Part shown: in pieces, positions 1 through 64,000 of the stretch
Position numbering within the stretch: position 1 is the first letter of the stretch
Layout of the letters: every line of letters begins with the position of its first letter
Source: Archangium lipolyticum
Lineage (GTDB): Bacteria; Myxococcota; Myxococcia; Myxococcales; Myxococcaceae
Assembly (NCBI RefSeq): GCF_024623785.1
Contig: NZ_JANKBZ010000026.1
Location: forward strand, 62,001-126,000
Direction of reading: 5' to 3'
Length of the DNA: 64,000 bases
Notes under the pieces: generated by a model
What the model was told of the DNA's origin: nothing
What the model saw: the letters and a program-made list of their open reading frames with translations, nothing else
The model's database searches: none
Translations under genes and position numbers: made by a program

Positions 1-789
1 CACCTCCTCCAACACCGGGACGAGCACGCCGGCACGCACGTCGTCCGCCACGAGCACCGTGGGCAGGCGCACCAGGCCCAGCCCGGCACGGGCCGCCGCG
101 TGGCCGGCGCGCACGCTCGGCACCTGCAAACGGCCGTGCACCGGCACCGTGCGCGCGCCGCGTGGGCCCGCGAAGAACCACACCTCGTCCGTCCCCGGGT
201 CCGCGACCAGCACGCACTCGTGGTCCTCGAGGTCATCCGGGGTTCGGGGCGTTCCACGCCGGCTGAGATAGGCCGGGCTCGCGTAGTAGCCGGTACGCAC
301 GTGGCCCAGCCGACGCGCCACCAGAGAGGAGTCCGTCAGCGGCCCCGTACGCAGGGACAGGTCGTACTCCTCGGCCACGAGGTCCACGTGCGCCTGCGCC
401 AGTGACACCTCCACGCGCACCTGCGGATGGCGCAGGAGGAACTCCGCGATGACCGGCGCGAGGAGCTCGCCCAGCAGCGAGAACGTGGCCACTCGCAGTG
501 TTCCCCGGGGCGTGCCTCGTGATTCGCTCAACGCACGGTTCACCTCTCGTGCTTCGGCGACGAGCCGCGCACAGTGCGCGTGGTACTCGCGCCCTGATTC
601 GGTGAGCCGCACCCGCCGCGTGTTGCGCTCCAGCAGCCTCGTGCCCAGCCTCTCTTCCAGGGCCGACAGGCGCCGGCTCACCGTGGACTTGCGCAGTCCC
701 AGTCGTGTCGCCGCCGCGGTGATTCCTCCCGCGCTCACCACCTCGGCGAAGACGAGCATGTCATCGAGTAGTGGGGGCGTGGGGGACAT
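1..789 (-). CDS. LysR-family transcriptional regulator (3' end cut by window edge)
   Basis: The frame runs unbroken from an ATG at 789 to the left edge, giving 263 residues; about 30-40 C-terminal residues are missing. Residues 10-70 form the LysR winged helix-turn-helix (AAATRLGLRKSTVSRRLSAL, then LEERLGTRLLERNTRRVRLT). Residues 95 onward form the periplasmic-binding-protein-like effector domain (GTLRVATFSLLGE...). Such proteins bind DNA near a divergent or distant target and respond to a small ligand; nothing here shows the ligand. The 94 bases to the next gene hold repeat copy R1. The target is probably on the unseen left side or elsewhere. Family assignment is sure, specific role unknown. 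Confidence 0.9.
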   Translation of the reverse strand, partial: MSPTPPLLDDMLVFAEVVSAGGITAAATRLGLRKSTVSRRLSALEERLGTRLLERNTRRVRLTESGREYHAHCARLVAEAREVNRALSESRGTPRGTLRVATFSLLGELLAPVIAEFLLRHPQVRVEVSLAQAHVDLVAEEYDLSLRTGPLTDSSLVARRLGHVRTGYYASPAYLSRRGTPRTPDDLEDHECVLVADPGTDEVWFFAGPRGARTVPVHGRLQVPSVRAGHAAARAGLGLVRLPTVLVADDVRAGVLVPVLEEV

Positions 790-815
790 GGACGGGGAAC
801 CTATGGGTTCTGCTC

Positions 816-872
816 GGGTTCAACCTGGGAGGCGGATACCCTCACCCCGTCCCTCTCCCAGAGGGAGAGGGG
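816..872 (-). repeat. Palindromic intergenic repeat R1 (extended form)
   Basis: The core palindrome CCCTCTCCCAGAGGGAGAGGG lies at 851-871 with a CCCTCACCCC box beside it. A further GGGTTCAACCTGGGAGGC stretch at 816-833 is shared with copy R7 near 37.27 kb, so these two are long forms of about 57 bases. It lies 11 bases beyond the stop codon of the S41 protease gene, in the orientation stop, palindrome, GGGGTGAGGGT, as at five other sites in the window. No T-run follows the stem. Confidence 0.85.
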
Positions 873-883
873 AGATGGGGGAA

Positions 884-2236
884 TCAGCGGGTCTCGGTGC
901 TGGCCTTCGCTGGCGCGCGCGCTCCGCCGTTCACCACTCCGTTCAGGTACGTCAGCGCCATCTTCAACTGATGGTCCGCCAGCTTCGCCGCTACCTCCCA
1001 GTCCTTCATCTCGGGCAGCGACTTCGGCTTCGGCGTCCCCACGGGCTCGCTCACCACCGCCGGCTCCGCCTTGAAGTGCCTCTCCAGGTCCTTCTCCCTG
1101 GGCTGGTCCTTCTCCCCCTTCCCTCCCGGCTTTTCCGGCACCTGGTAGTCCGGGGTGATTCCCTTCTCCTGGATGCTCCGCCCCTTCGGCGTGTAGTAGC
1201 GCGCGATCGTCAGCTTCAGTCCCGAGCCGTCCTCCAGCTCGATCACCGTCTGCACGCTCCCCTTCCCGAACGTCTGTGTCCCCAGGATCGTCGCGCGCCC
1301 GTGGTCCTGCAGCGCCCCCGCCACGATCTCCGATGCCGACGCGCTCCCCGCGTTCACCAGCACCACCAGCGGGTAGTCCGGCTCCGTGTCCCGATCCTTG
1401 CTCCGCTCCTCGCTCCCCCCAGCCCCGTTGCGCCCCCGCGTGCTCACGATGGGCAGGTTCCCCGGCAGCCACAGGTCGCTCACCGCCACCGCCTGGTCCA
1501 GCAGCCCTCCCGGGTTGTTGCGCAGGTCCAACACCACCCCGCGCAACGGCTTGCCCCCATTCAGCCCTCGCAGCCGCTCCAGCTCCTTGCGCAGGTACTG
1601 CGCCGTGCGGTCCTGGAAGTTCTTCACCTTCAGGTGCGCGATGCCCCCGTGCAGCGCCCCCTCCACCGAGATGATGCGCACGTGGTCCCGGATGATGGCC
1701 AGCTCGCGCGGCGCGCTGAAGCCCTCGCGCATGATCGTCATCAGCACCCGCTTCCCCGCCGGACCCCTCATCCGCTGCAGCACATCCGCCAGGTCCATCC
1801 CCTGCGTGCTCTCGCCGTCGATGGCGACGATCTCATCCCCCGCCCGGATGCCCGCGCGCGCCGCTGGTGCGTCGTCGATGGGCGCCACCACCACGATGCC
1901 ATCCCCCTTGCGCGCCACGTCGATGCCCAGCCCTCCGAACTCGCCGGAGGTGTCGATCTTCATCTCCTTGAAGACCTCGGGCGGCATGTAGAGGGTGTGC
2001 GGATCCAACGTCTCCAGCATCCCCCGGATGGCCCCGTGCATCAGCTTCTTGCCGTCCACCGGCTCCACGTAGTTGTTCTCCACGTACGAGAGCACCCGGG
2101 CGAACACCTCGAGCTGCTCGTACGTGGTGGTATGGGAGGTGGCGGTGGAGGGCTCGCGTCCGTCGGCCCGCGCCGCGGGAGCCAGGAGCAGCAGGCCCGC
2201 GGCGAGCGCCGCGCGCCAGGAGTGCAGGGAGCGCAT
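884..2236 (-). CDS. S41-family C-terminal processing peptidase
   Basis: 450 residues from the ATG at 2236; a longer in-frame start at 2254 would place six residues before a good signal peptide and is less likely. Residues 1-24 are a signal peptide ending ARA. A PDZ domain covers about 95-170, with the GGLGIDV motif opening it, and the protease fold follows. The Ser/Lys dyad is visible: Ser300 in GSASASEI and Lys325 in FGKGSVQT, 25 residues apart as in CtpA/Tsp. These enzymes trim or degrade exported proteins from the C-terminus. The last 70 residues are charged and proline/lysine-rich. It acts in the periplasm. The substrate cannot be told. Confidence 0.93.
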   Translation of the reverse strand: MRSLHSWRAALAAGLLLLAPAARADGREPSTATSHTTTYEQLEVFARVLSYVENNYVEPVDGKKLMHGAIRGMLETLDPHTLYMPPEVFKEMKIDTSGEFGGLGIDVARKGDGIVVVAPIDDAPAARAGIRAGDEIVAIDGESTQGMDLADVLQRMRGPAGKRVLMTIMREGFSAPRELAIIRDHVRIISVEGALHGGIAHLKVKNFQDRTAQYLRKELERLRGLNGGKPLRGVVLDLRNNPGGLLDQAVAVSDLWLPGNLPIVSTRGRNGAGGSEERSKDRDTEPDYPLVVLVNAGSASASEIVAGALQDHGRATILGTQTFGKGSVQTVIELEDGSGLKLTIARYYTPKGRSIQEKGITPDYQVPEKPGGKGEKDQPREKDLERHFKAEPAVVSEPVGTPKPKSLPEMKDWEVAAKLADHQLKMALTYLNGVVNGGARAPAKASTETR

Positions 2237-2274
2237 GGTCCCCGACTCTAACACCCGGCCCGCTCCCGGGCCCT

Positions 2275-3189
2275 CTACAGCCCCGTGGCGTTGGCGAACT
2301 GGATCAGCTCCGACACCAGCTCGTCTGGCCGCTCCACCTGCGGGATGTGGCCGAAGCGCTCCACCACCCGGACCCTCGCGTGCGCCGGCAGGTGCGAGCG
2401 GAAGAAATCCAGGCTTTGGTGGGGCAGCAATTTCTCACTCCCACCCCATACGAACAGCACGGGCATGGGGAGCCCCTTGAGCACCTCGGGCTTGAGGTAC
2501 TCGCCCGTGGCCAGCGCGTCCGCGCTCAGGGCCCGCACCGCCGGTGTGGAGTAGATGCCGCGCAGCATGTCCGCGAACAGCATCATCACCCACGGTGGAC
2601 GGTGGAAGAGTCGTTTGGTGAGCGCACGCGACTGCTCGGCGGTGCGCACGTCCATGGACTCCAGCACCTCGCGGATGAGCTCGTGGCCCACGTCCGCGCC
2701 CGCCGGCGCCACCAGCCCCAGCGCGCACACCAGCTCCGGGTGCTCCGCCGCCAGCTGTACCGACATGGCCCCGCCCAGCGAGTTGCCCACCACGAACGAC
2801 GGCCCGCCCACCACCTTCCGGAGGTACTCCACCAGCATGCCGTACTGTCCGCGCACGCACGTGGGGCCCAGGCAGTACTCCGGCGAGAAGCCGTGCCCCG
2901 GCAGATCCACCGCCAGCACCCGCTCGAAGCGCTTCGCCAGTCCGAAGAAGACGCGCGCGAAGCCGTTGGCCGTCCCGCCCAGCCCGTGCACCAGGACGAT
3001 CGTCGGTCCCTTGCCGCTTCCCTTCAGCTCGTAGTGGTGGAGGCGCTGTCCGCCCACGTCCACCATCTCCGACCGCACCCCGCGCGCCACCAGCATGCGC
3101 CGGGTGACTTCCTGTAGTCCTGAAATGAGATCCACGGCCGGGAAACTAACCGCCCTCATGCCGCACCGCATCATCCAATGCTCGCCCAC
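2275..3189 (-). CDS. Alpha/beta hydrolase
   Basis: 304 residues from a GTG at 3189; ATGs at 3174 and 3159 are alternative starts and none has a strong ribosome site, so the first 10 residues are doubtful. The fold is clear: oxyanion HGLGGTANGF near residue 69, the DLPGHG strand turn near 95, nucleophile elbow GNSLGG with Ser137, and a C-terminal FGHIPQVERP carrying the catalytic His. The usual acid position reads WGGSEKLLP, so Glu may replace Asp. It resembles the esterase/lipase and haloperoxidase-like hydrolases. The gene ends 38 bases before the S41 protease start, so the two may be cotranscribed. Substrate unknown. Confidence 0.88.
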   Translation of the reverse strand: MGEHWMMRCGMRAVSFPAVDLISGLQEVTRRMLVARGVRSEMVDVGGQRLHHYELKGSGKGPTIVLVHGLGGTANGFARVFFGLAKRFERVLAVDLPGHGFSPEYCLGPTCVRGQYGMLVEYLRKVVGGPSFVVGNSLGGAMSVQLAAEHPELVCALGLVAPAGADVGHELIREVLESMDVRTAEQSRALTKRLFHRPPWVMMLFADMLRGIYSTPAVRALSADALATGEYLKPEVLKGLPMPVLFVWGGSEKLLPHQSLDFFRSHLPAHARVRVVERFGHIPQVERPDELVSELIQFANATGL

Positions 3190-3248
3190 CCGCCAGGGCG
3201 CCGGGTCCAGGACAGGTTCCCTGGCGGATCGTGAACGAAGGGAGCCCC

Positions 3249-4298
3249 CTACCCCGGCGAGCCCCCGAGCGGGATGCGCCGCCCCTCCGCGTCGCTGCGC
3301 AACGCCGCCTCGATGACCCGGATGACCTGGCCGGCGCTCTCCGCCGTGACCGGCACCGGCCCCTCACCGGCGATGGCCCGGGCCAGCTGACGGTAGAAGT
3401 GCCCGTAATCGCCCGGGAGGGTGGGCACGGCTCCCCCGCGACCCAGCCGGCCGTACCGCTCCGCCGGCTCCAGGCCCCAGCCGGCGAGGCCCGGCCGCAG
3501 CCCCGCCTTGAGCTGCTCCTCCTGCGGGTCGAGCCCGTACTTGCTCCAGGCGTCCGCCTCGCCCTGCAACACGAAGCGTGGCCAGGGATCGTGCACCACC
3601 GAGCCCGAGTGCAAGAGGACGCGCAGCTCGCCATAGCGCAGCACCAGGTGGAACCAGTCCGTGGCCCGCGCGCCCGAGCGCTGCCGGCCCAGGTCGGCGC
3701 TGATGGACTCGGGCAGACCGAACAGCTGCAGGGTTTGATCGATCAGATGGGCACCCAGGTCCCACAGCGTGCCACCGCCGGGGACGTCGTCCTCCTTCCA
3801 GCGCTGCTTCACCTGGGGCCGGAAGCGATCGAAGTGGCTCTCGAAGCTGAACAACCGGCCGAGGCGCCCCTGCTCCAGTAACTGGCGCACGGTCAGGAAG
3901 TCGCCATCCCAGCGCCGGTTGTGGAAGACGGTCAGACACAGGCCGCGCTCGCGGGCCAGCGCATCCAGGCGCCAGGCCTCGGCCGAATCCAGTGTGAAGG
4001 GCTTCTCCACGACCACGTGCTTGCCCGCCAGGAGTGCCCGCTCCGCCAGCGCCCCGTGCGTGTCGTTGGGCGAGGCGATGATGATCAGCTCCAGCGCCGG
4101 GTCCGCCAGCAGCTCGTCCTGGGAGAGCACGCGCACGCCGGGCCAGTCGCGAGTCACGTCCTGGGCTCGGCGGGAGGCGACGGCGGCCAGGGTGAAGGCG
4201 GGTTCCGCGGCGAGCAGTGGCGCGTGGAACTGCGCACCGGACAGGCCATAGCCGATCAGCCCCGCCCGGATGGGGGAACGAGTGGAAGTCGCGGTCAT
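3249..4298 (-). CDS. Gfo/Idh/MocA-family NAD(P)-dependent oxidoreductase
   Basis: 349 residues from the ATG at 4298; the frame is open further upstream but that part has no family match. The N-terminal Rossmann motif GLIGYGLSGAQFHAP is at residues 13-27, and the family's catalytic lysine is Lys99 in VVVEKPFTL. A C-terminal alpha/beta dimer domain follows from about residue 125 (FHNRRWDGDF, WDLGAHLIDQ). The motif wording is that of the YdgJ/YvaA branch, in which a scyllo-inositol dehydrogenase is known. Whether this protein acts on an inositol, sugar or other polyol is not shown. It stands alone, with repeats R2 and R3 upstream. Confidence 0.9.
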   Translation of the reverse strand: MTATSTRSPIRAGLIGYGLSGAQFHAPLLAAEPAFTLAAVASRRAQDVTRDWPGVRVLSQDELLADPALELIIIASPNDTHGALAERALLAGKHVVVEKPFTLDSAEAWRLDALARERGLCLTVFHNRRWDGDFLTVRQLLEQGRLGRLFSFESHFDRFRPQVKQRWKEDDVPGGGTLWDLGAHLIDQTLQLFGLPESISADLGRQRSGARATDWFHLVLRYGELRVLLHSGSVVHDPWPRFVLQGEADAWSKYGLDPQEEQLKAGLRPGLAGWGLEPAERYGRLGRGGAVPTLPGDYGHFYRQLARAIAGEGPVPVTAESAGQVIRVIEAALRSDAEGRRIPLGGSPG

Positions 4299-4357
4299 GA
4301 GCCTCGTTCTACTGGAGTGTTCACGAAATTCGTGGATGGAGTCGTGTTGCGCATGCA

Positions 4358-4392
4358 CCCTCTCCCTCTGGGAGAGGGCGGGGGGTGAGGGT
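4358..4392 (+). repeat. Palindromic intergenic repeat R2
   Basis: A perfect copy of the core palindrome at 4358-4378 is followed by CGGGGGGTGAGGGT. It is the only copy not placed after a stop codon in the common orientation: it lies upstream of the oxidoreductase start at 4298. It faces copy R3 about 75 bases away in inverted orientation, so the two could pair as a long cruciform or BIME-like unit. Confidence 0.8.
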
Positions 4393-4438
4393 CTTCACTC
4401 CTGTATTCCTCGCCCCGGATCATCTCGCGGCATCGAAA

Positions 4439-4474
4439 TACCCTCACCCTAGCCCTCTCCCAGAGGGAGAGGGG
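4439..4474 (-). repeat. Palindromic intergenic repeat R3
   Basis: The sequence TACCCTCACCCTAGCCCTCT continues into the palindrome at 4453-4473. It lies 48 bases past the stop codon of the EnvC-like gene in the same relative orientation as R1, R4, R5, R6 and R7, and forms an inverted pair with R2. Confidence 0.8.
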
Positions 4475-4522
4475 ACATCCACGGGCTCGCGGACCCTGGC
4501 CAGTGACTTCGTGGACCCTCCA

Positions 4523-5656
4523 CTAGCGCGCGGAGGAGAGCCAGGGGGCGGGATCCACTGCCTGTCCGGCCCGGCGGATCTCGAAATAGAGGTAGGCACC
4601 CTTGAGCGAGCCCGTATCCCCCACCTCGCCCACTACGTCACCCGAGGCCACCCGGGCGCCCACCTGCGGCACCACCGTGCCCAGGTGCGCCATCAGCGAG
4701 TGGTAGCCGCCGCCGTGGTCCAGGATGAGCAGGTTGCCATAGCCGCGCATCCACCCCGCGTAGGCCACGGTGCCCTCGGCCACCGCCTTCACGGGCGTGC
4801 CCGAGGCGGCGCGGATGTCCACGCCCTTCTGCACGGTGACGGTGTTGAAGCGCGGGTTCACCACCTTGCCGAAGCCCACCTCGATGGTGCCCGAGGTGGG
4901 GAATGGCAGCTTCCCCTTGAGCGCCCCGAAACCGGAGGCGGCCGGCCCCTCGTTCATCTCCTGGATGACCCGGGTCAGGTCCGCGTCCGCCAGCTCCAGC
5001 TCGCGCACCATGCGCCGCGCCAGCTCGGCCTCGCCCTTGATGGCGCCCACCACCTCCTCCAGCGCCTCCTGCTGCGCCCTCGCCAGCGTCGCCTGCTCCC
5101 GGAGGAAGCCCAGCCGCACGTCCAGCGAGCCCTGCAACCGGCGCAGCTCGGCCGCCGCCTGCCGCCGCAGCCGAGCCACCCGCTGCACCGTGCGCAGCAG
5201 CTTCAGGTCCTCCTCCAACGTCGCCCGCAGCGCGCGCGAGCGCCACACCATGGCGGAGAAGTCCTTCGCGCTCAGCAACACCTCCAGCGGCCGGCGCCGC
5301 ATCAGCCGGTACATCCCCCACAACCGGGGAGAGAGCCGGCGCATCTGCGCGCGCAGCATCTCCTGCGTCACCGCGTCCTCGTGCTCGGCCACGGCCAGCC
5401 GCCTGCGGAAGACGGCCACGTCCCGCTCCAGCGTCTTCACCCGCTGTGAGCTGGTGGCCGCCCGCTGCTCCACCATCTCCAACACGTCCAGCGCGGACAC
5501 CTTGCGGGACTCGATGAGCGCGAGCGCCGCCCGCTGCGTGGCCAGCCTCTCGCGCACCGCTCCCCGCTGGGACTCCTCGTCCGCCGTGGCCGCCTCGTCC
5601 TGCGCGAGGGCCGCCGCACCGCACAGCAGCAGCGAGAGGAGGATGAGCCGGCTCAT
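4523..5656 (-). CDS. envC: EnvC-like divisome protein with degenerate LytM (M23) domain
   Basis: 377 residues from an ATG at 5656 that overlaps the ftsX stop (ATGA). A signal peptide covers 1-18 (ends ALA). Residues 25-230 are predicted coiled coil, rich in Arg/Glu/Leu, and a LytM domain covers 250-375. Active M23 enzymes have H-x3-D and H-x-H zinc ligands; here the first His is Gln276 (VQKGVDI, Asp280 kept) and the last motif is Tyr355-Leu-Tyr357 (AYLYFEI). This is the state known from EnvC, which does not cut peptidoglycan but activates amidases under control of FtsEX. The overlap with ftsEX makes that role very likely here. The partner amidase is not in the window. Confidence 0.9.
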   Translation of the reverse strand: MSRLILLSLLLCGAAALAQDEAATADEESQRGAVRERLATQRAALALIESRKVSALDVLEMVEQRAATSSQRVKTLERDVAVFRRRLAVAEHEDAVTQEMLRAQMRRLSPRLWGMYRLMRRRPLEVLLSAKDFSAMVWRSRALRATLEEDLKLLRTVQRVARLRRQAAAELRRLQGSLDVRLGFLREQATLARAQQEALEEVVGAIKGEAELARRMVRELELADADLTRVIQEMNEGPAASGFGALKGKLPFPTSGTIEVGFGKVVNPRFNTVTVQKGVDIRAASGTPVKAVAEGTVAYAGWMRGYGNLLILDHGGGYHSLMAHLGTVVPQVGARVASGDVVGEVGDTGSLKGAYLYFEIRRAGQAVDPAPWLSSAR

Positions 5657-6555
5657 ACGCGAAGGAAGCGCCCCACCGCGATGAAGCTTCCACCCAGCCC
5701 CAGTCCACAGCCCGCCGCCAGCAGTTGCAGCGCCGTGCGCGGATCCAACAGCGCCACCATGCCGCCGGGCCCCACCAGGAAGGAGAAGAGCGAGGCCAGC
5801 CCCGGTCCCACCAGCCGCTCGAAGGTGAGCAGTCCCGCCAGCGCCACCGCGGCCCCGAGCAGCCCCTGCAACAGCCCCTCGATGAGGAAGGGCGCCTTGA
5901 CGAAGCGATCCGTCGCCCCCACCAGCTTCTGGATTTCGATCTCCCCGCGCCGCGCGTAGATGGCGAGCTGTAGCGTCGCGGACACGATGACCACCGTGGC
6001 CAGCAGCACCACCGCGAAGGCCACCCACCCGCCATAGCGCAGGGCCTTCGAGATGGCCGAGAGCCGCTCCACCGCCTCCTCGCCGTAGTCCACGCCGGTG
6101 ACTCCGGGCAGCGCGCGCAGCTCCTGCGCCAGCGCCTTCAGCGCGCCGGGGGTGCGCCGCTCCTGGGGAACCTCCAGCTCCAGCGAGGGCGGCAGCGGAT
6201 TCTCCGGCATCTGCGCCAGCGCCTCGCCCAGGTCGCCCAGTTCCCGGCTCAACCGCTCGAGCGCGGCCTGGGGCGGAACCAGCGTGGCCCGGCCTCCGCT
6301 GGAGGCCTCCATGCGCTCGCGCAGCACCGTGGCCCCCTCCTCGTCCAGCTCGGGGGACAGGTACACCGTCACCTGCACCTCTCCGCCCAGCGAGCCGATG
6401 AGCCCCTCCACCATCCGCCCCAGCGCCTGGGCCAGCCCCGCGGAGAAGAGGGCGATGGCGATGGTGATGACGGCGATGAAGTGGATGAAGGGCGCGTGCC
6501 GCAGGCCCGAGGCCGCCGAGCGCCAGAAGTAGGCCGCCTTCGCCAGCGCGCTCAT
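5653..6555 (-). CDS. ftsX: Cell division ABC transporter permease FtsX
   Basis: 300 residues. It has a short cytoplasmic start, a first membrane helix at about 25-45 (FIHFIAVITIAIALFSAGLA) and a large periplasmic domain at about 50-165. Three more helices follow (WVAFAVVLLATVVIVSATLQ, then two near the C-terminus), with the conserved EIEIQKLVGAT motif between helices 2 and 3. The start overlaps the ftsE stop by four bases and the stop overlaps the envC-like start by four, so translation is probably coupled. FtsX transmits FtsE ATPase cycles across the membrane to the periplasmic activator during septal cell-wall splitting. Confidence 0.95.
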   Translation of the reverse strand: MSALAKAAYFWRSAASGLRHAPFIHFIAVITIAIALFSAGLAQALGRMVEGLIGSLGGEVQVTVYLSPELDEEGATVLRERMEASSGGRATLVPPQAALERLSRELGDLGEALAQMPENPLPPSLELEVPQERRTPGALKALAQELRALPGVTGVDYGEEAVERLSAISKALRYGGWVAFAVVLLATVVIVSATLQLAIYARRGEIEIQKLVGATDRFVKAPFLIEGLLQGLLGAAVALAGLLTFERLVGPGLASLFSFLVGPGGMVALLDPRTALQLLAAGCGLGLGGSFIAVGRFLRV

Positions 6556-7262
6556 CCCGCCGCCATCCTCCGGGCGGCCTTCACGCCATCCTCGTCCGAC
6601 ACGATGAAGCCCCCTTCCAGCCGCAGCGTGCGCTTCTGGTAGCGGGTGATGAGGCTCGTGTCGTGGGTGGCCACCATCACCGTGGTGCCCCGCACGTTCA
6701 CGTCCATGAGCAGGTCCATGATCTCCAGCGTGAGCGCCGGGTCCAGGTTGCCGGTGGGCTCGTCGGCCAGGAGGATGGTGGGATCGTTGACGAGCGCCCG
6801 GGCGATGACCACGCGCTGCTGCTCACCACCGGAGAGCTTCAGCGGCATCGAGTCCGCCTTGTGCCGCAGGCCCACCAGCTTGAGCATCCGCTCCACGCGC
6901 TCGCGCGCCTGGGCCCGGGGCACGCCCAGCACGTCCAGGGCGAAGGCCACGTTGTCGGCCACCGTCCGGTGCGGCAGCAGCTTGAAGTCCTGGAACACCA
7001 CGCCGATGTTGCGCCGCAGGTAGGGGATGGCCGACTCGCGGATGCGCGCGATGTTGCGCCCGCCCACGAGCACCTGCCCCTTGGTGGCTTTCTCCGCGCA
7101 GAAGATGAGCTTCATGAGCGTCGTCTTCCCGGCGCCCGAGGGCCCCGTGAGGAAGACGAACTCGCCCTTCTGCACGTGGAGGTTGATGTCCGAGAGGACC
7201 GGCGGGTCCCCGGGATACGCCTTGTAGACGTGGAACATCTGGATCATCGGCGGGGCGATCAT
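6552..7262 (-). CDS. ftsE: Cell division ATP-binding protein FtsE
   Basis: 236 residues from the ATG at 7262; open codons continue to a GTG at 7298, but homologues start near [11 protein letters not shown]. Walker A GPSGAGKT is at 40-47, Q-loop in [17 protein letters not shown] signature LSGGEQQ at 143-149, Walker B ILLADEP at 163-169, and the His switch in VATHDTSL. All residues needed for ATP hydrolysis are present. With FtsX it forms the FtsEX complex at the septum. The upstream unknown gene ends 48 bases before this start on the same strand and may lie in the same operon. Confidence 0.95.
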
Positions 7263-7310
7263 GTCCCCCGGACTCACGGAGGGCAAACGCACGGCCACCG
7301 AAGTCCGGGA

Positions 7311-7874
7311 CTACTGGTTGTTGTCCTCGCCCGCCAGGTAGCTGAGGATGACCTCGTCCAGGCTCTTCTCGGAGATGAGATCCTCTCCGAAGAGCGTCTC
7401 CACGCCCACCTCGTTGATCTTCGGCGCGACCTTCAAGGCGCGCGCGGCGGCGATCTCCGGGGGGACGTAGGCGGCGGGAGGCACGGCGGGAGCGGCGGGC
7501 TTGCTGACCGGCGGAACCTGGCCCGGCTGCAGCCGGGTGGCGGCGGCGTCCTCGGCCGAGCCGAGCTGGCCCGGCTGGTAGTGGCGAACCCCCGTCGTGT
7601 CGAAGCCGTCGTACACGCCGTTGATGAGGTTGCGCAGCATCTCCTTGTGCTGCTCCTCCATCAACTCGCGCACGACCTCGGCGAGGTTCTCCGCATTGAG
7701 GATGTCGGCGTACGACGTCTTCTTCGACGCGAGGATGTTACCGCCCACGAACAGATGGGTGATGATGTGGGGGTTGTTGACGCCCGAGTCCTCGGTCTGG
7801 ACGTGGTAGACCTTCCCCTTGTACTTGATGTTGTGGTTGAAGCCTGTGACGGCTTTTTCGAAGGTTTTCGCCAT
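7311..7874 (-). CDS. Conserved protein of unknown function
   Basis: 187 residues from the ATG at 7874 (MAKTFEKAVTGFNHNIKYKG). The N-terminal 60 residues carry a distinctive block, YHVQTEDSG followed by NPHIITHLFVGG and ILASKKTSYADI, that I believe recurs in deltaproteobacterial proteins of unknown role. Residues 75-100 are a charged amphipathic segment, 105-150 are proline/alanine-rich, and the C-terminus is acidic (FGEDLISEKSLDEVILSYL). No signal peptide or membrane helix is seen, so it should be cytoplasmic. It is read just ahead of ftsE with a 48-base gap. I do not recognise a function. Confidence 0.75.
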   Translation of the reverse strand: MAKTFEKAVTGFNHNIKYKGKVYHVQTEDSGVNNPHIITHLFVGGNILASKKTSYADILNAENLAEVVRELMEEQHKEMLRNLINGVYDGFDTTGVRHYQPGQLGSAEDAAATRLQPGQVPPVSKPAAPAVPPAAYVPPEIAAARALKVAPKINEVGVETLFGEDLISEKSLDEVILSYLAGEDNNQ

Positions 7875-8088
7875 GCCCGAGTGGGCGGAACCGTACCAGC
7901 GGGGGATGGGCGAGACAAGGAACGCGTCAGCCGGACGTGACTGAATGCCTGCTGGCCTCCCAGCTGGAAGGCCGGACACCTGCACAGTCCACCAGACGAC
8001 TTCGTCGAAAATCCCACTGCGGGTACACTGCGCGCGCCACCGGGGGGAAGGCAGCCGCCGGAGCCAACAACCGCGACGGGAAACGACG
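7875..8088. promoter_or_regulatory. Divergent intergenic region before carF
   Basis: These 214 bases separate the start of the unknown gene (7874, minus) from carF (8089, plus), so promoters for both should be here. I see no strong -35/-10 pair or sigma-54 site. A weak ribosome site (GACGGGAAACG) precedes the carF ATG. Confidence 0.4.
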
Positions 8089-8940
8089 ATGAAGAACGAG
8101 CTCAAGAACCAGCTGCGCCAGCAGGACGCCACGGCGTTGGCCCAGGGCTATTCGCCCGCCATCCGCGCCATGGAGATCGCCAGCATCGTCACCTTCGTGG
8201 GCCTGGAGTCGGCCCTCGTCTGGCGGCTGTGGGGCGGCGCCCACACGGGTCCCTGGCTGGTGCTCAGCGCCCTGCTGCTGGGCTACCTGGCGGCCGACTT
8301 CGTCTCCGGCATCGTCCATTGGATGGGCGACACCTGGGGCTCCACGGAGATGCCCGTGCTGGGCAAGGCCTTCATCCGGCCCTTCCGTGAGCACCACGTG
8401 GACGAGAAGGCCATCACCCGCCACGACTTCGTGGAGACCAACGGGAACAACTGCCTGGTCTCCATCCCCGTGGCCATCCTCGCGGTGGTCCTCCCCCACT
8501 CCAATGCGGGCTGGGTGTTCGTCTCCACCTTCCTCGGGGCGATGATCTTCTGGGTGATGGCGACCAACCAGTTCCACAAGTGGTCGCACATGGACGAGCC
8601 GCCCGCGTTCATCGGCTTCCTGCAGCGCGTGCACCTCATCCTGCCGCCGGCCCACCATCAGGTCCACCACACGGCGCCCTACAACAAGTACTACTGCATC
8701 ACCGTGGGCTGGATGAACAAGCCGCTGGCGATGATCGGCTTCTTCCCCACCATGGAGCGCCTCATCACGTGGGCCACCGGAGCCATCCCCCGCAAGGATG
8801 ACATCGGCACGGAGGCCGCCCTGGAGCTCTTCGAGGCCACCGCCGCCGCCGAGCCCCCCGTCGTCCAGGCCGCCAAGGAGCTGCTCGAGGCCACCACGGC
8901 CGAGGAGCCCAAGCCGGTGTCTCCCGCGCGGCCGTCCTGA
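8089..8940 (+). CDS. carF: CarF: plasmanylethanolamine desaturase (TMEM189/PEDS1 family)
   Basis: 283 residues from the ATG at 8089, close to Myxococcus CarF in length. Four hydrophobic segments surround a histidine-rich core: His77 in GIVHWMGDTWG, His102/103 and His112 in FREHHVDEKAITRHDFVETN, His163/167 in QFHKWSHM, and His189/190/193/194 in PAHHQVHH. This is the full set expected for the di-iron desaturase that makes the vinyl-ether bond of plasmalogens, as established for CarF and human TMEM189. In Myxococcus it is needed to signal singlet oxygen to the CarQ-CarR pathway for light-induced carotenoids. The last 40 residues are an Ala/Glu-rich tail. No carotenoid genes are adjacent. Confidence 0.93.
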   Translation: MKNELKNQLRQQDATALAQGYSPAIRAMEIASIVTFVGLESALVWRLWGGAHTGPWLVLSALLLGYLAADFVSGIVHWMGDTWGSTEMPVLGKAFIRPFREHHVDEKAITRHDFVETNGNNCLVSIPVAILAVVLPHSNAGWVFVSTFLGAMIFWVMATNQFHKWSHMDEPPAFIGFLQRVHLILPPAHHQVHHTAPYNKYYCITVGWMNKPLAMIGFFPTMERLITWATGAIPRKDDIGTEAALELFEATAAAEPPVVQAAKELLEATTAEEPKPVSPARPS

Positions 8941-9063
8941 CGCACCGCGTTTCCGGGGGGCCGGCCTGTCGAGCCCTCCACTACTCCGGGTTGCCCCGAG
9001 GAATTCCCGGAACGGGTTCCGTGTCGAGAGCGTCACCGCCGACCTCCCGGCCGGCACGCAGAC

Positions 9064-11241
9064 ATGCCTGAATCCCCCAGCTCTCGAGCCCCCCTGGCCC
9101 GTTCGACGCTCATCCACATGGGCGTGCGCATCGCGGTCATCATCGCGCTGACGACCTTCTTCAGCTACCTGCACATGTTCCACACACTGCGCACCGAGGC
9201 CCTCGGGCAGCTGGAGCGGCATGTCGCGGAGCGCGGCCAGCGCGAGCAGGCCATCTTCGTCCTGGCGGAGGACAATCACGTCGTCTTCAAGAACACCCTG
9301 GAGCGGAGGTTCCAGGAGCTCACGCCGGAGGAGGTGAGCTCGCGCTTCGAGCGGCTCTTCGTCCAGCTGCCCGATGGCTCGCTCCGCACCCGCGCCGAGG
9401 GCTTCGACAGCGCGACGATGACGGCCGTCTTCATCCCCCGGGGCGTGAACATGGATCCGGACATGCGCCGGCTGATCCTCGCCTCGTACGACGTGGTTTC
9501 CTGGTTCGGGCCCGCCTTCGGGACCCGCTTCACGAATACCTACGTCACACTGCCCGAGGGGCCACTCATCCTCTATTGGCCGAAGGGCTCCTCCTGGTGC
9601 CATGAAGCCCCGCCGGACTTCCAGATCACCGAATTCGGCCACTTCCCCATCAGCCTCCCCCAGAACAACCCGAAGAGGGTGACGAGCTGGTCCGGCGTCT
9701 ACGAGGATCCGCTCAGCCACAAGCCGATGACCTCGATCTCCACGCCGCTGGACAAGGGGGGGCGCCACGTCGCGACCCTCAGCCACGACGTGCTCCTCGA
9801 GGAGTTGATGGCCCGCACCATCAACGACCACCTGCCCGGCGCGTACAACGTCATCTTCCGCCATGATGGAGAGCCCATCGCCGCCGGACAGACGCCCCTG
9901 CAACAGCCCGGCTCGTCCGAGGAGCGGGCCCACCTGCGGGACATCATCGAGCGGGTGAGGAACCGCCCCCCCGGCGAGACCGTGCTGGAGCTCCCGCGGC
10001 ATGACGAGTACCTCGCCACGGCCCAGCTCGAGGGTCCCGGATGGAACTTCGTCACCGTACTGCCCGAGAGCGTGGTGACCCGGCCCGCCCTCCAGGCCGC
10101 CCGCACCGTCCTGCTCCTCGGCGTGCTCTCGCTCATCCTCGAGCTGGTCATCCTGTACTGGGTGCTCCAGCGGCAGGTCGCCCGTCCGCTGCTCACCTTC
10201 ACCCAGGCGACCGACCGGGTGGCCTCCGGTGAGTTCCACGTCGAGCTGGACACCTCGCGTGGCGACGAGCTGGGACAGCTGGCCCGCTCCTTCCGGCTCA
10301 TGGCCGACCAGGTGCAACGGCGCGAGGCGGAGCTGCGTCAGGCCAACGAGGGACTCGAGCAGCGCGTCGAGGAGCGCACCCGCGAGCTCAAGGACGTCCA
10401 CATGCAGTTGGTGCAGACGGCCCGCCGCGCCGGCATGGCGGAGATCGCCACCAACGTGCTGCACAACGTGGGCAACGTGCTCAACAGCGTCTACACCTCC
10501 GCCCAGCTCGCCAAGGAGCGCATGGTGGGCATGCGCCTGGAGCACGTGGGCCGTGTCGCCCACATGCTCCAGGAGCGCCAGTCCGACGTCGGAACCTTCC
10601 TCACCCAGGACGAGCGCGGGCGCAACGTGATTCCCTTCCTGGGCAAGCTGGGACAGAACCTGCTCGATGAGCGCGAGGAGCTCGTCGAGCTGCTCGACGA
10701 CGTGGGGCGCTACACCGAGCACGTCGGCGACATCGTCAAGGTGCAGCAGAACTACGCGCGCACGCCCCGGCTGCACGAGCCCGTCCAGCTGACGGAGCTG
10801 GTGGAGGACGCGCTGCGCATCAACGCGGCCGGACTCACCCGTCACCAGGTGAAGGTGGCGCGCAACCTGGAGGCCCTGCCTCCGGTGCTCACCGACAAGC
10901 ACAAGACGCTGATGATCCTGGTCAACCTGGTGAGCAACGCCAAGTACGCCATGGATGGAGTTCCCCCCGCCGAGCGGCTCCTGTCCGTGAAGATGGAGCG
11001 CGCCGGCACCGACCGCGTCCGCATCGAGGTCCACGACAACGGCATGGGCATCGCGCCGGAGATGCTCACCCGCATCTTCCAGTACGGCTTCACCACCCGG
11101 GATGAGGGGCATGGCTTCGGTCTGCACTCCAGCGCCCTGGCGGCGCAGGAGCTGGGGGGCTCGCTGACCGTCCACAGCAAAGGACCCGGGCACGGAGCCA
11201 CCTTCACGTTGGACCTCCCCTATGTGGAGTCGAACGGGTAG
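9064..11241 (+). CDS. Membrane sensor histidine kinase with atypical LHNVGN phosphoacceptor box
   Basis: 725 residues. A membrane helix at about 18-38 is followed by an extracytoplasmic sensor of about 300 residues, then a second helix at about 345-367 (TVLLLGVLSLILELVILYWV), a HAMP domain (370-425) and a coiled coil to 455. The phosphoacceptor region reads AGMAEIATNVLHNVGNVLNS with candidate His467, replacing the usual H-E-x-x-x-P. A GHKL ATPase domain follows (N box LVNLVSNAKYAM, G1 DNGMGI, G2 GHGFGLH). No response regulator is adjacent, so it is an orphan. A second kinase in this window (from 19770) has the same core but a different sensor. The next gene starts 30 bases on and may be cotranscribed. 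Confidence 0.88.
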   Translation: MPESPSSRAPLARSTLIHMGVRIAVIIALTTFFSYLHMFHTLRTEALGQLERHVAERGQREQAIFVLAEDNHVVFKNTLERRFQELTPEEVSSRFERLFVQLPDGSLRTRAEGFDSATMTAVFIPRGVNMDPDMRRLILASYDVVSWFGPAFGTRFTNTYVTLPEGPLILYWPKGSSWCHEAPPDFQITEFGHFPISLPQNNPKRVTSWSGVYEDPLSHKPMTSISTPLDKGGRHVATLSHDVLLEELMARTINDHLPGAYNVIFRHDGEPIAAGQTPLQQPGSSEERAHLRDIIERVRNRPPGETVLELPRHDEYLATAQLEGPGWNFVTVLPESVVTRPALQAARTVLLLGVLSLILELVILYWVLQRQVARPLLTFTQATDRVASGEFHVELDTSRGDELGQLARSFRLMADQVQRREAELRQANEGLEQRVEERTRELKDVHMQLVQTARRAGMAEIATNVLHNVGNVLNSVYTSAQLAKERMVGMRLEHVGRVAHMLQERQSDVGTFLTQDERGRNVIPFLGKLGQNLLDEREELVELLDDVGRYTEHVGDIVKVQQNYARTPRLHEPVQLTELVEDALRINAAGLTRHQVKVARNLEALPPVLTDKHKTLMILVNLVSNAKYAMDGVPPAERLLSVKMERAGTDRVRIEVHDNGMGIAPEMLTRIFQYGFTTRDEGHGFGLHSSALAAQELGGSLTVHSKGPGHGATFTLDLPYVESNG

Positions 11242-11271
11242 CGTGCCGGTCCCACCGCCCGGTCCGCGCCC

Positions 11272-12036
11272 ATGCTCCACCACCTGCTGCGTCTCTCCAG
11301 ACACACCCCCGCGGTCCAGATGGAGACCGTGCGGCGGGAGGCGCTCTCGGATGGGCTCACCCGGGAGCTGCACGCGGTCGCCAACGTCTTGATGGCCGAG
11401 GACCTGGAGCACTTCCGCGTGCACGCCCAGGCCAATGATCTCGTCCACGTCTTCCGCCGCGCGGATACGGGGAAGATCATCGGCTTCCAGTTCTGGCGGA
11501 CGGCGCCCATCGCGCTGCCCGGGGGCCGCGTCATCCTCGGAGGCAAGCTGCGAATCCTGCCCGAGTTCCGCAATCGCGGCCTGCACCTGCTCTCCGGCCT
11601 GACGTTCTACCTGCAGGACAAGCTGCGGCATCCACGGAGCCGGCACTACCGCCTGTCCATCGCCAGCCTGTTCGGCTTCGTGTCCATCACCGAGGCCCTG
11701 GCCCGGTACCACCTCTTCGAGCCCCAAGCGCGGACCGGTGAGACGCGCGCCCTCCGGGAGGTCTTCCTCTCCCTGGCCGAGGAGAGCCACTTCCGTGTCG
11801 ACGAGGAACGCGGGCTCTTCTTCGTGGACATCTTCATGACGCCCGAGACGCTGGGCCGCTACCCGGCGGACTACTTCGAGAGACCCGCGGCCAGGGCCTA
11901 TGCCGCCGTCAATCCGGAGTTCCGGACCAACGGAAGCTACGTCGGCTTCTGGTTCCGGTTCACTCCCGACAACCTGGCGTCGCTGACACGCGCCACCCTG
12001 CGCAAGCTGCTGCGGAGCGGGTCCCCGGCGAAATGA
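11272..12036 (+). CDS. GNAT-like protein of unknown function
   Basis: 254 residues. The region 55-110 (TGKIIGFQFWRTAP, then ILGGKLRILPEFRNRGLH) resembles an acyl-CoA N-acyltransferase core: a strand, then basic R-N-R-G before a helix, like the Q/R-x-x-G-x-G/A acetyl-CoA loop. The match is weak and no catalytic residue can be named. There is no signal peptide and few hydrophobic stretches. It follows the sensor kinase by 30 bases on the same strand and is probably in its transcript. The function is not recognised; an acyltransferase acting on a lipid or protein is only a guess. Confidence 0.6.
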   Translation: MLHHLLRLSRHTPAVQMETVRREALSDGLTRELHAVANVLMAEDLEHFRVHAQANDLVHVFRRADTGKIIGFQFWRTAPIALPGGRVILGGKLRILPEFRNRGLHLLSGLTFYLQDKLRHPRSRHYRLSIASLFGFVSITEALARYHLFEPQARTGETRALREVFLSLAEESHFRVDEERGLFFVDIFMTPETLGRYPADYFERPAARAYAAVNPEFRTNGSYVGFWFRFTPDNLASLTRATLRKLLRSGSPAK

Positions 12037-12057
12037 AGCCAGGGCCCCAGGGCCGAC

Positions 12058-12876
12058 TCAGAAGGACAGGTCCACCTGCTCCGCGGAGTGGATGGGACGC
12101 CCCAGGAAGCGCGCCCCCACCTCCACGAAGCGCTCCGGCACGTCCGTGACGAAGTAATGGTGCGTAGGCGGATCGCCCGCCGCCGCCAGCAGCCCCTGCT
12201 CCGTGAGCAGCTCCGTCACCACCTCGGCGGTGGCCTCGGCCGAGTCCACCAGGGACACCTGTGGCCCCACGGCCGCGGCGATGACGTCCCTGAGCAGCGG
12301 GTAGTGGGTGCAGCCCAACACCAGGGTGTCCACACCGCTCCGGGCGAAGTCCGCCAGGTACTCGCGCGCCACCAGTTGGGGCACGTCTCCCGCCAGCCAG
12401 CCCTCCTCCGCCAGCGGCACGAAGAGCGGGCACGCCCTCGCCTTCACCCGCACCCCTTCTGGCCCCGCCGCCGCCTCCAGCTCGCGCTGGTAGGCCCCGG
12501 AGCGGATGGTGCCCGGCGTCCCGATGACGCCCACCCCGCCCCCACGCGTCCGCCGCAGTGCGGCCCTCGCGCCCGGAGCAATCACCCCCACCACCGGTAC
12601 CGGCAGCGCCGCCGACAGCGCCGGCAGCGCCACCGCCGAGGCCGTGTTGCACGCCACCACCAACAGCTTGATGCCGCGCTCCAGCAGGAACTCCGCGTTC
12701 TTCAAGGAGTAGCGCGTCACCACCTCGCCGGACTTCGTGCCGTAGGGCACCCGCGCGGTGTCGCCCAGGTACAGTGTGCTCTCGTGTGGGAGGTGGGACA
12801 TCAGCGACTTGAGGACGGTGAGCCCTCCGACGCCTGAATCGAAAACCCCGATGGGACCGTGGCTGTTCTGCCGCAT
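12058..12876 (-). CDS. murI: Glutamate racemase
   Basis: 272 residues from the ATG at 12876 (MRQNSHGPIGVFDSGVGGL). The frame is open upstream but only this start fits the family. The two catalytic cysteines are Cys76 in VACNTASA and Cys189 in LGCTHYPLL. The substrate motifs FDSGVGGLTV and DTARVPYG and the active-site Asp11-equivalent are all present. The enzyme converts L-glutamate to D-glutamate for peptidoglycan side chains in the cytoplasm. It ends 21 bases from the convergent GNAT-like gene. It stands alone; the upstream lipoprotein gene is on the same strand, 110 bases away. Confidence 0.96.
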   Translation of the reverse strand: MRQNSHGPIGVFDSGVGGLTVLKSLMSHLPHESTLYLGDTARVPYGTKSGEVVTRYSLKNAEFLLERGIKLLVVACNTASAVALPALSAALPVPVVGVIAPGARAALRRTRGGGVGVIGTPGTIRSGAYQRELEAAAGPEGVRVKARACPLFVPLAEEGWLAGDVPQLVAREYLADFARSGVDTLVLGCTHYPLLRDVIAAAVGPQVSLVDSAEATAEVVTELLTEQGLLAAAGDPPTHHYFVTDVPERFVEVGARFLGRPIHSAEQVDLSF

Positions 12877-12986
12877 ACCCGGCCTCCCTATCACGATTGA
12901 TGCCAACGCCAGGCGCCCGCTCGAAAAGCAAGGAGGGCCGAGGCGGATGCCCCGGCCCTCCGGAAGGCAGTCGAGCTGCCCGCTGC

Positions 12987-14039
12987 TCAGTACCGGCGCG
13001 GCAGGAAGAGGGTGTAGGCCTCTCCCTCCGTCTCCTGCTCGAAGGCCGTCACCGTCCGCGTGGGCGGGCTGGTGTACCGGTTGGTGTAGACGATGCCTCC
13101 AGGACCCGTGCCATCCATGAAGATCGTGTAATTCCCGGGCCGCAGGAAGTGGTAGATGATGGGGGCTCCGTTGCACGGGTGCACGTCACCGACATCGCCG
13201 TAGACGTACTGCTGCCGCGTCTCGTCATAGAGGTGGATCGTCACCTGCGTGACGCCCGACTGGGCGCAGGTCTTGGAGACGGAGCCGTCGATGAGCTCCC
13301 ACCGCAGCGACAGACCACCCACCGCCCAGAGGCCGTACGAGACCGAGATGGGGCTACCGGCCTGCGTGGTCAGCGTGCCCGTGCGATGGTAGAAAGGCTC
13401 CTCGCCCGCGTTGGTGACACGCACGCCGACGAACTCGATGGTGTGCAGGCCGGGCGCCAGGAAGGGCGACTGGACCTGTGCGCCGCCCATGCCTTCCGCG
13501 CACGAGAAGCGCTCCCACGGGCCATTGTCGATGCGCGCATCCACGTGCGTCACACCGGCCTGGTAGCAGGTGGGGTTCTGGCTGGAGATGTTGCCCTCGA
13601 AGGACCAGGAGATGTACGCGAAGGAGCCAGGGCTGCCATTCGGGGTGAGGTTGGTGTTGATCCGTACGTCCCCGTTCACCGTGAAGGAGCCATTGGACTG
13701 GTAGAGGACCTGGTCGGTGTAGCTGAGGGCCTCGATCCTGTAGCTGTAGTTGCCGGGCACGAAGTCGTGCAGGACGATGCCGTCCACGCCCGCGGTGTTG
13801 CACGCGTAGATGCCCCCGTTGATGAGCGTCTCGCCGGGGATGGAGATGCGGACCTTCTTGACGTCCGGCGTGTCCGCGCACCGGCCCGCGCCCGCGCTGG
13901 CGAAGGTCCACAGGAAGGTGACGTCACCCGGATGGCCCTGGGGGACGTTGCAGCAGTCGTCATCGTCGTGGTCGACGAAGACGCAGCCCGTACCGGCGAC
14001 GGTGAGACAGAGGAATGCCGCGAGGAGTCTGGCGTTCAT
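12987..14039 (-). CDS. Lipoprotein with three internal repeats
   Basis: 350 residues from the ATG at 14039. Residues 1-19 form a lipoprotein signal with lipobox AGTGC, followed by an acidic stretch (DHDDDDCC). The rest shows three divergent repeats of roughly 95-100 residues. Each opens with a Trp strand (FLWTFAS, YISWSFEG, SLRWELID), then a Cys and a V-T/K-V strand (TPDVKKVRI, AGVTHVDARI, SGVTQVTIHL). Each has a second Cys and closes with an F-L/V-x-P-G loop (FVPGNYSYRI, FLAPGLHTIEF, FLRPGNYTIFM). The two cysteines per unit suggest one disulfide each in small beta-sandwich domains. Surface location is likely. No family is recognised. Confidence 0.8.
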   Translation of the reverse strand: MNARLLAAFLCLTVAGTGCVFVDHDDDDCCNVPQGHPGDVTFLWTFASAGAGRCADTPDVKKVRISIPGETLINGGIYACNTAGVDGIVLHDFVPGNYSYRIEALSYTDQVLYQSNGSFTVNGDVRINTNLTPNGSPGSFAYISWSFEGNISSQNPTCYQAGVTHVDARIDNGPWERFSCAEGMGGAQVQSPFLAPGLHTIEFVGVRVTNAGEEPFYHRTGTLTTQAGSPISVSYGLWAVGGLSLRWELIDGSVSKTCAQSGVTQVTIHLYDETRQQYVYGDVGDVHPCNGAPIIYHFLRPGNYTIFMDGTGPGGIVYTNRYTSPPTRTVTAFEQETEGEAYTLFLPRRY

Positions 14040-14217
14040 GGGGTGCCCTCGAAAGGGTGGGTTCGGGGTAGGGGGGACAGGCATGCGGCCCGTCACACAG
14101 ACCCTCGGACGCCGCCTCTCGGGAATTATTCAATCCTCTGCGTCAGCAGCCAGACAACCCCCCTCCCCTCCGGGTTTGTTTGACCACCCCCAACCCAGGT
14201 GTTACGGCCAGACCCCC

Positions 14218-14928
14218 ATGTTGATGCCCCGTTTCCCCCTGGCGCTCGGCGCCATGAACTACCTGCAGATCCTCCGTGACGCCTCCCTCCTGGAGCTGGG
14301 CGTGCTGGGCCTGCTGATGGTCGTCTCGGTGGCGTCCTGGGCGCTCATCGCACTCAAGCACACCCAGTTGTCGCGCGCCCGGACCCAGTCCCTGGCCTTC
14401 CTGGATACCTTCTGGAAGTCCTCCCGCCTGGAGGCCATCTACCAGGACGCCCAGAAGCTCGATGGCTCGCCCCTGTCCAAGGTGTTCTGCGCCGGTTACG
14501 AGGAGCTGAGCAAGCTGGCCCAGGCCAAGGAAGGGGCCGAGGGAGCGATGGCCGAGCGGCTCGGCGGTATCGAGAACGTGGAGCGGGCGCTCAACCGGGC
14601 GTCCACCACCCAGCTCACGGACCTGGAGTCCCGGGTGTCGTTCCTGGGCACGGTGGGCGCGGCGTCCCCGTTCGTGGGCCTGTTCGGCACGGTCATCGGC
14701 ATCCTGAACGCCTTCAACTCCATTGCCGAGCAGGGCAACGCCACGCTGGCCACGGTGGCGGCGCCGGTGGGCAACGCGCTCTTCGCCACGGCGGCCGGCC
14801 TGTTCGCGGCCATTCCCGCGGTGGTCGCCTACAACTCGTTCATCAGCCGCATCAAGGTGTTCGACACGGAGATGGCCAACTTCTCCGCGGACTTCCTCAA
14901 CATCATCAAGCGGCACTTCTTCCGCTAG
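14218..14928 (+). CDS. tolQ: TolQ (MotA/TolQ/ExbB proton channel)
   Basis: 236 residues from the ATG at 14218; ATGs at 14224 and 14254 (MNYLQILRDA) are possible starts, none with a good ribosome site. Three membrane helices are visible: about 25-45 (LGVLGLLMVVSVASWALIAL), 155-175 and 190-215. The family signature FLGTVGAASPFVGLFGTVIG is present. With TolR it forms the proton-driven motor of the Tol-Pal system, which pulls in the outer membrane during division. It is the first gene of tolQ-tolR-tolA-tolB, with 12 bases to tolR. The tolQ/exbB distinction rests on the following tolB. Confidence 0.92.
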   Translation: MLMPRFPLALGAMNYLQILRDASLLELGVLGLLMVVSVASWALIALKHTQLSRARTQSLAFLDTFWKSSRLEAIYQDAQKLDGSPLSKVFCAGYEELSKLAQAKEGAEGAMAERLGGIENVERALNRASTTQLTDLESRVSFLGTVGAASPFVGLFGTVIGILNAFNSIAEQGNATLATVAAPVGNALFATAAGLFAAIPAVVAYNSFISRIKVFDTEMANFSADFLNIIKRHFFR

Positions 14929-14940
14929 GAGACGCACGCC

Positions 14941-15396
14941 ATGGGCATGGGCTCCAATCGCGGGGGTGGCCGCGTCACCATGAGCGAGATCAACGTCACG
15001 CCCATGGTGGACGTGATGCTGGTGCTGCTCATCATCTTCATGGTGACGGCGCCCCTCATCCAGCAGGGCGTCAAGGTGAACCTGCCGGAGGCGAAGGCCG
15101 CCCCGGTGGAGGCCGCCGAGAAGAAGCTGGTGCTGTCCATCGACGCCCAGCGGCGCATCTACATCGGCGAGGCCGAGGTACCGGTGGACGAGCTGGAGAA
15201 GAAGCTGGCCAGCAACGCCAAGGCGCAGGCGGACAAGGAGCTGTACCTGCACGCGGACCGGGACGTGCCCTACGGCGTGGTGGTGGACGTCATGGCCGCC
15301 GCGCAGCGCGCCGGCATCACCAACGTGGGGATGATCACGGACCCCGGGGCCGGGGGACGAACGTCCAACAAGGGCAAGAAGGAGGCACGGCGCTAG
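14941..15396 (+). CDS. tolR: TolR (ExbD/TolR family)
   Basis: 151 residues. A short cytoplasmic start is followed by MSEINVTPMVDVMLVLLIIFMV. The membrane aspartate needed for proton conduction is Asp24, within the single helix at about 22-42. The periplasmic domain at 60-140 has the usual ExbD strands (KLVLSIDAQRRIYI, ELYLHADRDVPYGVVVDVMA) and the tail is basic (GRTSNKGKKEARR). The family's usual length is about 140. Start and stop lie 12 bases after tolQ and 3 bases before tolA. Confidence 0.94.
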   Translation: MGMGSNRGGGRVTMSEINVTPMVDVMLVLLIIFMVTAPLIQQGVKVNLPEAKAAPVEAAEKKLVLSIDAQRRIYIGEAEVPVDELEKKLASNAKAQADKELYLHADRDVPYGVVVDVMAAAQRAGITNVGMITDPGAGGRTSNKGKKEARR

Positions 15397-15399
15397 CCC

Positions 15400-16176
15400 A
15401 TGCACCCGGCCAATCAGTACAGCCTGCTCGTCCCGAGGCGCTCGCGCCTGGGACGTTTCATCGTCGTGTCGCTCGTGGCCCATGCGGTGGTGCTGCTCGC
15501 CATGGGGCTGTACGCCACCTTCTTCTCGGGCCCCCGGGTGCAGCTGGACCAGAAGCCCATCCGCGCCACGCTGGTGCGCCTGGGCAAGCCGCGTGACGAG
15601 AAGTTGCTGCCTCGCAAGGAGCAGCCGCGTCCGCCCCCACCCAAGAAGGTGGAGTCCCCCGCCGCGCCCACACCCGCCGCGCCCGAGCCGGCCAAGGTGG
15701 CAGTGCCCGTGCCCGGGATGAAGCCGGAGCCCGCCCCCAAGCCCGCGCCCCAGAAGGGGGAGACCCAGGGCGAGGACCGGCGCAACCGGCTCTTCGGCGC
15801 CTTCGACAAGCTCGCAAAGCCCTCGAAGCAGGAGGAGGATCCGGAGGGTGCCGAGGACGGCGATCCGAACGGCGACTCCGCCACCGCCGAGGGCGAGCGC
15901 TACTTCGGCCTGCTGACGTCTCAGGTGACCCGCAACTACAACGTTGCGGACACCATCCCCGAGGACGAGCGCATGCGCCTCAGGGCCCTGGTCTTCATGC
16001 GCCTGAGCCGCACCGGCGAGGTCATCGAGGCCCGGCTGACCAAGACCAGCGGCAACACCCTCTTCGACTCGGCCGTGGTGGCCGCGGTGAAGAAGGCCTC
16101 TCCCTTCTCCCCTCCTCCCGACCATCTGCGGGACTCGCTGCAGAAGAACGGCATCAACCTGGAGTTCAGCCCGTGA
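15400..16176 (+). CDS. tolA: TolA/TonB-like energy-transducing protein
   Basis: 258 residues. One N-terminal membrane helix at about 21-45 (IVVSLVAHAVVLLAMGLYAT) follows a basic start. Residues 55-130 are a proline/lysine/alanine-rich linker that could span the periplasm, and 130-165 are acidic. The C-terminal 90 residues fit the TonB C-terminal fold (ALVFMRLSRTGEVIEARLTK, TLFDSAVVAAVKKASPF). Position between tolR and tolB argues for the TolA role, although the tail reads as TonB_C rather than enterobacterial TolA. The tolB GTG start overlaps its stop (GTGA). Confidence 0.88.
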   Translation: MHPANQYSLLVPRRSRLGRFIVVSLVAHAVVLLAMGLYATFFSGPRVQLDQKPIRATLVRLGKPRDEKLLPRKEQPRPPPPKKVESPAAPTPAAPEPAKVAVPVPGMKPEPAPKPAPQKGETQGEDRRNRLFGAFDKLAKPSKQEEDPEGAEDGDPNGDSATAEGERYFGLLTSQVTRNYNVADTIPEDERMRLRALVFMRLSRTGEVIEARLTKTSGNTLFDSAVVAAVKKASPFSPPPDHLRDSLQKNGINLEFSP

Positions 16177-17459
16177 ACGTGAAAGCCCTTCTCCTCTCGC
16201 TCGTCCTCCTGCCGCTGGCGGCGCTCGCCCAGGCGCCCGTCATCCAGATCTCCGGCGCCAACTTCCGGCCGCTGCCCCTGGCCGTCACCCCGCCACTGGT
16301 GCAGGGCGAAACGGGCAAAGAGCCCGCCCAGGACGTGGACGAGGCGCTCATGTACGACCTGCGCGCCTCCGGCCTCTTCCAGGTGCTGGACCGGGCCAGC
16401 TTCCTGGCGGACCCGAAGGAAGGCATGGTGGCGGGCAGCATCAACTTCTCGCGCTGGGCGGACGTGGGCGCCGAGTCGCTGGTGAAGTACTCGCTGGCCC
16501 GGGACGGCGGCGAGCTGAAGGCCGAGGCGCGCGTGTTCAGCGTGGGCAGCGGCCGCGAGGAGTTCAAGACGGCCCAGAGCGCGCCCGCCGCGCAGCCGAG
16601 CCTGCTGGCCCACAAGGTCGCGGACGCCATCTACCGCCACTACACCCGCGAGCCGAGCCCGTTCCTCTCGCGCATCACCTACGTGCGCAAGAGTGGCGCC
16701 AACCGGGACGTGTGGGTGGCGGACTGGGACGGGCGCAACGCGAAGCAGGTGACGCGCGGTGGCATCAACGTGCTGCCGACGCTCGGGCCGGACGGGTCGG
16801 TGGGCTACACCTCGTACCAGCAGGGCAAGCCGGACCTGTACATCCAGAAGCCGGACGGCGACACGGTGCGCATCAAGACGTCCGAGGGGCAGATGGCCAC
16901 GGGCATCGCCTTCTCGCCGGACGGCAAGCGCATCGCGTACGCGCTGGCCGATGGGGAGAGCGCGCAGATCTGGGTGGCGGAGGCGGATGGGGACAACGCG
17001 AAGCAGCTCACCGACACGCGCTTCGGCATCAACACCAGCCCCGCGTGGTCACCGGACGGCAAGCGGCTGGCGTTCGTGTCCAACCGGGGCGGCTCGCCGC
17101 AGGTGTACGTGATGAACGCGGACGGCTCGGCGGTGCGCCGGCTCACCTTCCAGGGCAACTACAACCAGACGCCGGACTGGTCGCCCCGGGGAGATCTGAT
17201 CACCTTCACGGCACGCGACGAGCGCAACGCCTTCGATCTCTTCACGGTCAACGTGGAGAACGGGAAGATCACCCGCCTCACGCAGGATCAGGCGAACAAC
17301 GAGGAGCCGAGTTTCTCGCCCAATGGGAGGCTGATCCTGTTCACCTCCACGCGCAACGGAGGGTCGAAGCTCTTCGTCATGACGGCGGACGGAAACAACC
17401 AGGTGGCGCTGCCAGCGCAGGACAAGTCCGCGATCACCACGCCCGACTGGGGCCGCTGA
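16173..17459 (+). CDS. tolB: Tol-Pal system beta-propeller protein TolB
   Basis: 428 residues from a GTG that overlaps the tolA stop. Signal peptide 1-19 ends ALA. Residues 25-165 form the N-terminal alpha/beta domain (DEALMYDLRASGLFQVLDR). Residues 170-428 form a six-bladed propeller of WD40-like repeats, each with S-P/R-D-G-K (GIAFSPDGKRIAYA, SPAWSPDGKRLAFV, TPDWSPRGDLITFT, EPSFSPNGRLILFT). TolB is periplasmic and binds Pal. No pal or cpoB follows in this window: repeat R4 and the cysteine-rich genes come next, so Pal must be encoded elsewhere. Confidence 0.95.
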   Translation: MNVKALLLSLVLLPLAALAQAPVIQISGANFRPLPLAVTPPLVQGETGKEPAQDVDEALMYDLRASGLFQVLDRASFLADPKEGMVAGSINFSRWADVGAESLVKYSLARDGGELKAEARVFSVGSGREEFKTAQSAPAAQPSLLAHKVADAIYRHYTREPSPFLSRITYVRKSGANRDVWVADWDGRNAKQVTRGGINVLPTLGPDGSVGYTSYQQGKPDLYIQKPDGDTVRIKTSEGQMATGIAFSPDGKRIAYALADGESAQIWVAEADGDNAKQLTDTRFGINTSPAWSPDGKRLAFVSNRGGSPQVYVMNADGSAVRRLTFQGNYNQTPDWSPRGDLITFTARDERNAFDLFTVNVENGKITRLTQDQANNEEPSFSPNGRLILFTSTRNGGSKLFVMTADGNNQVALPAQDKSAITTPDWGR

Positions 17460-17468
17460 GACCAAAAT

Positions 17469-17509
17469 CCCTCCCTCTCCCTCTGGGAGAGGGTTGGGGT
17501 GAGGGTATT
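17469..17509 (+). repeat. Palindromic intergenic repeat R4
   Basis: The palindrome is at 17473-17493, followed by TTGGGGTGAGGGTATT. It starts about 10 bases after the tolB stop. The bases after it are almost the same as those after R5, because the region from here to 17946 is tandemly duplicated. Confidence 0.85.
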
Positions 17510-17595
17510 CGGAACCAAAGCTGGCTCCAGCCGTTTACCCTGAACTAACGTCACGCATGCTGTGCCCCCTTTCACCAGTCAGCGAAGGAGTCGGC

Positions 17596-17925
17596 ATGAA
17601 GATGACGTCGAAGCTCGTGGTCTCCTGCGTGTCCGCCATGGCATTCGTTGCCGCGTGGCTCCCGGTCGCCGCGTCCGCGGCGGACGGTGAGCGAAACGCC
17701 ACCCAGACCAACGTCTGCAGCGCCGCCAGTGTCGAGGAGGGCACCCGGACCGAAGCGAGGGAGGCCCATGTGGAGCAGGAAAGCGGAATCGGCCCGACGT
17801 CTGGCTTCTGCACCCTGGACTGTTCGCAGTGTTCGACAAGCAAGGACTGCTGGAGCCGCGGAGCCGGGAGTTGCGCCAGCATTCCGGCCTGCGTCCAGTC
17901 CGAGCCACTGGCCACCCTGAACTAG
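17596..17925 (+). CDS. Small secreted cysteine-rich protein, tandem copy 1
   Basis: 109 residues from the ATG at 17596, with AAGGAG six bases ahead. An upstream ATG at 17557 is less likely because this ribosome site lies between the two. Residues 1-32 are a signal peptide (ends ASA). The mature part of about 77 residues has seven cysteines: one near its start (TNVC) and six in the C-terminal 40 residues, spaced CTLDCSQCSTSKDCWSRGAG then SCASIPACVQ. The C-terminus SEPLATLN is shared with copy 2. No family is recognised; it is probably a disulfide-bonded secreted or periplasmic protein. The odd cysteine count would leave one free or intermolecular. Confidence 0.82.
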   Translation: MKMTSKLVVSCVSAMAFVAAWLPVAASAADGERNATQTNVCSAASVEEGTRTEAREAHVEQESGIGPTSGFCTLDCSQCSTSKDCWSRGAGSCASIPACVQSEPLATLN

Positions 17926-17941
17926 CGAGGACGCGGAAGTA

Positions 17942-17983
17942 CCCCCCCCTCTCCCTCCGGGAGAGGGCTGGGGTGAGGGTATT
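17942..17983 (+). repeat. Palindromic intergenic repeat R5
   Basis: The palindrome is at 17947-17967 with one changed loop base (CTCCGGG instead of CTCTGGG), then CTGGGGTGAGGGTATT. It starts 17 bases past the stop codon of cysteine-rich copy 1. It lies 474 bases after R4 and 478 before R6, which marks the tandem unit length. Confidence 0.85.
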
Positions 17984-18069
17984 CGGAAACCGTGCTGGCT
18001 CCGGCCGTTTGCCCTGCACTAACGTCACGCATGCTGTGCCCCCCTTTCACCAGTAGCGAAGGAGTCGGC

Positions 18070-18402
18070 ATGAAGATGACGTCGAAGCTCGTGGTCTCCT
18101 GCGTGTCCGCCATGGCATTCGTTGCCGCGTGGCTCCCGGCCGCCGCATCCGCGGCGGACGATGAGCGCAATGCCTCTTCGGCCAATGTCTGCAGCGTCGC
18201 CAGTGTCGAGGAAGGAGAAGCGCAGGATTCCCATGCCGAGCAGTCGGAGAGCCAGAGCACCGGAAGCAGCCTGGCGGGAGGCTACTGCTACCTGGACTGC
18301 TCGCGTTGCGATACGAACCAGGACTGCTGGAGCCGCGGAGCCGGGAGTTGCACCAGCATCAAGCTCTGCGTCCAGTCCGAGCCGCTAGCCACCATGAAGT
18401 AG
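18070..18402 (+). CDS. Small secreted cysteine-rich protein, tandem copy 2
   Basis: 110 residues from the ATG at 18070, again with AAGGAG six bases ahead. The first 30 codons, which encode the signal peptide, differ from copy 1 by only one base. Most of the mature region has diverged (EEGEAQDSHAEQSESQSTG here), yet all seven cysteines and the C-terminal scaffold stay: CYLDCSRCDTNQDCWSRGAG, then SCTSIKLCVQSEPLA. The upstream 100 bases are also nearly the same as copy 1, so both copies probably share promoter control. Function unknown. Confidence 0.82.
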   Translation: MKMTSKLVVSCVSAMAFVAAWLPAAASAADDERNASSANVCSVASVEEGEAQDSHAEQSESQSTGSSLAGGYCYLDCSRCDTNQDCWSRGAGSCTSIKLCVQSEPLATMK

Positions 18403-18420
18403 AGAAGCACCGGGTGCGCC

Positions 18421-18460
18421 CTCCCTCTCCCCCTGGGAGAGGGCCGGGGTGAGGGTCTAC
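18421..18460 (+). repeat. Palindromic intergenic repeat R6
   Basis: The palindrome is at 18425-18445 (loop CCCTGGG), then CCGGGGTGAGGGTCT. It starts 18 bases past the stop of cysteine-rich copy 2 and ends just before the aminotransferase start at 18473. R4, R5 and R6 are direct repeats that frame both cysteine-rich genes. Confidence 0.85.
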
Positions 18461-18472
18461 ATTTCGCCCACC

Positions 18473-19657
18473 ATGGACGCGCCCCTCTTCCGCACCCAGT
18501 GGTCGCTCGACCCCGAGGTGACCTTCCTCAACCACGGCTCCTTTGGCGCCTGCCCCACGGCGGTGCTGGAGGAGCAGTCCCGGCTGCGAGCCCGCATGGA
18601 GGCCGAGCCGGTGCGCTTCCTCCACCGGGAGCTCGAGGCCCTGTCGGACGCGGCCCGAGGGGCGCTCGGGACCTTCCTGGACGCGGACCCGGACGACCTG
18701 GCCTTCGTCAACAACGCCACCACGGGCGTCAACACCGTGCTGAAGTCGCTGCGCTTCGACCCTGGCGACGAGCTGCTCACCACGGACCACGAGTACAACG
18801 CCTCCAGGAACGCGCTCGACTTCGTGGCCAGCCGCTGGGGCGTGAAGGTGGTGGTGGCGAAGCTGCCCTGGCCCGTGACCTCGGCCCAGGCGGTGGTGGA
18901 CACGGTGCTCGCCCACGTCACCGGGCGCACCCGGCTGCTGCTCATCGACCACATCACCAGCCAGACGGCACTGGTGCTCCCGGTGGCGGACCTCATCCGC
19001 GCGCTGCGCGAGCGAGGCGTGGAGACGCTCGTGGACGGAGCCCACGGGCCCGGGCAGGTGCCCCTCTCCCTGCGCCAGCTGGGCGCCGCGTACTACACGG
19101 GCAACTGCCACAAGTGGATGTGCGCGCCCAAGGGGGCGGCCTTCCTCTACGTGCGGAGAGATCTCCAGCCGGGCATCCGCCCCGTCGTCATCAGTCACGG
19201 GTACAACTCGCGGCGCGAGGACCGCTCACGGTTCCGCCTCGACTTCGACTGGCTCGGCACGGACGATCCCACCCCGTACCTCTGCGTGCCCAAGGCGCTG
19301 GAGGTGATGGGCGGGATGCTGCCCGGCGGCTGGCCCGAGGTGATGGCCTCCAACCGGGCCAAGGCGCTGGAGGCACGCGCCATCCTGTGCCAGCGGCTCG
19401 GGGTGGCCCCCCACTGCACCGAGGACATAGTGGGCGCCATGGCCACCGTGGGCCTGCCCGACGGCTTCCCGGCAGTGCCCTCGGCGCTCGGGTTGGACCC
19501 ACTCCAGGACCGGCTCCTCTTCGAGTACGGCATCGAGGTGCCCATCACTCCCTGGCCCCGGCCACCCCACCGGCATGTGCGCGTGTCCGCCCAGCTCTAC
19601 AACTCGCGGGCGGAGTACCAGCGGCTGGCCGACGCCCTGGAGGCGCTGCTGCGCTGA
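18473..19657 (+). CDS. Class V aminotransferase fold protein (isopenicillin-N epimerase-like)
   Basis: 394 residues from the ATG at 18473; an earlier GTG at 18449 lies inside repeat R6 and is rejected. The fold-type I PLP features are present: TFLNHGSFGACP at the start, AFVNNATTGVNTVL at the phosphate site, LVDGAHGPGQVPL with the PLP-pairing Asp, and the Schiff-base Lys214 in TGNCHKWMCAPKG. The motif order matches the isopenicillin-N epimerase / cysteine-desulfurase-like branch. No beta-lactam gene is near, so epimerase activity should not be assumed. A decayed copy of its 3' end lies about 2 kb downstream. Confidence 0.88.
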   Translation: MDAPLFRTQWSLDPEVTFLNHGSFGACPTAVLEEQSRLRARMEAEPVRFLHRELEALSDAARGALGTFLDADPDDLAFVNNATTGVNTVLKSLRFDPGDELLTTDHEYNASRNALDFVASRWGVKVVVAKLPWPVTSAQAVVDTVLAHVTGRTRLLLIDHITSQTALVLPVADLIRALRERGVETLVDGAHGPGQVPLSLRQLGAAYYTGNCHKWMCAPKGAAFLYVRRDLQPGIRPVVISHGYNSRREDRSRFRLDFDWLGTDDPTPYLCVPKALEVMGGMLPGGWPEVMASNRAKALEARAILCQRLGVAPHCTEDIVGAMATVGLPDGFPAVPSALGLDPLQDRLLFEYGIEVPITPWPRPPHRHVRVSAQLYNSRAEYQRLADALEALLR

Positions 19658-19769
19658 CCGGCAACTGCTTCGGGCCGCACATCAGCGCCCCGGGTGCCAT
19701 GGAACTCAAGGGCCGCAGGGGGATAAGGTTGTCACTCCAAGGATCCCCCGGCGGGCGCATTCACCCCAC

Positions 19770-21662
19770 ATGGCGAGAGAATCCATAAAGCGTGAGGGGC
19801 CACGCCGAGGGCTGTCCTCGTGGCTGGCGGCACGGCTGGACTCGCTCCTCTCGGAGGAACTGCAGGCGTCTCCCCCGGTGCATGCCCGTTCCCGGGTGAT
19901 GACGGCGGCGACCTGCATCCTGACCCTGTTGACCCTGCTGTTCCTGCTGGTGACTCCCCACTCGGCGGCCAGCATCTCCATCGGTTCGGTGATGGTGCTG
20001 TTCTATCTGGGAACCCTGGTGGTGATACGCAGGGCCACCTCTCTGTCGCCCCCCGCGACGCTCCTGTGCCTGGGCATGTCGGCGGCGTTCATCGCCGGCG
20101 CCTTCAGCCTCGGCGGCGCGACCTACGCCAGCACGCACGCCGTGCACATGATGCTGGCCGCGCTCTCGGTGTACCTGCTCGGGCCTCGCCGAGGGCTGTT
20201 CATCACGCTCCTCCTCATCCTGGGAGTGGGGCTCCTCCGTCCGCTCCACCATGTGGAAGTCAGCCTCGGGGGTAGCTCGCCACCGGACCCGTTCTACTGG
20301 CCGATGCACATCCTCGCCTCCTTCTGCCTGCTGGGTGGCTGGGCGCTGAGCTCGCTCAACGGCACCGAGAGGGACGAGGCCCAGGCGAAGCTCGAGCGCA
20401 CGATCGATGAGCTGCGCGACAGTGAAGGCAAGCTGTCCAGCGTCTTCGAGAGCACCGACGACATGATGTCCTCGATCGATCTGCAGGGGCGGCTGCTCAC
20501 CGCCAACCCGGCCTTGAGGGAGATGTACCGCAAGCGCTACGGCCGGGATCTCGTCCTGGGGCAGCCCCTCGCCGTCCCCATGTCGCCGGAGAACGTCCAG
20601 TTCTGGGAGCAGCGCATCGCCCAGGCCTTTTCCGGTCAGCACATGAGGTTCGAAGAGACATACAGAGCGGGCCCCGAGCATTACGTGATGGACATCCGCC
20701 TCAGCCCCATCCGCGGCGCGGGCGGCCGGATCACCGGCGTGACGATCGTCTCCCGCGACATCACCGCCCGGAAGGAGGCCGAGTCGCGCATGGGCGAGAT
20801 GCACCGCACCCTGATGGACGTCTCCCGCCAGGCGGGCATGGCGGAGCTCGCCACCGGGGTGCTCCACAATGTGGGCAACACCCTCAACAGCGTCAACGTC
20901 TCCACCGGAGTGCTGGCGGACCAGTTGCGCAAGTCGCATGTCGCCGGCCTGGCCAAGGCCACCAGCCTGATGCGCGAGCACGCCACGGAGCTGGGCACCT
21001 TCCTCACCACCGACCCCCAGGGACAGAAGCTGCCCGCCTACCTCTTCGCCCTGTCCCAGCAGTTGCAGGAAGAGCGCGACGCGATGAGCCAGGAGGTGCG
21101 CTCCTTGAGCCAGAGCATCGAGCACATCAAGTCCATCATCGGCATGCAGCAGAAGAACGCGCGCGTCGCCGGGAGCCAGGAGCAGCTCTCCATTCCCCAG
21201 CTCATCGACGAGGCGCTGCGCCTGCACGCCATCTCCTTCGAGCGACTGGGCATCGCCATCGAGCGCGACTACGCCCAGGTCGCCCCCATCCTCGTCGACC
21301 GGCACAAGCTCCTGCAGATCCTCGTCAACCTGCTGAGCAACGCCCGGCAAGCGCTGCTCGACAGCGGGCAGCGGGACAAGCGGCTCACCATCCGCGTCCA
21401 GCCCTCGCCCGAGGGCAGGAACCTGCTCATCCAGGTGGCGGACAACGGCCAGGGCATCGCTCCGGAGCACCTCCCGCGCATGTTCACCCTGGGCTTCACC
21501 ACCAAGAAGACCGGCCACGGCTTCGGGCTGCACATCAGTGCCCTGACCGCCACGGAGATGAAGGGCCGGCTCACCTGCACCAGCCCAGGCCCGGGCCAGG
21601 GGGCCACGTTCACCCTGGAGTTGCCGGTGGAGGGGGCGGAGACAGGGTCCACGGGGGGATGA
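19770..21662 (+). CDS. PAS-containing membrane histidine kinase with atypical LHNVGN box
   Basis: 630 residues from the ATG at 19770; an open extension back into the aminotransferase gene is rejected. Five or six membrane helices fill residues 45-205, then a PAS domain (about 225-335, SVFESTDDMMSSIDLQGRLL ... GVTIVSRDITARKEAE). The phosphoacceptor region is AGMAELATGVLHNVGNTLNS with candidate His366, followed by a helical region and a GHKL ATPase domain (ILVNLLSNARQAL, DNGQGI, GHGFGLH). It is a paralogue of the kinase at 9064 in its core but senses from within the membrane. No response regulator is adjacent. It sits between the aminotransferase and a copy of that gene's 3' end, which suggests insertion. 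Confidence 0.88.
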   Translation: MARESIKREGPRRGLSSWLAARLDSLLSEELQASPPVHARSRVMTAATCILTLLTLLFLLVTPHSAASISIGSVMVLFYLGTLVVIRRATSLSPPATLLCLGMSAAFIAGAFSLGGATYASTHAVHMMLAALSVYLLGPRRGLFITLLLILGVGLLRPLHHVEVSLGGSSPPDPFYWPMHILASFCLLGGWALSSLNGTERDEAQAKLERTIDELRDSEGKLSSVFESTDDMMSSIDLQGRLLTANPALREMYRKRYGRDLVLGQPLAVPMSPENVQFWEQRIAQAFSGQHMRFEETYRAGPEHYVMDIRLSPIRGAGGRITGVTIVSRDITARKEAESRMGEMHRTLMDVSRQAGMAELATGVLHNVGNTLNSVNVSTGVLADQLRKSHVAGLAKATSLMREHATELGTFLTTDPQGQKLPAYLFALSQQLQEERDAMSQEVRSLSQSIEHIKSIIGMQQKNARVAGSQEQLSIPQLIDEALRLHAISFERLGIAIERDYAQVAPILVDRHKLLQILVNLLSNARQALLDSGQRDKRLTIRVQPSPEGRNLLIQVADNGQGIAPEHLPRMFTLGFTTKKTGHGFGLHISALTATEMKGRLTCTSPGPGQGATFTLELPVEGAETGSTGG

Positions 21663-21683
21663 CACCGGTCCGTGACCCGCACC

Positions 21684-21730
21684 CGGAGTCCCAGCGGCTG
21701 GCGGAGGCTTTGGAGGCGCCACCGCGCTGA
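21684..21730 (+). pseudogene. Decayed fragment matching the 3' end of the class V aminotransferase gene
   Basis: These 47 bases match 19611-19657, the end of the aminotransferase gene, at 39 of 47 positions including the TGA stop. In frame it reads PESQRLAEALEAPPR-stop against AEYQRLADALEALLR-stop. No start or upstream coding part remains. It lies between the kinase stop (21662) and ppx (21744). It is most simply a scar of the event that placed the kinase gene between the aminotransferase and ppx, or of a lost duplicate. Confidence 0.7.
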
Positions 21731-21743
21731 GTAGACTCGGCGG

Positions 21744-22669
21744 ATGCCTCGTTACGCCACCATCGACGTGGGGACCAATTCGGTCCTCCTGCTCGTCGCC
21801 GACCGCCTGCCCGATGGCCGCTTCCAAGCGGTGGAGGAGCGCGCGGAGATCACCCGCCTGGGCCGCGGCGTGGACAAGAGCCGCCGCCTGTCGCCCGAGG
21901 GCATGGAGACCACACTCCAGGTGCTGTCCGACTTCGCCAGCGAGGCGCGACGCCTGGGCGCGGAGGCCATCGCCGTGTCCGCCACCAGCGCGGCGCGCGA
22001 CGCGGAGAACGGCGCCGAGTTCCTCGAGGCGGCGAAGAACCGCGCCGGGGTGACGGTGGACATCATCTCGGGCGAGTTGGAGGCGCAGCTGTCCTTCACC
22101 TCGGCGTACGCGGACTTCGGGCGCGAGGCGGCCGGGCCACTGGTGGTGGTGGACATCGGCGGCGGCTCCACCGAGTTCATCTACGGTGACGCGGAGGGCC
22201 GCGTGGCCTTCCGGCACAGCTTCGACGTGGGCTCGGTGCGCATGACCGAGCGCTACGTGCGCACGGATCCGCTGACGGCCGAGGACCGGGCCCGCGTGGA
22301 GGCGCACCTGCGCGAGACGTTCTCCGCGCTGCCCCCCTGCCCTCCGGGCGCACGGCTGGTGGGCATCGCCGGCACGGTGACGACGCTCTTCACCCTCCAG
22401 CACGCCATCGACCCGTATGACTCCGCGCGCGTGCACGGCGGCACCCTCACACGCGCCGAGCTGGAGGCCCTCGCGGACAAGCTGTGCCGGTTGCCCCTGG
22501 CCGAGCGCCAGGCCCTGCCCGGCCTTCAGCCCAAGCGCGCGGACGTGATTCCCGCCGGAGCCCTCATCCTGCTCGAGGGCGTGCGCGCGCTCGGGCTCGA
22601 GCGCTGCCTCGTGAGCGATCGCGGCCTGCGCTGGGGCCTGCTCGCGCACCGCTTCGGAGCCACCCGTTC

Positions 22670-22673
<4 letters not shown>
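21744..22673 (+). CDS. Ppx/GppA family phosphatase
   Basis: 309 residues, the length of the short two-lobe form lacking the C-terminal helical domain. ASKHA-fold motifs are present: YATIDVGTNSVLLLVADR at the N-terminus (phosphate 1), and VVDIGGGSTEFIYG near residue 135 (phosphate 2). The adenosine-like motif LVGIAGTVTTLFTLQ is also present, with a catalytic Glu expected near EAQLSFTSAYADF. The family hydrolyses polyphosphate or pppGpp. Which one cannot be told from sequence alone. The stop overlaps the transporter ATG (ATGA), so the two are translationally coupled. Confidence 0.92.
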
Positions 22674-25128
<2,455 letters not shown>

Positions 25129-25206
25129 GGCACGCGCATCGGCGAGCACGGGCGCACGTCACCGCCCGTGTAGCCGAAAGACCCGTGGGTGATGGAGGAT
25201 GGGGGA

Positions 25207-26307
25207 ATGTCCCCATCCGAGTCCTCCTCTTCTGGAAGAGTCCCCCATCCAGGCATCTGGCTCGAGGACTTCAGCCTGGTGGCGGTTCCTGGCGGCGCGC
25301 TCCTCGCGGGCGGAGGGGCGTGGCATCCGGATGGGATCGGTGCCGTGAACCGGCCTTCCGCTTTCGCGGCGTTCTGGGACGCCTCGAAGCGGGAGTGGCT
25401 CGAGCTGCCGCCCCTGCCCCGGCCCATGACCGACCATGCCGCGGTCCGCCTTCCGGACGGGCGCGTGCTGCTCATGGGGGGACGCCAGGCCGAAGTCGTG
25501 GAGATGAAAACCACGCTCTTCTGGGAACCGGGAGACCGGCGTTTCCATGAGGGTCCTCCGCTCCTCGTGGCACGCAGCGGGCCCATCGCCCGTCTCCTCC
25601 CAGATGGCGCGGTGCTGGTGCTGGGCTCCGACTTCGACGACGACATGGAGCGAGGAACACGGGCGGAGCTGCTGCGGCCCGGTGCGAGCGCCTGGGAGCC
25701 CGCGGGTCAAACCGTGCGGCTCTTCCACACGGGACCCGTGTGCGTGAGTGGAAACCGCGTGGTCATCGCGGGAGGCCGGGACAACGGCTTCGGCTTCGCC
25801 ATCATCGACGGAGTCCACTACGCCCCACCCCTCGACCAGGCGACGGAGATCTGGGAACGCGAAAGCCTCTCATGGCGGACGGCGAGCCCCCTGACGCAGT
25901 CACGGGATGAGGCTCAGGGAGTCACGCTCTCAGACGGGCGCATCCTCGTCGTGGGCGGGTGGCACGAAGGCCAGCCCCTGACCTCCGCCGAGGTGTGGGA
26001 TCCCCGAACCGAGAGCTGGAGCCCGACCGGCGAGCTCGCGCTCCCGCGCTCCGGATTCACCCTGACAGCGCTCCCCGATGGGCGCGCCGCGGTCTCTGGA
26101 GGGCTCACCGGCTCGTTCGAGAACACGGGGTCGGTGGAGATCTGGGATCCCGTCCGAGGCGAGTGGGCCCCCGGCCCCTCACTTGCCGTGCCACGCTCGG
26201 GGCACCGGGTCGTGGAAGTGGGCGGCGGAACCTTCCTGGTGGTGAGTAGCACCCGGGACTCAGCTGGCGGCCTGGAGACCACCTGGGAGACCTGGCGGCC
26301 CGCCTGA
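25207..26307 (+). CDS. Kelch-repeat beta-propeller protein
   Basis: 366 residues from the ATG at 25207, preceded by GGAGGATGGGGG. No signal peptide is seen, so it is probably cytoplasmic. The whole length is made of about six kelch-type blades, each with a G-G turn and a later Trp: GALLAGGGAWHPDG, GRVLLMGGRQAE, GAVLVLGSDFDD, NRVVIAGGRDNG, GRILVVGGWHEG, GRAAVSGGLTG. The blades alternate with W-x-P/A strands such as VWDPRTESWSPTG. Kelch propellers usually bind proteins; galactose-oxidase catalytic residues are not visible. Its 3' end overlaps the convergent N-acetyltransferase gene by 48 bases. Confidence 0.8.
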   Translation: MSPSESSSSGRVPHPGIWLEDFSLVAVPGGALLAGGGAWHPDGIGAVNRPSAFAAFWDASKREWLELPPLPRPMTDHAAVRLPDGRVLLMGGRQAEVVEMKTTLFWEPGDRRFHEGPPLLVARSGPIARLLPDGAVLVLGSDFDDDMERGTRAELLRPGASAWEPAGQTVRLFHTGPVCVSGNRVVIAGGRDNGFGFAIIDGVHYAPPLDQATEIWERESLSWRTASPLTQSRDEAQGVTLSDGRILVVGGWHEGQPLTSAEVWDPRTESWSPTGELALPRSGFTLTALPDGRAAVSGGLTGSFENTGSVEIWDPVRGEWAPGPSLAVPRSGHRVVEVGGGTFLVVSSTRDSAGGLETTWETWRPA

Positions 26308-27072
26308 TGAAACGAGGGCTCCGCGAGGGATTCCGAAGTGCTCGAGCAGGGCCCGCTCGACATCCTCCGCCGTGCCGAGCATCCGCACCTCGCGCTGTCC
26401 CGCCTCCGTGAGGATGAGCCGACTTCCGCTCAGCGTCACCCGCCCCTTGGCGGTCTTGAGCGAGCAGAGCGTGTTCTTGAGGAAGAACGAGTCGGGTGAG
26501 GTCTGGTGGTACCGGCACATCTCCGAGAACTCCTCCAACCGCCTTGGCACGCGCGAGAACGCATAGAGGAGCTTCCGCGCCCCTCCTGGTTCTTCCTGCC
26601 AGAGCAGCCAATCGCTCCCGCGCTGCTCCAGGCGGAACATCTGTCCACCCGAGGCCCACTGCCCTGGAACGAGGGGAAGCGGCTCCGCGAAGCCATCACC
26701 GAAGCCCACGTCCACGAGCCACACTCCCTCATCGAGAGCGACCTCCAGGAGGAGGTGGTCGAACTCGGGACCGGAGCACTGGATCCCGTCCGGTGACACC
26801 CGCCCGGACAGGTACGTCACCCGGAAGCCGAGGGTGCGCAGGAGCACGGCGAACAGGCCGTTCAGCTCGTAGCAGAACCCGCCGCGACGGCCCCGGACGA
26901 CCTTGTCGAAGAAGGCAGCTTCATCAAGGACGATGGGGCGCCGGCTATGAATATCGAGGTTCTCGAAGGGAACGGATTCGAGGTGCCTGACGTGCAGCCC
27001 CCGCAGGGTTTCCCGCGTGGGCGTCAGCGGCCCCTCGTACCCCAATCGCTGAAGGTACAGACTGATATCCAT
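26260..27072 (-). CDS. Arylamine N-acetyltransferase
   Basis: 270 residues from the ATG at 27072. The Cys-His-Asp triad is complete: Cys67 in GRRGGFCYELNG, His106 in EFDHLLLEV, and Asp121 in WLVDVGFGD. The N-terminal VPFENLDIHSRRPI block is also typical. The enzyme moves acetyl (or, in some actinobacterial and polyketide clusters, propionyl or longer acyl) groups from CoA to aromatic amines. The ATG overlaps the stop of the large upstream gene by one base (TAATG), which points to cotranscription. Its 3' end runs 48 bases into the convergent kelch gene. Confidence 0.93.
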   Translation of the reverse strand: MDISLYLQRLGYEGPLTPTRETLRGLHVRHLESVPFENLDIHSRRPIVLDEAAFFDKVVRGRRGGFCYELNGLFAVLLRTLGFRVTYLSGRVSPDGIQCSGPEFDHLLLEVALDEGVWLVDVGFGDGFAEPLPLVPGQWASGGQMFRLEQRGSDWLLWQEEPGGARKLLYAFSRVPRRLEEFSEMCRYHQTSPDSFFLKNTLCSLKTAKGRVTLSGSRLILTEAGQREVRMLGTAEDVERALLEHFGIPRGALVSSGGPPGLPGGLQAAS

Positions 27073-29330
27073 TACCGCCCCCCTTTGCGGATGGAGACCT
27101 CCACGATGAAATCCGGGCACCGCTCCGAGCGCCCCTCCGCGCGCTCCATCATGGCGGGCCGGTCGTCTCCGGTCCATAGGCCCAGCAGATCGTAGGTCAT
27201 CCACTGCGCCAGGGAGCGCGCCACCCGCTGTGCGCCCTCCCGCGACACCGTCGAGAGCGAGTCCTGTGCATCCATCAGGCCCCGCACCAGCCGCGCGGGC
27301 ACCATCCAGCACTCGGCTCGCAGCGAAGGCGGAACCAGGAACAGGCAGAACGAGGACTCGCTCTGGCCGAGCAGCTCGTCCACCTGCTCCCGCGCGAGCC
27401 GGATGTTCGGCGCCCACTGCCCCGCGCCTCGCTGCTCCAGCTTCCTCGTGTGAACCAACACCGCCCGCTTCGTCGTGAGGAAGGAGTCGACCTCCACCTT
27501 CAGCACGAAGGCCAGCTCCACTCCGGCCGGTCTCGGGCTCTCCGGTGCCGGCGCTCCTTCCACCGGCTCCCGCGTCCTCCGGTACTGGAGGTCCAGCGCC
27601 AGCGGCACCGGCTGCCCCTGAGAGAGCAGGATCGACAGGTCCGAGCGGATGCTCTCCAGCTCGCGCTTCAGGTCCTCGAGCAGCCTCGTGACCAGCTGCG
27701 CCTCGTCCTCCCGGAAGTGCTCCGGGTAGCGCGCGGAGAAGTCCCGCTCCACCCGGCTGAACGCGCCCAGCAGCAGTTCCTCCAGGTCCCTGTCCCGCAG
27801 CCACGTCCGGCCCCCGCCGAGCCCCACCGTCCCCGCGGCCCTCAGGTGCCGCAGGGCTCCCGTCAGCGTCGCGGGCGTCTCCGGCTCGGGTGCCGCCTCC
27901 GGCCCGGCCGCGAGCCAGGCATTGATGGCTCGCACCCGGAACCGCACGCGCGTGGAGGGGTGCTCGCCCAGACGGCGCAACACCCTCCGGTCCGTGGAGG
28001 TCTTCACCAGCGACAGCGTCACCAGCTCCGCCTCGGCGGCCGCCGCGTCCGGCGCGCACCACAGGAAGAACTCGATCGCCGCCTTGCGCAACACCGGCTT
28101 CCTCGCGAGCCGCCGGGTCACCTCCTGCCGCCAGGCCGCCAGCTCGTCCGCTCCGGGCCGGCGCTCCGACCCCACGCGCGGCCACAGGTCCGCGCACTCC
28201 TCGGCCAGCCAGTACAGGGGCTCCGCCACCGGCAGCACCCCTACCCGCTCTCGCGCCCGGTTCCGCCGCTCGAAGGCATCCGCCGCCCCCTGCCGCAGCG
28301 CCACCCGGAAGAAGCTCTCCTCCAACCACAGCAACACGAGCGCCAGGCCCGGCTCGGCCTTGGGCTCCACGCGCTCCCAGCACTTGTCCGCCACCAGCCG
28401 GTGCCGCTCGAGATCCTTGTCCTCGTGCATGCTGGCGACCAGCGCCTGCAGCGCGCCTCGCACGCCGTCCACGGGGGCCTCGAAGTACGCCAGCAGCTCA
28501 CAGAGGCTCTCGGTCACCGCCAACGGGCCTTCCCCCTCGAGATTGCCCGTCAGCAGCAGGCTCGCCCTCGCGCACCAGCGTGCCTCGCGCCGCCCGTTCG
28601 CGTAGCACCCCAGGAAGCCGCGCAGCTCACTCCGACCCTCCGGCGAGGCCACCAACTGGAAGAGCTTTTCCTCCAGCAGGTCCCGGCACTCGCGCCAGGG
28701 CATCTTCGCCGCCCGCTCCCGGATGAAACCCACCAGCTTGTCGCGGCCCTCGCGCAGGTGCGGCAGCAGCGCCCGCAACTGGTCGAGCCTCCCGATGGCG
28801 CGCCGCTCCGAGCCGAGCAGGACCTTCAGGTCCAGCTCCACGGTCTCGTTGAACCGCAGCACCCTGCCGTCGAACGTGCAGCGCACCCCCTTCACGAGGT
28901 CCACCAGCCCCTCGGGGTGGCGCTTCAAATAGCGCGTCAGGACCTTGGACAGCTCGGCATCCACCTCACGCACGAGCGGCTCGACGGCCTCTTCCTGTCC
29001 TCCGCCCTTCAGCGCCTGGACGAGCTGTTCCTGCCGCGAGATCAACCGCTGGAGCAGCTCCTTCGGCGGCTCCGAGTAGGGCCACAGCAGCTCGCCGCAG
29101 TGGGCCAGCAGGAACAGCAGCTCGCCGGGGGAGCGGGAGCCCGAGTCCAACCGGGACCAGGCGGCCGCCTGCGCCGTCTCGCGCTCGTCCAGCGTGGCCG
29201 CACGCACCCACTCGGCGAGCTGCTCCGTCCACTGGGGACGCGAGGACAGCACCGCCTCGGGCGGGGCGCCAGCCACCTGCTCGTAGAGCGCCTGGAGCGA
29301 GTCAGGCCACTTGTCGTTGCCGGGGTCCAT
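27072..29330 (-). CDS. Large protein of unknown function with possible nuclease-fold C-terminal domain
   Basis: 752 residues. Residues 1-560 look wholly helical, rich in Leu, Arg and Glu, without signal peptide or membrane segments. A run at 570-600 (HFREDEAQLVTRLLEDLKRE) is coiled coil. Residues 605-690 differ: VELAFVLKVEVDSFLTTKRA, VLVHTRKLE, then EQVDELLGQSESSFCLFLVP and CWMVPARL. This order recalls domains with a restriction-endonuclease-like fold (acidic strand, K-x-x-L-V-Q-x-K strand, then an L-x-x-Q-x-x-x-M-L helix). Clear catalytic residues cannot be fixed. It overlaps the N-acetyltransferase start by one base. Function unknown. Confidence 0.7.
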   Translation of the reverse strand: MDPGNDKWPDSLQALYEQVAGAPPEAVLSSRPQWTEQLAEWVRAATLDERETAQAAAWSRLDSGSRSPGELLFLLAHCGELLWPYSEPPKELLQRLISRQEQLVQALKGGGQEEAVEPLVREVDAELSKVLTRYLKRHPEGLVDLVKGVRCTFDGRVLRFNETVELDLKVLLGSERRAIGRLDQLRALLPHLREGRDKLVGFIRERAAKMPWRECRDLLEEKLFQLVASPEGRSELRGFLGCYANGRREARWCARASLLLTGNLEGEGPLAVTESLCELLAYFEAPVDGVRGALQALVASMHEDKDLERHRLVADKCWERVEPKAEPGLALVLLWLEESFFRVALRQGAADAFERRNRARERVGVLPVAEPLYWLAEECADLWPRVGSERRPGADELAAWRQEVTRRLARKPVLRKAAIEFFLWCAPDAAAAEAELVTLSLVKTSTDRRVLRRLGEHPSTRVRFRVRAINAWLAAGPEAAPEPETPATLTGALRHLRAAGTVGLGGGRTWLRDRDLEELLLGAFSRVERDFSARYPEHFREDEAQLVTRLLEDLKRELESIRSDLSILLSQGQPVPLALDLQYRRTREPVEGAPAPESPRPAGVELAFVLKVEVDSFLTTKRAVLVHTRKLEQRGAGQWAPNIRLAREQVDELLGQSESSFCLFLVPPSLRAECWMVPARLVRGLMDAQDSLSTVSREGAQRVARSLAQWMTYDLLGLWTGDDRPAMMERAEGRSERCPDFIVEVSIRKGGR

Positions 29331-29360
29331 GTCGCGGTCGGTGCCCGCCAGAGCGTGGGC

Positions 29361-30737
29361 TCACCGCCCTGCTACCATAGCTAATGGCGCGACGGGCTGC
29401 TCCAATCGAGGCCGGTACTCCCCCGCCAGCTGCTCCACCTCCGCCGCCAGGCGCTCCCCCTCGTTGAGCAGCAGGGCCTTCAACCGCACCCGGCTGCCCA
29501 GCGTGAAGAACACGGACACGTCCCGCAGCACCACCAGCCACCGCTCGGACAGGTACAGGGTGAGGAGCGCCAGCGGCGGCACGCCCAGCAGCACCGGCAC
29601 GCCCAGCGCGGGCCCGCGCCACAGCCACGCCCCCACCGTCAGCACCGCCCACCACGTCAGCGACGTCACCAGCGCCGTGAGGAACTTCACCGTGGCCTGC
29701 ACGTCCAGCTCGGCCTTCCGGCTCGCCCACCTCGGCAACAGGTACGGCACGTAGAACAGCGCGAGCCCCGTGGCGAACAGCGGCAGCCCGAACACGAGCA
29801 GCGCCAGGTTCTTCAGCACGAACCGCGCCACCGGGCCGGTCCGGTACTCCAGCATCAGGTCCGTGGGGTCTCCCCGCACCAGGGCCAGCCGCCGATGGAA
29901 GGACATCAGGTGCCCGCGCATCCGCTCGAAACGCTCGGGCTGCTCGGAGCGGAAGATCTGCAGCCCCCGCGCCCAGTGCTTCAGCCGCTCGGGGTCCACC
30001 TGCTCCTTCTGCCGGAACGCGTAGAGCTGCTCGGACAGCTGGATGAGCGGCAGATCCTCCCACTGCTCCAGGTTGAGCGTGACCGACTTCAGCCCCCCGG
30101 CGATGCGCTCGGTGAGCTTGCGCACCGACTCCACCTCGCCCGCCGCGTCCGCCGGGAGGAAGTCCCGCACCTCGATGGGCGCGCCCATCTCGATGAGCAC
30201 CTCGCTGCGGAACAGGTGCTTGTCCGCGTACGTGAGGCCCACCGGGACGATGCGCACCGGCGCTCCCTGCTTCGCCGCCCCGAGCGCGATGCGCGCCGCC
30301 CCCGTCTTCAGCTCCGCCAGCGAGGGCTCCGAGTGGCTCTTTCCCTCGGGGAACAAGGTGATGGCCCGCCCCTGCACCAGCGCCCCGCGCGCCGCGTCCA
30401 GCGTCCCCTCGTTCTTCCCCATCTGCGAGGGGTCGTCCTGCTTGCGGTACACCGGCAGTGCGCCCAGCCCCTTCAGCAGCCAGCCGATGACAGGAATCCG
30501 GAAGAGAGGCTCCTTGGCCAGGAACGTCACGTGCCGGCGCGTGAGGATGAAGACCAGCGCCGGGTCGATGAGTCCATTGGGGTGGTTGCCCACGAAGATG
30601 ACCGGGCCCTCGGGCTCGGCCGAGGGGGCATTCACCTTCACCCGGTAGAAGAGCCGAAGCGCCAGGGCCACGACCGCACGCACGATGCCGTAGAACACGC
30701 GCGCAGTGTACACCGGGGCGGCATTCGAGCATTGCAC
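29361..30737 (-). CDS. Glycerolipid 1-acyltransferase-like (PlsC/GPAT superfamily) membrane protein
   Basis: 458 residues if the GTG at 30737 is used; a GTG at 30698 is an alternative and neither has a clear ribosome site. The acyltransferase box reads GNHPNGLIDP, that is H-x5-D rather than the common H-x4-D. Then come PVYRKQDD and FPEGKSHSEPSL, a pattern seen in the yeast Gpt2/Sct1-type glycerol-3-phosphate acyltransferases. The second half holds three or four membrane helices (about 320-410) between amphipathic segments. It probably acylates a glycerol-phosphate or related acceptor at the inner membrane. It ends 30 bases before the large unknown gene, so one operon is possible. Confidence 0.82.
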   Translation of the reverse strand: MQCSNAAPVYTARVFYGIVRAVVALALRLFYRVKVNAPSAEPEGPVIFVGNHPNGLIDPALVFILTRRHVTFLAKEPLFRIPVIGWLLKGLGALPVYRKQDDPSQMGKNEGTLDAARGALVQGRAITLFPEGKSHSEPSLAELKTGAARIALGAAKQGAPVRIVPVGLTYADKHLFRSEVLIEMGAPIEVRDFLPADAAGEVESVRKLTERIAGGLKSVTLNLEQWEDLPLIQLSEQLYAFRQKEQVDPERLKHWARGLQIFRSEQPERFERMRGHLMSFHRRLALVRGDPTDLMLEYRTGPVARFVLKNLALLVFGLPLFATGLALFYVPYLLPRWASRKAELDVQATVKFLTALVTSLTWWAVLTVGAWLWRGPALGVPVLLGVPPLALLTLYLSERWLVVLRDVSVFFTLGSRVRLKALLLNEGERLAAEVEQLAGEYRPRLEQPVAPLAMVAGR

Positions 30738-30766
30738 GAGGAGTGCGAGGTGGACATCCTGGCCGC

Positions 30767-32161
30767 ATGGTTGCTTCCCCGATGACCCCTCTCATCCGCG
30801 CCCGGGTGGGTGCCCTCGCGGCGCTCGTCCTCCACGCGGCCCTTGGTTGTGCCCATACACCGGCCCCGGTCTCACCTCCCTCCGTGTTCGTCCTGGATGG
30901 CGCCCGTGTCTTCGACGGCGAGGCCCTGAGCAGTGGCCCGGCAACGGTGGTGATCGAGGGCGAACGCATTCGTGCCGTCGGCCCGCGTGGCTCGATCCAG
31001 GTTCCAGCCAAAGCACAGGTGCTCGACTACTCCGGCAAGACGATCATCCCGGGGCTGATCTCGGCCCACTCCCACGTCGGCAACGTCTCGGGCGTGGAGA
31101 CGGGGCGGCGCTTCTACACCCGCGAGAACGTCTCCCGGCAGTTGGCCCGGTATCTCGACTACGGCGTGACGACCATCAATTCACTGGGCCTCAACCCGCC
31201 CCTGTTCTACACGCTGCGGCGGGAGCTGAGCCGCAACACCAGCGGCGCGGACCTCCATGGCGCCGGGCCCGGTATTGGCGCTCCACTGGGCGCGCCACCG
31301 GCGCGCGGCATGGGTCTCGAGGACGACCAGGTCGCTCGTCCCGAGACGGCCGAGGCCGCCCGCGAGGCGGTGCGCGACATGGCCGCGCAAGGCGTGGACA
31401 TGGTGAAGCTCTGGGTCGACAGCATGAATGGCGGGCTGCCCAAGCTGAGCCCCGAGATCTACCGCGCGGCGATCGACGAGGCCCATCGCCACGGCCTGCG
31501 GGCCGCCGCCCACATCCACGACCTGGAAGACGCCAAGGCGGTGGTCGAAGCGGGGGTGGATGTGATTGCCCACGGGGTGAGGGATCAGCCGGTGGACGAC
31601 GCCTTCATCCAGGCCATGAAGGCACGCGGTGTCTGGTACATCCCCACCCTCAACCTGGACGAGGCGAACTACATCTACGCCGAGCACCCCGCCTGGATGG
31701 ACGAGCCCTTCTTCCGCGCCGCGGTGGACCCGGCCCTGCGAAGCCGTTTCGATTCACCCGAGTGGCGGCGCGAGACGCTCGCCAGCCAGGCAGCGGAGAA
31801 AGCACGGAGGGCGGTGACGCTCAATCTGGAGAACCTGAGCACCCTGCACCGGGCGGGCGTGAAGCTCGGCTTCGGCACCGACTCTGGCGCGCTGCCCCAG
31901 CGCATTCCCGGCTTCGCCGAGCACCGCGAGCTCGAGCTGATGACCCAGGCCGGCCTGACACCGGCCCAGGCCCTGCGCGTGGCGACGCGCGACTCGGCCG
32001 AGCTGTTGGGCTTGAAGGACCAGGGCTCGATCGCCCCGGGCCAGGTGGCGGATCTGGTGGTGCTGGATTCCGACCCGACCCAGGACATCCGCAACACCCG
32101 GAGCATCTCCGCCGTCTGGCGGCGAGGCGTCCGGGTGCGCGGGCCGGTGACTCCCGAGTAG
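30767..32161 (+). CDS. Amidohydrolase-superfamily lipoprotein
   Basis: 464 residues from the ATG at 30767, with GAGGTGG about 11 bases ahead; the ATG at 30782 is a close alternative. The signal ends in lipobox AALGC, so the enzyme should be anchored to a membrane outside the cytoplasm. Metal-site motifs are present in order: GLISAHSHVG (H-x-H), VKLWVDS (candidate bridging Lys), AAHIHDLEDA, DVIAHG, and GTDSGA with the catalytic Asp. The C-terminal ADLVVLDSDPTQDIRNTR closes the small beta-domain. The closest known groups are imidazolonepropionase-like and Xaa-Pro dipeptidase-like amidohydrolases. The substrate is not evident. Confidence 0.88.
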   Translation: MVASPMTPLIRARVGALAALVLHAALGCAHTPAPVSPPSVFVLDGARVFDGEALSSGPATVVIEGERIRAVGPRGSIQVPAKAQVLDYSGKTIIPGLISAHSHVGNVSGVETGRRFYTRENVSRQLARYLDYGVTTINSLGLNPPLFYTLRRELSRNTSGADLHGAGPGIGAPLGAPPARGMGLEDDQVARPETAEAAREAVRDMAAQGVDMVKLWVDSMNGGLPKLSPEIYRAAIDEAHRHGLRAAAHIHDLEDAKAVVEAGVDVIAHGVRDQPVDDAFIQAMKARGVWYIPTLNLDEANYIYAEHPAWMDEPFFRAAVDPALRSRFDSPEWRRETLASQAAEKARRAVTLNLENLSTLHRAGVKLGFGTDSGALPQRIPGFAEHRELELMTQAGLTPAQALRVATRDSAELLGLKDQGSIAPGQVADLVVLDSDPTQDIRNTRSISAVWRRGVRVRGPVTPE

Positions 32162-32182
32162 ACCGTCCCCGGGAGCCCCGCC

Positions 32183-33277
32183 CTACTGAAGCAGCTTCTG
32201 CTTGATGAAGGCGCCCGACGGGGTCAGCGCCGAGTCCGGCCAGGGGCCGGTGGTGCTCGAGCCAGGCTTGAGCGCCGAGGCGGTCTCGGGCTTGTCGAAG
32301 AGCGACCAGTTGGCCCAGCTCAGCTTGCGGCTGTTCAGGAAATCCATCCAGAGCTGGGACTCGGCCAGGTCGAGCCCACCATTCCCAGACGCGTCGCAAG
32401 TGCCAAACTCGGTCACGAACAGGGCAATGCCCTTGTTCAAGGCATACGTGGCCTTGTCCCGCAAGAACTGCCTGTGCGTGCCCGCGTAGAAATGAAGGGT
32501 GTAGGCCACGTTGGAGTACTGCGTGATCGGGCTATCGGCGGCCACGTTCACGTCCTGCGACCAGGTCGGCGTGCCCACCACCACCACGTTGTTGGCACCC
32601 GTGGCCCGGATGGCACCGATGACCTCCAGGGCGTAGCTCTTTATCTCGCCCCAGGACTCGCCGTCCGGCTCATTGAAGATCTCGAAGATGACGTTGGGCT
32701 TGTTCCCGTAGAGCTGCGCCATCTCGGTGAAGAAGGCCTTGGCCTGCTGGGTGTGTTGGGTGGCGTTGTGATCATGCCAGTCGATGATCACATAGATGCC
32801 CTTGGCGATGGCCGCGTTGACGACAGTCTTCACCCGCTCCTTCTCGGCCGTCGGGTTGGTGAGATAGCCGCCGTTCTCCACCGCCATCGCGGCGCGGACG
32901 ACAGAGACCTTCCAGCCATCCGCCAGTGAGTTGACGACGGACGCGTTGTAGAAGGCGCCGCCCCACTGGCTCCAGAAGAGGCTCATGCCCTTGAGCTGGA
33001 CCTGTGCTCCGTGCTGGTCCTGAAGCTGGTTGCCCACGATCTTGAGTTGACCGTGCAGGCCCACGGGTGAAGCCTGATCGACCGCCCCGTCCCCCGGGTT
33101 CTGCGTCCCATTCCCTGGGTTCTGCGTCCCGTCTGCCGGGGTCTGGCGGTCCGGGTTCTCCACCGGCGGCTCGGGTTGGACCTGCGGGTCACCACACCCA
33201 CTCAGCAGCGCCGCCAGGCACAGGCCACGCAACCACGCCAGCTCCGGCAACAACCCCAAAAATGAATTCCTTTTCAC
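32183..33277 (-). CDS. GH5-family endoglucanase-like lipoprotein
   Basis: 364 residues from a GTG at 33277 with GGAGG seven bases ahead; the frame is open to 33310 but that leader lacks a ribosome site. Lipobox LLSGC puts the acyl cysteine at residue 28. A proline/glycine linker follows (35-68, with TQNPG twice). The catalytic domain covers about 70-364. The acid/base is Glu203 in IFEIFNEP and the nucleophile Glu290 in FVTEFGTC; VIIDWHDHN and YTLHFYAGTH are also typical of the GH5_2 cellulase branch. It would act on beta-1,4-glucans at the cell surface. Confidence 0.92.
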   Translation of the reverse strand: MKRNSFLGLLPELAWLRGLCLAALLSGCGDPQVQPEPPVENPDRQTPADGTQNPGNGTQNPGDGAVDQASPVGLHGQLKIVGNQLQDQHGAQVQLKGMSLFWSQWGGAFYNASVVNSLADGWKVSVVRAAMAVENGGYLTNPTAEKERVKTVVNAAIAKGIYVIIDWHDHNATQHTQQAKAFFTEMAQLYGNKPNVIFEIFNEPDGESWGEIKSYALEVIGAIRATGANNVVVVGTPTWSQDVNVAADSPITQYSNVAYTLHFYAGTHRQFLRDKATYALNKGIALFVTEFGTCDASGNGGLDLAESQLWMDFLNSRKLSWANWSLFDKPETASALKPGSSTTGPWPDSALTPSGAFIKQKLLQ

Positions 33278-33608
33278 TTTGTCCTCCAGCGGAATGACAA
33301 ACACATCCACCGAATCGCTACGGAAGAGCCACGCCCCCTGGGGATGCCTTGATTCCTAACATGGGCCACCAGAACCATCAACGACTGTTCAGGAAACCTT
33401 GACGTCGATCGCCGATGGATATTTTCGCTCGGGATTCAGCCTGGCGACGGTCACCGCATGTCTTTCTTTGAGTGCGAGAAGACAGGAGTCCCGCTCCGGG
33501 GTGTGGGAGCAGGACTCCTGTAGGGGCCACTGTCTGGAGATGAAACCGGGCGCTCAGACCCTGAGGGCCTCCATGACTTCGTCGTACTGCCCGCCGCTCC
33601 CGGTGGGC
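33278..33608. other. Intergenic region of 331 bases with a hairpin
   Basis: No open frame here looks coding. A long imperfect hairpin lies at 33483-33520 and is listed separately. A weak minus-strand promoter candidate for the GH5 gene is TTGATG (33376-33381) with TAGGAA (33353-33358) and a 17-base spacer. On the plus strand TTGACG at 33399 has an AT-rich stretch 15 bases on, but no gene follows in that direction. Confidence 0.4.
33483..33520. terminator. Hairpin downstream of the GH13 gene
   Basis: The arms CAGGAGTCC-C-GCTCC and GGAGC-A-GGACTCCTG pair over 14 of 15 positions around a short G-rich loop. It lies about 90 bases past the stop of the minus-strand GH13 gene. Only a mixed TCTTCTC run follows on the minus strand, so intrinsic termination is possible but not certain. 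Confidence 0.5.
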
Positions 33609-34982
33609 TCACGCCCGGCGCAGCACCCGGCCCCAAGCGGGAGGCAACGCCCCGAGCTGGAGACGCCCTCCGCGCAGCGGGAACCGGCGCCCGGGTTCCA
33701 GGAGATCGATCCACTCGCCATCCGGTGCGCCCGTCATGGGCACGTCCATCTCCGCGGGAGCCGGGGCGGCGTTCACCGCCACCACGAGGGACTCGCGCCC
33801 GCCCTCCCGTGCGAAGGCCAGTTGCTCGGAGCGGACCACCAGCTCGCGGTAGCTCCCGCGCCGCAGGAGCTCCTGCTGGTGCCGGAGCGTGGTGAGGCGG
33901 GTGAGCGTCTCGCGCAGGGGGCTCGCCGGGCCTGGCGGTTCGGGCAGGACGGGCCGGAGGGGCCGGTCGTCACCGCCCTCCTTGCGCCCGGTCTGCCCCC
34001 ACTCACCGCCGTAATAGAGGGACGGCACGCCGGGGAGCGTGAAGAGCAGCAGGTAGAGCAGCGGGAGGTGGCGGGACTCCTTCAGCAGGCTCGCCGCCCG
34101 GTTCACGTCGTGGTTGTCCGCGAAGGTGTAGAGCGTCAGGTGCTCGTACATCCCGCTCGGGCCGACCTGCCGCTTCAGGGCATGGGCCAGCTCGAAGTAG
34201 TTCTTGTCGTTGTGACTCGACCACAGCGCCTTCCACAACGAGTAGTCCGTGGTGGAGTGCAGCCTCCCCGGCCGGGCCCACTGGCGGTAGTCGCCGTGGA
34301 TGACCTCGCCCATCAGCCAGAGGTCTCGAGGGAGCCCCCGGCAGAAGGCGGCGAGCGCATCGAAGAACACGGGGTCCATGGCGTCCGCGGCATCGAGGCG
34401 CAGGCCGTCGATCTTGAAGCGCTCCACCCAGAAGGCCACGGCGTCGAAGAGGTGCTGGCGAACTCCCTCCTCACGGAGGTTCAGCTTCACCAGGTCCTCC
34501 ACTCCGTGCCAGCCCTCGTACACGAAGGGGTCTCCGAAGCGGTTGCGTGCATCGAAGCGCAGGCCCGAGAACCACGCCTTGTACGCCGAGGAGGGCCCCT
34601 TCTCCCGCAGATCCTTGAAGGCCCAGAAGGCCCGGCCCACGTGGTTGAAGACCGCGTCGAGCACCACCCGCATCCCCCGCGCATGCAGCTCGTCCACCAG
34701 GCGAACGAGCGTGCCCTCCTCCCCCAGGCGCCGGTCCACCCGGAAGTAGTCCGCGGTGTCGTAGCCGTGTGAGGAGGACTCGAAGACCGGGCCCAGGTAG
34801 ACGGCGGTGACGCCCAGGGCCTTCCAGGAGTCGAGCCAGGGCAGGAGCCGGTCCAGCCGGGCCACGGGCGCGCTCTGGAAGTCATTGGTGGCGGGCGCGC
34901 CACAGGCCCCCAGCGGGTACACGTGGTAGAAGATCGCGTCGCGCACCCAGGCGGGCGGAGGAGACTCGGGAGGTCCGTGCAT
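33609..34982 (-). CDS. GH13 alpha-amylase-family glycosidase
   Basis: 457 residues from the ATG at 34982. No signal peptide, so cytoplasmic. The GH13 conserved regions are all present: DAVFNHVG (region I), GLRLDAADA with nucleophile Asp197, LMGEVIHGDY with acid/base Glu226, and FADNHDVNR with the stabilising Asp292. It opens with AIFYHVYPLGACGAP and closes with a small beta-domain (LVVAVNAAPAPAEMDVP). The catalytic barrel lacks long insertions, as in maltodextrin-acting enzymes of bacteria. It likely works on short alpha-glucans; the exact subfamily is not fixed. It is divergent from the GDPD gene. Confidence 0.93.
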   Translation of the reverse strand: MHGPPESPPPAWVRDAIFYHVYPLGACGAPATNDFQSAPVARLDRLLPWLDSWKALGVTAVYLGPVFESSSHGYDTADYFRVDRRLGEEGTLVRLVDELHARGMRVVLDAVFNHVGRAFWAFKDLREKGPSSAYKAWFSGLRFDARNRFGDPFVYEGWHGVEDLVKLNLREEGVRQHLFDAVAFWVERFKIDGLRLDAADAMDPVFFDALAAFCRGLPRDLWLMGEVIHGDYRQWARPGRLHSTTDYSLWKALWSSHNDKNYFELAHALKRQVGPSGMYEHLTLYTFADNHDVNRAASLLKESRHLPLLYLLLFTLPGVPSLYYGGEWGQTGRKEGGDDRPLRPVLPEPPGPASPLRETLTRLTTLRHQQELLRRGSYRELVVRSEQLAFAREGGRESLVVAVNAAPAPAEMDVPMTGAPDGEWIDLLEPGRRFPLRGGRLQLGALPPAWGRVLRRA

Positions 34983-35079
34983 TGTCCGAACGGATGTGCA
35001 CTCCGAGTCCGGGTCTCAAGCTTGCCCGGTGTGCCCCATGCCCGGGTCCGGAGCGAGCGGGAAGGCAGCCGCCGGACAA

Positions 35080-35112
35080 GGCGTCAAGCCGCCTCCAGCG
35101 TCTTTTGACGCC
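35080..35112. promoter_or_regulatory. Inverted repeat in the GH13 / GDPD divergent region
   Basis: GGCGTCAA at 35080-35087 and TTGACGCC at 35105-35112 are perfect 8-base arms with 17 bases between. The right arm contains a TTGACG -35-like hexamer facing the GDPD gene, although no good -10 box follows at 16-18 bases. A repressor or activator site between the two genes is possible. Confidence 0.35.
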
Positions 35113-35189
35113 GTGTTTCCCCAACGTTCACCGTTCCGCCATCTGCTAAGTGCTACCTGCCGCGCCCCAGGACGCATGCGTCCCCCCAC

Positions 35190-35195
35190 AAGGAG
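35190..35195 (+). promoter_or_regulatory. Ribosome binding site supporting a CTG start for the GDPD gene
   Basis: AAGGAG ends six bases before CTG at 35202. No ATG, GTG or TTG lies in frame between it and the GTG at 35265, which has no ribosome site. Confidence 0.6.
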
Positions 35196-35201
35196 ACTCT
35201 C

Positions 35202-36368
35202 CTGTACCCGACCTTCGCCCAGCCGCTCCGCTCCTCCTTCCGTCGTGCCCTTCGACTGTCGTCCGTGCTGCCCCTCGCGGCGGCATGCGCCCTCGTCATG
35301 ACCGGCTGTGAAGAGGAGCCCAAGCCCACCCCCGAGCCCGTCACCAAGGCGCTCGTGGTCGGCCACCGAGGCGCCAGCGCGCTGCGGCCCGAGCACACGC
35401 TGGAGGCCTACCGCAAGGCCGTCCAGGACGGCGCGGACATCATCGAGCCGGATCTCGTGTCCACGAAGGACGGCGTGCTCGTGGCCCGTCACGAGAACGA
35501 GATCTCCGGCACCACGAACGTGGAGCAGGTGGCGAAGTTCGCGGACCGCAAGAAGACGAAGATGATCGACGGCCAGCCGCTCACCGGCTGGTTCACCGAG
35601 GATTTCACGCTCGCCGAGCTCAAGGAGCTGCGTGCGCGTGAGCGCATCCCCGCCTCCCGCCCCGGCAACACGCAGTATGACGGTCAGTTCGAGGTCCCCA
35701 CGCTGGCCGAGGTGATCGCGCTGGCCAAGGAGCTGTCGGCCCAGACCGGCCGCACGATCCACCTCTATCCGGAGACCAAGCACCCGACGTACTTCCAGTC
35801 CATTGGTCTCGCGCTGGAGGATCGGCTGATCACCGAGCTGAAGAAGGACGAGTTCACCGCGAGCAAGGCCACCGTCTACATCCAGTCCTTCGAGGTCGCG
35901 AACCTGAAGGAGATCCGCGAGAAGATCGGCAACTCGCAGCCGAACTGGAAGCTGGTGCAGCTGATGGAGGAGGAGACGCGGAAGCCCTACGACTTCGTCA
36001 AGTCGGGCGACTCGCGCACCTACGCCGATCTCATGACGGAGGCGGGCATGAAGGAGATCGCCACCTATGCCAACGGCGTCGGGCCCTACAAGCTGAGCAT
36101 CATCAACGTGGACAGCTCGGGTGCGTTCCAGCAGCCGACGGCGCTCGTGCGCAACGCGCACGCGGCGGGCCTGGTGGTGTTCCCGTACACCTTCCGCCCG
36201 GAGAACGCCTTCCTGCCCACGCCGCTCAAGGTGGAGGGTCCGGCCAGCACGCATCATGCGGCCGGCTCCATCAAGGAGATCCAGGCGTATCTCGACGCCG
36301 GCATCGACGGCTTCTTCACCGACGATCCCGCGGTGGGCCGTCAGGCGGTGGATACGTACAAGCGCTGA
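35202..36368 (+). CDS. Glycerophosphodiester phosphodiesterase lipoprotein
   Basis: 388 residues if translation begins at the CTG at 35202, which has AAGGAG at ideal spacing and yields a full lipoprotein signal (basic n-region LRSSFRRALR, lipobox VMTGC, Cys36). The only conventional start, GTG at 35265, gives a 15-residue leader without positive charge or ribosome site. The GDPD barrel is clear: VVGHRGASALRPEHTLEAY (His55, Glu64), EPDLVSTKDGVLVARHENE (Glu82, Asp84, His97), HLYPETKHP, and GIDGFFTDDP near the end. It releases glycerol-3-phosphate from glycerophosphodiesters outside the cytoplasm, like periplasmic GlpQ. Confidence 0.88.
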   Translation: MYPTFAQPLRSSFRRALRLSSVLPLAAACALVMTGCEEEPKPTPEPVTKALVVGHRGASALRPEHTLEAYRKAVQDGADIIEPDLVSTKDGVLVARHENEISGTTNVEQVAKFADRKKTKMIDGQPLTGWFTEDFTLAELKELRARERIPASRPGNTQYDGQFEVPTLAEVIALAKELSAQTGRTIHLYPETKHPTYFQSIGLALEDRLITELKKDEFTASKATVYIQSFEVANLKEIREKIGNSQPNWKLVQLMEEETRKPYDFVKSGDSRTYADLMTEAGMKEIATYANGVGPYKLSIINVDSSGAFQQPTALVRNAHAAGLVVFPYTFRPENAFLPTPLKVEGPASTHHAAGSIKEIQAYLDAGIDGFFTDDPAVGRQAVDTYKR

Positions 36369-36445
36369 GCCACGAAGAGCGTGGTGGGCTCTCGCGCACT
36401 GCTCGCGTGGGAGCCCTCCCCCGTCCGGTCCGCGGCATCGGCCGG

Positions 36446-37045
36446 TCAGTAGCCCACGTAGGCCCCGCCCTCGTTGAGCGACTTGATGCCGGGCACGTTG
36501 GACACCGAGCCGTAGCGATCCACCGCGTACCGCACGGCCGCGATGATGTTGTCCACGGGGTTGCGGATGTCGTCGTGGCCCGGGAGCTTGTGCGCGTCGA
36601 ACGTCGGCTGGATGGTCTGCATCAGGCCGATGGACGGAGTGCCCTTCTTGGCGTTGTCGTCCCAGTTGTTCTGCGCGTTCGGGTCACCGCTGGACTCGTG
36701 GTGGATGATGGTGGCGATGTCCTTCGCGTTCATCTTGTCCGCCGGCACACCCGCCGCGCTCAGGGCCTGCGTGGCCTGCTTGATCCAGTCGCCCACCTGC
36801 CCCGGGGGCACATCGCCCACCGGCGCGCTGCCCTGGGTGCCCTTCGTCGACGAGGCGTTCTTGCTCCCGGTGGGCGACGGGATGAACTCGTCCTTGCTGC
36901 CCGGGATGTTGAGCTTCGCGCCCGCGTAGATGAGGTTGGCGTCCTTGATCTGAGAGTTCGCCTTCACCAACGAGTCGACGCTGGTGTTGTAGCGCTGCGC
37001 GATCTTGCTCAGCGTGTCTCCGGACTTGATGCTGTAGCTGCCCAT
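36446..37045 (-). CDS. LysM and SLT-domain transglycosylase-like protein
   Basis: 199 residues. A LysM domain covers residues 3-48 ([20 protein letters not shown] ... AGAKLNIPG). A Ser/Gly-rich linker covers 50-80. A lytic transglycosylase (SLT) domain covers 85-199, with candidate catalytic Glu117 in [10 protein letters not shown] and the [10 protein letters not shown] and [10 protein letters not shown] motifs. There is no signal peptide, so export would need another route (for instance a secretion system, lysis or phage-like delivery). It would bind and cut peptidoglycan. It stands alone. Confidence 0.88.
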
Positions 37046-37228
37046 GGACGGTTCCCTCGAATGTAAGTGCCGTGCGCAGGGCTAGAGCAGAAGGTGTGCC
37101 AGGGCCGCCATCCACCCACCTGTGCCCAGAAGCCCTTGATTTCACTCATCCCGCCCCGGTCCCAGCCGCATCCTGATGACGGCCGTCACCACTTCGCGCC
37201 GGTTGCCCCTGGTGACTGCTGTCCCCCT

Positions 37229-37244
37229 GGTGACTGATGTCACC
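37229..37244. promoter_or_regulatory. GGTGAC-N4-GTCACC inverted repeat
   Basis: GGTGACTGATGTCACC is a perfect palindrome with 6-base arms. Another GGTGAC lies 18 bases to the left (37211) and a GTCACC at 37189, so three or four half-sites occur in about 60 bases. They are 140-200 bases upstream of the LysM-SLT start. A dimeric regulator site is a reasonable guess. Confidence 0.4.
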
Positions 37245-37265
37245 ACCCTTGGGAGGGTCGCCCGG

Positions 37266-37323
37266 GGGTTCAACCTGGGAGGCTCGATACCCTCACCCCG
37301 TCCCTCTCCCAGAGGGAGAGGGG
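37266..37323 (-). repeat. Palindromic intergenic repeat R7 (extended form)
   Basis: The palindrome is at 37302-37322. The whole 58 bases match R1 except for one inserted base and one change near GGAGGC. It begins 3 bases past the stop codon of the Omp85 gene, in the common orientation. Confidence 0.85.
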
Positions 37324-37326
37324 TGG

Positions 37327-40300
37327 TTAGAACGCGCCGATGCTGAAGTGGAACTGCACCGTGGGCTCGTTGAGCGTCTCGTCCGGATCCAGGTTCACGC
37401 CCACGTCGAAGGACAGTGGACCCACCGGCGTCTGGTAGCGCATCCCCGCCCCCGTCGAGTAGCGCAGGGAGAGGAATTCGTACTTCTTCCGGTCCAGCCA
37501 GAGATTGCCCGCCTCCAGGAAGAGGCCCACGTCGAACGAGGACACCACCGGAATCCGCAGCTCCCCCTTCGCCAGGGTGAACAGCTCGCCACCCTCGCTC
37601 GTGGGCGCCTGGCCCGCGAGGATCGTCAGCAGATCCGTGTTGCAGCCCGCCGGATGCATGAGCGAGCGGCAGTCCGCCACCTGCTGCCGCAACTCCGTGC
37701 GCCGGTCCTCCCCCAGGATTCCGTCCTCCCGGAAGCCTCGCAGGCTCGAGGAGCCACCCAGGAAGAAGCGCTTGGAGCCGATGACCTGCGCTTCGTCCTC
37801 CAGCGGGATGACCGTGCCACCCCGCACCGACAGCGCCAGCACCGCCCTCGATGTCAGCGGCGCGTACACGCTCACGTTCCCAGACACCTTCAGCCCGTTG
37901 ATGGGCAGGGGTGTCCGTGGCTCGCCCGTGATGGTGGTCGGCCGCGAGCTCAGGGCCCTCATCCACTCGGCGCTGGTGGACACCAGCAGGCCCTTGTGCG
38001 GATTGGCCGGATCGTCCCGCAGGTCCACCGCGGCCGACGAGCGCACCGAGTTCAAGATGAAGAAGCCATAGGGGAAGCGCAGCCGCTCCTGGTCCGCGCG
38101 GCTCGGCGCGGTGAGGGGCCGATCTCCCGCCTCCAGCAGGTTGCCCTCCAGCTCGTACTGCACCCCCAGGCTCAGCCAGCGCGTCACCGTCCAGTCCAGG
38201 CCCGTCACCGCCGCGGCTCGGGTGGACAGGTACGAGGGCCGGTGCACGCGCTCGCCGATCAGATCCACCCGCGCGCCCACCTCCAGGGGCCGCAGGCCGT
38301 AGAGCCGCGGCTGCACCGCCGACAGCACGGCGCGCCCACCGAAGTCACTCACCCAGTCGTAGGTACCGGGCGTCTGGCACTCCTCCGGCGCCGCCGCGCA
38401 CCGGGCTCGCTCCAGGCTGGCCTTGTCCGCCCCCTGCGCGCTCCACCCCGCGTAGTTGAGCTTCAACCGGGCCGACAGGTTGAGGCCGCGCTTGTCCACG
38501 TTGGGCCGCGCCAGGTCCAGCACCAGGCGAGGGCCTTCCGCCAGGAAGTACCCACCCGCGACCTCGCCCTCCCACCGTGGGCGCTCGCGCACCTCCACCA
38601 CCACGTCCTTGCTGGCCTCCGGCACGTCCGGCTTCTCCAGCCGCACCGTCACCTGCCGGAAGATGTTGAGGAGCGCGAGCCGGCGCTGGCTCTCGAAGAG
38701 CTTCTCCGGATCCAACACCTCGTCCTCCGCCAGGCGCACCGTGGCCCGCACCACTTCCTCGTGGGTGCGCTCCGCGCCGCGGATGAGGATGCGGCCCACC
38801 GTCACCCGGGGTCCCGGCTCCAGCTTGTAGACGATGTCCATGCCCTCGCCCGCGGGTCGCGGATCCGCGTCCACCCGGGCGAAGAGGTAGCCCTTGCGTC
38901 CCAGCTCCGTGGTGAGCGCCTGCCGCCCGCGCTCCACCTCATCCAGGTTCAGCGGCTCACCCCGCTTCACCGGCACCAGCTTCTGGCCGTCGAAGCCCTG
39001 GGGCCCACCCTCGATGCGCACCTCGGCCACGCGCCGCTGCGTGCCCTCGTCCACGTCGAACACGGCCACCGCCGTGCGCCGCTCCACGTTCACCCTCAGC
39101 CGGGTGAAGCTCACCCGCGCCGCCAGGAAGCCCCGCTCGCGGTACGCCTCCGTCATCGACTCCGCGGCGTCCCGCCAGGCCTCCTCGACGAAGACGGTGG
39201 CGGGATTGCTCACCCACTCGGGCGGCTTCGGGGAACGGCCGCGCAGCCCCGGTGGCCCCCGCTCCTCCGCCTGGAGCGGCGGCCCCTCGGGCTGGGGCGT
39301 GTTGGCGCGGATGCGCTCGGCGAGCATCTCGCGCAGCGTCTCGCTGGAGAGCACCTTGTTGCCCCGGAACCGCACCTGCCGCACGCGCAGCGGGTGGCCC
39401 TCCTCGATGTCGAAGGCGAGCACGGCCCGCTCCCCGTCCGGGCGGTGCACCTCGCGCGTCTCCACGTGCACGTCGTTGAAGCCCCGGTAGCGGTAGAAGG
39501 ACTCGAGCTGCCGCGCCAGCCGGGCCACCGTCGCCGCGTCCAGCGGCTCCGAGCCGTCATAGGCCAGCATGCGCTCCAGCACGGCGTCCTCGAAGCGGTG
39601 GTTGCCGTGGAAGTGGAAGCGGAAGCGGGGCCCGGCGGAGATGGGCACCAGCACCGTCGCCACCTCGCCCTCCTCCTGGAGCACGGGAGCTCCCACGTTG
39701 GCCCGCCAGTAACCCCGCTCGCGCAGCAGCGTCCGCAGCCGCTCCAGTCCGGACTTCAGGCCTCCGCTGTCCAGCACGCCGCCCACCCGCAGCCCCAGCG
39801 TGGAGAGCAGCTCGGACAGCGGCAACCCGGGGCTCCCCGTCACCGTGACGGAGGCCACCCGCGTGGGCGTCCCCTCGAACACGGTGAACACCAACGACAC
39901 GCCCCCGGGCACCGCCTCGCGCGTGAGCTGGATGCTCGCCTTGTTGTAGCCCTGGCCCTGGTACTCCTGCTCCAGGCCCTTCAGGGCCTCCCGCAGCGCA
40001 TCCTCGTCGAGCCGCCGGCCCTTCGCGATGCCATTCTCGCGCAGCACCGCCAGCAGCGCCTCGTCGCTCAGGACGACGTTGCCCTCCACCGCGAGTTGGA
40101 GGATGGGCTGCATGGGCGTGAGCTCGAACACCACACGCACCCCGCCGGGCACGTCCACCGTGCGCACCACGATGTCGGCGAAGCGCCCGCTGATCCACAG
40201 CCGCTCCACCGAGCGCCGCACGGCGCGGGGCGACAGCGCCTGCCCCTTGCGCACCGCCACCAGCTCGACGAGCCCCGCCGAGTCCACGCCCGCGGGCAGG

Positions 40301-40533
40301 TGCAGCTCCACCGAGTCCACGATGGGCGCGCGCGGCGGCTGAGGGACCTCGGGCCGCACCACGAGCCCCGGCGCCTCGGCGGCCTTCGCCGGCTCCACCC
40401 GCTTCTCCGGTGGCTGGGCCAGCGCCGCGCCCGCCAACAACAGGGCGAGCGCGAACGCTACTGGGACTCCCAGCTCAGTTTGAGCTCGATCCCAGGGTTG
40501 CCCAACGCGGTCTCGCTGTTCTCGTTGTCCCAC
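37327..40533 (-). CDS. Omp85-superfamily outer-membrane assembly protein (TamA/BamA-like) with about seven POTRA domains
   Basis: 1068 residues. The only workable start is a GTG at 40533, inside the tamB gene, giving a signal peptide with a long polar n-region (cleavage after ALAQ, about 40). Seven POTRA-like units follow, each of about 75-95 residues with a closing V-x-F-x-x-x-E/P-G: near 70-130, 131-210, 211-290, 291-370, 371-505, 506-585 and 586-665. A 16-strand barrel covers about 675-1068, ending in Phe as expected for outer-membrane barrels, with the SLRGFREDGILG segment of barrel proteins. With TamB next door it is the likely TamA-type partner; a BamA role is also possible. Confidence 0.88.
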   Translation of the reverse strand: MGQREQRDRVGQPWDRAQTELGVPVAFALALLLAGAALAQPPEKRVEPAKAAEAPGLVVRPEVPQPPRAPIVDSVELHLPAGVDSAGLVELVAVRKGQALSPRAVRRSVERLWISGRFADIVVRTVDVPGGVRVVFELTPMQPILQLAVEGNVVLSDEALLAVLRENGIAKGRRLDEDALREALKGLEQEYQGQGYNKASIQLTREAVPGGVSLVFTVFEGTPTRVASVTVTGSPGLPLSELLSTLGLRVGGVLDSGGLKSGLERLRTLLRERGYWRANVGAPVLQEEGEVATVLVPISAGPRFRFHFHGNHRFEDAVLERMLAYDGSEPLDAATVARLARQLESFYRYRGFNDVHVETREVHRPDGERAVLAFDIEEGHPLRVRQVRFRGNKVLSSETLREMLAERIRANTPQPEGPPLQAEERGPPGLRGRSPKPPEWVSNPATVFVEEAWRDAAESMTEAYRERGFLAARVSFTRLRVNVERRTAVAVFDVDEGTQRRVAEVRIEGGPQGFDGQKLVPVKRGEPLNLDEVERGRQALTTELGRKGYLFARVDADPRPAGEGMDIVYKLEPGPRVTVGRILIRGAERTHEEVVRATVRLAEDEVLDPEKLFESQRRLALLNIFRQVTVRLEKPDVPEASKDVVVEVRERPRWEGEVAGGYFLAEGPRLVLDLARPNVDKRGLNLSARLKLNYAGWSAQGADKASLERARCAAAPEECQTPGTYDWVSDFGGRAVLSAVQPRLYGLRPLEVGARVDLIGERVHRPSYLSTRAAAVTGLDWTVTRWLSLGVQYELEGNLLEAGDRPLTAPSRADQERLRFPYGFFILNSVRSSAAVDLRDDPANPHKGLLVSTSAEWMRALSSRPTTITGEPRTPLPINGLKVSGNVSVYAPLTSRAVLALSVRGGTVIPLEDEAQVIGSKRFFLGGSSSLRGFREDGILGEDRRTELRQQVADCRSLMHPAGCNTDLLTILAGQAPTSEGGELFTLAKGELRIPVVSSFDVGLFLEAGNLWLDRKKYEFLSLRYSTGAGMRYQTPVGPLSFDVGVNLDPDETLNEPTVQFHFSIGAF

Positions 40534-43500
40534 TGGCCCTGCAAGGAGAGGCGGTTGTCGAAATGGTACTCGGCACGCGCCCGAGTCCCGCGTCCGCTGA
40601 CGGGTTGCGTCAATCCAATCTTAAGCCGCTCCGTGAGGAACTTCGACTCCAACCGAGCGGTCGGCTCCGCCTGCTGTGTGGCGTCGTTGTAGGTGGTGGA
40701 GATCTGCAGGGACAGGTCCTTGAGGACCGGGTTGTTGGGGATGAAGCGTTGTACCTGCCGGTCCAACCCGGACATGTTGAAGAAGGCCTCGGCGGCCAGA
40801 CCGGCGCTGGCGGAGGCCGCGGTCTCCTTGTCCGTGCTCGTCAGACCCAGCGTGAGGAGCGACACCAGGTCACCCTCGGGCAGCGCCGGCTCCGAGGTGA
40901 GGAGCACCTGGGGAGCGGCCGGGCGGCCGAAGGCGTGCAGTTTCACCTGGTACTCGCGCACCTGGGCCTGGGCGCGCAGGTCGAAGACGGGGTCGATGCC
41001 GTAGCGGTCCTGGAATTCGATCTGCCCGCGGGTGACGGTGAACTGGTTGTTGCGGAAGAAGGCCTGGCTGCTCTCGGCGGTCTCCACCGTGCCGAGGACG
41101 CCCAGGCGCGCGTTGGTCCCGGTGACCCGCAGCGAGCCGATGAGCCGCGCGCGGGCCAGGTTGTTGTCCACGCGCACGTCGCCCAGGTGCACGCCGATGT
41201 CGAGGGTGAGGTACTCGCGGGGCTTCTCCGCGGGGGTGGGCAGCACGGTGCGCCGGGAGAGACGCTTGAGGATGTCATCCAGCTCCAGGCCCCGGCGGTA
41301 GCGCAGGTTGCGGATGTCCAGCGCGCCGCCCAGCCGCAGCGCGTCCGGGTGGCCGGTGAGCCACAGCTGCCCGGTGGTGTTGAAGGGCAGGTCTTCGTGG
41401 AAGCGCGTGGCCACGTCGGTGAGGGAGACATTCACCTGCACCTCCGCGGGCTGGAAGTCGTTCAGCGCCACCTGGCCGCCGACCTGCACCCGGCCATCGT
41501 TGAGCGTCCCCTGCAGCTCCTCCACGAGGATGCGCTGGGTGGTGAACTCCACCCGTCCGTTCAGCCCGCGAGCCGACACCGGCTGGTCCCTCAGGGACAG
41601 CTTCGCGTCCAGGAGGTGGAGCGTGCCCACGAGCGAGGGTTTGCGCGGGCTGCCATTGGCCACGGCGTTGAGCTCCAGGCGGCCACCGGTGCGTACCAGC
41701 ATGGGCGAGAGGGACTCGAGCAGACCCAGGTCCATGGAGCCGCGCAGGTAGAGCTGCATCTGTTCGAGGCCCACCCAGCCCTGCGCGGACAGCTCGGTCT
41801 CCGGACCCCGGAAGGTGAAGGAGGGCACGTCCAGCCGCCCCTTCGCGAAGCTCAGCGTGATGGGTCCGTCGTTGGCCCCGGAGAGCTGCCCGCGAGACAG
41901 GGTGAGCCGCTCCACCGTGGCGTCCATCTGGATGGCCTGCGCATCGAGCAGCGCGCCCTGGGCCTTCACCACGGCCTTGACCGAACCGGACAGCTCCTGG
42001 GTGAAGGCATTGGCGGGCAGCAGCGGGCGGATCTCCGGCAGCTCCAGCGTCACGGCGGCCTCGAAGGGATACGGCTCCTTCACGCGCATGAAGAGGATGC
42101 CGCTCGTGTCGCGCGAGGGCCGGCCCGCCACCTGCAAGTCACGCCCCGACAGAAGCGCCTCGAGGCCCATGTTGCCCAGGTCGCGGTTGGCGAACGTCAC
42201 CTTCGGGCCCCACACCCGGGCCCTCGTCACCGGCAGGTCCGTGTCGCCCGACACCGTGCCTTCCATCTCCAACAGGCCACTCACGCCCAGGCGCTCCGAG
42301 TCCGGGCCGACGAGCTCCGCCAGGGACAGGTTGTCGCCACCGAAGCGGTAGTCCAGCTTGCCCTTGTCGGGTCCGGAGAAGAAGAAGGAGCCATCCACCC
42401 AGGTGCGGCCCAGCCGGCCCTCCAGCACCGTGCGCTCCAGCACCATGGCCTTGCCATCGTCGAAGCGCAGCCGTGCCGAGCCGTCGCCCATGTGCCGCCC
42501 GTAGTAGGTGGTGTTCTTGAAGTCGAAGGCCACCAGCCCCTCGAACTGGTCGATGGGACTGTCGATCTCCACCCGCCCCGAGGCCTCGCCCACCAGCGGC
42601 CCCTGCATGACGGAGATGGTGGAGTGCAGACCGGCGATGATGTCGATCAGGTCCTCGGTGCGGCCCCTGGGCACCTCCACCTCGGCCCGCGCGTGCAGCG
42701 AGCGCCCGAAGGTGAGCGCCGCGTTGCCGAAGTACTGGGTGCGCCCCTTCTGCCCCGTGAGCGTGGGGAAGCCCAGCACCTTGTCCGCGTACGCCACCTT
42801 GCCCTGCACCACGCCCAGGTTGAAGCCCCAGAACTCGAAGTCGCGCAGCGACAGGCTCGCGCCGATCTTCACGTCCGTATACGGGCCCTCGATGGTGGTG
42901 CTCATCGAGCCGCGTCCCGCCCACTCGAGCTCCGCGATGTGGCCGAAGTCCGACAGGTCCACGTCGCCGCGAACGTCCGCCAGCAGGCCCCTTTGCACGT
43001 CGTAGAAGAGCGTCACCTCGCCACCGATGCGGGAGCGGCCCGAGTCGAGCTGCACATCGGAGAAGGAGACGCGGTCCCCCAGCAGCGACACGCGCGTCAT
43101 CACGTGGCCCCGCTCGAAGGTGAGCAGGGTGCGCCCGCTGGCCGGAGGCGCGTCGAAGGCGCGCGTGGCCAGCACGAAGCGGCCGGTGCGCAAGTCCACG
43201 TTGCCCGATAGGTTGAGCTTCGGCAGCAGCGTGCCGCTCAGGTGCGCCTTCGCGTTGGCGGGGAAGTCCACCCAGGAGCCCGTCAGCCCGGCCTTCTCCA
43301 GGATGAGGCCGAAGGACGCGTCGTGGGTCTCCAGGTCCACCTCCACCGGCAGCCCCGGCCCCAGCCCGATGGTGCCGGAGACACGCGCGTCCCCCGAGCC
43401 GATGGGCAGCGTGAGCTCCTCCACCGTCACCACGTCCCCGGCATACGCCAGCCGCGCCGTGAGGGAGCCCGGGGTGAAGTTCCCGTAGGCGAGCCCGCTG

Positions 43501-44378
43501 CCGGACAGCTCCAGCGACACGCTGGGCGCCGCCGGGCGGCCATTCACCGTCAGGCGCGACCAGAGGTGCCCGTTGGCGGATTTGGGCAACAACCCCGACT
43601 GCGACAGCGTCCGCAGCGGCAGGAACACCTGGGCGTCCATGGCGAGCACCGGATCGCACAGCTGCTCCACCCGGCCGGAGATGTTCACCGTCACGTCGTC
43701 CAGCGACACCTCCGCGCGGTCCACCTCCAGCAGCTCCTCGTCCACGTCCAGCCCGCCCGAGAGCGCCAGCCGCCCGAGGGCGAGCTCCTGTCCCGGTCCC
43801 AGCCGCACCAGGCCGCGCCGGGCCTCCACCTCGAACTCCTCCTCGCCCCAGCGCTCGCGCACGCTCACGTCCAGCTCGGACACCTCCACCTGCCGGCCAC
43901 CGGGCAGCAGCAGCCGCACCTCCGCGCCGGTGATGGCCAGCCGCGAGAGGATGAGCCGCCGCAGCGGTTGCAGCGGGCACACGCCCGGCTCGCCCGAGGG
44001 AGTCCTCGGACGGGACAGGTCCAGCGCGAGCCGCGGCCGGAGCACCCGCACCATGTCGATGGAGACCTTGCCGGAGATGGGATGGGGCAGACCGAGCTGC
44101 ACCTCGGCCGAGTCCGCGGCGAGCAGCGGCGTGTCCGAGCCCTTCTCGAAGACGGACAGCCCGCGGAGGATGACGCGCTGGCCGAGCGGATCCACCTCAC
44201 ACTGGCCGATGCCCACCTCGAGTCCGAGCAGCGCGGGGAGCTGGCGCCGGGCCTGGGTGCACAACCCGTCCCAGACGGTGCGCGTACGGAAGGCCATCAC
44301 CGTCCCCAGCACGAGGGCGAGGACGATGAGCCACAGCGGCGCCTTGCGCGCGCCCTGCTGCCTGTTCCGTGGAGCCAA
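40458..44378 (-). CDS. tamB: TamB-like translocation and assembly protein (DUF490)
   Basis: 1306 residues from a TTG at 44378, five bases after the stop of the ATPase gene; no ATG or GTG lies in a suitable place. One N-terminal helix (about 14-30, PLWLIVLALVLGTVMAF) anchors it to the inner membrane. The long middle (40-1050) is made of beta-rich repeats typical of AsmA/TamB lipid-transfer proteins. The C-terminal 250 residues carry the DUF490 signature (YGIDPVFDLRAQAQVREYQV, LTSEPALPEGDLVSLLTLGL, TARLESKFLTERLKIGLTQP). It is thought to form a groove bridging the membranes for lipid or protein transport. Its end overlaps the Omp85 start by 76 bases. Confidence 0.92.
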   Translation of the reverse strand: MAPRNRQQGARKAPLWLIVLALVLGTVMAFRTRTVWDGLCTQARRQLPALLGLEVGIGQCEVDPLGQRVILRGLSVFEKGSDTPLLAADSAEVQLGLPHPISGKVSIDMVRVLRPRLALDLSRPRTPSGEPGVCPLQPLRRLILSRLAITGAEVRLLLPGGRQVEVSELDVSVRERWGEEEFEVEARRGLVRLGPGQELALGRLALSGGLDVDEELLEVDRAEVSLDDVTVNISGRVEQLCDPVLAMDAQVFLPLRTLSQSGLLPKSANGHLWSRLTVNGRPAAPSVSLELSGSGLAYGNFTPGSLTARLAYAGDVVTVEELTLPIGSGDARVSGTIGLGPGLPVEVDLETHDASFGLILEKAGLTGSWVDFPANAKAHLSGTLLPKLNLSGNVDLRTGRFVLATRAFDAPPASGRTLLTFERGHVMTRVSLLGDRVSFSDVQLDSGRSRIGGEVTLFYDVQRGLLADVRGDVDLSDFGHIAELEWAGRGSMSTTIEGPYTDVKIGASLSLRDFEFWGFNLGVVQGKVAYADKVLGFPTLTGQKGRTQYFGNAALTFGRSLHARAEVEVPRGRTEDLIDIIAGLHSTISVMQGPLVGEASGRVEIDSPIDQFEGLVAFDFKNTTYYGRHMGDGSARLRFDDGKAMVLERTVLEGRLGRTWVDGSFFFSGPDKGKLDYRFGGDNLSLAELVGPDSERLGVSGLLEMEGTVSGDTDLPVTRARVWGPKVTFANRDLGNMGLEALLSGRDLQVAGRPSRDTSGILFMRVKEPYPFEAAVTLELPEIRPLLPANAFTQELSGSVKAVVKAQGALLDAQAIQMDATVERLTLSRGQLSGANDGPITLSFAKGRLDVPSFTFRGPETELSAQGWVGLEQMQLYLRGSMDLGLLESLSPMLVRTGGRLELNAVANGSPRKPSLVGTLHLLDAKLSLRDQPVSARGLNGRVEFTTQRILVEELQGTLNDGRVQVGGQVALNDFQPAEVQVNVSLTDVATRFHEDLPFNTTGQLWLTGHPDALRLGGALDIRNLRYRRGLELDDILKRLSRRTVLPTPAEKPREYLTLDIGVHLGDVRVDNNLARARLIGSLRVTGTNARLGVLGTVETAESSQAFFRNNQFTVTRGQIEFQDRYGIDPVFDLRAQAQVREYQVKLHAFGRPAAPQVLLTSEPALPEGDLVSLLTLGLTSTDKETAASASAGLAAEAFFNMSGLDRQVQRFIPNNPVLKDLSLQISTTYNDATQQAEPTARLESKFLTERLKIGLTQPVSGRGTRARAEYHFDNRLSLQGQWDNENSETALGNPGIELKLSWESQ

Positions 44379-44383
44379 AACCG

Positions 44384-45334
44384 CTACAGCTTACCGAGTC
44401 CCTCGAGATAACGGTCGATCTCCGCGAGATCGACCTTCGAGTTGCCGCCTGCCCGACTGCCCTGGTTGGCGGCGGCGGCGACCGGCTTGGGCTGGGGGGC
44501 CTCCTGCTGCTGGGGCACCGAGCCCACCAGGCCCAGATTGTCGGCGATGCGATGGACGAGCTTGTCGCCGATGGTCTGCTCGCGGGCCAGGAAGGTCTCG
44601 AAGAGCGCGTTATCGCAGATGCTGTTGATGACGCGGGGAGTGCCACCCGAGCGCTGGTGTACGGCCATCAGCGCCTCGGGGGTGAACGGCATGCGAGGGC
44701 AGCCGGCCAGCCGCAGGCGGTGCTTGATGTAGGCCTCGGTGGACTCGGCCGTGAAGGGCTCCAGCTTGTAGCGGAGCGCCACGCGCTGGGCCAACGGCGG
44801 GTCCAACTTGAGGTTCTTCTCGATTTCCGGCAGTCCGAAGAAGACGAAGGAGATGAGCTTGCGCTCGGGGACCTCCAGGTTGAGCAGACCCCGGAACTCC
44901 TCCATCAGCTCGCGCGTCTCCAGCATCTGGGCCTCGTCGATGAGGACGACGGCCTTCTTGCCGGACTCGTAGATCTGGAGCAGCCGCTGGTAGAGCTGGG
45001 ACAGGAGGGCCAGCTTCTCCTGGGCCGGGTTCTCCACGCCCAGCTGCAGGGCGATGCGCCGCAGCAGCCAGTTGGCGGTGATGCCGGAGTGGATGATGAC
45101 GAGCAGCGCGGCCTCGTACTCGGACTCGGGCAGCGAGTCGAGCATGCGGCGCGCGAGCGTCGTCTTTCCGGCCCCGATGTCACCCACCAGGATGGACAGA
45201 CCCTTCATGTAGCTGACGGCGTGCATCAGCCGGGTCAGTGCCTGGGAGTGCTGAGCCGAGTTGTAATAGAACCGGCTCACCGGTGCGTTGGAGAAGGGCT
45301 CCTGGGTGAGCTCGAAATAGTCGAGGTAGGTCAT
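44384..45334 (-). CDS. AAA+ ATPase of the ExeA/GspA family
   Basis: 316 residues. It opens MTYLDYFELTQEPFSNAP, the family's start. Walker A is GDIGAGKT (51-58), Walker B AVVLIDEAQ, sensor 1 in LISFVFFGLPE, and sensor 2 in SGGTPRVINSICD. The C-terminal 45 residues are Gln/Pro/Ala-rich and end in DLAEIDRYLEGLGKL. ExeA-type proteins help place secretins and secretion machines through the cell wall. Unlike ExeA it has no membrane helix or peptidoglycan-binding domain here. Its place between sgmX and tamB in the pil region suggests a link to pilus or envelope assembly, but this is inference. Confidence 0.85.
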   Translation of the reverse strand: MTYLDYFELTQEPFSNAPVSRFYYNSAQHSQALTRLMHAVSYMKGLSILVGDIGAGKTTLARRMLDSLPESEYEAALLVIIHSGITANWLLRRIALQLGVENPAQEKLALLSQLYQRLLQIYESGKKAVVLIDEAQMLETRELMEEFRGLLNLEVPERKLISFVFFGLPEIEKNLKLDPPLAQRVALRYKLEPFTAESTEAYIKHRLRLAGCPRMPFTPEALMAVHQRSGGTPRVINSICDNALFETFLAREQTIGDKLVHRIADNLGLVGSVPQQQEAPQPKPVAAAANQGSRAGGNSKVDLAEIDRYLEGLGKL

Positions 45335-45358
45335 GGGCTCGGCGGACCTCGGACAGCG

Positions 45359-48300
45359 CTAGACGTAGCCTACCTTGCGCGGATTGGCTGCGCTCGCCGC
45401 CGCGGGGGGAGCCGCTGCGACGGGCACTCGGGGACTGGTGGCCTTGGCCGCACCATTGGACCCATTCCTGGGTCCGCCGGTGGGCAGCGGATCCACCACC
45501 GGGGAGGTGGTGGCGGCCAACCGCTCCGCATGGCCGGCGGCGTCGCGGAACTTCGCGTCGAGCGCGGCCACGCGCTGGAAGTGATAGAGGGCCTTGCCCG
45601 CCTCGCCACGGGCCTCGTAGGCCATGGCCAGCTCGAACCCGAGCGCCTTGGACACCTCACCCGTGGCGTGCTCGCTGGCGAGCGCCTGCTTGAAGGTGTC
45701 CACGGCCGCGCCCGCATCGCCCTTCTGGGCCTGCAGCATGCCAATCATCGTGAGGCAGTCCACCTCACGCTTCTTGCCCATGCAACCCTCGCGAGCCACG
45801 GTGAACTCGTGGAGGGCGTCGTCGATGAGGCCCATCTCGCGGTAGGCGATGCCCAGGTCGTAGTGCGTGTCCACGTCCTCGGGCTTGACCACCTTGGCGA
45901 GGCCCTTCTTGAACTCGGCGAAGACCTCCTCCACCGAGTACTGGAAGTCCTCCTCGGCGGCGGGCGCCGCGGGCTGATCGCCGCCCAGGTCGCCGAACTC
46001 GCCGGCCAGCTCCGCCGCCAGGTCGAACGCATCGCGCTCGGCGGGGGACTCGCCCAGCGCGGGCACGGCGGGCACGGACACCGCGTCGGCCTCGGACTCC
46101 TCCTGGGCCGCCGGGGCTCCCCCGGACTCGAGCGCCTCGAGCCGCTCCATCAGCTCGGTGGCGCGCGCGTGGCCCGGGAAGGCGATCATCACCGTCTCGA
46201 TGATCTCCCGCGCCTCCTCGAAGAGGCCCTGGTCGATGAAGAAGCTGGCCTCGTCGCACTCCTCGCCGGCCGGCTCCTCCTGGGGCTCCTCGACCTGGGC
46301 GACGGGCGCGGGCTGCGGCTTGACGGGAGCGGCCGGAGCCTTCGCGGCGGGCGCGGGCTGGGCCTTGGCGGGAGCGGCCGGAGCCTTCGCGGCGGGCGCC
46401 GCGGCCTGGGGCTGAGCCTTGGCGGGAGCGGCCGGAGCCTTGGCGGGAGCAGCCGGAGCCTTGGCCACCACGGGCGCGGGCTGGGCCTTGGCGGGAGCAG
46501 CCGGAGCCTTGGCCACCACGGGCGCGGGCTCTGGCTCCTCGAGCTCGTAGGAGGCGAGCGCCGGCGTATCCACCGGGGTGCCCTCGTCCTCGAGCTCGGG
46601 AGAGCCGAACGCGGTGGGCTCGTCGGCGAAGGTGTCCAGCTCCAGCGGGCGCGCCGACACCTGCGTGGGAATGTCCTGCGCCTGCCCGAGTACGGGCTCG
46701 TCCTCGAAGGAATCCTGGAGGAGCTGCGCCGAGGGAGCCGACACCTGCGTGGGAGACGGCTCGTCGTCGCCGAGCGCCAGCTCCGTCCCCGAGTCCGCCA
46801 GCAGCGGCTCGTCGTCGGAGGCGGCCTCCAGGGCGGCGTCGTCGGCGCCGACCGGCTCCATGAAGACGGTCGTCGCCTCCTCGGGCTCGTCGTCGGCGCC
46901 GAAGAGGGGCTCATCGCCCGACACCACCGCGCCAGGCTCGTCGTCCGCGAGCACCACCCCATCCTCCGCGTCGGCGGGGATGGCGAACTCGGCGGAGACG
47001 ATCTGCTCCTCTTCATCCGCGCTGCTCGCGGAGACGAGGGCCAGCTCGTCACCCGGCGGATGCTCCAGGGCGTCCGCGGGCGCGTCGGCGACGACGATCT
47101 CATCGTCGCTCGAGTCCACCAGGATGGCGTCCTCGCCCACCGACTCCACCTGCGCGCCCACCGTGGCGCCCGCCTCGTCGGTGCGCAGCACGGCCAGGAA
47201 GGCCGGTACCTCGGGGTGGCCGGGGTTCTGCTGGAGGATGACGGCCAGGTACGGCTGGGCGCGCGGCACCTCCACGCGGCGCGTGCACAGGCGCAGCACG
47301 TTCAGCAGCTGCTCGCTGGCCTGGGCCGCGTTCCCGGAGGCGACGTAGATGTGGTACGCCTTCTCGTGCGCGTCGAGGTTCTCCGGGTCCACCGCGAAGA
47401 TCTTCCGCAGGTGCTCGAGCGCCTTATCGTGCAGGCCGTACTTGACGTAGACGTCCGTCTCCGTCAGCAGCTTGGAGAACTGATCCTTGCCGGACTGGGC
47501 CGCGGGAGCCTGGGCGGGCTCGGGTTCCACCGGGGCGGGAGCGGGAGCGGGCTGAGCGACGGCCACCGGGGCCCTGGCGGCCGGGGCGGGCTGCGCGGCC
47601 GGAGCGCGCGCGGGGGCAGCGACCGGAGCGGGCGCCGGAGCTGGCGCGGCTGGAGCGGGCGCTGGAGCCGCGGCGGCGGGACCCGAGGCCCTGTACGCCT
47701 CCAGCTCCGGATCAGCCGGATCCAACTCGGCGACGCGGTCCCAGATCTCGTTCGCGTCCTTGGTGCGGCCGCGCTCCTGGTAGACCTTGGCCAGCTCCTT
47801 GTAGACGGAGATGGTCTTGGCGGTCTGGCCGAGCCCGTGGAAGGCCTGGGCCAGCATGTTGAGCGTCTCGACGTCGCGCCCGTCCGCCTTGAAGCACACC
47901 TGGAGCTTGGCCAGGGCGCGCTTCTGATCCGCGCGCACCAGGTACTGCTGGGCCAGCTCCTTGGCCAGCGCGACGTTGTCCGGCTCGAGGGTGGAGAGCC
48001 GCTCGGCCACGCGCAGCCAGTCGTCCATCCGGCTGTTGCGCTTGAGGTACTCGGCGGCGCGCTTGAACTCCTGGGCGGCCTCGCGCGGCAGGTTCTCGCG
48101 CGCGTACAGCTCGGCGAGCTTGATCTTCGACGCCACGTTCTCGGGGTCGAGATCCACCATCTTCTTGAGCGTATCCAGGGAGTTCTTGACGTCGCCGGCC
48201 TTCTCGTAGTGGTTGGCGACGATCTGGAAATACGCCATGGCCTCGGACATCAGTCCGAGCTGCTGATGGAGCTCCGCCAGCTTGAGGTTGACGTCCAGCA

Positions 48301-48568
48301 GGTTGGGGTTGAGCTTGAGGACCTGCTTGTAGAGGGCAACGGCCTTGAGGAAGAACCCATCGGCCGAGTAGCCCTCGGCGACCTTGGAGAAGTAGTGGGC
48401 CGCCTGGGCGTTGTCGTTCTTCTTCTGGTACAGCTCCCCCATCTTCTGGAGGACCCGGCCGTCCTTCGGGTCCACGTCCAGAACCTTCTGATACTCCTTG
48501 ATGGCCTTGTCGTAGGCGCCCTTCGCGACGAGCTTGGCGGCGGCTTCGATGATCTTGTTCTTGTCCAT
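45359..48568 (-). CDS. sgmX: SgmX-like TPR protein promoting type IV pilus formation
   Basis: 1069 residues. TPR units fill residues 1-285 (GAYDKAIKEYQKVLDVDPKD and so on), about eight repeats. After a Pro/Ala linker, TPRs return at 360-440. Residues 460-690 are strongly acidic, and 690-770 are low-complexity A-P-A-K. Three to six more TPRs fill 775-1040 (DTHYDLGIAYREMGLIDDAL). This layout and the place beside accC-accB-efp-pilQ match Myxococcus SgmX, which acts at the leading pole downstream of MglA-GTP to stimulate pilus extension. No signal peptide, so cytoplasmic. Identity rests on domain layout and remembered gene order. Confidence 0.82.
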   Translation of the reverse strand: MDKNKIIEAAAKLVAKGAYDKAIKEYQKVLDVDPKDGRVLQKMGELYQKKNDNAQAAHYFSKVAEGYSADGFFLKAVALYKQVLKLNPNLLDVNLKLAELHQQLGLMSEAMAYFQIVANHYEKAGDVKNSLDTLKKMVDLDPENVASKIKLAELYARENLPREAAQEFKRAAEYLKRNSRMDDWLRVAERLSTLEPDNVALAKELAQQYLVRADQKRALAKLQVCFKADGRDVETLNMLAQAFHGLGQTAKTISVYKELAKVYQERGRTKDANEIWDRVAELDPADPELEAYRASGPAAAAPAPAPAAPAPAPAPVAAPARAPAAQPAPAARAPVAVAQPAPAPAPVEPEPAQAPAAQSGKDQFSKLLTETDVYVKYGLHDKALEHLRKIFAVDPENLDAHEKAYHIYVASGNAAQASEQLLNVLRLCTRRVEVPRAQPYLAVILQQNPGHPEVPAFLAVLRTDEAGATVGAQVESVGEDAILVDSSDDEIVVADAPADALEHPPGDELALVSASSADEEEQIVSAEFAIPADAEDGVVLADDEPGAVVSGDEPLFGADDEPEEATTVFMEPVGADDAALEAASDDEPLLADSGTELALGDDEPSPTQVSAPSAQLLQDSFEDEPVLGQAQDIPTQVSARPLELDTFADEPTAFGSPELEDEGTPVDTPALASYELEEPEPAPVVAKAPAAPAKAQPAPVVAKAPAAPAKAPAAPAKAQPQAAAPAAKAPAAPAKAQPAPAAKAPAAPVKPQPAPVAQVEEPQEEPAGEECDEASFFIDQGLFEEAREIIETVMIAFPGHARATELMERLEALESGGAPAAQEESEADAVSVPAVPALGESPAERDAFDLAAELAGEFGDLGGDQPAAPAAEEDFQYSVEEVFAEFKKGLAKVVKPEDVDTHYDLGIAYREMGLIDDALHEFTVAREGCMGKKREVDCLTMIGMLQAQKGDAGAAVDTFKQALASEHATGEVSKALGFELAMAYEARGEAGKALYHFQRVAALDAKFRDAAGHAERLAATTSPVVDPLPTGGPRNGSNGAAKATSPRVPVAAAPPAAASAANPRKVGYV
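46317..46536 (-). repeat. Minisatellite-like repeats within sgmX
   Basis: A unit of about 23 bases (GCGGGAGCRGCCGGAGCCTT followed by SGC, plus-strand view) occurs about five times, starting near 46324, 46368, 46422, 46443 and 46490. It codes for KAPAAPAK-type linker. Repeat number could change by slippage without shifting frame when whole codon multiples are lost or gained. Confidence 0.7.
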
Positions 48569-48650
48569 CGAGCGTGGGCTTCCTGCCGAGCGAAACCCCT
48601 GGAAAATCTTGGGTTTCTGCTTCCTTCAAGGAGACAACGAGGGAGAACCG

Positions 48651-48680
48651 AGGCTAGCGGAATCTTCCCTGGCGGGTCAA
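48651..48680 (-). promoter_or_regulatory. Weak sigma-70-type promoter candidate for sgmX
   Basis: On the minus strand TTGACC (75-80 of 486xx) is followed after 18 bases by TAGCCT, 80-odd bases ahead of the sgmX ATG at 48568. The -10 match is 3 of 6, so this is only a candidate. It lies directly after the hairpin that ends the acc genes. Confidence 0.35.
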
Positions 48681-48693
48681 GGAATCCACCCGC

Positions 48694-48723
48694 CGCAACC
48701 CCCCGCAGGATCAGGGGGTTGCG
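48694..48723. terminator. Hairpin between accC and sgmX
   Basis: CGCAACCCCC and GGGGGTTGCG form a perfect 10-base stem with a 10-base loop, 24 bases past the accC stop. No T-run follows on the minus strand, so it may be a terminator helper or 3' stabiliser rather than a full intrinsic terminator. Confidence 0.55.
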
Positions 48724-48747
48724 TGAAGGGCAACCGAGGAAGCCCGA

Positions 48748-50133
<1,386 letters not shown>

Positions 50134-50172
50134 GATGTCGTGCCTCCGCGGGGCGTCGACCGCCCGCGTATG

Positions 50173-50763
50173 TCAGACCGGCTCGATGCGGAACAGCGCC
50201 TGGCCGAACTCGACCGGCTGCCCATTCTCCACGAGAATCTCAGCCACCCTACCCGCCACGTCGGCCTCGATCTCGTTCATCAGCTTCATGGCCTCGATGA
50301 TGCAGAGCACCTGGCCCTTCTTCACCACGGTGCCCACCTCCACGAAGGCGGGCTGCTCCGGCGCGGGCGTCCGGTAGAACGTTCCCACGAACGGGCTGGT
50401 GACGACATGACCGGGCTTCTCCGCGGCCGGAGCCGCGGCGGCCGCCGGGGCGTGCACCACGGCCGGAGCGGACACCGCGGGAGCGGCGGACACCGGCGCG
50501 GCCATCACCGGCGCAGGGCTCACCGACGGCGATACGGGAGCCGCGTGAACGATGGTGGGCGCGGGCACGGGGCCCCGGCGGATGAACAGCCGCTCCTCAC
50601 CCCGCTGCCACACCAGCCGCGTTACCTCGGAAGCCTCGAGGATCTCCACGATCTGCCGGAGCGCCTCCACGTCCAGGGAGGTGGTGTTGCCCTCCACGCG
50701 GACATTGCCCGCCTGCTCGGCGGACGCCGACTCCGTTCGCGTTACCTTGCGCTTGGTTGCCAA
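50173..50763 (-). CDS. accB: Acetyl-CoA carboxylase, biotin carboxyl carrier protein
   Basis: 196 residues from a TTG at 50763, preceded by GGAGGGG at six bases, which decides this unusual start. Residues 30-65 form the N-terminal helical/beta part ([20 protein letters not shown]), 66-118 a Pro/Ala hinge, and 120-196 the biotinyl domain. The biotin site is Lys160 in IEAMKLMNE. It carries carboxybiotin between AccC and the carboxyltransferase. efp lies upstream at 36 bases, so efp-accB-accC are probably one transcript. Confidence 0.96.
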
Positions 50764-50799
50764 TTCCGTCCCCTCCCTGAACCGCTGTGGGCCTGCTAA

Positions 50800-51378
50800 C
50801 TAACCCGCGGTGGCCACGCGCGTGAGGTACTTGCCGTCGCGCGTGTCGATCTTGAGGATGTCACCCTCGTTGATGAAGAGCGGCACGTTGACGGTGTAGC
50901 CCGTCTCCAGCGTGGCCGGCTTCAACGCGCCAGACACCGTGTCGCCACGGATGCCCGGATCGCACTTCGTCACCTTCAGGTCCACCGAGTTCGGCAGGGT
51001 CACACCAATGGCCTTGCCGTTGTAGAACAGGATGGCCGCGTTGATGTTCTCCTTGAGGAAGTTCTTCGCCTCGCCGAGCACGTCCGCGCTGATGAAGGTC
51101 TGCTCGTAGTTGCGCGTGTCCATGAAGTAGAAGTCGCCGCCCTGCTCGTACAGGAACTGCATGTCCTTCTCTTCGATGTCGGGCTTGCCCACCTTGTCGC
51201 CGGACTTGAAGGTCGGCTGAAGGACGCGGCCGGACAGCAGGCTGCGGATGGACGTGCGCACGAACGCCGAGCCCTTGCCCGGCTTGACGTGCTGGAACTC
51301 GACGATTTCGAACGGCTCACCGTCGACTTCGATCTTCATGCCCTTGCGGAACTCGGACGTATCAATGACACCAGCCAT
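50800..51378 (-). CDS. efp: Translation elongation factor P
   Basis: 192 residues. Three beta-barrel domains: KOW-like N-terminal domain to about 65, OB domains at 68-130 and 133-190. The loop VKPGKGSAF places the modification-site lysine at residue 35 (counting Met), so lysyl-type modification is expected rather than the arginine rhamnosylated in some groups. The C-terminal signature VNVPLFINEGDILKIDTRDG is present. EF-P helps ribosomes through polyproline; many products in this window have proline runs, including PilQ, PilP, SgmX and PilD. The modifying enzymes (EpmA/EpmB) are not here. Confidence 0.97.
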   Translation of the reverse strand: MAGVIDTSEFRKGMKIEVDGEPFEIVEFQHVKPGKGSAFVRTSIRSLLSGRVLQPTFKSGDKVGKPDIEEKDMQFLYEQGGDFYFMDTRNYEQTFISADVLGEAKNFLKENINAAILFYNGKAIGVTLPNSVDLKVTKCDPGIRGDTVSGALKPATLETGYTVNVPLFINEGDILKIDTRDGKYLTRVATAG

Positions 51379-51483
51379 GGACAGGCTCCTTCGGACAGCT
51401 TGAAAAGTCCGGGGTGTCTAGCCGATGGGGCCGCGCCTTGCAAAGTGGAAAGGCGCGGCGCGCTGCGCCGTCCGCCCGGCAGG

Positions 51484-51846
51484 CTACAGCTCGGCGAGGA
51501 TCTTGGGGGCGGTCACCCGGAGGACGTATCTGCCCTTTCCGTAGTTACCGTCCGCCCGAAGCGCCAGGACCAGGAAGTATTCCGGAGACACCAGGCGCAT
51601 CAACGTGAGCACCCGCTCGCTGTTGACGCTGACCTCCTGGACGGCGCCCGTCTTGAGGGTCTCGGCGGCCTGACGGAGCTGGCCGAGCAGGTTGGCGTAC
51701 TCCACCCAGGCCCCGTTCAGCTCCAGATCACCCGCCTCGTCCCGCTGATGGGTCTCCACGGCGATGCCGTCGAAACCCATCACACTGCAGGCCAGGGCCC
51801 CGTCTACCTGATTGACCACCGACTCGAGGTGCGTACGGAAGGACAT
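51484..51846 (-). CDS. Roadblock/LC7-like protein
   Basis: 120 residues with the alpha/beta order of the roadblock/LC7 fold: an N-terminal helix FRTHLESVVNQV, strands ALACSVMGFDGIAVET and AVQEVSVNSE, a central helix EYANLLGQLRQAAETL, and YFLVLALRADGNYGKGRYVL. Roadblock proteins often regulate small GTPases; MglB, the MglA GAP of Myxococcus motility, is one. Its place between efp and the pilQ lipoprotein gene keeps the gene order I recall in Myxococcus. A role with a GTPase in motility is possible but unproven. It has no signal or membrane segment. Confidence 0.8.
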   Translation of the reverse strand: MSFRTHLESVVNQVDGALACSVMGFDGIAVETHQRDEAGDLELNGAWVEYANLLGQLRQAAETLKTGAVQEVSVNSERVLTLMRLVSPEYFLVLALRADGNYGKGRYVLRVTAPKILAEL

Positions 51847-51880
51847 GGCTGCCGCCTTGTAGGAGGGCCAGGGTGTCAGG

Positions 51881-52582
51881 TCAAGGCGTGGTTGCGGGAG
51901 CCGGCGGGCGGCAGATGGGGCCCACGTCCTGACCCAGCTGATCGCATGCCCCCACCGCCTGAGCCGCCTTGAACTCCAGACCCGCCGGGCACGACAAGGT
52001 GGACGGATCGAAGCCGCTGTTGATGATGTTGATGGGGAACTGGATCTCGTTGCTCTCCACGCTCTGGCCGCTGCTCAAGCGCCCCCGGGCCTTGATGGAG
52101 GCGAGCACGGTCGCCTGCTGCCCTTCGGACACGGCGGAACTCAGCGCGGTGAGCGCCTTGGGGCCGAGCGCGTACAGGATGGCGAAGCTGGACGACCCCG
52201 CCGTCCCGGGGCGGAAGACGGCGTAGATGGGGACGCTCTCCTCTTCGGGCAGGCCCGCCACGCGCGGCGACGTCTCGTAGGAGAGGACCACCTCGCTGAG
52301 GGTGATGTCGTTGAGCCCGGGCCCCGAGATCACATCGCCCCCGAGGGTGATTTCACGCTGGACGGTGTTGGTCTCGAGCACCAGGCCCAGCAGGTAGCTC
52401 TCCCCGCCGGAGATGTCGAGCAGGCCCTGGGCGAGCTGCACCCCACCCGTCGTGACGCTGCAGCCTCCGGTCTCCGTCTTCAGGGGACCCGCCTGGAGGA
52501 AACGGATGGACGCATCACCCTGATTGGCCACGCAGGCCATAGAAGACGCCGCCAGTGCGGCAACCAGCATCAATCGCTTCAT
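51881..52582 (-). CDS. Lipoprotein of unknown function upstream of the roadblock gene
   Basis: 233 residues from the ATG at 52582, with AAGGAG nine bases ahead. The signal (KRLMLVAALAASSMAC) ends in a lipobox. The mature part is beta-rich, with CSVTTGGVQLAQGLLDISGG, then strands resembling an immunoglobulin- or CARDB-like fold (GLVLETNTVQREITLG, LSEVVLSYE). Four more cysteines follow, two near the C-terminus (GACDQLGQDVGPICRPP). It follows pilQ on the transcript by 38 bases. Surface lipoprotein tied to the pilus secretin region is a fair guess; the function is not recognised. Confidence 0.75.
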   Translation of the reverse strand: MKRLMLVAALAASSMACVANQGDASIRFLQAGPLKTETGGCSVTTGGVQLAQGLLDISGGESYLLGLVLETNTVQREITLGGDVISGPGLNDITLSEVVLSYETSPRVAGLPEEESVPIYAVFRPGTAGSSSFAILYALGPKALTALSSAVSEGQQATVLASIKARGRLSSGQSVESNEIQFPINIINSGFDPSTLSCPAGLEFKAAQAVGACDQLGQDVGPICRPPAPATTP

Positions 52583-52620
52583 GGACAACGACTCCTTCAT
52601 GAGCTCGAGAGAGACACCGG

Positions 52621-55362
52621 CTACAGCGACTGGGCGATCGTCTGCCGGTTGAGGATCCGCGGAGAGATGAAGATGAGCAGCTCCTGGCGCTCATCACGCT
52701 CGCGGTGGTTCTTGAACAGCAGACCCAGCACCGGAATTTTCGACAGGAAGGGCACCGCGTTGCTCTGGGAGCTGCCGCGGCGGACGTAGATGCCACCGAT
52801 GACGGTGGTGTCGCCGTCCTTCACCAGCACCTGGGTGTTGGCCTCCTTGCGCTGGATGGCGGGCTGGCCGTTGGCACCGGTGTTGGCCGGATCCGGCTGG
52901 TTGTTCTGCGCGTTGATGGACATCAGGATGCTGCCGTCCTGGGTGATGTGCGGCGTCACCTCGAGCGACAGACGCGCCTCGACGAAGGTGGTGTTGGCAC
53001 CGGCCGCGGACACCTGGCTGAAGGGGATGGACAGACCCTGGCTGATGCGGGCGGTGTTGTTGTCCAGCGTCGTCACCTTGGGCGCGGAGATGGTCTTCAG
53101 CACACCCTCTGCCTCCGCCGCGGAGATGCGCAGGTTGAGGGCCAGCGCACCACCGGCCGAGCCGAACACGAAGCCCAGCGCACCACCGAGGCCCTGACCG
53201 GCGCCGACCGGCAGGTTGACGGCGAAGTTCGGGTTGTCGGCGAGGCCCGGGGCGGAACCTTCCGAGGCACCCGACACGGCCACCGTGTTGGGGAAGATGA
53301 GGCCGGTGGCATTGCCCGTGGCCTGGGAGGCCAGGGCCTGACCACCCCACTGCACACCGAGCTCGCGGCTGAACGAGGTGTTGGCTTCCACGATGCGGCT
53401 CTCGATGAGCACCTGCGGCGTCTGCGTGTCCAGGTTGCGCACCAGCGCCCGCGCCTTCTCGGTGTTGGCGCGCACGTCCTTGACGATGAGCACGTTGGTG
53501 CGCGTGTCCACCGTCACGGTTCCACGCTCGCTCAACACGTCCTTGACGCGGGTGGACATGTCGTTGGCCACCGCGTAGTTCACCGGGATGAGGCTCACCA
53601 GCAGCTCCTCCTGGGCCACGAGCGACTTCTTGCGCTCCTGACGCAGCTTGGCCTCCTCCTCCAGCGTCTTCAGCGGCGCCACGCGCACGATGTTGCCGAA
53701 CTCCTCCTTGCCCAGGCCCTTGGTGCGCAGGACGAGATCCAACGCCTGATCCCAGGGCACGTTGCGCAGGCGGATGGTCACCTTGCCGGTGACGTCATCG
53801 GCCACCACGATGTTCTTCTTGGAGATCTCCGCGATGACGCGCAGCAGGTTCTGGATGTCGATGTCCTTGAACTCGAAGGACACCTTCTTGCCGCGGTAGC
53901 GGGCCTGCTGGGGCGCGCCCTCGGAGACGTACGTGGGCGCCTCGGCGGTGAAGCCGGCGGTGCGCTGGGTGACGGCCACCTGCTCCGTCTTCACGCCCTT
54001 GACGCTCAGCCGCCAGGACAGGCCACCGGCCACCTGGCTCACGTTCTCCTCGATGGCGCCGTCCGCGGCCACCACCACGCGCACCCGGTTGCCCTCGCCG
54101 GGCACCGCGAAGGCGCTGATCATCTTCACCGGCGTCTCCAGCGCGCTGGTGTCCAGGCTGCGCTCCAGCCGGCGCGGCAGCTTCGCGTTCTCCAGCGACA
54201 GCACCGCGCTGCGAGGATCCGGCCGCTCCACCTTCCACACCACCGCGCCAGACAGCTTGAGGTTCACCCGGCCACCGGTGTCGTTCTCGTCGAAGGTCAG
54301 GTCCTTGACCTCCACGGCGGCCGGCTGCGCGCTCACGGGCGTGGGGCGCAGGGGCTCGTTCTCCGCCACCACCTTCTCCGGCGTGTCGGACGGCGCGGCC
54401 GGCTTGCGAGCCACCTTGCCACCGAGCACCACCTCGAGGCCCCGGGTGCCGCGCTCCACCCGGTAACCGGGCATCTCTCCGCGCACGTCCAGCACCAGCC
54501 GCACCTTGTCCGAGTGCGCACCCACGCGCACGTCCTTCAGCAGGCCCGAGCGCACGCGAGGAGCCCGCGCGGACAGACCCACGCCGTACACGTCCACCGC
54601 GAGCCGCGGCGGATCCGCCAGCTCCAGCACCTCGTAGCGGGCGACCTCGCCGTCCGTGCGGATGTTCAGCGTGTCACGGTTGAAGGAGACGGCGGTGATG
54701 CGGCGGGCCGGATGCGCCACCTCGCGCTCGTCCGCCTCGGCCGCCACCACGTTCTCCGGCAGCGGCTGCGCGGGGGCCGAAGCCACGGCCGGCGCGGGCT
54801 GCTCGACGGGCTTCTTCTCCCGAGGCTCGGCCGCGGCAGGCGGCGCGGCCACCACCGGGGTGGGCTCGGCCTTCGGCGCGGGCTCGGCCTTGGCCACGGC
54901 CGGCGCGGCGGGCTTCACCTCGGGCGCGGGCGCGGCCTTCGCCTCGGCCGCCGCTCCCTCCACCGAGATGACGACCTTGTTGCCCTCGGCGCGCACGTCG
55001 TACTGCGCGGCCTGGTGCAACGCCACCAGCACCCGGCCCACGCTCGCGCGCTCGTCCGAGAACTGGGAGGCCACCACTCCGGACACCGGTCCCGAGCCGT
55101 TGTGGAGCCCCTTGATGCCCGTGGCATCCGCCGACGAGAGATCCACCACCAGCCGCTCCGGACCACTCAGCCGGAAGACGGTGAATGTGGGTGCCCGCGT
55201 GCCGGTCACCACCACCTGGGTGCCCGAACCCGTCTGCACGACCTTCAGGTCGCGCAGGGTATTGAGCTCGGCGGCCTCGGCCCCGACACCCAGGATGGCG
55301 ACCACCAGGGCGGCCACCACGCTCATCAACTTGCCCCTCGTCACAGCGCTCTCCTCGAGCAT
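52621..55362 (-). CDS. pilQ: Type IV pilus secretin PilQ
   Basis: 913 residues from the ATG at 55362, near the length of Myxococcus PilQ. Signal peptide to about 30 (ends AEA). Three AMIN domains, which bind peptidoglycan, lie near 32-125, 220-320 and 350-460, separated by Ala/Pro-rich linkers. The STN domain is at about 490-560 (FEFKDIDIQNLLRVIAEISK), the N1 domain at about 590-660, and the secretin barrel at 680-913 with IPVLGLLFKNHRERDERQEL near the end. It forms the outer-membrane gate through which the pilus leaves. Operon order pilM-N-O-P-Q is complete. Confidence 0.97.
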   Translation of the reverse strand: MLEESAVTRGKLMSVVAALVVAILGVGAEAAELNTLRDLKVVQTGSGTQVVVTGTRAPTFTVFRLSGPERLVVDLSSADATGIKGLHNGSGPVSGVVASQFSDERASVGRVLVALHQAAQYDVRAEGNKVVISVEGAAAEAKAAPAPEVKPAAPAVAKAEPAPKAEPTPVVAAPPAAAEPREKKPVEQPAPAVASAPAQPLPENVVAAEADEREVAHPARRITAVSFNRDTLNIRTDGEVARYEVLELADPPRLAVDVYGVGLSARAPRVRSGLLKDVRVGAHSDKVRLVLDVRGEMPGYRVERGTRGLEVVLGGKVARKPAAPSDTPEKVVAENEPLRPTPVSAQPAAVEVKDLTFDENDTGGRVNLKLSGAVVWKVERPDPRSAVLSLENAKLPRRLERSLDTSALETPVKMISAFAVPGEGNRVRVVVAADGAIEENVSQVAGGLSWRLSVKGVKTEQVAVTQRTAGFTAEAPTYVSEGAPQQARYRGKKVSFEFKDIDIQNLLRVIAEISKKNIVVADDVTGKVTIRLRNVPWDQALDLVLRTKGLGKEEFGNIVRVAPLKTLEEEAKLRQERKKSLVAQEELLVSLIPVNYAVANDMSTRVKDVLSERGTVTVDTRTNVLIVKDVRANTEKARALVRNLDTQTPQVLIESRIVEANTSFSRELGVQWGGQALASQATGNATGLIFPNTVAVSGASEGSAPGLADNPNFAVNLPVGAGQGLGGALGFVFGSAGGALALNLRISAAEAEGVLKTISAPKVTTLDNNTARISQGLSIPFSQVSAAGANTTFVEARLSLEVTPHITQDGSILMSINAQNNQPDPANTGANGQPAIQRKEANTQVLVKDGDTTVIGGIYVRRGSSQSNAVPFLSKIPVLGLLFKNHRERDERQELLIFISPRILNRQTIAQSL

Positions 55363-55430
55363 GCGTCCCCTCAACAAGTCGCAGTGGGCCGAAGGAGCCG
55401 GACCCCGCCGGCTCCCCACCACCAGGAGCC

Positions 55431-55997
55431 CTACGGCTCCCAGTTCTTGCCCGTCATCAGGTCGTAGGCGGGGTCCCGCTGGGATTCCTGCCGCAGTTCC
55501 AGCTTCACCGGATTGGAGATCACCCGCTCCGGCGTGGTGATGACCTCGGTGACGATGACTTCGTCACGGAGGATCTGCGTCACCTTGCCACCCTGGCGGC
55601 CCATGCGCGTGTTGCGGCGCACGATGTGGCCACGGCCCAGCGGATCCTCCACCATGGCCAGCGGATTGGCATCCCCGCTGACCACCGCCACCAGCTTGAG
55701 CTGGTCGATGTCCCACTGGCACAACGGCTCGTTGCAAGCCACCTGGGGCCCGAGCTGTGGCACGTCGGGCTTCAGCTCATCGACGGGGCTGCGGAACGGA
55801 TCACGCTTGCCCACCGGGTTGTAGTTGTAGACGTAGGTGGGCGGCGCCGCCACCGGAGTCTCCGCGGCCTTGTCCTTCTGGGACTCGGCGCTCGGCGGGC
55901 GCGGAGCGACGGGCGCTGGCGGAGGTGGTTCCTCGCCGCAACCCGTGAGCGCGAGGGCCAGTGCCCCCGAGATGAACATGGAGTGGAACGTCTTCAT
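55431..55997 (-). CDS. pilP: Type IV pilus alignment lipoprotein PilP
   Basis: 188 residues from the ATG at 55997; eight earlier codons are open but give no signal. Lipobox LALTGC. Residues 25-65 are proline-rich and disordered. The beta-sandwich at 70-188 contains YNPVGKRDPFRSPVDEL, then LCQWDIDQLKLVAVVSG and the DPLGRGHIV strand, the PilP hallmark. PilP links the PilN-PilO inner-membrane complex to the N0 region of PilQ. It is 59 bases after pilO and 68 before pilQ. Confidence 0.95.
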   Translation of the reverse strand: MKTFHSMFISGALALALTGCGEEPPPPAPVAPRPPSAESQKDKAAETPVAAPPTYVYNYNPVGKRDPFRSPVDELKPDVPQLGPQVACNEPLCQWDIDQLKLVAVVSGDANPLAMVEDPLGRGHIVRRNTRMGRQGGKVTQILRDEVIVTEVITTPERVISNPVKLELRQESQRDPAYDLMTGKNWEP

Positions 55998-56056
55998 CCT
56001 CTGGTCCCCTTGTCGCCCCATTTGCAGGACCGATCAAGTTTCCGAATGGAGTTCAT

Positions 56057-56668
56057 CTACTTCTTCTTGGAATCCTTCGACGGCGCCGCGGCCTTCGTGT
56101 TGACGAACCGGAAGGTGGTGGCCAGGAAGGAACTCTGGAGGACCACCTTCTCGTTCTTCAACTTGGCGCCGTCGAGCTTGATGTTGTTCACGTTCACGAT
56201 GCGCCGCATGTTCGCCACTTCCTGCAGGAACATGGCGATCTCATGGTAGTTGCCGCTCACCTGCATCTTGATGGGGATGCGCGCGAAGAAGTCACCGCCG
56301 CCCACCGACTCGGGGCCCGGCTCCACGCGGGCGATGGCCAGCCCGGACTTCTTGCCGATGTCGTTGAGCTGCGAGAGCAGCTCCTCGACGTCCTTGTTCT
56401 CGGGCAGCTCGGTGAGGGCCTCGGCCAGCCGCTGCTCCAGCACGTCCATCTCGCGCCGGCGCTCGTTGAGGTTCTGGGCGATCTCGCTCTTCTCGGCGAG
56501 GTCCAGATCCAACCGGCGCTGCTCGGCGCGCAGCCGCTCCATGTTCTCCTCGAGCGGCTGGATGACGAAGAAGAAGTTGGCGGCGGTCATCAACACCACC
56601 GCGGCCGCCAGCCCGCCGAACTTCACCGCGGGAGGAGCCTTGACGATCCTATCCAGGTACTTGTCCAT
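56057..56668 (-). CDS. pilO: Type IV pilus inner-membrane protein PilO
   Basis: 203 residues. One membrane helix at about 17-38 (FGGLAAAVVLMTAANFFFVI), a coiled coil at 40-95 (EENMERLRAEQRRLDLDLAE) and a ferredoxin-like periplasmic domain at 100-195 (LAIARVEPGPES, VSGNYHEIAMFLQEVANMRR). It pairs with PilN. The start lies 14 bases after pilN. Confidence 0.95.
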   Translation of the reverse strand: MDKYLDRIVKAPPAVKFGGLAAAVVLMTAANFFFVIQPLEENMERLRAEQRRLDLDLAEKSEIAQNLNERRREMDVLEQRLAEALTELPENKDVEELLSQLNDIGKKSGLAIARVEPGPESVGGGDFFARIPIKMQVSGNYHEIAMFLQEVANMRRIVNVNNIKLDGAKLKNEKVVLQSSFLATTFRFVNTKAAAPSKDSKKK

Positions 56669-56682
56669 GGCCTGCCGGCTCC

Positions 56683-57363
56683 TTAGATGGCGTAGTTGGC
56701 GGTGAGGGTGATGTCGAAGTCCACCGTTGCCAGGTCACCCGGCTTGGCCGTGTTGCTCTGTTGCTGGGTGCTCTTCAGGTCGACGTTGTTGAAGAAGGGC
56801 TTGATGTCGTTGACGGGGAACTCCTCGATGGCGACATCCGCCGCCACCAGCTCCACGCGCGACGTCTTGGCCTCGCGGCGCTGCTCCACCAGACGGCCGA
56901 TGCCCTTGGGCGTCCAGACCATGCTGTTGAGGTTGCGCATCAGCTCGGCCACGTCGTCGTGGCTGATGGCCGAGCCCTGCAGCTTCACGCTGCCGCGCTC
57001 CTCGTTGAAGCTCTTGATCCACGCCTTCTTCGGCAGGGAGGTGGCCAGGGCGTCGAGCAGACGCACCGGACCGGAGCGGCCCTTGCGCAGCTCGTCCAGC
57101 ACCGCCAGCTTCTTCTCCACCTCGACCTTGCGGGCGTTGATGTTCTTCACCTCGCCAATGGTCTTGTCGAGCTCGGCGATGCGCCGGTTGGTGTCGGCGA
57201 TGCCCTTGCGCTGGCGCTCGACCACACCGTCACGGTCCGAGTACCAGAAGTAGTTGCCTACGAGCGCGGCGACGAGCACGACCGCGAAGAGGACCAGGAT
57301 CTGCCGGCCCATGCTCTGCGTGGCTTTGGCGCGGACGGGCAGAAGGTTGATGCGGATCATCAT
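56683..57363 (-). CDS. pilN: Type IV pilus inner-membrane protein PilN
   Basis: 226 residues. The conserved N-terminal MIRINLLPVRAK, the segment that docks onto cytoplasmic PilM, starts the protein; two ATGs in a row leave one residue unsure. A membrane helix covers about 22-43, a coiled coil 48-100, and the periplasmic ferredoxin-like domain 105-226 (PKKAWIKSFNEERGSVKLQG). It heterodimerises with PilO. It lies 30 bases after pilM. Confidence 0.95.
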   Translation of the reverse strand: MMIRINLLPVRAKATQSMGRQILVLFAVVLVAALVGNYFWYSDRDGVVERQRKGIADTNRRIAELDKTIGEVKNINARKVEVEKKLAVLDELRKGRSGPVRLLDALATSLPKKAWIKSFNEERGSVKLQGSAISHDDVAELMRNLNSMVWTPKGIGRLVEQRREAKTSRVELVAADVAIEEFPVNDIKPFFNNVDLKSTQQQSNTAKPGDLATVDFDITLTANYAI

Positions 57364-57393
57364 GTGCGTCAGTCCTTCGAAGCAGGGGGAAGA

Positions 57394-58476
57394 TCAACCG
57401 AGCTTGTCGCCCGGGCGGCGAAGCGCCAGACCCACGGCCACCGCGGCCATCGGCGCCACCTCCATGATGAAGGCGGGGTCGAACTTGCGGTTGTCCACGT
57501 CGATCTTCCGGAAGGGGTTGAGGATCTCCACCGGCACGCCCACCCGCGTCTCGATGGTCTTGAACAGCGCCGGAATCTTGGCGGTTCCACCGGAGAGGTA
57601 GACCTTGGTGAAGTTGGCATCCACGGCGGTGCCCGCGTAGAAGTCCAGCGAGCGCTGGATTTCACCTGCCACCTGCTCGGCCACACTCATCAGCACCCGC
57701 TCCACTTCCTGCGGGACGACCGCGTCCGAGTCACCGCGGGTGCCGCCGATCTTCAGCGCCTCGGCCTCCTCGTAGGAGACGTTGAGCTGCTTCTGGATCT
57801 CCTCGGTGAACTGGTTGCCGCCGATGGTGACGTCACGGGTGAAGACGGTGATGCCGTTGGAGATGATGTTGATGTTCACCACCGAGGCGCCCGCGTTGAT
57901 GAGCACCACCGTCTCCTTGTCGGGGACGTCGTAGTTGGAGGCGAACATGTTCTGGACGGCGAAGGCGTCCACGTCCACCACCACCGGCTGCAGCCCCGAC
58001 TCGGAGACCACGGTGGTGTAGTCGTTGATCATGTCCTTCTTGGCCGCGACCAGCAGCACGTCCATCTGGCCGGTGGCGTCATTGCCGCCCGCGTCCAGGA
58101 TCTGCGTGTCGATGTTCACGTCCTTCACGTCGAAGGGGATGTACTGCTCCGCCTCCCACTGGATGCTCTCCTCGAGCTCTTCCTGGCTCATGCGGGGCAT
58201 CTGGATCTTCTTGATGATGACCGAGTGGCCGGAGACGCCGATGGCGACCTCCTTGTTCTTCACCTTCAGCTCGGACATCAGCTCCTGGAGCGCCTGGACG
58301 ATGGCGGTGGAGTTCATCAACGCGCCGTCGACGATGGCCTCGGGGGGCAGCGGCTTCATGCCGAAGCTCTGCAGCGCGTAGCTCACCTGGCCACGCTTGC
58401 GCTGCTCCTTGAGCAGGATCATCTTCACCGAGGTCGATCCGATATCGAGACCGAGAGCCAGCTTTCCCTTCGCCAT
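57394..58476 (-). CDS. pilM: Type IV pilus actin-like protein PilM
   Basis: 360 residues. Actin-like ATPase motifs: LGLDIGSTSVKMILLKEQ (phosphate 1), INAGASVVNINIISNG (phosphate 2) and KVYLSGGTAKIPAL (adenosine). It is cytoplasmic and binds the PilN tail, linking the cytoplasmic ring to the alignment complex. It is the first gene of pilMNOPQ, and a 212-base gap ahead of it holds candidate promoters. Confidence 0.97.
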   Translation of the reverse strand: MAKGKLALGLDIGSTSVKMILLKEQRKRGQVSYALQSFGMKPLPPEAIVDGALMNSTAIVQALQELMSELKVKNKEVAIGVSGHSVIIKKIQMPRMSQEELEESIQWEAEQYIPFDVKDVNIDTQILDAGGNDATGQMDVLLVAAKKDMINDYTTVVSESGLQPVVVDVDAFAVQNMFASNYDVPDKETVVLINAGASVVNINIISNGITVFTRDVTIGGNQFTEEIQKQLNVSYEEAEALKIGGTRGDSDAVVPQEVERVLMSVAEQVAGEIQRSLDFYAGTAVDANFTKVYLSGGTAKIPALFKTIETRVGVPVEILNPFRKIDVDNRKFDPAFIMEVAPMAAVAVGLALRRPGDKLG

Positions 58477-58604
58477 ACAGTCGTTGCTCCGTGGAGGGGC
58501 CGCCAGCGTAGCACCGGCTCGCGAGCCCTCCTAAAAAGTGCTCCGCGCCAGCCCGCAGGGCAGCCGGCCAATCCCCCGAAATCCCACGGCGGTGGACCCA
58601 CGCC

Positions 58605-58648
58605 GCATTCCAAGTGCCGATTTTCCGGCCTCGGACGCGTCTCGTCAA
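58605..58648 (-). promoter_or_regulatory. pilM: Overlapping promoter candidates ahead of pilM
   Basis: On the minus strand TTGACG (58643-58648) and GAAAAT (58620-58625) with a 17-base spacer make a plausible sigma-70 promoter. Just downstream GGCACTTGGAATGC (58605-58618) has the GG and GC pair exactly 12 bases apart, as sigma-54 promoters require. Either would give a leader of about 120-140 bases before the pilM ATG. Both are by eye only. Confidence 0.45.
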
Positions 58649-58688
58649 ATCGGCCCTTTCGACGCTCCGTCCCCTATTGAGCGGCCAG

Positions 58689-60107
58689 TCAGCCTCGCTC
58701 ACCCTCCGCGTCCGGGTCGATTCCGTACTCCTTGATTTTGTACAGCAGGGCCCGATGGCTGATCTCCAACACCTCGGCGGCGCGGGTGCGATTGCCGCGA
58801 GTCCGGCGCAGGGCGGCGCGGATGTAGGACTCCTCCAGCTCACGGATGGCCTGCTTGAGGGACAGGTTGGCGTCGGGAGGGGGGTGCGTGGGGGTGGGGG
58901 AAGGTTGCGTGGTGGCCGGCGCGGGCGCGGTCCAGAGCCGCTCCGGCAGGTTCTGCGGGAGGATCAGCGCGCCCTCGGCCAGCAGGACCGCGCGCTCCAC
59001 GGCGTTCTCCAGCTCGCGCACGTTTCCCGGCCACGTGTAGGAGGCCATCAGCGCCTCGGCCTCGGGGCTGAAGCCCCGCACGGGCGGCTCGCGGTTGAGC
59101 TCGCGGTTGAAGCGCGCGAGGAAGGAGCGCGCCAGCAGGGGGATGTCGCTGGTGCGCTCGCGCAGGGGCGGCACCCGCACGTTCACCACGTTGAGCCGGT
59201 AGTAGAGGTCCTCGCGGAACTCGCCCCGCTCCACCAGCCGGCCCAGGTCGCGCAGCGTGGCGGCGATGACGCGCACATCCACCTTCTCCGCGCGGTTCTC
59301 TCCCACCGGGCGGATCTCCCCTTCCTGTAGCACGCGCAACAGCTTCACCTGGGCGGGAGGAGGCAGCTCTCCCACCTCGTCGAGGAAGAGCGTGCCGCCG
59401 TCGGCCTCGCTGAAGAGGCCCCGGCGGGCGGTGCGCGCGTCGGTGAAGGCGCCCCGGGCGTGGCCGAAGAGCTCGCTCTCGATGAGGCCCGCGGGGATGG
59501 CGCCACAGTTGACGGCGACGAAGGGCATGGCGGCCCGGGGCGAGCGCGCGTGCAGTGCCCGTGCGACGAGCTCCTTGCCCGTCCCGCTCTCTCCGGTGAT
59601 GAGGACCGTGGTGCCCACCGGCGCCAGCCGCTCCACCTGCCGCAGCACCACGCGAAGGGGCTCGCTCTCGCCGAGGATGCGCTCCACGGGCACGTCCCCG
59701 CCCACTCCCCGCAGGCGCCGGTTCTCGCGCAGCAGCCGCTCTCGCTCCTCCGCCTTGCGCAGGACGAAGACGATCTCCTCGGGCTTGAAGGGCTTGCGCA
59801 CGTAGTCGTACGCCCCGGCGCCCACCGCCTCGAGCGCCTGCTCCCGCGAGCCGTACGCGCTCATCACCACCACCGTCAGTCCCGGGTGCTCGGCGAGCGC
59901 CTGGCGCAGCACGGACAGGCCATCGCGCCGGGGCATGCGCACGTCACACAGCAGCACGTCGTAGCCACGCGCGGCCAGCTCCCGCAGCGCCTCCTCGCCG
60001 TCGGACACCGCACGCACCTCGTAGCCCAGCCCGGACAGCACCAGGGTGAGGACGTGGCGCACGGAGGGCTCGTCGTCGGCGACGAGGATGCTGCGGAAGA
60101 GGGCCAT
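58689..60107 (-). CDS. pilR2: NtrC-family response regulator (PilR2-like)
   Basis: 472 residues from the ATG at 60107; 12 earlier codons are open but precede the family start. Receiver domain 1-120 with phosphoacceptor Asp55 (LLCDVRMPRRDG) and Lys105. AAA+ domain 140-380 with Walker A GESGTGKE (Lys178) and Walker B GGTLFLDEVGEL. The sigma-54-contact loop reads GAFTDA (219-224) instead of GAFTGA. A Pro/Thr linker precedes a Fis-type helix-turn-helix at the end (GNRTRAAEVLEISHRALLYK). Place between pilM and the kinase gene matches Myxococcus pilR2. Its targets are unknown; pilM and pilA regions are candidates. Confidence 0.88.
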   Translation of the reverse strand: MALFRSILVADDEPSVRHVLTLVLSGLGYEVRAVSDGEEALRELAARGYDVLLCDVRMPRRDGLSVLRQALAEHPGLTVVVMSAYGSREQALEAVGAGAYDYVRKPFKPEEIVFVLRKAEERERLLRENRRLRGVGGDVPVERILGESEPLRVVLRQVERLAPVGTTVLITGESGTGKELVARALHARSPRAAMPFVAVNCGAIPAGLIESELFGHARGAFTDARTARRGLFSEADGGTLFLDEVGELPPPAQVKLLRVLQEGEIRPVGENRAEKVDVRVIAATLRDLGRLVERGEFREDLYYRLNVVNVRVPPLRERTSDIPLLARSFLARFNRELNREPPVRGFSPEAEALMASYTWPGNVRELENAVERAVLLAEGALILPQNLPERLWTAPAPATTQPSPTPTHPPPDANLSLKQAIRELEESYIRAALRRTRGNRTRAAEVLEISHRALLYKIKEYGIDPDAEGERG

Positions 60108-60157
60108 GGAGACACCCCAGAAGTAGCCCACTCCCGGGGACACGGCCAGATTCCGCC

Positions 60158-61279
60158 TCAGACGCCCGGCAGGCGGACGGAGAAGCGAGCACCGCCCTCC
60201 GGGACGTTCTCCACCGTCAGCCGTCCCCCCATCCCCTCGGCCAGGTGCCGCGACACGGCCAGCCCCAGCCCCGTGCCGTGGCCGGGCTCACGGGTGGTGA
60301 AGAAGGGCTCGAAGAGGCGCGGCATCACCTCCGGCGGGATCCCAGGGCCCGTGTCCTCCACCACCAGCAGCACGTCCCCTCCCCCACTCCGGGCGGAAAG
60401 CCGGACGACCCCCTCCCCCCCCATGGCCTGCACCGCGTTGAGCAACAGGTTGATGACGATCTGCGACAGCGGCCCGGAGTCCGCCCGTGCCAGCAGGCCG
60501 GGAGCGAGCTCGAGGACCAGCTTCACCCGCGAGAAGTCCCGCCCGGCCTTCACCAACTGCACGCACGTCTCCACCACGTGCCCCACGTCCACCGGCCCCA
60601 ACCGCTCCCGCCCCGGGCGGCCGATCTCCAGCAACCCCCGCACGATGCCGTCGATGCGCTGCACCTCATGATCGATGCGCGCGAGGTACTCCTGCACCTC
60701 GGGATCCTTCGTCCGGGCACCGGCCAGCGAGAGGTAGCCGAGGATGCCCGCCAGCGGGTTGCCGACCTCGTGGGCGACGCCCGCCGCGAGCCGCCCCACG
60801 GTCGCCAGCCGCTCCGTGGAGACGAGCTCGGTCTGCGCCAGGGCCAGACGGGCGTTGGCGGCGCGCAGCGCCTCCATCTGCTGCCGGGTGGTGTCCTGCT
60901 CCCGCTGGAGCACAGCCGCCATGCGGGAGAGCGCCCGCTGGATGCGCGAGAGCATCGGCCCCGCGCTCACCGGCATCGCCACGTCCAGCTCCAACCGCCC
61001 GAGCTGCTCCACCACCTCCTCGGTGCGCCGCAGGGGCCGGCCCACCATGAAGTCCAGCACCCCGTACGCCACGACGGTGAGCAGCACCAGATCCAGCCCG
61101 AGGAGGAACGGCAACGAGCCGAGCGTCCGCGCCAGCACCAGGGACTCGGGCGAGCCATCCGCCGCGCAGTGACGCACCGCCTCCATCAACGACAGGAGCG
61201 GCCGCTGCAGGGAGAGCCAGGTGAGGCCCGTGCCCACCACGCTGAGAAGGAAGGCGACGCTGGCGACCCGCCACTTCAT
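60158..61279 (-). CDS. pilS2: Membrane histidine kinase (PilS2-like)
   Basis: 373 residues. Two membrane helices at about 5-24 and 55-75 enclose a short periplasmic loop of about 30 residues, then a HAMP-like linker (78-130) and coiled coil. The HisKA box is VGRLAAGVAHEVGNPLAGIL with phosphoacceptor His170. The HATPase domain has LLLNAVQAMG, DTGPGIPPEV and GTGLGLAVS. All key residues are standard, unlike the two orphan kinases in this window. The gene ends 50 bases before the regulator and starts 16 bases after pilD, so the three read as one operon. Confidence 0.9.
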   Translation of the reverse strand: MKWRVASVAFLLSVVGTGLTWLSLQRPLLSLMEAVRHCAADGSPESLVLARTLGSLPFLLGLDLVLLTVVAYGVLDFMVGRPLRRTEEVVEQLGRLELDVAMPVSAGPMLSRIQRALSRMAAVLQREQDTTRQQMEALRAANARLALAQTELVSTERLATVGRLAAGVAHEVGNPLAGILGYLSLAGARTKDPEVQEYLARIDHEVQRIDGIVRGLLEIGRPGRERLGPVDVGHVVETCVQLVKAGRDFSRVKLVLELAPGLLARADSGPLSQIVINLLLNAVQAMGGEGVVRLSARSGGGDVLLVVEDTGPGIPPEVMPRLFEPFFTTREPGHGTGLGLAVSRHLAEGMGGRLTVENVPEGGARFSVRLPGV

Positions 61280-61295
61280 CCGCGCCCGCGCTCCC

Positions 61296-62348
61296 TCACG
61301 GCACTCCCGTCAGCAGGACGTCGATCGGCATTGGCAGCACCTCGCGCAGCCACGGGCCGAGCAGCATCACCTCGAGCGCGGCGAGCGCCAGCCAGGGACC
61401 GAACGGAATGTTGGTGGGGCCCGGGACCCAGTCGTCCTCGTCCTCATCCCCCTCCGCGTCCCCCCGGCCCTCGCCCCCGGTCCCCTCCTGCGCCGGGCTG
61501 GCGCTGGCGGAGTCCACCGAGGGCTCCCGTGCGTCGGGCGCCGGGGTGGGAGGCACCTCGGTGGAAACCCCGGGCGGCCCCGCGGCGCTTTCCGTCTCCA
61601 CTTCCGTCTCCGGCGCCGGTCCCGCCCGCCCGCGGAAGAGCAGCAGCAGCGAGCCCACCACCGCGCCCTGGAACGAGGAGAGGAAGATGACGCCGAGCAG
61701 CACCTTCCAGCCGAGGAAGGCGCCGATGAGCGCCAGCAGGAACTTGTCGCCCCCGCCCAGCGCCTCCTTCTTGAAGATCTTCTCCCCCAACCATTCCAGC
61801 GCCCAGAAGACGAAGAACCCGGCCGCCGCGCCGATGACCGAGGCGATCAGCCGATCCATGCCGATGGGCACCGACAGCACCACACCGGCGGCGATGCCCG
61901 GCAGGGTCAGCTCATGAGGGAGGATCCAATGCTCCAGATCGATGAAGGCCAGCGGCACCAGCACCATCACCATCACCAGGGCGGACACCAGCTCCGGAGT
62001 CCAACCGAAGCGCCGCTGGCTGGCGAAGAAGAGCAGCGCGGTGAGCAGCTCGATGGCCGGGTAGCGCCAGGAGATGGGCTGGCCGCAGGAGCGACAGCGC
62101 GCTCGCAATGCCATCCACGACAGGACTGGAATGTTCTCGTACCACGCGAGTTGATGCCCACACTTGGGGCAACGCGAGCGCGGCCGGACGATGCTCTGAT
62201 CGTAAGGCACACGGGCGATCACGACATTCAAGAAACTGCCGAAGAGCAGGCCCATGATGACGATCAGCGCCACGGCCGCTCCCTCCAACGCCTGAGGAGT
62301 CACGTTCTGCGTCCCTTCTTCCGCGAGGAGCTCCTGATCGCGCAGCAT
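61296..62348 (-). CDS. pilD: Prepilin peptidase PilD
   Basis: 350 residues. The zinc-type cytoplasmic loop has Cys60, Cys63, Cys85 and Cys88 (CPKCGHQLAWYENIPVLSW, CRSCG). The two catalytic aspartates are Asp137 (FIDLEHWILP) and Asp201 in the GGGDKFLL motif. About eight membrane helices are present. An unusual insertion at about 241-312, rich in Pro, Glu, Ser and Asp (ends DEDEDDWVPGP), splits the last helices before the conserved IPFGPWLA. It cleaves and N-methylates prepilins such as PilA, encoded 202 bases away on the other strand. Confidence 0.95.
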   Translation of the reverse strand: MLRDQELLAEEGTQNVTPQALEGAAVALIVIMGLLFGSFLNVVIARVPYDQSIVRPRSRCPKCGHQLAWYENIPVLSWMALRARCRSCGQPISWRYPAIELLTALLFFASQRRFGWTPELVSALVMVMVLVPLAFIDLEHWILPHELTLPGIAAGVVLSVPIGMDRLIASVIGAAAGFFVFWALEWLGEKIFKKEALGGGDKFLLALIGAFLGWKVLLGVIFLSSFQGAVVGSLLLLFRGRAGPAPETEVETESAAGPPGVSTEVPPTPAPDAREPSVDSASASPAQEGTGGEGRGDAEGDEDEDDWVPGPTNIPFGPWLALAALEVMLLGPWLREVLPMPIDVLLTGVP

Positions 62349-62382
62349 AGAGCCCGGGCGCGCACCGCGGGCGGACGATTCC

Positions 62383-62398
62383 TGTCACCCTGGTGACA
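62383..62398. promoter_or_regulatory. TGTCACC-N2-GGTGACA palindrome, candidate enhancer site for pilA
   Basis: A perfect inverted repeat with 7-base arms, 85 bases upstream of the pilA -24 element (about 110 bases from the expected start of transcription). This is the distance at which sigma-54 activators such as PilR bind. It contains TGTC half-sites, the core reported for PilR in Pseudomonas. The pilD start codon is 35 bases to its left. Confidence 0.6.
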
Positions 62399-62482
62399 AA
62401 AATTGGCACCTGACTGCCCATTCCGGGCACCCGGAGCGATGCAAGTCCTTGGATCCGCATCACGGGCCGGGTGGTTTGACCG

Positions 62483-62498
62483 TGGCACCGTTCGTGCT
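62483..62498 (+). promoter_or_regulatory. pilA: Sigma-54 promoter of pilA
   Basis: TGGCACCGTTCGTGCT matches the sigma-54 consensus (TGGCAC, five bases, T-T-G-C-A/T) with the GG and GC at exact spacing. Transcription should start near 62510, leaving a leader of about 40 bases. Myxococcus pilA is known to need sigma-54 and PilR. Confidence 0.85.
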
Positions 62499-62550
62499 AT
62501 TCCTCAGGACGGCTTCGGCCGCAACCCATCCTTCACCCGAAGGGACTCCC

Positions 62551-63204
<654 letters not shown>

Positions 63205-63241
63205 GCTGACCTGCCGGGCAACCGGCACGTCGAAATTCGGG

Positions 63242-63277
63242 GGGCACTCGGGGATGATCCGGGTGCCCTTCTTGTTT
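63242..63277 (+). terminator. Intrinsic terminator after pilA
   Basis: GGGCACTCGG and CCGGGTGCCC form a 10-base stem (one G-T pair) around a 7-base loop, followed by TTCTTGTTT. It starts 37 bases past the pilA stop, so most pilA transcripts should end before the next gene. Confidence 0.88.
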
Positions 63278-63303
63278 GAGGGTGCACTGTTTTCGACCCA
63301 ATC

Positions 63304-64000
63304 ATGATGAGGACACGAGCCCCCCTTCTTCCCCTGATCGTCGGTGTCATCTGCCTGGGCGCAGTGGCCGTGCTGGCCGCCCCTCCGCGCAAGCCGCCGC
63401 GAGGTCCCCACCAGGAGCCGATGCTGCCTCGCAAGGAGGTCCTTCAGGTGGTGGGGCGCAGTCAGCTGCCCCTCCTCGTGGACTACCTGTGGATCCAACT
63501 CCTCCAGGAGACCGGACGGGCGAGGACCGCCGAGGAGTACCTCGACATCTACCCCTACGCGGATCTCATCACCGACCTGGATCCCCAGTTCGACACCGTC
63601 TACCGCTTCGCGGGTAGCGCCCTGCCCACCAATCTCGGACGGGAGACGTGGGTGAACACGGAGGAGTCGACCCGCCTGCTGCGCAAGGGCCTGCCTCTCT
63701 TCCCGGATGATGTGCGGCTGCTGATGCTGCTGGCCTACAACCTGAGCACCTTCCACAAGCAGTACCGGGAGGCCGCCCAGGTCCTGGAGCAGGCCTCCAA
63801 GCTCCCCGGCGCTCCCGAGTACCTCTCCGCCCTGGCCACTCGCCTCTACGCCCAGTCGGGCGAAGTGGAGGCGGGCATGGCCCTGGCCCAGTCGCTGGTC
63901 GAATCCGCGGAGGACGAGGAGACGCGGGCCGCTTTCGAACAACGCATCCGCGATCTGGAGATGGAGGCGCAGTTGCAGCGGGTGGACAAGGCCATCGCCA
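63304..64000 (+). CDS. TPR-like protein in the pilG position (3' end cut by window edge)
   Basis: 232 codons from an ATG pair at 63304 to the right edge, no stop reached. A hydrophobic start (APLLPLIVGVICLGAVAVLA) acts as membrane anchor or signal. Then come VVGRSQLPLLVDYLWIQLLQ and helical pairs of TPR type (LLRKGLPLFPDDVRLLMLLA, YREAAQVLEQASKLPGAPEY). In Myxococcus pilA is followed by pilG, encoding an accessory protein that works with the PilH/PilI ABC transporter. Position suggests the same here, but sequence alone does not prove it. Confidence 0.7.
   Translation, partial: MMRTRAPLLPLIVGVICLGAVAVLAAPPRKPPRGPHQEPMLPRKEVLQVVGRSQLPLLVDYLWIQLLQETGRARTAEEYLDIYPYADLITDLDPQFDTVYRFAGSALPTNLGRETWVNTEESTRLLRKGLPLFPDDVRLLMLLAYNLSTFHKQYREAAQVLEQASKLPGAPEYLSALATRLYAQSGEVEAGMALAQSLVESAEDEETRAAFEQRIRDLEMEAQLQRVDKAIA

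What the first reader, a model, noticed from the sequence alone, without database searches (positions are those of the whole stretch)
17473..18445. Tandem pair of secreted cysteine-rich proteins: conserved leader, diverged mature region, fixed cysteines
Two adjacent genes encode proteins of 109 and 110 residues. The first 30 codons (signal peptide) differ by one base and the upstream 100 bases are almost the same. The middle of the mature proteins has diverged in sequence and length, yet all seven cysteines and the C-terminal scaffold (D-C-W-S-R-G-A-G-S-C) are kept. A conserved leader, variable mature part and fixed cysteine frame is the pattern of secreted peptide families under diversifying selection, such as venom peptides or bacteriocin-like effectors. 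In a predatory bacterium this is worth testing. I know no described family with this frame.
Basis: partly seen in the sequence, partly recalled or inferred. Interest (0 to 1): 0.75.

Follow-up and report, generated by a model that had tools for sequence, protein, structure and literature searches.

The report
Secreted six-cysteine miniprotein pair
Two neighbouring genes of a myxobacterium make small exported proteins with a tightly conserved, disulfide-type C-terminal core of about 30 residues; they belong to an apparently undescribed family found so far only in Myxococcaceae, and they do not show the diversifying selection expected of venom-like peptides.

Summary
The tandem pair is real: gene A 17596-17925 (109 aa) and gene B 18070-18402 (110 aa), both with ribosome-binding sites and signal peptides. 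They define a family with no match in Pfam, NCBIfam, PHROGs or PDB, found in 34 of 195 Myxococcota genomes searched, all Myxococcaceae (six genera).

The conserved unit is a C-terminal six-cysteine core, C-x3-C-x2-C-x5-C-x7-C-x(2-5)-C. AlphaFold2 folds it alone with pLDDT 92. Between it and the signal peptide lies a variable, predicted-disordered, mostly acidic linker. The seventh cysteine, in the linker, is not fixed, and some members are only signal peptide plus core. One clade lost cysteine 2 and gained another beside cysteine 1, which favours disulfides.

The venom-like reading is not supported. The core is under purifying selection, the linker is relaxed and no region is convincingly above omega 1. 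No immunity, transport or modification genes travel with it.

In a related genome the pair is also present with A and B types in swapped order. Upstream and leader group by species, the core by type: a mosaic expected from recombination within a tandem array flanked by REP-like repeats.

Best reading: an exported three-disulfide miniprotein acting outside the cytoplasm by binding. Its target is unknown.

The parts
17596..17925 (+). gene A, 109-aa exported six-cysteine-core protein (core type 'GFCTLDCSQCSTSKDC')
   Evidence: ORF with AAGGAG ribosome-binding site; homologues; tree partner G006_2
18070..18402 (+). gene B, 110-aa paralogue (core type 'GYCYLDCSRCDTNQDC')
   Evidence: ORF with ribosome-binding site; tree partner G006_1
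17596..17679 (+). A: signal peptide, residues 1-28, predicted cleavage ASA|AD
   Evidence: read from sequence; inferred, no signal-peptide program available
18070..18153 (+). B: signal peptide, residues 1-28
   Evidence: read from sequence; inferred
17680..17802 (+). A: acidic variable linker with the seventh, non-fixed cysteine
   Evidence: pLDDT < 50 over most of it; charge -5; relaxed omega
18154..18279 (+). B: acidic variable linker with the seventh, non-fixed cysteine
   Evidence: charge -8; omega
17803..17892 (+). A: six-cysteine core C-x3-C-x2-C-x5-C-x7-C-x5-C
   Evidence: alignments A1-A3; core model pLDDT 91.8
18280..18369 (+). B: six-cysteine core, same spacing
17585..17590 (+). A: ribosome-binding site AAGGAG
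   Evidence: sequence
18059..18064 (+). B: ribosome-binding site AAGGAG
   Evidence: sequence
17473..17506 (+). REP-like palindromic repeat upstream of A
   Evidence: exact pattern match, 0 expected in shuffles; about 500 copies in the genome
17947..17980 (+). REP-like repeat between A and B
18423..18456 (+). REP-like repeat downstream of B

Best explanation
A and B are Sec-exported precursors of a small three-disulfide miniprotein. Shown: signal-peptide-like N-terminus, variable linker, and a conserved six-cysteine core of about 30 residues that is the minimal unit of the family. Inferred: after export and signal removal the six core cysteines oxidise into three disulfides. The linker acts as a flexible tether or dispensable pro-region, and its odd seventh cysteine, where present, may join two molecules. 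The folded core acts outside the cytoplasm (periplasm, cell surface or medium) as a stable binding module for another molecule. A and B are two core types that predate the split from the closest relative holding the pair. They sit in a tandem array that recombines, so their upstream and leader parts look alike within each species while the two core types persist. Estimated likelihood: exported disulfide miniprotein 0.85; extracytoplasmic ligand, inhibitor or effector as its role 0.5.
For: Alignment of 31 relatives: exactly six core cysteines in every one, fixed spacings apart from the last loop and a few first-loop changes. A clade where C2 is lost and a new cysteine stands beside C1 keeps the count at six, as disulfides would require. 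g6 members are signal peptide plus an 8-residue spacer plus core. AlphaFold2 on the core alone pLDDT 91.8, linker mostly below 50 in the full-length model. Core under purifying selection. Tree groups A with G006_2 and B with G006_1 (support 94/86 and 88/82), gene order swapped; upstream plus leader sites species:type 6:1, core 1:12, Fisher p 0.001.
Against: No solved fold matched, so disulfide connectivity and function are not shown. No signal-peptide predictor was available; some Myxococcus leaders lack a clear AxA site and could stay in the membrane. AlphaFold confidence on a 33-residue cysteine-rich query is weak evidence. Several species-type sites are adjacent and may be one event, so the mosaic p-value is optimistic. 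Leader synonymous sites are also conserved in a family group without tandem copies, so gene conversion is not the only reading.
Confidence: 0.6

Rival explanations
1. Structural or cell-envelope module: a single divergent unit of the myxobacterial Cys-rich repeat type (TIGR04201, as in the TraA stalk) used for surface or matrix structure, with no diffusible effector role.
For: Same bacterial group and extracytoplasmic setting; PMC3325183 describes TIGR04201 as Cys repeats of secreted myxobacterial proteins proposed as a rigid stalk. One of 23 members gave a weak TIGR04201 hit, E 0.32. Core near neutral, under purifying selection.
Against: The hit is far from significant and cores alone give none. 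The core is never seen repeated in tandem or attached to another domain in the relatives read.
Confidence: 0.2
2. Antagonistic secreted toxin or bacteriocin-like effector in an arms race with prey or kin.
For: Export signal, compact cysteine core, patchy distribution, paralogues, two persistent core types.
Against: Core omega mostly 0-0.6 and no region convincingly above 1. Core net charge about zero, unlike typical cationic antimicrobial peptides. No immunity or transport gene nearby.
Confidence: 0.15
3. Ribosomally made, enzymatically modified peptide precursor (RiPP) or metal-binding peptide.
For: CxxxCxxC stretch; three members have a weak hit to Clo7bot Cys-rich peptide TIGR04333, best E 0.0024.
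Against: No radical SAM or other maturase among neighbours examined; Sec-type leader; the C2-loss clade breaks the CxxxCxxC motif yet keeps six cysteines.
Confidence: 0.05

Closest known systems
Myxobacterial Cys-rich repeat TIGR04201 (TraA stalk repeats, PMC3325183)
   Same: Myxobacterial, exported, cysteine-rich; cysteines thought to form disulfides
   Different: TIGR04201 units are repeated inside large surface proteins with three invariant cysteines; here a single six-cysteine core ends a small protein, and the model matches only at E 0.32
Conotoxin-like venom precursors (from general knowledge)
   Same: Order signal, pro-like linker, C-terminal cysteine core; small multi-copy genes
   Different: In venoms the mature loops are hypervariable under positive selection; here the core is the conserved part and the linker varies
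Clo7bot Cys-rich peptide TIGR04333
   Same: Short cysteine-rich peptide; best member E 0.0024
   Different: Matches weakly in 3 of 23 members, carries a signal peptide, no partner radical SAM gene found nearby

Membership tests
TIGR04201 Myxo_Cys_RPT | significant score against the NCBIfam model | tested here: not met
   one of 23 members, E 0.32; ten core or short sequences no hit
TIGR04201 Myxo_Cys_RPT | repeated units in a large surface protein | tested here: not met
   proteins of 72-117 aa with one core
Venom-type hypervariable peptide precursors | mature cysteine region evolving faster than the leader, omega above 1 | tested here: not met
   core omega 0-0.38 in seven groups; A vs B core 0.55; one cross-type interspecies comparison 0.98
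Venom-type hypervariable peptide precursors | toxic activity | not testable with these tools
   needs purified peptide
Clo7bot RiPP (TIGR04333) | clear match to the model and adjacent radical SAM enzyme | tested here: not met
   3 of 23 members, best E 0.0024; window proteins 6.1 bits against a cut-off of 31; no such neighbour in the loci examined
Bacterial lipoproteins | lipobox cysteine at the end of the hydrophobic region | tested here: not met
   VVSC at residues 8-11 lies inside the hydrophobic stretch and the cysteine is absent from most relatives
Disulfide-rich miniproteins (general kind) | even, fixed cysteine frame with compensating moves | tested here: met
   six core cysteines in all 31 members, C2 loss paired with a new cysteine
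Disulfide-rich miniproteins (general kind) | disulfides actually formed | not testable with these tools
   needs mass spectrometry

The most novel reading that the evidence does not exclude
A and B are two specificities of one secreted disulfide binder kept side by side across species, in a small recombining cassette array where REP-like repeats homogenise promoter and leader while two core types are retained, possibly as A-B dimers joined through the linker cysteine.
Probability: 0.15. Interest if true: 0.65.

Novelty: new member of a known kind. Interest (0 to 1): 0.42.

Why it matters
It adds an apparently undescribed family of exported six-cysteine miniproteins, with a compact core predicted with confidence and no solved relative found, in a group of predatory and social bacteria whose small exported proteins are little known. 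The minimal g6 form (72 aa precursor) is easy to express. If the core binds a defined target, it would be a new natural disulfide scaffold. The tandem pair is also a clear small case of within-array recombination shaping 5' and core parts differently.

Tried and rejected
Known families: Pfam, NCBIfam, PHROGs and PDB gave only weak or chance-level matches. Fold search of the full model and of the core found nothing useful. Lipoprotein reading rejected: the VVSC stretch lies too early and is not conserved. Positive selection tested and not supported. Linker synonymous and nonsynonymous rates are both raised between G000 and G006 above neighbouring genes, which fits a mosaic or poorly aligned linker better than selection. 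A shared partner gene was sought in 14 loci and not found. No empty site: in same-genus genomes without the pair, the aminotransferase lies in other surroundings. Upstream regions share no obvious promoter across genera by eye. Plasmid search negative. The genome-collection scan with the window protein found nothing; with Myxococcus members it found four named Myxococcus strains. Paper searches found no description of the family.

Full report
Observation. Gene A (17596-17925) and gene B (18070-18402) lie on the + strand between tolB (16173-17459; identified from its sequence, not by a family search) and a class-V aminotransferase (ORF 18449-19657, probable ATG start 18473). Each has an AAGGAG ribosome-binding site.

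Family. A search with A over 96 genomes of the window's family, then with an alignment over 195 genomes of the phylum, finds relatives only in the window's own family (Myxococcaceae, inferred from the named Myxococcus relatives): 34 genomes, six genera at E <= 0.01. A core-only model gives the same picture with weak, unconvincing hits elsewhere. Distribution is patchy: of six same-genus genomes, G000 and G006 have the pair, G005 one copy, and G002-G004 none at that threshold. No curated family or solved structure matches. Named relatives include four Myxococcus strains.

Anatomy. Every relative aligned has a hydrophobic leader, a linker of 8-56 residues (counted from residue 29), mostly acidic, and a C-terminal core with exactly six cysteines. 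Spacing is 3, 2, 5, 7, then 5, 3 or 2. One clade (g5, g4, G059) reads 0, 6, 5, 7, 3 because C2 became G and a cysteine appeared beside C1; two other members have 2, 2, 5, 7 or 6, 3. In g6 the whole precursor is 72 residues. AlphaFold2 gives the core pLDDT 91.8 alone and about 89 inside the full protein, with most of the linker below 50. No PDB fold matched; for so short a query this is weak evidence of novelty.

Selection. Pooled omega in seven groups of close relatives: core 0-0.38; linker 0.25-0.67 in five groups, 1.16 in one pair with few changes and undefined in g6 (dS 0); leader 0-0.72. Between A and B: leader 0.34, linker 0.52, core 0.55. Some interspecies comparisons have leader omega about 1 or infinite on a handful of changes, and one cross-type core comparison is 0.98. 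Neighbouring genes between the two species have dS 0.05-0.17, so the leader divergence there is ordinary. The data show constraint on the core and relaxed change in the linker, not diversifying selection.

Mosaic. G006 holds the same locus with the same neighbours, but its first gene matches B and its second A. Informative sites are species-type in upstream and leader (6 to 1) and type-specific in the core (12 to 1), p 0.001. Three adjacent species sites may be one event. REP-like repeats lie before A, between A and B, and after B, and about 500 such repeats occur in the genome, none in the g6 and g7 genomes tested. Recombination between array copies explains the pattern simply; an ancestral three-gene array with different losses is an alternative for the swapped order.

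Context. Beyond G006, neighbours differ between genera: phosphoglucomutase and acetyltransferase, terpene synthase and short-chain dehydrogenase, cyclophilin, a protein kinase. No immunity, transport or modification gene recurs. The unit is a stand-alone gene.

Verdict. Most likely an exported three-disulfide miniprotein with an extracytoplasmic binding role, in an apparently undescribed family of a known kind. The toxin reading stays possible but unsupported.

Noticed in passing
838-871, 4440-4473, 17473-17506, 17947-17980, 18423-18456, 37289-37322: REP-like palindrome CCCTCTCCCNNNGGGAGAGGGNNGGGGTGAGGGT: 515 copies in this genome and 263-585 in three same-genus genomes, none in the g6 and g7 genomes tested.
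   Followed up: partly
G002:C1:3088301/3088401, 3703262/3703363, 4958358/4958458: Inverted pairs of the repeat about 100 bases apart, reminiscent of REPINs.
   Followed up: no
L141, L142, L143: Three weak Y1 transposase (PF01797) matches in the window's genome at the cut-off; possible REP-associated transposases.
   Followed up: no
L012 and L089 (G018); L007 and L092 (G006); L013 and L088 (G054); L023 and L090 (G061): Several genomes hold two or more differing family members, in G006 and G018 from both main branches of the tree.
   Followed up: partly
18473: Probable true start of the aminotransferase is this ATG, not the GTG at 18449 inside the repeat.
   Followed up: no

Follow-up and report, generated by a model that had tools for sequence, protein, structure and literature searches.

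PilR control of pilA is textbook knowledge, and the PilR sites upstream of Pseudomonas aeruginosa pilA were reportedly described by Jin et al. in 1994. That system is said to combine an NtrC-like PilR, a sigma-54 pilin promoter and TGTC half-sites, all of which recur at the locus described here, whereas its published consensus is reportedly a single half-site and the present element is a doubled dyad whose inner spacer is fixed and whose seam is flexible. The upstream activating sequence of NifA is TGT-N10-ACA, and Fis/NtrC-type dyads have an A+T-rich centre. Myxococcus xanthus pilA requires PilR (PMC6211767). Another NtrC-like protein of M. xanthus, NmpR, recognises GCGCA-N5-TGCGC in two sites, S1 and S2, which likewise are 5-N5-5 dyads upstream of a sigma-54 promoter (PMC11841059); the half-site differs, the sites lie mostly 14–15 bases apart (5 at pilR) rather than the 5–8 found here, and NmpR does not bind pilA. 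A further enhancer-binding protein, Nla28, with the half-site CT[C/G]CG[C/G]AG, is reported to act at the same gene, M. xanthus pilA (PMC9765219), and PilR binding in P. syringae by HT-SELEX is mentioned in PMC7532196. A full-text search, whose coverage mostly excludes subscription papers, returned no paper defining a PilR binding site in myxobacteria. As a kind, PilR/NtrC enhancers serving sigma-54 promoters of pilin genes are already known. From sequence comparison we propose, with a probability of roughly 0.8, that the pilA control region is a two-site PilR enhancer serving the sigma-54 promoter of pilA.

The window, the whole 64,000-nucleotide stretch of DNA that was analysed, carries pilQ-P-O-N-M, pilR2, pilS2 and pilD in this order on the minus strand, with pilA next to them on the plus strand (Table 1). 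Within the cluster pilM was assigned by family match and the other pil genes were named from their sequences and the known gene order; the pilD product gave no NCBIfam match. Downstream of pilA and past the window lie a TPR-like gene and two ABC-transporter genes, followed on the opposite strand by PilR, about 2.8 kb past the end of pilA and just outside the window, and by PilS, PilC, PilT and PilB, named from their sequences and the known M. xanthus order. Additional pilin genes are present in the same genome.

Table 1. Features of the pilA control region and neighbouring genes (window coordinates).
Feature	Position	Strand	Remarks
pilR2, NtrC-like regulator	58689..60143	-	DNA helix ISHRALLYKIKEYGI, unlike that of PilR
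pilS2, sensor histidine kinase	60158..61279	-	
pilD, prepilin peptidase	61296..62303	-	named by gene order and sequence; divergent from pilA
Left, promoter-distal candidate PilR dyad, GGACG-ATTCC-TGTCA	62373..62387	+	conserved 5-N5-5 dyad
Palindrome TGTCACC-CT-GGTGACA (TGTCACCCTGGTGACA)	62383..62398	.	inner half-sites of both dyads plus seam
Seam CCCTGG between dyads	62388..62393	.	G+C-rich; length 5–8 across relatives
Right, promoter-proximal candidate PilR dyad, TGACA-AAAAT-TGGCA	62394..62408	+	A+T-only spacer
Sigma-54 promoter of pilA, TGGCACCGTTCGTGCT	62483..62498	+	GG/GC at the required 10-base spacing
Predicted pilA transcript start	62506..62509	+	inferred from the sigma-54 element, some 12 bases beyond the -12 GC
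pilA, major type IV pilin, 217 aa	62551..63204	+	NF041775 typeIV_PilA_Myxo, E 8e-62, below the family cut-off

Two 15-bp imperfect dyads of the form YGNCR-N5-YGNCR lie upstream of pilA. The motif was first picked out by eye and scored afterwards. Of the 96 genomes of the family, 90 have an identifiable PilD, and 77 yielded at least 230 bases of usable sequence upstream of pilA, the other 19 yielding none. Tandem dyads reach a score of at least 22 of 24 in 71 of these 77 genomes, against 1.8% of 7,700 dinucleotide shuffles, and at least 23 of 24 in 65, against 0.34% of the shuffles. When the inner spacer was varied from 2 to 9 bases, a score of 23 was reached by 65/77 genomes at a spacer of 5 and by at most 13 at any other length. 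The shared plan, present in nearly all, is two 15-bp dyads that begin about 150–200 bases before pilA, followed by a sigma-54 site. Individual layouts are GGACGATTCCTGTCA-6-TGACAAAAATTGGCA in the window, CGACGAAAACCGTCA-7-TGACAAAAATTGGCA in genus g26, CGACAGTTATCGTCA-7-TGCCGAATTTTGTCA in g23 and TGCCCAAATTCGTCG-5-TGCCAAATTTTGTCG in g15, and the right dyad is more strictly conserved than the left. Six of the 77 genomes score below 22, among them G026, which has one perfect dyad before a pilin gene; G010 scores 21, G025, G024 and G113 score under 21, and the dyads of G014 (g10) are ambiguous. Elsewhere in the order, 28 regions from other families were scored and 15 came to 22 or more, a count obtained with looser gaps and without a shuffle control.

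The spacing within and around the dyads follows distinct rules. The seam between them measures 5, 6, 7 or 8 bases in 10, 13, 47 and 4 of 74 genomes, respectively, while the inner spacers hold at 5. The two inner spacers are 74% and 96% A+T, in contrast to 20% for the seam, and this composition fits the centre of a Fis/NtrC-type dyad at each inner spacer and not at the seam. At least two dyads upstream of the promoter, with a fixed inner spacing of 5, is the arrangement of an NtrC-type upstream activating sequence. From the end of the dyads to the -24 element there are 72–77 bases in most genomes (74 in G001), 62–64 in g2, g5, g6 and g18, and 84–85 in g7 and part of g23, with 82 in one weak case. 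The clusters at 62–64, 72–77 and 82–85 bases are about one helical turn apart; since they reflect few independent changes, they are consistent with phasing and do not prove it.

The promoter that these dyads precede, described in the initial annotation as a near-ideal sigma-54 site, bears out that description. TGGCACCGTTCGTGCT matches 10 of the 12 positions of the sigma-54 consensus (TGGCAC-N5-TTGCW) and is the sole plus-strand site of such score in 64 kb, with four others on the minus strand. Downstream of the dyads a sigma-54 site of at least 9/12 occurs in 72 of the 74 scored genomes. The promoter listed in the literature for M. xanthus pilA, TGGCATG-N4-GTGCT, matches the site found in G109 and G110, and G109 also carries the pilS sigma-54 string reported for M. 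xanthus. As a separate observation, CGGCTTCGGCCG at 62509-62520, where the pilA transcript is predicted to begin, could form a tetraloop hairpin and is kept in most near relatives; a conserved 5′ leader hairpin at CGGCTTCGGCCG was dropped as a candidate, the folding not being alike across all nine sequences.

If the dyads are PilR sites, each 15-bp unit, close to TGACR-N5-YGTCA with an A+T-rich centre, would seat one PilR dimer. The two sites start 20–23 bases apart, about two helical turns, and so would place both dimers on the same face of the DNA. The paired dimers could then seed the ATPase ring, which would loop across about 74 bases to RNA polymerase-sigma-54 at TGGCAC-N5-GTGCT and open the pilA promoter.

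That an NtrC-type activator acts here at a suitable distance from the sigma-54 promoter, as originally suggested, agrees with these data, and PilR is its most likely identity on present sequence comparisons. It is unlikely, but deserves first consideration, that a different enhancer-binding protein, such as PilR2, Nla28 or NmpR, occupies both sites. PilR2 is encoded beside pilD and is reported to be needed for pilus motility in M. xanthus, and the report of Nla28 acting at M. xanthus pilA (PMC9765219) also speaks for this alternative. PilR2 orthologues occur in 84 of the 96 genomes (E <= 1e-170) and PilR in 87 (E <= 1e-160). Three g11 genomes (G032, G080 and G081), one of them a single contig, have no PilR2 orthologue at this threshold yet retain the dyads and promoter together with a PilR of 85–86% identity; in G032 the pilS2-pilR2 pair is missing between pilD and pilM (L122). 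The dyads thus persist independently of PilR2, which is therefore not the favoured ligand, and the earlier inclusion of PilR2 among the proteins that might bind here is not supported. Among the 12 genomes without PilR2, G010 has the score of 21 given above, six are unscored, and both PilR and the dyads are missing from the small genomes G024 and G113. In G085, a 410-contig draft, the dyads are present and no PilR match was found at E <= 1e-160. The recognition helices differ as well: PilR here reads FRSFRYRL, Pseudomonas resinovorans PilR FRSMRYRL and PilR2 SHRALLYKI, and over the helix region PilR (LTFRSFRYRLAKHG) resembles its P. resinovorans counterpart (LTFRSMRYRLKKLG) and differs from PilR2 (ISHRALLYKIKEYG).

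For the other two proteins the published data speak against binding at the dyads. The reported Nla28 pair, GTGCGCAC-N10-ATGCGTAG, overlies the sigma-54 promoter core, outside the dyads (PMC9765219); an exact copy of this pair is present in 2 of 77 genomes but not in the window. NmpR uses a different code and gave no shift of the M. xanthus pilA promoter. Some 86 bases ahead of pilA in L226 and L232, the published Nla28 pair overlaps the sigma-54 core, with ATGCGTAG lying inside TGGCATGCGTAGTGCT, so that mutating this half-site also alters the promoter.

Less probable still is that the 16-bp palindrome is itself the operator for one activator dimer, perhaps as a NifA-like TGT-N10-ACA site. The inverted repeat is indeed present, 84 bases upstream of TGGCACCGTTCGTGCT, and the sequence of the window alone favours it, because its 7-bp arms are perfect while the flanking dyads are imperfect (3/5 and 4/5 pairs). 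It fits TGT-N10-ACA to the letter, and a P. aeruginosa paper gives NifA-like elements and nearby GTCT as hallmarks of PilR sites. The 12.6 Mb genome contains a single exact copy of the palindrome. However, perfect 7-bp inverted repeats with loops of 0–10 bases number 116 in the window, or 0.36 per 200 bases, so the palindrome alone does not exceed chance and needs comparative evidence; a pattern-specific count allowing up to two mismatches (3 found, 0.27 expected) is biased by the choice of the pattern after it was seen, and was set aside. Comparison with relatives does not favour the palindrome. Its symmetry, taken as arms of at least 5, is kept in 12 of 74 scored genomes: the seam pairs 5/5 in all 11 genomes of g1, g4 and g11, against 1 of 63 elsewhere, and arms of this length appear in 0 of 8 genomes of g14/g15 and 0 of 44 of g17/g23/g26. 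The seam varies by one base within the window's own genus and shifts by up to three bases overall, and its spacer is G+C-rich. The match to the NifA sequence is thus limited to one clade and breaks down wherever the seam changes length, and variable spacing with poor conservation makes the palindrome improbable as the operator. Nor was it seen in 13 other pilin upstream regions (L117-L121, L123-L125, L133, L134 and three in L136), four of which have sigma-54-like sites (L125, L134 and two in L136).

In the preferred reading, a pair of PilR sites, the inverted repeat arises because one dyad ends in YGTCA and the adjacent dyad begins with TGACR. The initial annotation had placed the PilR site in the palindrome and looked to its conservation among relatives. 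PilR is retained as the most likely activator; the unit of binding shifts to the two flanking 5-N5-5 dyads, whose spacers hold across the family.

The least likely reading is that the element acts on pilD, either alone or together with the divergent pilA. It does lie between the two genes and nearer pilD in the window and many relatives. However, the pilD strand shows no sigma-54-like site within 62301-62550, and in six g23 genomes, where pilA lies about 3.4 kb from pilD, upstream of it and on its strand, the dyads precede pilA and none were seen before pilD. The element is therefore assigned to pilA, with which it stays where pilA lies away from pilD, and the suggested influence on both divergent transcripts finds no support for pilD. 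In G032 a second pilA with the same leader (L133) lacks the dyads; about 90 bases before this gene, additional sequence separates the -24 and -12 parts of its promoter, and the gene may be a silenced copy.

The pilD start is probably the GTG at 62303 rather than the ATG at 62348. The GTG and its ribosome site AAGGGACG are present in 10 of 11 loci checked; the upstream ATG is out of frame with the GTG in 7 of these 10, and one of the other three has a stop between the two. With the start placed at the GTG, the palindrome lies about 80 bases from pilD. A conserved TATGCT on the minus strand within 62301-62348 may be a -10 element.

The dyad code also recurs beyond the family. TGACR-N5-YGTCA was found in 18 of 113 pilin upstream regions from other bacteria and in 0 of 113 control stretches, with at most 1 among the 113 regions for any other spacer. 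By record title the 18 loci include Methylococcaceae, Roseateles, Ralstonia, Marinobacter, Alcanivorax and Candidatus Manganitrophus, and 13 of them fall among the 90 regions whose titles carry no myxobacterial or related label. We lean somewhat towards the view that TGACR-N5-YGTCA, in two copies 5–8 bases apart and phased to the -24 element, may be a general PilR code for type IV pilin promoters in Myxococcota, Pseudomonadota and beyond, of which the older NifA-like and TGTC descriptions would be partial views.

Within the family, the A+T-centred ideal dyad TGACRWWWWWYGTCA has 24 sites in the 96 genomes. Nine stand 136–171 bases upstream of a pilin gene's prepilin motif and 15 are not before a pilin gene. 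In G032 and G081, TGACGTTTTTCGTCA dyads precede lipoprotein genes, each dyad 64 bases ahead of a sigma-54 site (L305, about 1500; L343, about 1552), and these genes are possibly a further PilR target. Because 15 of the 24 perfect dyads lie off pilin genes, two of them near the lipoprotein sigma-54 sites, another regulator could share the code. A scan of the window genome for tandem sites matched perfectly at pilA alone. Allowing one mismatch added two weak sites, neither of them close to a sigma-54 site, and the control with the pattern reversed also gave two matches.

The twin dyads give the exact bases to change in the pilA control region and the means to separate PilR from PilR2. With a fixed code, genomes could further be scanned for PilR targets, among them the lipoprotein genes that look co-regulated.
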